DNA from: a virus
Length of the DNA stretch: 22,402 bases
Direction: 5' to 3' (one strand)
Virus record (IMG/VR): IMGVR_UViG_3300017971_000796
Span: 1 to 22,402 of that record
A model generated the notes under the pieces. That model was not told the DNA's origin and made no database searches. It worked only from the letters and a program-made list of their open reading frames with translations. Position 1 is the stretch's first letter. The number at the start of each line of letters is the position of its first letter. Position numbers and translations under genes: made by a program. This document shows positions 1 to 22,402 of this stretch, in pieces.

Positions 1-925
1 GGTTAATCACGGCTCCCTTGACTCTACCACATTCAGGCTAAGAATATTTAATAGAAATGGCTCCAGAGTTGGAAGATATCTTGCAGGCAATGATAAAGAG
101 ATATTTTTTATTAAAAACCCAAATCCGTATGGCAATTATAACTCACCCTATGGGTTCTCTAATCTGACGCCAATCCAAAATGAAATGGAATTGTATTTGC
201 ATAGTAACATTCACAATCTATCTAGCTTGACCAAGGGTGGACGGCCATCAATGATTGTGAAACCGAGAGAAAATCTTACAGATGAGCAATATACTGAGTT
301 CATGGAAAGCATTCAGTCAAGCATTGCTGGCTCATCAAATGCGGGTGCTATAACTGTGCCGTCAATCCCATGTGATATTGAACAAATGTCGGTAAGCAAT
401 AAAGACATGGACTTTGAAAACTTAAGAAAAGCTACAGTTTCATCTATCCATACTCAACTTGGTGTTCCGTTGCCAATGGTTATGGCCGAGCAGATGACCC
501 TTGCCAATATGGGGGCAGCAAATGCACAGTTTTACAATAACACTATTATTCCACTTGCCAACAGACTATTTTGCGAGATAACCGATATGCTAATGCCGAG
601 ATACATTGGGCATGATTCTCTGGTAATCACATATGACCGCAGATCAATACCAGCTCTTGAAGCAGAATCTGTGGAAAATGTTAAGCGGCGCGCATCCCTA
701 AATGTTATGACCGACAATGAGATCAGAACTGAGATTGGGCTTGAGCATGTTGATGGCGCTGATGCAATATATAAACCAACTAATCAAATTCCAGTTGCCA
801 GGGTTAGCGCCACCGCAAATAAAGATGATTTTGTTTCAGGTGAGGAAGCAATAAAATCGATAAAGAGAAAAATGCTGTCATTGGCTAGGCCTGACGGATC
901 AAGGATATTCAAAGAGAATCAATAG
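1..925 (+). CDS. Phage portal protein, HK97 type (5' end outside window)
   Basis: The reading frame is open from base 2 to the TAG at 923-925, so about 307 C-terminal residues are visible and the true start lies upstream. An internal ATG at 185 is not the start, because the codons before it continue the portal sequence (for example PYGFSNLTPIQNE). Portal proteins form the dodecameric ring at the unique capsid vertex through which DNA is packaged and to which the neck binds. Family signs are the GRPSM segment after a long helix, LGVPLPMV about 90 residues further on, and a tail rich in ALEAES/NVMTDNEIR-type helices matching the stem and crown region. It overlaps the next gene by one base (TAGTG), which suggests translational coupling. 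The terminase genes expected upstream are outside the window. The assignment rests on recognition of the family, not on a database search. Confidence 0.9.
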   Translation, partial: VNHGSLDSTTFRLRIFNRNGSRVGRYLAGNDKEIFFIKNPNPYGNYNSPYGFSNLTPIQNEMELYLHSNIHNLSSLTKGGRPSMIVKPRENLTDEQYTEFMESIQSSIAGSSNAGAITVPSIPCDIEQMSVSNKDMDFENLRKATVSSIHTQLGVPLPMVMAEQMTLANMGAANAQFYNNTIIPLANRLFCEITDMLMPRYIGHDSLVITYDRRSIPALEAESVENVKRRASLNVMTDNEIRTEIGLEHVDGADAIYKPTNQIPVARVSATANKDDFVSGEEAIKSIKRKMLSLARPDGSRIFKENQ

Positions 926-1770
926 TGCCCATACTAACTTCAGATTCGCAAGTCGATAACACCGTTGCCGATGAGCTAACAATAAAACTTACGCAGGAAG
1001 AGTTTCTCGCAAGAAGAATAAATAGCTTGTTTCGTGATATTGTGCGTCAACAAGGCAATAACCTGAGAGTTTTTGGCTCAGTTGAAAATTTAAATTCATT
1101 TTCACCAGAAATCGAAGAAATATTGGTTAATCATTATACTGGTGTGATGACCATTTTTGCAAACAACCTAGTAGGTCAGTCACTGCAGAATGCAAGACCT
1201 GAATCAATTTTCATGTTTCAGCAGCTCATGCGCGACAATATTTCTAATTATGCGCTTAGTCAGGCTGTTACACATTCAGACATTATTACTCAAACTAATC
1301 AACGTGACTTAGAAAAAGCTATCAACGCAACTCAAGGCCTGGCATCTGAGTCAATAATAAGAGGTGATGGGCAGATTGATTTCCCGGAAGAGTTTGAGCA
1401 TGAATATTTTGATGAGCTTGATGACAGAGTAAATACAATTGCTATAACTGAGACACAAAATGCTGCCGAGCAGGCTAAGATTGACTCTGTTGATGCATTG
1501 ATTGCATCTGGAGTGATTGCTGCTAGCGCCATCAGAAAGCAGTGGAACACTATTCTTGATGGAAGGGAAAGAGAGTGGCATAACGAAGCGGATGGCCAGA
1601 CTCAAGAGGTTGGAATCCCATTTATTGTAAAAGGTGAGCAGCTTCAAAGGCCGGGAGACGCTACAAATGCATCTTTAGATAATATTATAAATTGCAGATG
1701 CACAGTAACTTATACAATGTTAGATGCCGGGGTTGTAAATCGTGATGCTTCTGGTAATGTCACTTTTTAG
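925..1770 (+). CDS. Minor head protein, Mu F / SPP1 gp7-like
   Basis: This 281-residue protein starts at a GTG that overlaps the portal stop by one base. The N-terminal half (about 1-150) is helical and poorly conserved. The C-terminal part carries the SPP1 gp7/Mu gpF signature: AITETQNA at about 173-180, a stretch W-x3-LDGRERxWHNEADGQ at about 207-225, PF-x-VKGEQLQRPGDA at about 232-246, and the INCRC cysteine motif at about 255-259. Proteins of this family sit inside or near the portal vertex and take part in head morphogenesis; some are ejected with the DNA. The position directly after the portal is the usual one. A non-coding gap of 361 bases follows, so the portal/F pair appears to end one transcription segment. 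Family confidence is high; the exact role in this phage is inferred. Confidence 0.88.
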   Translation: MPILTSDSQVDNTVADELTIKLTQEEFLARRINSLFRDIVRQQGNNLRVFGSVENLNSFSPEIEEILVNHYTGVMTIFANNLVGQSLQNARPESIFMFQQLMRDNISNYALSQAVTHSDIITQTNQRDLEKAINATQGLASESIIRGDGQIDFPEEFEHEYFDELDDRVNTIAITETQNAAEQAKIDSVDALIASGVIAASAIRKQWNTILDGREREWHNEADGQTQEVGIPFIVKGEQLQRPGDATNASLDNIINCRCTVTYTMLDAGVVNRDASGNVTF

Positions 1771-1921
1771 CAAGTAATTCCTGCGTCACGCCCAGGCTAG
1801 AGGCTATCATTGATTGACTTGATGATGCCTTGGGGCTGCTAACTCATTTCTGATCCAGTTTCGCCAATAATAAATTATTGTCTACGATGATGTTTATACC
1901 GTCAGCATGTTGCAAAGACAT
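1760..1921 (-). pseudogene. Possible remnant of a small HTH-like regulator (very tentative)
   Basis: On the minus strand an ATG at 1921-1919 opens a frame of 25 codons ending in TGA at 1846-1844. The same frame then continues for 27 sense codons to a TGA at 1762-1760, overlapping the end of the minor head gene. The second part contains QSMIASSLGVTQELLAKK, which resembles the first helix, turn and recognition helix of XRE/Cro-like DNA-binding proteins (small residue, LGVTQ turn). The first part contains NNLLLAKLDQK. No Shine-Dalgarno sequence is visible before the ATG, and both pieces are too short to be a complete domain. This may be a decayed regulator whose operator survives at 2074-2097, or pure chance. 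I treat it as a hint only. Confidence 0.2.
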
Positions 1922-2070
1922 GTCGATATTATTGTATTTTATCTGATAAAATTGACTATTTTCTTATGGTTGCAAAAATTATATATGACATTTAAAGCCA
2001 AATTAACACATAAAAACCATATATTTGTTAACAATATGTTATTATTTTGTTAATAACTTGTGTATAACTA

Positions 2071-2100
2071 TTGATAGCAAAAATATTTGTTTGCTATACT
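2071..2100 (+). promoter_or_regulatory. Sigma70-like promoter upstream of the protease/capsid genes
   Basis: The -35 element TTGATA is at 2071-2076 and the -10 element TATACT at 2095-2100, separated by 18 bases. The -10 is preceded by TG one base upstream (TGCTATACT), which makes it an extended -10. Transcription would begin near 2107, giving a leader of about 25 bases before the GTG of the protease gene. It sits in the only sizeable intergenic gap before the capsid genes, which need strong expression. Activity is inferred from consensus matches only. Confidence 0.6.
2074..2097. promoter_or_regulatory. Perfect operator-like palindrome inside the promoter
   Basis: Arms ATAGCAAA (2074-2081) and TTTGCTAT (2090-2097) are exact inverted copies separated by 8 bases. 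The palindrome fills the promoter spacer and touches both the -35 and -10 hexamers, which is a classic arrangement for a repressor operator. The spacing of the arms suits a dimeric helix-turn-helix regulator. No candidate intact regulator is encoded in the window. Confidence 0.5.
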
Positions 2101-2131
2101 TTTATTGACTTAACTTTATTAAGCGTCAGCC

Positions 2132-3328
2132 GTGAGAAAAGAATACAAATCGCTGCCATTTAGCATTGAATCAAAGCAGGTTAATGATATAGATGGCCAA
2201 AAGACAGGCGTGCTAAAGGGCTATTTTGCATCGTTTTCCCGAGACCGGGGAGACGATATTATTTTGCCAGGCGCATTTAGAAAAACGATTCAAGAGCATA
2301 AGAGAAGAAGTGATAGACGTGTTCGCGTCTACTTTCAGCACAACCCCCTAATTGTTCTCGGTGGCGCGCCAATAGATAGCGTTTTTGAGGACGATTTTGG
2401 CCTTTTCGGTACTGTTGAGCTTAATCTTGAGACTCAGGACGGTAGAGAAAAATACTCGCAGGCGCTTGCCGGAAATATCAATGATTTCTCGATTGGTTTT
2501 ATGCCAAGAGAGGTCGATTTTTATGAGGATGCAAACGGAGAAACAGTAAGAAAGCTGTTAGACATTGAGCTTTTTGAGGTTTCTCTTGTGACTGAGCCGA
2601 TGAATATTGATGCGTTGGTCACACAAATAAAAAGATATCAGCATCTTTTGTCAACTGGACAGGGCATTTCAAATATTATGGCTAACATCAAAAATGTTGA
2701 TAAGAAAACTGTAACTGCATTTGAAGATTATCCGCTAGCAGATAGAGATAGAGAGTGGGACGCTGAGGCTGCAAATGCTAGATGGCGTGAATTTACTAAT
2801 TCTAGTGAGTCCCCATCAGATTCTTATCGTCGTGGCTTTATGTGGTATAACCAGCAGGACGCTGACGAATATGGTGCTTATAAGCTTCAATATGTAGATG
2901 TGATTGATGGTGTAGTTGTCGCTGTGCCGAGAGCAATATTTGCAATTGCTGGCGCACTTGATGGTGCTCGCGGTGGTGTTGACCTGCCTGGGCAAGACAT
3001 TGCAGCAGTTAAAAATCACGTAGAAAGATATTATGAAAAGATGGGGCTAGAGGCTCCATTTAAAAACCCCATGAATGATGCTAATGACAAGAAAATGCTA
3101 ATAACAAACAATATGCTTTTTGATGATTCATTTGGCAAAAGGGATTTTGAAAAAGTCTTGAGAGATTCAGGGTTATTTTCAAAGAGTGCAAGCGTAACGC
3201 TTGCGTCTGCATTGGGTTCTATTAGAGCTGATTCTAATGTCCATAATGTAAATGACATTAACGCGGGTCATGACGTATTATGCAGTCAGATCCAAGAGCT
3301 AACAAAACTAATTAAAACCAAATGGTGA
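2132..3328 (+). CDS. HK97-type prohead protease (S78 family) with C-terminal extension
   Basis: The 398-residue product begins with an S78 prohead protease domain (about 1-168). It shows KGYFASF...DRGDDIILPGAF, the putative catalytic His in YFQHNP (H70), the putative nucleophile in NDFSIGF (S120), and the conserved ELFEVSLVTEPMN near 146-158. It processes the capsid delta domain and itself inside the prohead. Residues about 195-310 form a second conserved block (DYPLADRDREWDAEAA..., FMWYNQQDADEYGAYKL, VIDGVVVAVPRAIF, GARGGVDLPGQD, YYEKMGLEAPF). It is not part of the HK97 gp4 protease but is found fused to some phage proteases, and its job is unknown to me. The only possible start is GTG at 2132, because an in-frame TAA lies at 2120-2122. 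No clear Shine-Dalgarno precedes it, so initiation may be weak. Length is about twice that of a minimal gp4 protease. Confidence 0.9.
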   Translation: MRKEYKSLPFSIESKQVNDIDGQKTGVLKGYFASFSRDRGDDIILPGAFRKTIQEHKRRSDRRVRVYFQHNPLIVLGGAPIDSVFEDDFGLFGTVELNLETQDGREKYSQALAGNINDFSIGFMPREVDFYEDANGETVRKLLDIELFEVSLVTEPMNIDALVTQIKRYQHLLSTGQGISNIMANIKNVDKKTVTAFEDYPLADRDREWDAEAANARWREFTNSSESPSDSYRRGFMWYNQQDADEYGAYKLQYVDVIDGVVVAVPRAIFAIAGALDGARGGVDLPGQDIAAVKNHVERYYEKMGLEAPFKNPMNDANDKKMLITNNMLFDDSFGKRDFEKVLRDSGLFSKSASVTLASALGSIRADSNVHNVNDINAGHDVLCSQIQELTKLIKTKW

Positions 3329-3334
3329 TAAATT

Positions 3335-4552
3335 ATGACTGACTTAAATAAAATTACAGAGAATGCGCATAAAGCAGTCGCTGAGCTGCGTGAAACAGTA
3401 GAATCCAAATTTGCTGACCTTGGCGAAGGCAAAGAAAGAATATCAAAGATCGAGAAGGATCTTGACTCCTATGAGTCTGCAAATCAAAAGCTTGTTAAGC
3501 AGATTCAAGAGCAAAAGGCTGCTATGGAGCAAATGGAAGAAAAGTACAACTTCCTCGAGTCTAACTATGCCTCTATTCCTGCTGCTGGCGTTGATGCTAA
3601 AGCTATTGACGAGCAGCATAAAATGGAAATGAAAGCATTAGAATCATATTTCAAATATGGAAACAAGAGAGACTTTGACTTGCAGCAAAAGTATTTGCGC
3701 ACAGACAGCAACACTAATGGCGGATTCTTAGTTCCGGTTGAGTTTGTTCGTGACATCATCAAAGACATCACCGAGGTTTCTCCTGTTCGTCAAGTGGCAA
3801 TGGTTCGCCAAGCTCAATCTAAAAGCATGGAACAGCCAATTAGAACAGGCTTGTTGACAGCTGGCTGGGTTGGTGAAGGTGATACCGGCACAGAAGCTAA
3901 CAGCACATACGGCAGTCGCATGATTCACGTTAAGAAGATATTCGTGCAAGTGCAAATTACACCAGAAGAATTGCAAGATGCTGCTTTCGACATGGAGCAA
4001 GAAATTCGTAGTGACGTCACTGAGCGTTTTGCTCAAGTTGAAGGCGCAGGATTTACAAAAGGAACTGGCGTTAACCAGCCAATCGGGTTTATGAGCGCTC
4101 CTGATGTTCCTGAAATTAACAGTGGTGTAGCAAATGACATTACGGCTGATAACTTCTATGATTTAGAGGCAAATTTGAAATCAGGATATTTAAGCAACTC
4201 CATCTATGGCTTAAACAGATTCACCATTGGTCGTGTTCGCAGATTAAAGGCAAGTGGTAATGGTGAATACTTATGGAGTCCAGGCAATTTGGCTGCTGGC
4301 GTGCCTAATGCTATTGCTGGCTATCCATATGTTGAGATGCCAGACTTAGACAGCATTGCTGCTAATAACTTCCCGGTGATTTTTGCTGACTTCCGTCGCT
4401 TCTATCAAATTGCTGATAGAATGTCATTAGAAGTTGTTCGTGACGATGTTACAAAAGCACTTGAAGGCAAAATTTTGTTTAACTATTTCTTGCGAGTTGG
4501 TGGCGACGTTCGTCAGCCTGAGGCTGGCGTTAAATTAAAAGTAGCTGTCTAA
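3335..4552 (+). CDS. Major capsid protein, HK97 gp5-like
   Basis: This 405-residue protein forms the icosahedral shell. Residues about 1-110 are a charged, heptad-rich coiled coil typical of the scaffolding delta domain that the preceding protease removes. The mature HK97-fold part starts near residues 122-134 (SNTNGGFLVPVEF). It contains the SPVRQVA, WVGEGDTGTE and VKKIFVQVQITPEEL segments, KGTGVNQPIGFM, and the A-domain/P-loop stretch AGYPYVEMPDLD...VIFADFRRFYQIADR. The ATG follows the protease stop by six bases, and a GGTGA ribosome site overlaps that stop. Arginine codons are mostly CGT/CGC, unlike the AGA/AGG habit of many neighbours, consistent with very high expression. The cleavage position near residue 120 is inferred. 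Confidence 0.95.
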   Translation: MTDLNKITENAHKAVAELRETVESKFADLGEGKERISKIEKDLDSYESANQKLVKQIQEQKAAMEQMEEKYNFLESNYASIPAAGVDAKAIDEQHKMEMKALESYFKYGNKRDFDLQQKYLRTDSNTNGGFLVPVEFVRDIIKDITEVSPVRQVAMVRQAQSKSMEQPIRTGLLTAGWVGEGDTGTEANSTYGSRMIHVKKIFVQVQITPEELQDAAFDMEQEIRSDVTERFAQVEGAGFTKGTGVNQPIGFMSAPDVPEINSGVANDITADNFYDLEANLKSGYLSNSIYGLNRFTIGRVRRLKASGNGEYLWSPGNLAAGVPNAIAGYPYVEMPDLDSIAANNFPVIFADFRRFYQIADRMSLEVVRDDVTKALEGKILFNYFLRVGGDVRQPEAGVKLKVAV

Positions 4553-4559
4553 AATATTT

Positions 4560-4577
4560 GGGGGTGATAACACCCCC
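4560..4577 (+). terminator. Hairpin after the capsid gene (possible attenuator or mRNA stabiliser)
   Basis: A perfect 7-bp stem, GGGGGTG (4560-4566) with CACCCCC (4571-4577), encloses an ATAA loop starting eight bases after the capsid stop codon. There is no T-run after it, so it is not a standard rho-independent terminator. It could protect the capsid mRNA 3' end, or partially reduce read-through so that capsid transcripts outnumber downstream ones. Confidence 0.45.
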
Positions 4578-4598
4578 TTGATAATTGGAGAATAAAAA

Positions 4599-5006
4599 AT
4601 GGCTGACAAAGACATTACAACACGCATTAATGGCACAACTTCATTGCCAATTATAACTATCACCTCAAATGGCACAGCTAATGGCTCGGTAATCGATATG
4701 TTTGGTTATGACGCTATTAACTTTGACTTTTTGAGCGGGAATGCAATTGGTGCTGATGTTACTGTAACAATGGAGCATGATGACGATGCTGGTTTTGCTA
4801 CCGCTGTAGCAGTTCCATCCAAATTCATCATTGGCGAGCTTCCATCATTCCTTATTGCTGGCGCAGAAACCAACACCGTTAAAAGCGTTGGTTATGTTGG
4901 CAAAAAGCGATATGTGCGAGTCAGCATTACTAGCGCAAACTATGCCGCAGATACGCAGATTGCCGGCATTGCAAATCGTGGCGATGCGCGCGTAAACCCT
5001 GTTTAA
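4599..5006 (+). CDS. Probable head decoration / capsid-associated protein
   Basis: This 135-residue protein has a strong ribosome site (GGAG, 8 bases before ATG) and lies directly after the capsid gene, the usual place for a decoration protein. It is predicted all-beta and has no charged tails or membrane segments. Motifs resemble a family of phage structural proteins with the pattern AINFDFLSG, VTVTMEHDDDAGF and SVGYVGKKRYVRVSI, in which a YVGKKRYVR-like strand is the most conserved part. It is expected to sit on the outside of the shell. A rho-independent terminator follows at once, so capsid and decoration genes form a unit that can be expressed in excess. The function is inferred from position and motif; I cannot name a specific characterised homologue. 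Confidence 0.55.
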   Translation: MADKDITTRINGTTSLPIITITSNGTANGSVIDMFGYDAINFDFLSGNAIGADVTVTMEHDDDAGFATAVAVPSKFIIGELPSFLIAGAETNTVKSVGYVGKKRYVRVSITSANYAADTQIAGIANRGDARVNPV

Positions 5007-5021
5007 TTTATTAAACAATAG

Positions 5022-5041
5022 CCGCCCGAAAGGGCGGTTTT
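5022..5041 (+). terminator. Rho-independent terminator after the decoration gene
   Basis: Stem CCGCCC (5022-5027) pairs with GGGCGG (5032-5037) around a GAAA tetraloop, followed by TTTT (5038-5041). This is a textbook intrinsic terminator, with a stable GAAA-capped GC stem. The short T-run suggests partial read-through into the fibre and neck genes, which have no obvious promoter of their own. Confidence 0.85.
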
Positions 5042-5054
5042 AAAGGCAATAGCT

Positions 5055-5294
5055 ATGAAAATAAAATTTATCAAAGATTGTGTGTGGTCTTACAGTGACA
5101 GGCTTATTTCTTATAAGAAAGGCGAGCATTACGATGTTGATGATTGCCAGTCAGATGAAATTATCAAGCTTGGGTATGCAGAAGAGCACAAAGAGAATAA
5201 GACCACAAAGACAAAAAAATCATCTGTCGAAAGGAAGATGGATAAGCAGCCAAAGAAAGAGAATAAATCTATTTCTGCAGAAGAAAACAAATAA
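5055..5294 (+). CDS. Small lysine-rich hypothetical protein
   Basis: This 79-residue protein has an AAAGG ribosome site 8 bases before its ATG, which lies just past the terminator. Residues 1-45 look like a small beta fold common in phage head loci (KIKFIKD..., YKKGEHYDVDD, IIKLGYAEE). Residues 46-79 are an almost pure Lys/Glu/Asn/Ser low-complexity tail, probably disordered. Small proteins with the pattern G-x-x-Y-D-V...I-x-x-GYAE often precede connector genes in phage head clusters, but their role is not known to me. An overlapping +1 frame across the same region is a shadow of this gene. Confidence 0.6.
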   Translation: MKIKFIKDCVWSYSDRLISYKKGEHYDVDDCQSDEIIKLGYAEEHKENKTTKTKKSSVERKMDKQPKKENKSISAEENK

Positions 5295-5305
5295 AAGGCA
5301 AAGAA

Positions 5306-5671
5306 ATGACCACAAAAGTAACTGACTTTGTATTAAATATAGCAGATGAAGAGAACACTGTGACAATTTCAGCTGCGGGCAGCATTTCTACCACTATTCA
5401 TACTCGCGGCGCTCCATTGATTGGGATTAGGACGGATGCAAATTTCACCACATCTGATGTTCAGATTATTGAAACTGATGAGACTGGGACTTTATCAAGT
5501 GTGATAAAAAACCCAGATGGAACAGTGCTTACCTTGAACTCAGTTCAGGCAAACAACACTGTTTACCTTTCCGCGCCGTGGACGGCTGCCGCGAAATATC
5601 TAAGAATTCAGTCTGTAACTCCTCAGGCCAGCGAAACAGTATTGACGCTGACTCCGAGGAGCATTTCTTAA
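5306..5671 (+). CDS. Hypothetical capsid-associated beta protein
   Basis: This 121-residue protein has an AAAGG site 8 bases before its ATG. It is rich in Thr, Ser and beta-forming residues, with no helices obvious. The pattern ISTTIHTRGAPLIGIRTDANF, QIIETDETG, NTVYLSAPW and AKYLRIQSVTPQASETVLTLTPR matches the general style of small phage surface proteins placed between capsid and connector genes (GI-t-x-a-x-f ... l-P ... YLRI-S). It may be a second decoration protein or the base on which the long fibre-like protein encoded downstream sits. Its stop overlaps the next ATG by one base. The function is an inference from position only. Confidence 0.5.
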   Translation: MTTKVTDFVLNIADEENTVTISAAGSISTTIHTRGAPLIGIRTDANFTTSDVQIIETDETGTLSSVIKNPDGTVLTLNSVQANNTVYLSAPWTAAAKYLRIQSVTPQASETVLTLTPRSIS

Positions 5672-5793
5672 TGTTTTTTTGGTTTGATGAAGATATTTCA
5701 CCAGGGGTGCCACCCGTCGATCTTGGCATGCTTTTTGATGATGGCGATGAAATGTTTTTTGATGATAACGAAGTCATGGAATATGACGGGTAA
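5671..5793 (+). CDS. Very acidic 40-residue protein
   Basis: ATG at 5671 overlaps the previous stop (TAATG), and a strong GAGGAG ribosome site lies at 5656-5661. The frame is open further upstream to 5578, but only this ATG has a ribosome site, so I choose it. The product carries 13 Asp/Glu in 40 residues and five Phe plus one Trp, with motifs MFFWFDED and MFFDDNEVMEYDG. It contains no Lys or Arg. It is too short for a domain call. The gene ends 12 bases before the long fibre-like gene, and AGAGGT, the ribosome site of that gene, overlaps its stop region. It could be a small capsid peptide or fibre-attachment factor. I do not recognise a family. Confidence 0.55.
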   Translation: MFFWFDEDISPGVPPVDLGMLFDDGDEMFFDDNEVMEYDG

Positions 5794-5805
5794 GAGGTAA
5801 CTGAT

Positions 5806-8800
5806 ATGGGAAGAAAGTGGGCTGCACAGCCACAGGCTGGTGTATTATCATCAACAGATGAGTTTTTGGCAATTATTGCAAGCGCGCCATCTGGCGCAAC
5901 AAAAGAGCAAAGGATTCCGGCATCATACATACCAACCTTTATCGGAAAAACAGATTTAGCGGTAGGCTATACACTAGATGGTGGCGTGTCTCAAAAAACA
6001 TTAACAGTTACTGAAAACTCTACAATTGATCAAGATTTGTCATTTTTATCAGGACCGTCTTTTACTGGCCTAACAGTGCGAAGTGGCACAGGGGCTGAAA
6101 ATGTCGTTATTTCAAATGATGACACAAATACAAACTATCTTACGTCAAATGGTTACCATAATTTTACTGGCGGCAATGTAAAAGCAACATGGCTTGATGT
6201 TGGCTCTGGTGGGGCTCTTGACACCACAAAAGGTATTAAAATATTTGAAACAAATCCGCATTATCGAATAGGTTTTGATAATACAGTTGCCAGTGGCGCT
6301 ATCCAATACAATATTGATCTTATAGCAGATACACATTGCCATGCATTCACTGCCGGTGAATTTGGTGGCGTCCAAAACATTTTGGCATGCATTCGTGGTG
6401 ATGGCAGAATGTCTATTAATGACAGTGCTCCAGAGTCAAATCTAGATGTTAATGGTGACGTCAGAATCCAGGATGGTGCAATTCCATCAGATCCAACAAC
6501 TGGTCATAAATTATATTCAAGCGCAGGCGATTTATTTGCTCGTGATAATCTAGGAAACGTGACAAATATTACAAGCCCGCCTGACTTAAGCAAATGGAAT
6601 GTTAGTGCGCCATATATAGAGCCAAAACCAGGGCAGGGTGTCAGTGGATTTAGGATAACAGATCCAACTTTAACGCAAAATTTCACATTTTTTCAGGGGC
6701 CAACAAACTGTACTTACAATACCTCAAATGGCATACATATTTTTAACGCTACCGTAAGGGCTACATCTGTTGATGTCCCATCTGGTGGCAGCCTTGATTC
6801 AACCAAGGGCGTTAATTTTTTTGGTAGCAATCCAAATTATAGAATAGGTCACGATGCAAGTTTTGGTGGTTATGCATCTCTAAGATACAACATTGACTCA
6901 CCTTTAAATACTCATGGCCACGTTTGGTCAGCAGGAATATTGTCAGGATCGCCAACAGTTCTTGCAGTATTGCGCGGCGACGGGTTAATGGCAATAGGGG
7001 ATCAACAACCGCAGTCATGGTTAGACGTAAAATTTGACATTAGGGTTGGAGAAACGACAACTCCTATCACTCCATCTGCTGGCATTAAGGTTTATTCAAA
7101 AACTGACGGCAACTTATATGCATTAAATAGTGCAGGAATAGAAAGCAACCTAACATCAGGGGCAACAGATAGTAAATGGGACAACTCATCACCTGGGGCT
7201 TTGTTCCCTAAAGATGCGCTGGCGGTTGATAGAATATTCATCAAAGATGCTGGTATGGCGCAAGCATTTACTATCCAAAACACTGGTGCAGAAATAAGTT
7301 ACACTAACAGCTCAGGTGGTGGACATAGATTTGGTGGTGGAGATGTGTCTATAGGACTTCAAGCACCAGAATCAAATCTTGATGTTGCGTCAGACATTAG
7401 AGTGGGTGAAATTGTAACACCATCAAATCCAACAGTAGGTCAAAAAATTTACGGAAAAGCAGACGGTAATTTATATACACTTAATGCTGCTGGATTAGAG
7501 ACTAACTTAACTGCAGCTGCTAGTGATAGTAAATGGCAGCAGACAGCAAGCGCGCTGTTTCCAAAAGATCCACTTGGAGTGGATACAATAACATTAAAAA
7601 ATCTTGCTCAAACACAATCTTGGTTTGTTAATAAGACAGACACTAATGCTGAGTATAATAATACTAATGGTATCCATGATTTTCTACAGGGTGTAAAAGC
7701 AACATATCTAGATGCTGGGCATATATCTACACTTACCACAAGCAACGGGATAAATTTGTTTGCTGGAAATAATGACTATAGAATTGGGTTTGATAACCAG
7801 GGTGCAACTGTTAGCTGGATGCGTTTTAATATCGATGTTGCAGCAAGCACGCATAATTTTACCTGGACATCTGGGCCAATCACTTCAGCGCCAAATGTGA
7901 TTGCAAGACTTAGGGGTGATGGAAAGTTTTCTGTCGGCAGCCAAGACCCTGAATCATCGATTGATGTTGCTGAAGATATTAGGGTTGGTGAGATATCAAC
8001 GCCTAGCAATCCAACATCAGGAATAAAGATTTACTCAAAAACTGGAACAGATTTATTTGCTCTTGATACAGCAGGAACTGAGACAAACCTTATAGATGCA
8101 AGCTCAACAAGCAAGTGGGTTTATGCAGGAAATAATATACTCCCCGCTCCTTCTCCTGCCGTTGAGGGGATATCAATACAAGATTTAGCGAAGACTCAAG
8201 CTTTTACAGTCCTTCATAACGGCACTACTGTTATATATACTAATACCTATTCTGGTGGACCTCACTCTTTTGTTGGTGGCCCTGTTCAAGCAGATTGGTA
8301 TTCACTAAGAAATCAGGGAACTTTAAATGCCGGAAAAGGAATTAGCCTTTTTGAGCTAAACAATGACTATAAAATAGGGTTTGACGATAATGGCGGTGGT
8401 AACGGATGGATTCGCTATAACGTTGACACACTAGCAGCAACTCATGGTCATGTATTTACTGGTGGCCCACTTGCATCATCAACCATATTGGCAAGCATAA
8501 ATGGCCTTGGCGATATGAGCGTTTCTAATGACTTATCGGTTGGCGCAGACGCTGCTGTCTCCAACGATTTGACAGTTGGCGCAGACGCTGTTGTAACGAC
8601 ATCTCTAACAGTTGGCGCTCAAGCAAATGAGTCAACTATTGATTCTAGTGGTGATATTAGGCTTGCTGAAATTGCATCGCCATCAAATCCAACTTCTGGC
8701 GTCAAGGTATTTGCAAAGACTGATAATGACGTATACGCACGAGATAGCAATGGGGATGAGATTAATTTATCAAGATGGAATATTACAAATGTAAACACTA

Positions 8801-9087
8801 GTCCATATTTAACTGTTGCCTCTGACAATATTATCTCTGTTGACGCAACGACGGTATCAGTAACTGTTATTATTGATGCTTCTGTCATGCGTCGTCCTGT
8901 TGTTGTTGTTCCAAAAACAATTGGAGCTGGCAAGTCAGTTAATATTGAGCCTGCTGTTGGGCAAACAATAAATGGATCAACCGCTACTAGAGTTATTGCT
9001 GCTCCAGGATCTGAATTTTCAACATATACGATTGTTCCCATAAGCTCTACAGAGATGGCGATATCATCAATAGAGCCAGGCCCATAA
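5806..9087 (+). CDS. Long repeat-built fibre-like protein in the head locus (candidate head fibre)
   Basis: This 1093-residue protein has an AGAGGT ribosome site about 7 bases before its ATG. The N-terminus (STDEFLAI, RIPASYIPTFI at about 16-46) resembles the leader found on many phage fibres. The body alternates two module types. Module A, about 56 residues (PESNLDV...DIRVGE...SNPT-G-K-Y-K...NLY-L...ETNL...SKW), occurs five times, starting near residues 209, 402, 521, 715 and 941. Module B, about 100 residues (TNGIHDF..., LD-S-GIN-F, NYRIGFD, YNID...THGHVFT-G, LRGDG-MSIG), precedes four of them; the third copy is cut to about 30 residues. Three 12-residue repeats lie at 905-940. The C-terminus (about 995-1093) is beta-rich and different. 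There is no signal peptide or membrane segment. It probably forms an elongated trimer. Its place between capsid and connector genes suggests attachment to the head rather than the tail, but this is inference. Confidence 0.65.
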   Translation: MGRKWAAQPQAGVLSSTDEFLAIIASAPSGATKEQRIPASYIPTFIGKTDLAVGYTLDGGVSQKTLTVTENSTIDQDLSFLSGPSFTGLTVRSGTGAENVVISNDDTNTNYLTSNGYHNFTGGNVKATWLDVGSGGALDTTKGIKIFETNPHYRIGFDNTVASGAIQYNIDLIADTHCHAFTAGEFGGVQNILACIRGDGRMSINDSAPESNLDVNGDVRIQDGAIPSDPTTGHKLYSSAGDLFARDNLGNVTNITSPPDLSKWNVSAPYIEPKPGQGVSGFRITDPTLTQNFTFFQGPTNCTYNTSNGIHIFNATVRATSVDVPSGGSLDSTKGVNFFGSNPNYRIGHDASFGGYASLRYNIDSPLNTHGHVWSAGILSGSPTVLAVLRGDGLMAIGDQQPQSWLDVKFDIRVGETTTPITPSAGIKVYSKTDGNLYALNSAGIESNLTSGATDSKWDNSSPGALFPKDALAVDRIFIKDAGMAQAFTIQNTGAEISYTNSSGGGHRFGGGDVSIGLQAPESNLDVASDIRVGEIVTPSNPTVGQKIYGKADGNLYTLNAAGLETNLTAAASDSKWQQTASALFPKDPLGVDTITLKNLAQTQSWFVNKTDTNAEYNNTNGIHDFLQGVKATYLDAGHISTLTTSNGINLFAGNNDYRIGFDNQGATVSWMRFNIDVAASTHNFTWTSGPITSAPNVIARLRGDGKFSVGSQDPESSIDVAEDIRVGEISTPSNPTSGIKIYSKTGTDLFALDTAGTETNLIDASSTSKWVYAGNNILPAPSPAVEGISIQDLAKTQAFTVLHNGTTVIYTNTYSGGPHSFVGGPVQADWYSLRNQGTLNAGKGISLFELNNDYKIGFDDNGGGNGWIRYNVDTLAATHGHVFTGGPLASSTILASINGLGDMSVSNDLSVGADAAVSNDLTVGADAVVTTSLTVGAQANESTIDSSGDIRLAEIASPSNPTSGVKVFAKTDNDVYARDSNGDEINLSRWNITNVNTSPYLTVASDNIISVDATTVSVTVIIDASVMRRPVVVVPKTIGAGKSVNIEPAVGQTINGSTATRVIAAPGSEFSTYTIVPISSTEMAISSIEPGP
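6430..8778 (+). repeat. Five diverged copies of module A in the fibre-like gene
   Basis: Copies lie at about 6430-6597, 7009-7179, 7366-7536, 7948-8118 and 8626-8778. They share amino-acid motifs (P-E-S-N-L-D-V, D-I-R-V-G-E, S-N-P-T-S-G, N-L-Y-A-L, E-T-N-L, S-K-W) but have drifted in DNA sequence, so they are old duplications. Spacing is about 579, 357, 582 and 678 bases. The short interval reflects the deleted module B before copy 3, and the long one contains the 36-base tandem repeat. Confidence 0.75.
8518..8625 (+). repeat. Three tandem 36-base repeats in the fibre-like gene
   Basis: The repeat encodes a 12-residue unit of the form VSNDLTVGADAV. The 16-base core GTTGGCGCAGACGCTG is identical at 8539-8554 and 8575-8590, and a third, diverged copy starts at 8611, exactly 36 bases further on. 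The near identity of the first two copies points to recent duplication. Such units extend a triple-beta shaft by whole turns. Confidence 0.7.
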
Positions 9088-9134
9088 TAATGGTTTAATT
9101 TATCTATTTTAGTTTTATATTTAAGGAGAAAAAA

Positions 9135-9314
9135 ATGCTGGTTAAGTTTGATGATAAATCCCTAAAGATGATAGAAGTTCTCGCGCATTATGCGCTTAAA
9201 GGGGCTGGGATTGATGCGTTGACGCAGGTTAATAATATTTTTGCATTTTTAAATAGTGAGTCTGAAATGGGGCGCCAAGAGGTTGCTCATGGTAATGAAG
9301 AATCAGATGGTTAA
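9135..9314 (+). CDS. Small hypothetical protein, 59 residues
   Basis: A strong ribosome site AAGGAGA precedes the ATG at 9135 by about 7 bases, and the frame ends in TAA at 9312-9314. The product begins MLVKFDDKSLKMIEVLAHYA and continues with a second amphipathic stretch around ALTQVNNIFAFLNSE; its last 17 residues are polar. It is predicted to be two short helices. It lies between the fibre-like gene and the connector gene, where short helical ORFs are common in phages. Function is unknown. A minus-strand frame across its 3' part is a shadow. Confidence 0.65.
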   Translation: MLVKFDDKSLKMIEVLAHYALKGAGIDALTQVNNIFAFLNSESEMGRQEVAHGNEESDG

Positions 9315-9353
9315 AACTTATAATACAATGGTTAATTTTGCAGGGGGTGTTCA

Positions 9354-10037
9354 GTGATATATTCAAACTCAGGGCACTCATCATTTGTTCCTGTTTCTCG
9401 CACCCCTGTGCCAATTAATTATACATATGAGGTTGTTGCTCAGAGAGCTGCATTACCGTTAACATTAAGCGAGGTTAAGGAACAGCTCAATATACCCCTG
9501 TCTTCAACTATAAAAGACTCTTATTTGACATTTCTTATTGAGGCGGTAACTGACTATTTTGAATCTTTTACAAATAGAATTCTAATTAATACAGGATTTC
9601 GCACATACAGGGATAAATTTCCTTGTTGCTCTAACTGTTTCATAATAAGAAAGGCAAAAGTAGATCCTGGATCTGTTTTAATAAACTATCTTAAGAATAG
9701 TGTTTTAACGCCTATTGATCCATTAAAATATTATGTAACTAGCCAAAATTCTTACCCAGGAATATATCTTAATCAAAACCAATCATGGCCAAATGATGTT
9801 GATATAAGAGTCCAGGCAATACAAATTGATTTTACCGCTGGATTTGGCGCAAATGAATCTTCAATACCAGCAAAGATAAAACTTTCACTATTGCAGCATA
9901 TTGCAGCGCTTGATGCCAATAGAGGTGACTGTGATTCTGATGCATGTGCAAATGCATTGCCAAGTGCGGCTAAAAATATATATATGCAGTATAAAGTTGC
10001 AGAAGTAACAGCTTTTAAGAAGTGCAGGGGCTGCTAA
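9354..10037 (+). CDS. Head-tail connector, HK97 gp6 / phage DNA-packaging type
   Basis: This 227-residue protein starts at a GTG with a purine-rich AGGGGGTG ribosome site just upstream; no in-frame ATG exists near the N-terminus. The gp6-like signature is LTLSEVKEQLNIP, a helix-rich DSYLTFLIEAVTDYFESFTNR, then RTYRDKFP and, near the C-terminus, IQIDFTAGFG followed by PAKIKLSLLQHIAALDANR. These proteins form a ring below the portal as the first layer of the neck. It is longer than HK97 gp6 because of an inserted beta region (about 85-150) and a Cys-containing tail (ending CRGC). It overlaps the next ATG by one base. Family assignment is by motif recognition. Confidence 0.82.
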   Translation: MIYSNSGHSSFVPVSRTPVPINYTYEVVAQRAALPLTLSEVKEQLNIPLSSTIKDSYLTFLIEAVTDYFESFTNRILINTGFRTYRDKFPCCSNCFIIRKAKVDPGSVLINYLKNSVLTPIDPLKYYVTSQNSYPGIYLNQNQSWPNDVDIRVQAIQIDFTAGFGANESSIPAKIKLSLLQHIAALDANRGDCDSDACANALPSAAKNIYMQYKVAEVTAFKKCRGC

Positions 10038-10426
10038 TGGGTAAGTGCAAGATAATAAACAGCAAAAGAACCAAAGTTTGTTATGGGTCTCTTGATATTC
10101 CAATAAAGATACACAACCGGACCATAACCGCTCCAGATGACAATAGCGTTGATTTCGGTTTAACATTTACTGAGGTTATAGAAGTGTTGGCAAATATTCA
10201 GACTATAGCTAACAAGACTGAGTTTGATGGGACAAATACCGAGAGAGTGGTTAGCGATGTTTTTTATATCAGGTATATTGACGGGGTGACGGCAGAGTCA
10301 TGGATTGAGGTCTATAATGAGTATTATGATATTGTCAATACAGACAATATTGGTAAGAGGAATGAGTGGTTGGAGTTGAGATGCAATAAGCGTGGAACAA
10401 CTAGCAAACCAGTCAACTTTGCGTAA
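10037..10426 (+). CDS. Head closure / head-tail adaptor protein
   Basis: I place the start at the ATG overlapping the previous stop (TAATG), with AGGGG seven bases upstream, rather than the GTG at 10022 inside the connector gene. This gives 129 residues. The protein is beta-rich with the adaptor pattern DVFYIRYIDGVTAESWIEV, a YYDIVNTDNIGKRNEWLEL strand pair, and a C-terminal CNKRG, characteristic of SPP1 gp16-like stoppers that close the connector after packaging. Its position between gp6-like and gp10-like genes is the standard one. Confidence 0.75.
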   Translation: MGKCKIINSKRTKVCYGSLDIPIKIHNRTITAPDDNSVDFGLTFTEVIEVLANIQTIANKTEFDGTNTERVVSDVFYIRYIDGVTAESWIEVYNEYYDIVNTDNIGKRNEWLELRCNKRGTTSKPVNFA

Positions 10427-10875
10427 TGGCTATTAAAATAACGATAGATGCTCAAAGCAGGAAAGCAATTGCATCACTTGGGTTTATATCAAAGCGTGCT
10501 AAAGAAGGCATTCGTGCTGCATTTTATGATATTGGTCGTGATTTAAGAAAAGATATTAGAAACGATATTCTATTCGCTCCAAAATCCGGAAGAACATACC
10601 TTGTCAGGTTGAAAGGAAGGATTAAACGGCACAAATCCTCTGCTCCTGGAGAAACTGCGGCGAATCTTACTGGGAAATATTTCAATAGTATAGATTACAA
10701 TGTTAAAGGCAGCAATCAATTAGAGTTTGGCAGCAGGGTCATTCACGGAAAATTTCTGGAAGAGGGAACTAGAAGAATGAAGCCTAGACCAGGTCTTGGC
10801 AACAGTATTAGAAAAAAAGAGTCAGAGATAGAGCAATATCTGGCGGCGGCCATTAAGAGGAATTTAAGAAAATGA
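10426..10875 (+). CDS. HK97 gp10-like neck / tail-completion protein
   Basis: This 149-residue protein starts at an ATG overlapping the previous stop (TAATG) with no separate ribosome site, so it is probably translated by coupling. Its family signature is strong: RAAFYDIGRDLRKDIR near the N-terminus, the SSAPGETAANLTGKYFNSIDY segment in the middle, then FGSRVIHGKFLEEGTRRMKPRPGL toward the C-terminus. Members connect the neck to the tail or help tail completion. It shares an ATGA overlap with the following terminator gene. Confidence 0.85.
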   Translation: MAIKITIDAQSRKAIASLGFISKRAKEGIRAAFYDIGRDLRKDIRNDILFAPKSGRTYLVRLKGRIKRHKSSAPGETAANLTGKYFNSIDYNVKGSNQLEFGSRVIHGKFLEEGTRRMKPRPGLGNSIRKKESEIEQYLAAAIKRNLRK

Positions 10876-11249
10876 AAGCTGATGATATTGTCAGACAATT
10901 GTTCTCGGTGGTGCCAAAGATTACAGGCATGTTTAGCGATGAGTACCAAATAACATCACTGGTTCGCTCTGGGTCAACTGTCACCGCAACAACATCTGCA
11001 AACCATCTAATGTCGACTGGCGATTATGTAAATATAGTTAATGCGCTTACGCCGGTAACAATATCATCTCTAACACGAGAAATACAAATTACATCAATAA
11101 TTAGGGATGGTCAGATTGCCACAGTAACTACCGATGGAAATCATAATTTACCTGATGGAACAAATTTAAGCATTGCAGGTGCTTTGCAGCCAGAGTACAA
11201 CATTACGACAGATATTAATGTAATCTCAAAAAACACATTTACCACTTAG
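10872..11249 (+). CDS. Tail terminator protein, N-terminal part (frame broken at about 11243)
   Basis: ATG overlaps the previous TGA (ATGA), with AAGAGG 11 bases upstream. It encodes 125 residues before a TAG at 11247-11249. Residues 1-24 (MKADDIVRQLF...) look like the first helix of a tail terminator. The rest is a pair of beta modules (QITSLVRSGSTVTATT..., QITSIIRDGQIATVTTDGNHNL, GALQPEYN). The second module ends abruptly at NTFT, while the missing remainder, VNGLPASPATGT, is encoded at once in the -1 frame. Together the two frames give a protein of about 436 residues. In frame, codons TCA AAA AAC at 11226-11234 contain the canonical slippery heptamer A AAA AAC. Alternatively one T has been lost between 11243 and 11244. 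Confidence 0.7.
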   Translation: MKADDIVRQLFSVVPKITGMFSDEYQITSLVRSGSTVTATTSANHLMSTGDYVNIVNALTPVTISSLTREIQITSIIRDGQIATVTTDGNHNLPDGTNLSIAGALQPEYNITTDINVISKNTFTT

Positions 11250-11287
11250 TCAACGGATTGCCAGCCAGTCCAGCAACAGGAACAATA
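11085..11287 (+). repeat. Beta module shared with baseplate J (copy in the tail terminator)
   Basis: This copy spans the frameshift. The module pattern is ITS-x-x-R-x-G-x-x-ATVTT...HNL-x-x-G-x-x-x-x-IAGA-x-x-PEYN...TFTY...P-x-SPATGTI. Further, more diverged or partial copies lie at about 10947-11063, 11300-11509 and 11516-11617 in the same gene, and a clear one lies in the baseplate J gene at 20672-20887. Confidence 0.7.
11228..11271 (+). other. Frameshift region in the tail terminator gene
   Basis: The in-phase heptamer A AAA AAC (11228-11234) would allow -1 slippage. A small hairpin follows at 11255-11271, with a 6-bp stem including one G-U pair and loop CCAGC, but it is 20 bases downstream, further than usual. 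No Shine-Dalgarno-like stimulator is seen upstream. Adding a single T after 11243 restores TFTYLVNGLPASP, which matches sister modules. Confidence 0.55.
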
Positions 11288-12193
11288 TTGCTATCACTAA
11301 CAAGTCTTGCAATTGCTGAGACCGTAAGTAACCATGATTTGACCTTATCTAAAAGAATCGATGGCAAGCAATTGACGGTTGATATCGATGGGGCTGACCA
11401 GCCTGAGTACAATGGTGTTAGACCACTTATAGCGGTTCCAAATAGAAGAAAATTTATATATGAAATAACTGGCAATCCTTCTTCTCCTGGCACAGGGGCA
11501 ATATTCTTACGTACTGGCAGCAACACAAGAGACTATAATGGTAGATTCGAGGCAACCGTAACGTCGCCAACAACGTTTACCTATCAAATAACATCAATGC
11601 CAGAGTCGCCAGCACAAGGAGCCCCGTTGGCGCGTGTCAGAAACAGAATATCAAGAAGTGAAAGACTATCGAGGGCGGCTGACTCATATACAAGACAGCC
11701 ACCAGGAGATTATTGGGCATATGTGGTTCTTGAGAATCCCGCACCAAGCCAAAGCAGGGCAACAGTAACTGATGCAACAGCAAGGATAAGCATAGGAACT
11801 GCATTTAGGCAGCCTAGAATTGAGCAGTTTTCAGTATATGTGTTTGCTCCAACTACAGATGAAATAGCGGCAGGGTTGGTGCGTGATACAATGCCAGAGG
11901 TTGCATCTATACTTTTCAAGTCACTGCTTGGCGTCAAGCTTCCGACAGCATTTTCTAATCATAGGCATGATGGCGTGATATGGTCTGGGGAGGCAAATGT
12001 AACAGATAATCCTGCTTACTATATTCATCAGTTTGTGTTTGAAACTACCGTTGATATTACAGCTTGTGATATCATAGAGAATGAAGATAGTGTAGCATTT
12101 AGAGATATAGAAATTGATTATATGTCTGAGTTTAAATCTTCAGACAACATAATCATGCAAAGTGACATAAACTTGGATGAAGACCCACTATGA
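11258..12193 (+). CDS. Tail terminator protein, C-terminal part (-1 frame relative to N-terminal part)
   Basis: The frame is open upstream of the nominal TTG at 11258, which has no ribosome site, so this is not an independent gene but the continuation of 10872-11249. About 311 residues are visible. Two further beta modules come first (ending EYNGVRPLIAVPNRRKFIYEI and TFTYQITSMPESPAQG). The terminator body follows: RLSRAADSYTRQPPGDYWAYVVLENP, FRQPRIEQFSVYVFAPTT and PAYYIHQFVFETTVDI. This is the Mu gp37-like family found before sheath genes; it caps the tail tube and sheath after polymerisation. The last bases overlap the next ATG (ATGA). If the virus is active, full-length protein must be made by frameshifting, or the break is a sequencing error or recent decay. 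Confidence 0.7.
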   Translation: MPASPATGTILLSLTSLAIAETVSNHDLTLSKRIDGKQLTVDIDGADQPEYNGVRPLIAVPNRRKFIYEITGNPSSPGTGAIFLRTGSNTRDYNGRFEATVTSPTTFTYQITSMPESPAQGAPLARVRNRISRSERLSRAADSYTRQPPGDYWAYVVLENPAPSQSRATVTDATARISIGTAFRQPRIEQFSVYVFAPTTDEIAAGLVRDTMPEVASILFKSLLGVKLPTAFSNHRHDGVIWSGEANVTDNPAYYIHQFVFETTVDITACDIIENEDSVAFRDIEIDYMSEFKSSDNIIMQSDINLDEDPL

Positions 12194-12423
12194 ACGTAAA
12201 AATAAAGTTAAATTATGACTTGGCTGGCTACAAAGCAGGTGATGCATTTTTTGTTGAGTGCGACAAGAATAATATTCCATTGGATATCTATTGGCGCAAA
12301 AGGCTAAAAGATTCAAGTATCGATAAATGCGTTGAGCTCGTTTTAAATGATTCAGAAAAATCTAATGATCTACATGAGCAAAAAAACGTGAATCCATCAA
12401 AAAAAAATAAAGGTGAAAAATAA
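12190..12423 (+). CDS. Small protein before the sheath, DUF2635 / Mu gp38-like
   Basis: This 77-residue protein begins in an ATGA overlap with the terminator gene and ends overlapping the sheath start (TAATG). Its middle carries the pattern IPLDIYWRKRLKDSSIDKCVEL, close to the W-R-R-R-L-x-D motif of the DUF2635/gp38-like small proteins that sit immediately upstream of Mu-like sheath genes. The last 25 residues are a Lys/Asn-rich polar tail, which also carries the AAAGGTG ribosome site for the sheath. Function in that family is not established. Context supports a tail-assembly role. Confidence 0.65.
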   Translation: MNVKIKLNYDLAGYKAGDAFFVECDKNNIPLDIYWRKRLKDSSIDKCVELVLNDSEKSNDLHEQKNVNPSKKNKGEK

Positions 12424-13976
12424 TGACAATTTCATTTCCTGGAATTACAGCCAATATTGTTGGATCGAACACAATCCAGAACAACCAGCCTCAGCGAGTG
12501 TTATTGGTTGGTCAAAAATCCGGTGCTGGAACCGCCCCAGCAGGTGAGCTTGTTGAAAATATTGGCAACAACGGCGAGCATAACGCCTTATTCGGTGAAA
12601 ATTCAATGCTTGCCAATATGGTTAATGCATTTAAGGTTGATGGCTCAAATACTGTAACTCGCTTAGATGCTATCCCTCTTGATGATGACGGTGGCGCGAC
12701 ACAGGCAACTTCAACACTAACATTTGCTGGCACGCCAACTGCAACTGGCACATTTACATTGTATGTTGGATCTAAAAAATTCGCATATACTGTCAATGTG
12801 ACGACTTCAGATACTCCAACATCTGTCGCTACATCAATGGCCGCATTGATTAACGCGGATTCTAAAGTGCAGGTTACCGCCGGTAGTGCCGCAGGTGTTG
12901 TTACTTTAACTGCTGTTAATGGTGGGCTTGAGGGAAACTTTATTGGTGTTAGAGCCGATGGCGAAGTTGCTGGTATGACTCAGACATTAACCGCGATGGC
13001 TGGTGGCGCAACTAACCCAACTTTAACCGGTGTTTTTGATCCTATTGATGGCATTAGGTACCAAACAATTGTTTGGCCTTCATCATATGATAGAGATGTA
13101 GTTAATACTTTATTAGAAAGCAGGTTCAATGTAATAAATAACATCCTTGATGGCATTGCAGTGCAAATTGTGCCAGAAACATTCGCTACATTTAAAGCTA
13201 CTGTTACAGCGCTTAACTCAAAAAGCTTAGTTTTAGGCATTAACCCGCCTGTAGTTTCTGCGCCTGATAATAGATTTGATCATATGGTTTTTGAAGTACC
13301 AAATATGATTGCTTCACAAGTCGCAGCAAAACGATCGATTCGCTTAACTGATGGCGCAAATATTGCGGATGTGGTAGTTAGTGGCGCATCTGCTGATACT
13401 ATCGGCGGGATTGAGCTATCAAGCTTACCATATGCTAACACTCCATTTCCCGCGTTGCCTATAATTGAGGCTGCTGACTTGCTGTCAAGGGCTGAAATTA
13501 AAGAACTTAATGATGCTGGTGGGTTTGTGTTGTCAAACAACATTGCTGGAAACACCTTGGTTTTAGGTCAGCTTGTCACAACTTACAAAACCAATGCCGC
13601 TGGCAATGCAGATATTACATTCAAATTTGCCAACTACGTTGATACTGCTGTCGCTGCGCGTGAATTTATCTTCAACAACAGTCAAGCTCGGTTTAGGCAA
13701 TCTCGCTTAACTAATGGAGAGCTTACCGAGTTCAGAAGTATTGCTAACGAAGCAAGTATTGCTGCATTCTTAGATGCGCAATATCAGCTTCTTGAAGACA
13801 GAATGCTTGTGGTTAAAGGAGACCAAGCGTTAAGATTTTTCAAGGCGAATAGAAATGTTACTATTGACTTGGGTCTTGGTAAGGCGTCTATCAATGCAAA
13901 GCTTAGGATTCTAACGCAATTGAGAGAGCTGACATTTAACTTCGAAATCGTCTTCGACGAAGACAACACATTATAA
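12423..13976 (+). CDS. Contractile tail sheath protein, Mu gpL-like
   Basis: This 517-residue protein polymerises around the tail tube and contracts on infection. The N-terminus (SFPGITANIVGSNTIQNNQPQ, then RVLLVGQK) and the C-terminus (RILTQLRELTFNFEIVFDE) form the interlocking arms typical of sheaths. A beta insertion domain covers about residues 90-200 (TFAGTPTATGTFTLYVG..., NGGLEGNFIGVRADGE). The conserved core includes GIRYQTIVWPSSYD, GGIELSSLPYANTPFPALP and FIFNNSQARFRQSRL. It is slightly longer than Mu gpL. A good ribosome site (AAAGGTG) sits in the preceding gene. Identification is firm from these motifs and the tube gene that follows. Confidence 0.92.
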   Translation: MTISFPGITANIVGSNTIQNNQPQRVLLVGQKSGAGTAPAGELVENIGNNGEHNALFGENSMLANMVNAFKVDGSNTVTRLDAIPLDDDGGATQATSTLTFAGTPTATGTFTLYVGSKKFAYTVNVTTSDTPTSVATSMAALINADSKVQVTAGSAAGVVTLTAVNGGLEGNFIGVRADGEVAGMTQTLTAMAGGATNPTLTGVFDPIDGIRYQTIVWPSSYDRDVVNTLLESRFNVINNILDGIAVQIVPETFATFKATVTALNSKSLVLGINPPVVSAPDNRFDHMVFEVPNMIASQVAAKRSIRLTDGANIADVVVSGASADTIGGIELSSLPYANTPFPALPIIEAADLLSRAEIKELNDAGGFVLSNNIAGNTLVLGQLVTTYKTNAAGNADITFKFANYVDTAVAAREFIFNNSQARFRQSRLTNGELTEFRSIANEASIAAFLDAQYQLLEDRMLVVKGDQALRFFKANRNVTIDLGLGKASINAKLRILTQLRELTFNFEIVFDEDNTL

Positions 13977-13991
13977 ACATAGGGGCTTAAT

Positions 13992-14387
13992 ATGAGTCAA
14001 GCAATTGTTGAAGCAGAATTAAATGCAGCTGGGCTAGTTATTCCAGTTGTTCCTAATTCTATTGAATATCAAGATGGCAGCGGAGAACAAAATATTCGCG
14101 TAGCATCTACAGGGAATGGCAGCACAACTACAATTTTTTCTAACAATGTAGAGATGAACAAAGGCATGGTTCGATGTAGTGTTTATAGTGATGCTGATAC
14201 CATTAATAGCATCGAGATATTGAAATCTCTAAATAGCGGCATTCTTTTAACTTTAAGTCAAAAGCTTGATAACGGTTCGTTATTTACAAAATCATTTAAT
14301 AGCATGGCATTAGTTAACCACCCAACGATTCAGCTGCAAGCTGATGGAACGATTGATTTAGAGTTTGAAGGCGGGAAAGCGGTATAA
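13992..14387 (+). CDS. Tail tube protein
   Basis: This 131-residue protein has an AGGGG ribosome site and follows the sheath by 15 bases. It is beta-rich, with the tube-family pattern IRVASTGNGSTTTIFSNNVEMNKGMVRCSV, then ILLTLSQKLDNGSLFTKSF and ALVNHPTIQLQADGTIDLEFEGGKAV at the end. The protein forms the hexameric rings through which DNA passes. Its stop overlaps the chaperone ATG (TAATG). Order and length match the Mu-like sheath-tube pair. Confidence 0.9.
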   Translation: MSQAIVEAELNAAGLVIPVVPNSIEYQDGSGEQNIRVASTGNGSTTTIFSNNVEMNKGMVRCSVYSDADTINSIEILKSLNSGILLTLSQKLDNGSLFTKSFNSMALVNHPTIQLQADGTIDLEFEGGKAV

Positions 14388-14890
14388 TGCTAAAAATTAA
14401 AACAGAAATAACCTATGATTTATTGGCGCCAATTGTCATGCAAGATGGTAGTCAAATTTCATGCCTCACGATGAAAGCACCAAAAAATACGAGTAGGCAG
14501 TATTCTGCTCGGCTGGGCAAGATGATAATTTCTGCGATGAAAGAGGCCATGAATTCCAGCGCTGGAGATAAAGAAGGTTCTAATGATTTAGGCTCTGCAA
14601 GGAAGCATAAATCTGATGGGTTAGAGCTATCTGACGAAGAAAGTGCCGAGCAGTTTGAGCAGGGAATAATAACCGCCCTATATTCATCTGCAAGCACTGA
14701 TATTATCGAGTGTCATGAGGTTTTTCAAAAGCTAATGACTTCAAACAATATGTGCACAATGGATAATGGCGCTCCAATTACACCTATTATATACAAAGAA
14801 CTTTATTGTGATGATACTGATGCAATGCTAGCGAAATATTTGGCAAATTTTTGCATGCCCTCCCTGATGAGGCCAACTTTAAAGAAATAG
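14387..14890 (+). CDS. Tail assembly chaperone, zero-frame product
   Basis: This 167-residue protein is placed between tube and tape measure, where contractile phages encode a chaperone pair that coats the tape measure during tail assembly. The N-terminus (LKIKTEITYDLLAPIVMQDGSQISCLTMKAPK) matches the gp41/gpE-like family. The middle (about 50-85) is a charged disordered stretch that is longer than usual. Near its end, codons AAT TTT at 14846-14851 lie on a slippery heptamer that lets some ribosomes shift to the -1 frame. Without the shift, the product ends with CMPSLMRPTLKK. It has no separate ribosome site, being coupled to the tube stop. Confidence 0.82.
   Translation: MLKIKTEITYDLLAPIVMQDGSQISCLTMKAPKNTSRQYSARLGKMIISAMKEAMNSSAGDKEGSNDLGSARKHKSDGLELSDEESAEQFEQGIITALYSSASTDIIECHEVFQKLMTSNNMCTMDNGAPITPIIYKELYCDDTDAMLAKYLANFCMPSLMRPTLKK
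14845..14851 (+). other. Programmed -1 frameshift site, A AAT TTT
   Basis: The heptamer AAATTTT fits X XXY YYZ exactly in the chaperone frame (codons GCA AAT TTT TGC). Slippage would join the first 155 codons to the -1 frame at TTG 14851, giving a product with the junction LANFLHALPDEANF. A weak bulged hairpin (GCC-C-TC with GAGGC) follows within a few bases. Frameshifting here is conserved in position in lambda, P2, Mu and relatives. Confidence 0.8.
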
Positions 14891-15048
14891 ATTACGCCAT
14901 TTCTCAGCTAATCTATTATTATAAAGGGGGGGTAACATATTCAGAGGCTCAGGATATGCCTTATTGCAAGGTTCATCAACTTTTAGACCATGTTTTTAAA
15001 ATAAAAACTAAAGAGAAAAAAGCAATAGAGAAACAGGGGGCGCGTTAA
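14851..15048 (+). CDS. Tail assembly chaperone, -1 frame extension (fused to 14387 gene)
   Basis: This 65-residue extension is reached by -1 slippage at 14845-14851; the complete fusion runs 14387-15048 and has about 220 residues. It starts LHALPDEANFKEIDYAISQLIYYYKGGVTYSEAQDMP, where the MP and the following helix resemble the T-like partner that contacts the tape measure. The TTG at 14851 has no ribosome site and should not be read as an independent start. A charged Lys-rich helix ends the protein. Its stop overlaps the tape measure ATG by one base. Confidence 0.78.
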   Translation: MHALPDEANFKEIDYAISQLIYYYKGGVTYSEAQDMPYCKVHQLLDHVFKIKTKEKKAIEKQGAR

Positions 15049-16724
15049 TGACTTTTGCGGTTAAATGGAAAATTCAGGCAATTGACCAGTTTTCTCGTGT
15101 CGCTGAGCAGATGAGATCAGCAAATTCTAGGCTGACGCGATCTTTTGAGAAGCTTTCCAAGAATACAGAAGGATTCAATAAGTCGCTCAGAGAGGTAGGG
15201 AAAAGGGCAACAGACATTGGCAAGACGATGCAAAAGAGGGTTTCGCTTCCAATACTTGCAACAGGCGGCGTAATGCTCAAAACGGCATCAAACTTTGAGT
15301 CTGCCATGAATACAGTTGCCGCCACATCAAATTCCACTGAAGAAATGTTTCAAAGGCAGAGGGATGCCGCAATAAAGGCTGGTAGCGAAACTGTTTTCAG
15401 TCACACACAGGCTGCTGAGGCGATGAATGCTTTGGCAATGGCGGGAAGAAGTGTCTCAGAGCAAGAATCAATGATTGTTGATACTCTCAACCTTGCGTCT
15501 GCTGGCGGTCTTGGCTTGGCTGAATCTGCAACTGTTTTAAATAGCGCTCTTTCTGCTTTTGATCAACAGGCAAGTCAGTCGCAAAGGTTTATCGATGTTT
15601 TTGCAACTGCTGCATCTATTGCTGATACTGATATAAGAATGCTATCAGAAGGTCTAACAAATTCTTCTGTTCAGGCAACTATGGCGGGCCAAGGGTTTGA
15701 AACAACATCTGCTGCGCTTGGCATTTTGGCTAACAATGGCCTCAAGGCGGGAAGGGGTGGCACGGCTCTTGGGCGCATGTTCTCTTCATTAATCAACCCA
15801 AGCAACGAAGCACAAAAGGCGTTTGAGCAGGCGAATATTGCCCTTGTTGACTCAGATACTGGAAAAATGAGGCATGTTGCTGACATTCTTTCTGACCTTA
15901 AGCAGGCAATGGAGTTGAAACCTGGTGAGGATGTTAGTAAAGCATTATTTGCGATATTTGGTGATATTGGTGCAAGATCGGCATCAATATTAATTAGAAA
16001 TTTAGATGCGTTTGTTGATGCTGAGAGGACACTAATATCTGAGTCTAGTGGTGCAGCAGTTAGGATGGCCAAGAGGAGAATCGATGGTGTTACAGGTGCC
16101 GTTCAAATGCTTGGTTCTGCTTTTCAGGATGTTTCTGTGTCATTCTTTGATGAAGAAACAATGGCATTTATAGAAAGACAAATAATATGGTTTAGGAACA
16201 ATGTTGTCACGCCTTTTGCAAATTTTGTGAAGCAAAACCCATCATTCAAAAGATTTGTTGTGATAATGTCTGGCTTGCTACTTGTTCTTGGTCCATTGGT
16301 ATTTCTTTTTGGGAAGTTAATGGTGATGTTTGCAGCTATGAAATTTATTGGTATTGCCGCGGGAGGATTTGCATTGTTAGCGTCTAAAATTTTACTTGTT
16401 GCTTCAGCATTAGCGTTGGTTGCTGCCAACTGGGATAAGATTGAGGAAAAATTTTCACAGGGTTCATTTAATCAGCTTGTAGCAAAGATTACGGGGTTTT
16501 CTCCTGAAATGTCTGCATTTCTTGGCGGAAAATCAGTAGACAATATGGCGTCTACAGGTGTTTTTAATGCTGACAATATGGCTGCGCTAGAAGCTTCAGT
16601 AAAAAATAACACCTCGATTGATGTAAATATTAATGACAAGAATAACAATGTTTCAAGCGTAAACAGCAGATCAAATGGGCCGGTTTCAGTTAACCTTGGT
16701 TCTAATCTTAATGCGCTGGGATAA
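15048..16724 (+). CDS. Tail tape measure protein (TP901 family)
   Basis: This 558-residue protein sets tail length and is ejected ahead of the DNA. Residues about 10-65 are a coiled coil. The TP901 core occupies about 65-360, with SNFESAMNTVAA, ETVFSHTQAAEAMNALAMAG, LNLASAGGLGLAES, DIRMLSEGLT, LGILANNGLKAGRGGTALGRMF and GDIGARSASIL. Hydrophobic, membrane-like segments lie at about 403-421 and 424-460. The C-terminus is Asn/Ser-rich and lacks recognisable lysozyme or peptidase motifs. It is short for a tape measure, which predicts a fairly short tail. It begins in a TAATG overlap with the chaperone extension. Confidence 0.93.
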   Translation: MTFAVKWKIQAIDQFSRVAEQMRSANSRLTRSFEKLSKNTEGFNKSLREVGKRATDIGKTMQKRVSLPILATGGVMLKTASNFESAMNTVAATSNSTEEMFQRQRDAAIKAGSETVFSHTQAAEAMNALAMAGRSVSEQESMIVDTLNLASAGGLGLAESATVLNSALSAFDQQASQSQRFIDVFATAASIADTDIRMLSEGLTNSSVQATMAGQGFETTSAALGILANNGLKAGRGGTALGRMFSSLINPSNEAQKAFEQANIALVDSDTGKMRHVADILSDLKQAMELKPGEDVSKALFAIFGDIGARSASILIRNLDAFVDAERTLISESSGAAVRMAKRRIDGVTGAVQMLGSAFQDVSVSFFDEETMAFIERQIIWFRNNVVTPFANFVKQNPSFKRFVVIMSGLLLVLGPLVFLFGKLMVMFAAMKFIGIAAGGFALLASKILLVASALALVAANWDKIEEKFSQGSFNQLVAKITGFSPEMSAFLGGKSVDNMASTGVFNADNMAALEASVKNNTSIDVNINDKNNNVSSVNSRSNGPVSVNLGSNLNALG

Positions 16725-16727
16725 AAA

Positions 16728-17945
16728 ATGGCAGATTTAGATTTTTTAAAGACATTTCCCGGGCAGTTTAGATGGGCGACGTTTCTTATACGCAGTGCAT
16801 CAACGACAAATGGGCGAAAATCTGTTGTTCATGAGTTTTTAAACACAGATAGACGTGTTGTTGAGGACCTTGGTGGTCGACTGGATTCATTTAGTATCGA
16901 GTGCATAACAACAAGAGGTCGCACAGGTTTTAATGGTGACTATGAGAGAAACAAGCTTGCGCTTAAGCGGGCATTAGAGGCGGAAGGTCCTGGACTGCTA
17001 ATCCACCCATTTTTTGGAAAAAGGGTTGTTAATGTAATTAATTTTACAATTAATGAATCAATGACAGAATTTGGCACGGCAAACTTCTCAATAACGTTTG
17101 AGCAATCAAAGCCAAATATATTTCCTTCTAGCTCTAACAGTGCCAATAACGTCTCTGGGATTAATAGTAGCGCGAATAGCGCATTTAATTTTGTATCATC
17201 AAATATTGGCGATAGATATAAAGACTCCAACATATCATCAAGAACATTGCTTGATAGTGCAAACAAAATTAGATCTGTTGGCGATCTTTTTGAAAACATT
17301 TTCAATAGGTTTAGGGCTGGATCTGCACTTCCAAACGAGTTTTTTAGAGATATCAATAATTTCAAGAATGACTCGCTATCCCTCGCGAAAGACTCTGTCA
17401 CATTGGGTAAAAGAATAATAGGCTTGTTTAATAGCGCCAATAATTATGCTATTGACAGCCAAGAAGCTTATGACATCGGAGTTTCAACTTTTTCTTTTGG
17501 TGATGACGACATACCAATCATAGGAACAACGGTTGACTTGCTGGACAGAAGAAATAATCTAACAATTATAAATGAAACAGTACAAAGTGCTGGGCTTGTT
17601 CAGGCGTACAGGAGCGCAGCGCTAATTGATTTCGACACGCAATCGCAGGTTAATTTTGCAATAAACACACTAGCTTTGCAATTTGAAAAGTTTGAATCAT
17701 TCACACTGTCAAACCAAAACATACTACAACAAGTTAACAATCTGAGAAATCAATTAAGAATATTGCTTGACTCTGTAGGTCTTAGTTTGTCAGAAGTGGT
17801 TACAGTTAAGACTAATCAAATCCCAATGACAGTTTTGGCCTACAATTATTATGGCTCTACTGATAATGTTGATGCATTGCTTGGTTTAAACCCAAATCAA
17901 GAACCTTCTTTCGTTGAAGGTGATGTGGAGATTTTCTCACAATGA
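16728..17945 (+). CDS. DNA circularisation-like baseplate protein, Mu gp43-like
   Basis: This 405-residue protein has an N-terminal DNA_circ_N-type domain (about 10-130) with the signature GRKSVVHEFLNTDRRVVEDLGGRLDSF..., FNGDYERNKLALKRALEAEGPGLLIHPFFG and a TEFGTANFSITFEQ strand. Despite the family name, in Mu-like tails this protein is thought to link tube end, hub and wedge in the baseplate. The rest is Asn/Ser-rich and helical. It follows the tape measure after three bases and overlaps the hub gene by ATGA. Identification is firm, the structural role inferred. Confidence 0.85.
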   Translation: MADLDFLKTFPGQFRWATFLIRSASTTNGRKSVVHEFLNTDRRVVEDLGGRLDSFSIECITTRGRTGFNGDYERNKLALKRALEAEGPGLLIHPFFGKRVVNVINFTINESMTEFGTANFSITFEQSKPNIFPSSSNSANNVSGINSSANSAFNFVSSNIGDRYKDSNISSRTLLDSANKIRSVGDLFENIFNRFRAGSALPNEFFRDINNFKNDSLSLAKDSVTLGKRIIGLFNSANNYAIDSQEAYDIGVSTFSFGDDDIPIIGTTVDLLDRRNNLTIINETVQSAGLVQAYRSAALIDFDTQSQVNFAINTLALQFEKFESFTLSNQNILQQVNNLRNQLRILLDSVGLSLSEVVTVKTNQIPMTVLAYNYYGSTDNVDALLGLNPNQEPSFVEGDVEIFSQ

Positions 17946-19090
17946 CAAATAACATTATAGTCTCTGTTGATGGCATTTCATATGATGGGTTTAAAGAAGT
18001 ATATATTCGTCGATCTCTTGATACTGTCTCAGGGTTTTTTCGCCTAATTGTAAACTCTCATGATGTTAGTAAGTTTCCACTTAAAATGGGGCAGACGTGT
18101 GAAATATTTATAGACAACAATCAGGTTATCAATGGATTTATTGAAAAAATTGATGTGATTTATGGTGCATATCAGGGCTCTCAGGACCACAATCTGATCA
18201 TTGAGGGAAGGGACAAAACCTCTGACCTTGTTGATTCAACGCTAGACGGGGAGTTTACTTATAATGGTAGTACTTCATTAGTAACTATAATTTCTGATGT
18301 TATATCAAAAATAGGCATTTCTGGCGTTAATGTCATAAATAATGTGCCAGATTTAGAGTCATATAATGATGATTATATTGTAAGCTCTAGTGTTGGAGAC
18401 AATGCATTTGAGTTTCTTGAGCGATATGCAAGATTGCGCGAGGTTTTGCTGACAAGCGATGGTCAAGGAAACATATTGATCACAAGGGCGGCTGATGGAA
18501 ACCCTACATCATCACTAATTAACACAAAAGAGTTAGGAAATGTAGGAAATATAATTTCTGCTAGGATGGTGTATGACAACACAAAACGTTACTCAAAATA
18601 CACTGCTTTTTCGCAGGCTCAAATATCTTCCCTAAACTATTTTGCTAGCAACACTAATGATTTAACAGATATATCAGGCCAGTCAATTGATGAGGGAATT
18701 AGGGGTAGCAGGCTTTATAACTTCATTAATGAGAATAATGCAACAAGAGAAGAATGTGAAAAAAGGGCGAAATGGGAAAGAAACTCAAGAATATCACCAT
18801 CTAAGGTTTATGTGCCGACAGTTTTCGGCTTTCGTGATGGTGATTCTAATACACTTTGGAGCCCAAACAAAATAGTAAGGGTTCAGGATGAGTTCGCAAA
18901 CATGTCAAGCGATCTTCTTTTGAATGTTGTTGAATTTAGCCAAGGGCTTACTGCCGGATCAAAAACAACACTAACCTTAATTGACAAGGACTCATACTCA
19001 ACTAAAATTGCAATTAGCAGGAGTGAGGAGCAGTCACGGCTCGAGGGGCGTGATTTTGGTGTCGAGTATTTTACGCAAACAGGTGGCTAG
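17942..19090 (+). CDS. Baseplate hub protein, Mu gp44 (gpP)-like
   Basis: This 382-residue protein matches the gp27-like/Mu gpP hub family. It has an N-terminal strand-rich part (RRSLDTVSGFFRLIVN, GQTCEIFIDNNQVINGFIEKI), the GRDKTSDLVDST motif at about 90-101, FEFLERYARLREVLLTSDGQGNILITRA at about 155-182, and a late ATREECEKRAKWERNSR helix with WSPNKIVRVQDE downstream. The hub trimer joins the tube to the spike. It overlaps both neighbours (ATGA at the start, TAGTG at the end). Confidence 0.88.
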   Translation: MTNNIIVSVDGISYDGFKEVYIRRSLDTVSGFFRLIVNSHDVSKFPLKMGQTCEIFIDNNQVINGFIEKIDVIYGAYQGSQDHNLIIEGRDKTSDLVDSTLDGEFTYNGSTSLVTIISDVISKIGISGVNVINNVPDLESYNDDYIVSSSVGDNAFEFLERYARLREVLLTSDGQGNILITRAADGNPTSSLINTKELGNVGNIISARMVYDNTKRYSKYTAFSQAQISSLNYFASNTNDLTDISGQSIDEGIRGSRLYNFINENNATREECEKRAKWERNSRISPSKVYVPTVFGFRDGDSNTLWSPNKIVRVQDEFANMSSDLLLNVVEFSQGLTAGSKTTLTLIDKDSYSTKIAISRSEEQSRLEGRDFGVEYFTQTGG

Positions 19091-19818
19091 TGAGTATAAA
19101 AAGCATTATTTGCAATTTAATTAAAAGAGCGACACATAGCGCAAACCTTTCTGATGGTGGCAATTATGCTGTTCAGCAGTCAACATACATGGGAAAAAAA
19201 ACAGAAAATTACGAGATGATTTTCCCTTATGGATTTAGCGCCAATCCTACATTAAACTCTCTTGTATTGTTATTTAATGTTAATGGTCAAGAGCAAAATC
19301 TTGCTGGTATTGTTAATGACCCACCAAACAGATTTAAGGATTTAAAGCCTGGGGAAGTTCAGGTGGGTAGCTTTGACAAGAAGACAAGCATTAAGTTTAA
19401 CTCTGATGGGGATGTTATAATTAACTCGCCGTCGAATGACGTTATTATTGAGGCCGCAAAAAATGTAACTGTTAGCGCACAAAGCGATGTAACAATAAAT
19501 GCAGCAAATGACATTAACATTAATTCTGGGGCTGATATAACTGTAAACTCAGGTAATGAGGTTACCATTAATGCAGATTCAAGCGTAAATATTGATTCGC
19601 AAGGTGATGTTTCGATAGATGCATCTGGAACTGCTACAATAGACGCAACATTGTTTACCATAAACTCAGATGCCGTAATCAATGGCAGCCTAACAGTTAA
19701 TGGTGAGATTATTGATATAACAGGTAAGAAGGTAAGCGACATTATTACAAATTATAATGCCCACTTCCATACTGATATTGGTGGTGACCCAACATCAGGA
19801 CCAAGCAACCCGGTATAA
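19090..19818 (+). CDS. Baseplate spike, Mu gp45 / P2 gpV-like
   Basis: This 242-residue protein starts at a GTG overlapping the hub stop by one base. The N-terminal OB-like domain (about 1-90; YMGKKTENYEMIFPYGFSAN, LAGIVNDPP) is gp45-like. Residues about 108-205 are roughly a dozen 8-residue units of the form DVTINA-x-x, building a triple-stranded beta-helix needle. At the C-terminus, AHFHTDIGGDPTSGP contains an HxH motif (H225 and H227). In P2 gpV and phi92 gp138, HxH from three chains binds an iron ion at the membrane-piercing tip. The spike punctures the outer membrane, so a Gram-negative host is likely. Confidence 0.9.
   Translation: MSIKSIICNLIKRATHSANLSDGGNYAVQQSTYMGKKTENYEMIFPYGFSANPTLNSLVLLFNVNGQEQNLAGIVNDPPNRFKDLKPGEVQVGSFDKKTSIKFNSDGDVIINSPSNDVIIEAAKNVTVSAQSDVTINAANDININSGADITVNSGNEVTINADSSVNIDSQGDVSIDASGTATIDATLFTINSDAVINGSLTVNGEIIDITGKKVSDIITNYNAHFHTDIGGDPTSGPSNPV
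19432..19701 (+). repeat. Octapeptide repeats of the spike beta-helix
   Basis: About eleven consecutive 24-base units encode octapeptides with alternating hydrophobic and polar residues (DVTINAAN, DININSGA, DITVNSGN, EVTINADS, SVNIDSQG, DVSIDASG). They are diverged at DNA level, so they reflect protein architecture rather than recent tandem duplication. Confidence 0.75.
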
Positions 19819-19820
19819 AA

Positions 19821-20288
19821 ATGGCTAGTGAAAGTAATATTGTAGATTTTGATTTAACGGCAAATGAATTTGGCCTGTATGATATTGCGTTGGACTCAGA
19901 CGGCGACATATCAAGCGTTCAATCATTTGACACAGCAATATTGATGTCATTATTTGAGGAAAAGCGTGCTGACTCTAGCGAGGTTGCCATAACCCAAAAC
20001 AGACGTGGGTACTGGGGAAATGAATTTTATCAAGATGTTGCCGATCGAGAGCAGGGATCAAAGATATGGCTTTATGAGCAAGCAAGACTAAATCAAGACA
20101 CAATTAATGGCATTGACGATGCTACTAACGATTGTCTGTTATGGCTTGTTGAGCAACAATTTATAAAGTCGATCGACATTAATGTTAATAGTCAGCGTGG
20201 GGTTGTTGTTGGAAATGTATCACTCGTAAGATTTAACTCTCAAACAGAATCAAAATCGTTTATTCTTTGGGAAAACACAGGGAAATAA
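19821..20288 (+). CDS. Baseplate wedge protein, Mu gp46 / gp25-like
   Basis: This 155-residue protein follows the spike after two bases. The family signature is DIALDSDGDISSVQSFDTAILMSLFEEKRAD near the N-terminus, then NRRGYWGNEF, GSKIWLYEQARLNQDT and CLLWLVEQ. In Mu-like phages gp46 belongs to the gp25-like wedge or sheath-initiator group. Its end overlaps the possible early start of the J gene, but the stop lies just before the preferred ATG of the J gene at 20291. Confidence 0.88.
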   Translation: MASESNIVDFDLTANEFGLYDIALDSDGDISSVQSFDTAILMSLFEEKRADSSEVAITQNRRGYWGNEFYQDVADREQGSKIWLYEQARLNQDTINGIDDATNDCLLWLVEQQFIKSIDINVNSQRGVVVGNVSLVRFNSQTESKSFILWENTGK

Positions 20289-20290
20289 TT

Positions 20291-21601
20291 ATGCCTCTTG
20301 ATATTCCAACAAATAGAAAAGAAGTTATCGACAGATCGAAAACTGATGTAAAAAATGAGCTTCCAGGGTCTAACCCGTTCCTACAAAACTCATTTGTTGG
20401 CTCAATTATTACAGCAGCAGCAGGCAGAAACTTCGATTTTTATATATTTTTTAGTCAGTCGGTTGATAACCTATTTCCTGACACAGCTACAGGTGATTTT
20501 GCTCAAAGGTGGGGAAATTACGTTGGGGTTAACCTGCTTCCTGCCACGCAGTCAAGTGGCTTGATAACAATGAGGGCAAGCTCAACGACTAATGTGCCCA
20601 TTGGAACTGTTTTGCAATCATCCTCCGGCCTAACATTTACTACTCAGTCAGCAGTGACGGTACAGAACACTATATATTCCTTGTCTTCATTAACAAGAGT
20701 CGGATCCACAGTAACGGCAACCACTACTACTGATCACAATCTTGCAAGTGGCGTTATTGTTACTATTGCAGGAGCAGTTGAGACTGAATACAATGTTTCA
20801 GCGCCAATTATTGTAAATTCATCAACAGAGTTTACTTATGAGATAGATACAACGCCAACAAGTCCTGCAACTGGCACCATAACCGCATCATCGATAATCG
20901 GTTCAGTAAATGTAGTCTCTGACGGATTTGGCGCAGCCAATAATATCAGCACTGGTGACTCATTATCATTAGTAACAGGTATTGCTGGAATTATCGATCC
21001 TGCATTCGTGCAGATTGGTGGTTTGACTGGTGGAGCTGACATTGAGAGCGATGAGGATTACCGTGAAAGATATTTGTTTAGATGGCAAAATCCAACCCCA
21101 TGTTTTAATGTTAAAGATATTGAGCAGACAGCGAAGCTAGTCGATGGCGTGACTAGAGTATATGTTCAACCAATAACGCCGGCTGTTGGTCAGGTATCTA
21201 TTTACTTTTTGCGCGATAACGATCCTGGTGGCCCAATACCAACGCCAGGACAAGTAACGGATGTAAAGAACAAGCTTTTAACAATTGTTAATGCAACGAC
21301 AAATCCAGATGATGTTATTGTATCAGCACCAACACCGGTTATTGTTAACTTTGCATTCACAGCAATCACCCCAAATACAACTGCAATGAAAGAAGCGGTA
21401 ACAGCTAATCTTCAACAGTTTTTTAGGGAGGGCACAGCAGTTGGTGAGGATGTGTTGGAGGATGCTTATAAATGCGCAATATTTCAAACTGTTGATATCT
21501 CTGGCAATAGGATAGAGTCTTTTACTCTTTCTTCGCCAATTGGTAATATAGCTGTAGGATCAAACGAAGTTGCAATTTTAGGTACGGTTACATATCCATG
21601 A
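20291..21601 (+). CDS. Baseplate J-like protein, Mu gp47-like
   Basis: I choose ATG at 20291 (AGGG in the preceding stretch, MPLDIPTNR as the normal family start) over the ATG at 20267 inside the previous gene. This gives 436 residues. The protein is a wedge component. Family motifs are LIxxAAA-like SIITAAAGRNFDF, DTATGDFAQRWGN, GADIESDEDYRERYLFRWQNP, and late VDISGNRIESFTL. An extra beta module (about residues 128-199) interrupts the family and is related to modules in the tail terminator. The C-terminus overlaps the next ATG (ATGA). Confidence 0.9.
   Translation: MPLDIPTNRKEVIDRSKTDVKNELPGSNPFLQNSFVGSIITAAAGRNFDFYIFFSQSVDNLFPDTATGDFAQRWGNYVGVNLLPATQSSGLITMRASSTTNVPIGTVLQSSSGLTFTTQSAVTVQNTIYSLSSLTRVGSTVTATTTTDHNLASGVIVTIAGAVETEYNVSAPIIVNSSTEFTYEIDTTPTSPATGTITASSIIGSVNVVSDGFGAANNISTGDSLSLVTGIAGIIDPAFVQIGGLTGGADIESDEDYRERYLFRWQNPTPCFNVKDIEQTAKLVDGVTRVYVQPITPAVGQVSIYFLRDNDPGGPIPTPGQVTDVKNKLLTIVNATTNPDDVIVSAPTPVIVNFAFTAITPNTTAMKEAVTANLQQFFREGTAVGEDVLEDAYKCAIFQTVDISGNRIESFTLSSPIGNIAVGSNEVAILGTVTYP
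20672..20887 (+). repeat. Beta module shared with the tail terminator (copy in baseplate J)
   Basis: Encodes SLTRVGSTVTATTTTDHNL, IAGAVETEYN, STEFTYEI and SPATGTITA, the same order of motifs as at 11085-11287. The two copies differ at DNA level but clearly align at protein level. Similar about 70-residue modules recur in many phage virion proteins and probably form a small surface beta domain. Confidence 0.7.
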
Positions 21602-22164
21602 CGACTATCATAGATAGAACATTGACAGAGGAAACAAATGCATTTGCGAATTATTTGCCAAATGGAAGGATTTTTGCCGCAAAGAACAAGGAAGATGCAA
21701 AGCTTAGACAGCTTATAACTGGTATTGCTACTGAAAACCAACGTGTTGGGGCTTTAATTAATCAGCTTCTTCGTGAGCATGATATCAATAATACTACTGT
21801 ATTGATTGATGAGTGGGAAAGGGCTGTAGGAATTCCTGATGATTGCTTTCAAGAAACGACATCATTACCTATTGAGCAACGAAGAAGGCAAGTCATTGGC
21901 AAGCTCTTTATGCGCGTAGCATGGACTAGAGATGATTATCTTGCGCTGGCTGGTATTATATGGCCTGGGATGCCAATAGATATATTTTATCTACCTGGCG
22001 AGTTTTTTACTGCGAGAATGAGATTGCCAATGTCATTATGTGATGCCGTGTTTCCATTGCCATTCCCTTTGCCTTTTGGTGGGTGTCCAAATGTTCAGCA
22101 GGTGTGTGTATTTAATAAAATAAAGCCTGCCAACAGCAAAATAATATACATTTTTGATTTATAG
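21598..22164 (+). CDS. Baseplate protein, Mu gp48 / YmfQ-like (DUF2313)
   Basis: This 188-residue protein starts in an ATGA overlap with baseplate J. The family pattern is NYLPNGRIFAAK..., LLREHDINNTTVLIDEWERAVGIPDDC and LPIEQRRRQVIGKLFMR. The C-terminal third is unusual, with a LPFPLPFGGCP run and two nearby cysteines. Members usually connect the baseplate to the tail fibres, which agrees with the fibre-like gene that follows. Confidence 0.85.
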   Translation: MTTIIDRTLTEETNAFANYLPNGRIFAAKNKEDAKLRQLITGIATENQRVGALINQLLREHDINNTTVLIDEWERAVGIPDDCFQETTSLPIEQRRRQVIGKLFMRVAWTRDDYLALAGIIWPGMPIDIFYLPGEFFTARMRLPMSLCDAVFPLPFPLPFGGCPNVQQVCVFNKIKPANSKIIYIFDL

Positions 22165-22172
22165 GTGAGAAG

Positions 22173-22402
22173 ATGGAACCAATTCCAAATAAAGTAAATT
22201 TTGTTGATTTCCTGGATGCTCCAACAGAATTTAATCCATGGGTTACAGATGTTCAAGCATGGATAACAAGCTCAGGGCAGACTGTCGGTGGGAATAATGT
22301 TCAGTTCGCCAGATCTGCATCAATTTATGCTGGCCAATCTACCTATTATATTGATAGTGGCACAGTTAACAACTTTGTTTTAACATCTCCTGGCACCATT
22401 GA
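22173..22402 (+). CDS. Probable tail fibre or fibre-network protein (3' end outside window)
   Basis: ATG at 22173 has an AGGTGA ribosome site four bases upstream and the frame stays open to the window end (76 residues visible). The sequence reads MEPIPNKVNFVDFLDAPTEF, then later ASIYAGQSTYYIDSGTVNNF. The segment with YYIDSGTVN-F-L resembles repeat starts seen in phage fibre proteins. Position immediately after the gp48-like gene is the classic place for the tail fibre gene. Too little is visible to say more. Confidence 0.6.
   Translation, partial: MEPIPNKVNFVDFLDAPTEFNPWVTDVQAWITSSGQTVGGNNVQFARSASIYAGQSTYYIDSGTVNNFVLTSPGTI

Follow-up and report, generated by a model that had tools for sequence, protein, structure and literature searches.

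The window, by which we mean the whole 22,402-nucleotide stretch of DNA analysed here, corresponds to a whole IMG/VR contig (22.4 kb) from an uncultured, contractile-tailed phage, and it carries among its head genes a 1093-residue modular protein, P0001, that is a candidate capsid-attached adsorption fibre standing on the predicted jelly-roll protein g121, a reading for which we find the case evenly balanced. A place on the head appears the most likely one because a separate tail-fibre gene lies in the tail module and because large fibre-, lectin- or virion-type proteins are encoded between g121 and the gp6-type connector in three other lineages; a large fibre protein among head genes, beside a jelly-roll protein, suggests a phage that probably bears extra binding arms on its head. 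More tentatively, we propose that these genes belong to a previously unrecognised cassette, running from the major capsid protein (MCP) through decoration, g79, g121 base, (short repeat peptide) and exchangeable fibre to gp6, in a set of uncultured phages that includes contractile ones, and whose lineages may exchange fibres, lectin-like proteins or other large binding proteins on one shared capsid base. A literature search found no description of an exchangeable slot of this kind.

Pfam and PHROG matches bear out the neighbourhood that the original prediction had assigned to P0001, between the decoration-like genes and the gp6-like connector (Table 1). From left to right, the head part of the window comprises a portal (cut), MuF, a Peptidase_S78 protease, the HK97 MCP, dec135, g79, g121, the 1093-aa ORF, a 59-aa ORF, the gp6-type connector and a gp10-type protein, and the tail part comprises sheath, tube, tape measure, DNA_circ_N hub, hub, spike, GP46-like wedge, baseplate J and gp48-like genes. 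Two further IMG/VR contigs overlap the window at 99.97-99.98% identity, one of them extending 3.6-3.9 kb beyond its right end, where the Collar-domain fibre continues and is followed by a 363-aa protein with a tail-fibre-assembly match. The Collar fibre (292 aa) directly follows the gp48-like gene, and P0001 does lie well away from the tail-fibre position, as predicted. Relatives of dec135 include Mycobacterium prophage proteins annotated as 'capsid decoration protein', and a dec135 homologue follows the MCP in most relatives of this phage. The sheath shares 31% identity over 183 aa with that of phage Milano, a distant kinship.

Table 1. Features of the window that bear on the placement of the fibre gene
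Feature	Coordinates	Strand	Evidence
HK97-fold major capsid protein (MCP)	3335..4552	+	PF05065 (Phage_capsid) E 9.7e-58, phrog_10
dec135, 135-aa probable capsid decoration protein	4599..5006	+	phrog_5707 E 8.5e-17
g79, small protein of the head locus with a basic tail; conserved partner gene	5055..5294	+	phrog_2616 E 3e-8; homologues after dec135 in relatives
g121, predicted jelly-roll, candidate capsid base	5306..5671	+	family by profile comparison E 1.1e-8; AlphaFold; Foldseek
p40, possible 40-aa acidic/hydrophobic repeat peptide	5671..5793	+	frame only, putative translation
P0001, 1093-aa modular fibre	5806..9087	+	ORF; anchor 1-71, five A+B units 72-988, C-terminal domain 989-1093
59-aa protein encoded between P0001 and gp6	9135..9314	+	ORF; no PHROG match
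gp6-like head-tail connector, downstream border of slot	9354..10037	+	PF05135 E 2.3e-6, phrog_442
Contractile tail sheath	12423..13976	+	phrog_165 E 1.3e-54
gp48-like baseplate gene	21598..22164		
Start of Collar-domain tail fibre	22173..22402	+	292 aa, complete at L006:3668-4546 (contig IMGVR_UViG_3300017963_000776); PF07484 E 1.7e-18

Two observations concern the tail genes. At position 11243 a T found in both other contigs is missing from the window, and a g311-like gene with a weak tail-terminator match (10872-12193; its relatives measure 354-365 aa) is thereby broken into two ORFs; the gap is probably an assembly error or a strain-specific mutation. Separately, the phrog_9998 beta-domain family recurs in several tail and baseplate proteins (10872-11249, 11258-12193 and 20267-21601 in the window; L006:4558-5649).

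The fibre ORF is a real gene of exactly the predicted length: a frame this long has a chance expectation of about 1e-30 in the window, a Shine-Dalgarno-like AAGAGGT lies shortly upstream of its ATG, its spacing to the neighbouring head genes is operon-like, and it is intact in all three contigs, with no indel. The alternation of A and B modules is likewise confirmed, as five tandem units of ~195 aa, each an A part followed by a B part of ~56 aa (residues 72-261, 262-455, 456-574, 575-768 and 769-988, the third lacking the middle ~75 residues). These units are 39-48% identical to the second one, are also visible as repeats in the DNA, and are distinct from the N-terminal and C-terminal regions that flank them. 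The composition is fibre-like (rich in G, S, T, A and N, with three cysteines). The description of the protein as beta-rich stands in so far as the predicted module structure contains strands only, in a poor model of low confidence (pLDDT 52); a fold search with this model was dropped, its quality being too low to search with.

No sequence relative of P0001 outside the same virus was found in a phage collection (tblastn), in IMG/VR or in the contigs of 84,980 prokaryote genomes, the latter two scans being pattern-based and detecting close relatives only. A scan with module B likewise returned the same virus only, and no close homologue, tail fibre or other, came to light. The protein has no Pfam match up to E 1, the head-fibre domain of the phi29 type included, no match among PDB sequences, one marginal match in PHROGs, and no NCBIfam match up to E 0.1, including the GTA_spike_fiber domain NF048003, which the RcapMu homologue does match. 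Short fibre-repeat stretches align with slot proteins of two other lineages, a 535-aa protein of locus L012 (E 1.3e-4, 30 columns) and a 512-aa repetitive protein of locus L243 (E 2.9e-3, 29 columns), while shuffled controls gave at least 0.04 for the first profile set and at least 0.09 overall for these two targets. The L243 protein contains VGIGTNSPSSKLHVDGDIRG, close to VSIGLQAPESNLDVASDIRVG of the window fibre. These sequence matches are short and weak.

Profile comparison joined g121 to homologues in other loci, and an AlphaFold model built with ten family members (pLDDT 80.7) predicts an all-beta jelly roll. Foldseek with this model ranks discoidin/CBM32-like domains best; at rank 34, with 33 chains scoring better, stands chain 8qpg_TD (114 residues; probability 0.98, E 1.5e-2, TM 0.46-0.48) of the HFTV1 turret, which we take to be the base of the turret, given a length close to the roughly 115 aa of the extended gp30 frame. 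Very similar folds (TM 0.8) occur in uncharacterised phage proteins of a viral structure library. We had expected a homologue of the spike base of RcGTA, and hhalign comparison of the g121 family with the RcapNL homologue of that base did not bear this out, showing no relation (probability 0.9%); nor did g121 and its relatives match the Rcc01079 base family NF048002 in NCBIfam. Comparison of g121 with the HFTV1 turret base gave no sequence relation either (hhalign E 0.039, probability 1.3%), and g121 shares none with dec135. As the sequence comparisons are negative, we place g121 in neither base family. The jelly roll is a common fold, and a role as capsid base for the fibre is what the model and the gene order suggest; g121 may instead be a plain decoration protein, because it lies without a fibre directly before gp6 in six of ten clusters.

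Between g121 and the fibre lies the possible peptide p40, whose 40-codon frame overlaps the g121 stop as TAATG, has a GAGGAG motif ahead of it, and is in frame with P0001, ending one stop and four codons upstream. Locus L097 has a counterpart at the same place and in frame with its own fibre, a 42-codon frame (2256-2384) with FLLLESGG repeats; no such frame is present in L012 or L243. The N-terminus of the RcGTA fibre bears a hydrophobic repeat that inserts into the pentameric base (PMC7296036), a parallel to p40 that is suggestive only. The p40 frame would be a putative gene, whose product is perhaps a linker.

Searches with MCP, sheath, dec135 and g121 gathered about 260 loci, and in the 86 non-redundant ones with dec135 and gp6 resolved, mostly small genes alone separate the two. 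Homologues of g121 are followed either by gp6 itself or by a block of larger proteins with gp6 at its far end. Such a block is present in four of the ten g121 sequence clusters (the window, L012, L097 and L243); in the other six, gp6 directly follows g121 with no fibre. Among non-redundant loci, large ORFs occupy the slot in four of seven with g121 and in seven of 79 without it (Fisher p 0.004), an association noticed post hoc, in small numbers, and diluted to the four of ten clusters by a later g121 scan, which brought mainly one fibre-less clade and whose added clusters were classed by distance to gp6 only. The L012 block encodes a 426-aa 'virion structural' protein (phrog_1645), the 535-aa protein, which matches tail-fibre and 'head decoration' PHROGs, and one of 877 aa. 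That of L097 encodes a fibre-like protein of 299 aa, which matches a tail-fibre PHROG, and one of 475 aa that strongly matches the virion-structural phrog_10356 and contains a Laminin_G_3 stretch (E 1.6e-5, below the Pfam cut-off); that of L243 holds the 512-aa protein with repeats.

Large slot ORFs without g121 are of mixed kinds. In a contractile phage, a gene for a sulfotransferase-like protein of 295 aa, identified by eye, has come to lie between the homologues of the decoration gene and g79 (L101:6041-6925). At L220:4725-6368, a protein of 548 aa that resembles a pectate lyase and a tailspike is encoded between the decoration gene and gp6; its Pfam match is below the threshold, and its end matches a tail-fibre PHROG. 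At L064:8469-9650 and L154:5933-6841 the head slot encodes proteins with numerous tandem repeats of the 'LDATVAKDATVAKETTLSALAG' type, possibly coiled-coil fibres of another type. The slot of RHph_X2_25 holds homing endonucleases; these and the sulfotransferase-like gene of L101 show that the slot can take unrelated cargo. Ten MCP relatives (L018, L021, L026, L028, L029, L034, L047, L053, L079 and L091) have a single giant ORF of 1700-2500 aa about 1.3-1.9 kb after the MCP. Giant ORFs of this kind in marine relatives, of 1000-2500 aa, were considered as the same system and left out of the support because their gene order differs and because the one scanned, that of L021, has tail-fibre-family matches; the L021 protein starts collagen-like and has no gp6 within reach.

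The pectate-lyase-like protein in this same slot of L220 is one reason to take seriously the main rival account, if an unlikely one, that P0001 is a baseplate tail fibre or tailspike, a receptor-binding protein whose gene has moved to the head locus. The Collar fibre of the window phage resembles a short tail fibre and so leaves room for a long one, and there are precedents: the largest tailspike of Milano, gp124 (587 aa), is on the baseplate (PMC10811340), and in its sister phage 7-7-1 a 587-aa putative tail fibre, likely the gp124 counterpart, is encoded at 49601-51364, where the small terminase is its neighbour and the structural genes come later. Since these tailspike genes lie away from the tail module, gene position is evidence and not proof. 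Set against them, the tail module of the window phage already encodes a fibre and a protein matching tail-fibre-assembly proteins, no sequence is shared between P0001 and the Collar fibre (BLASTP E 0.49), P0001 is encoded in the head locus instead of after the gp48-like gene, and fibre-type genes recur beside g121 in the head loci of several lineages.

The position of the P0001 gene just upstream of the connector genes would also suit a whisker, a fibre of the neck or collar attached near portal and connector. We consider this improbable, as neither Pfam nor PHROGs gave a fibritin-like match and the order of g121 and fibre suits base-appendage pairs better. It is equally improbable that P0001 is an accessory virion or secreted protein (a surface-binding moron, for example) and not a structural fibre, with g121 an unrelated decoration protein: the slot is variable, often empty, and in L101 holds non-structural cargo, but P0001 has repetitive beta-modules with fibre-type motifs, no obvious N-terminal signal peptide (by eye) and operon-like placement in the head genes.

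A capsid-attached fibre system stays the most likely reading; the small proteins just upstream, which the original prediction had joined to it, are probably part of it, and the gene order and predicted g121 fold resemble base-plus-fibre appendages, while the capsid location itself is a candidate one. We envisage that (i) g121 would sit on capsomers of the HK97 shell; (ii) it would hold the N-terminal region of the fibre, possibly via p40; (iii) the five repeated beta units would form the fibre shaft; (iv) the C-terminal domain would touch a cell-surface polymer such as a glycan, a flagellum or mucus-like material; and (v) the outcome would be an initial, reversible contact that precedes engagement of the baseplate and its separate Collar-domain fibre, in the manner of RcGTA spikes (PMC7296036, PMC10218006), HFTV1 turrets (PMC12494034) and the capsid fibres of 7-7-1 (PMC12796354).

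If the cassette is what we propose, head-borne binding of hosts or surfaces would vary independently of the tail fibres. Micrographs often show capsid fibres to which no gene has been assigned, the fibre protein of 7-7-1 not being known and the filament gene of phiCbK being a candidate only. A signature in which a jelly-roll g121 adjoins a variable fibre, both encoded after the decoration gene and before the connector, would make such appendages recognisable in metagenomic phages. It would also mean that receptor-binding potential extends beyond the tail module, the usual basis of host-range prediction.

To speak of an undescribed head appendage, as had been done, is too strong, since head spikes, turrets, filaments and fibres are already known; the fibre sequence is new, and the base family is an uncharacterised one. 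By sequence, neither P0001 nor g121 is homologous to a known head-spike family. The head fibre of phi29, gp8.5, belongs to a Pfam head-fibre family and likewise stands on an HK97-type head, but it is small and helical, and P0001 lacks a Pfam match.

Agrobacterium phage 7-7-1 makes first contact through flexible capsid fibres (PMC12796354). It shares with the window phage a contractile tail, an HK97 capsid and a 135-aa decoration protein after the MCP, the sheath kinship being distant and tested against the sister phage Milano; dec135 has no detectable homology to the Milano/7-7-1 decoration protein, and the 7-7-1 head interval holds no gene like the 1093-aa one. The candidate head filament protein of phiCbK, gp76 (2799 aa; PMC3556154), is glycine-rich, has a lectin domain, would form a single filament and gave no tblastn match to P0001 in the phage collection; it resembles P0001 as a very large virion-type protein, encoded nearer to head than to tail genes, grown by tandem duplication and assigned by a similar argument.

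In the capsid turret of HFTV1, the base TBP gp30 is followed by the head THP gp31 (PMC12494034), again a small base gene and then an appendage gene, and the predicted g121 fold may resemble that of the turret chain, though at a TM of 0.46-0.48 and behind 33 other chains. The differences are the lack of g121 sequence similarity, a THP that is a deacetylase-like trimer and not a modular fibre, and turret genes that lie after the connector genes. The head spike of RcGTA consists of a jelly-roll base pentamer, GhsA/Rcc01079, and a fibre, GhsB/Rcc01080 (Bardy et al. 2020, PMC7296036), and is proposed to make first contact with surface polysaccharide (PMC7296036, PMC10218006). P0001 is far longer than the RcGTA fibre (1093 aa against about 325) and has no Leu-Gly repeat at its N-terminus, its gene and that of g121 lie inside the head cluster, and the two proteins show no similarity to the RcGTA base or to the NCBIfam spike families; yet both systems place a small (here predicted) jelly-roll gene directly upstream of a larger beta-rich fibre gene, in particles with an HK97-type head and separate tail fibres.
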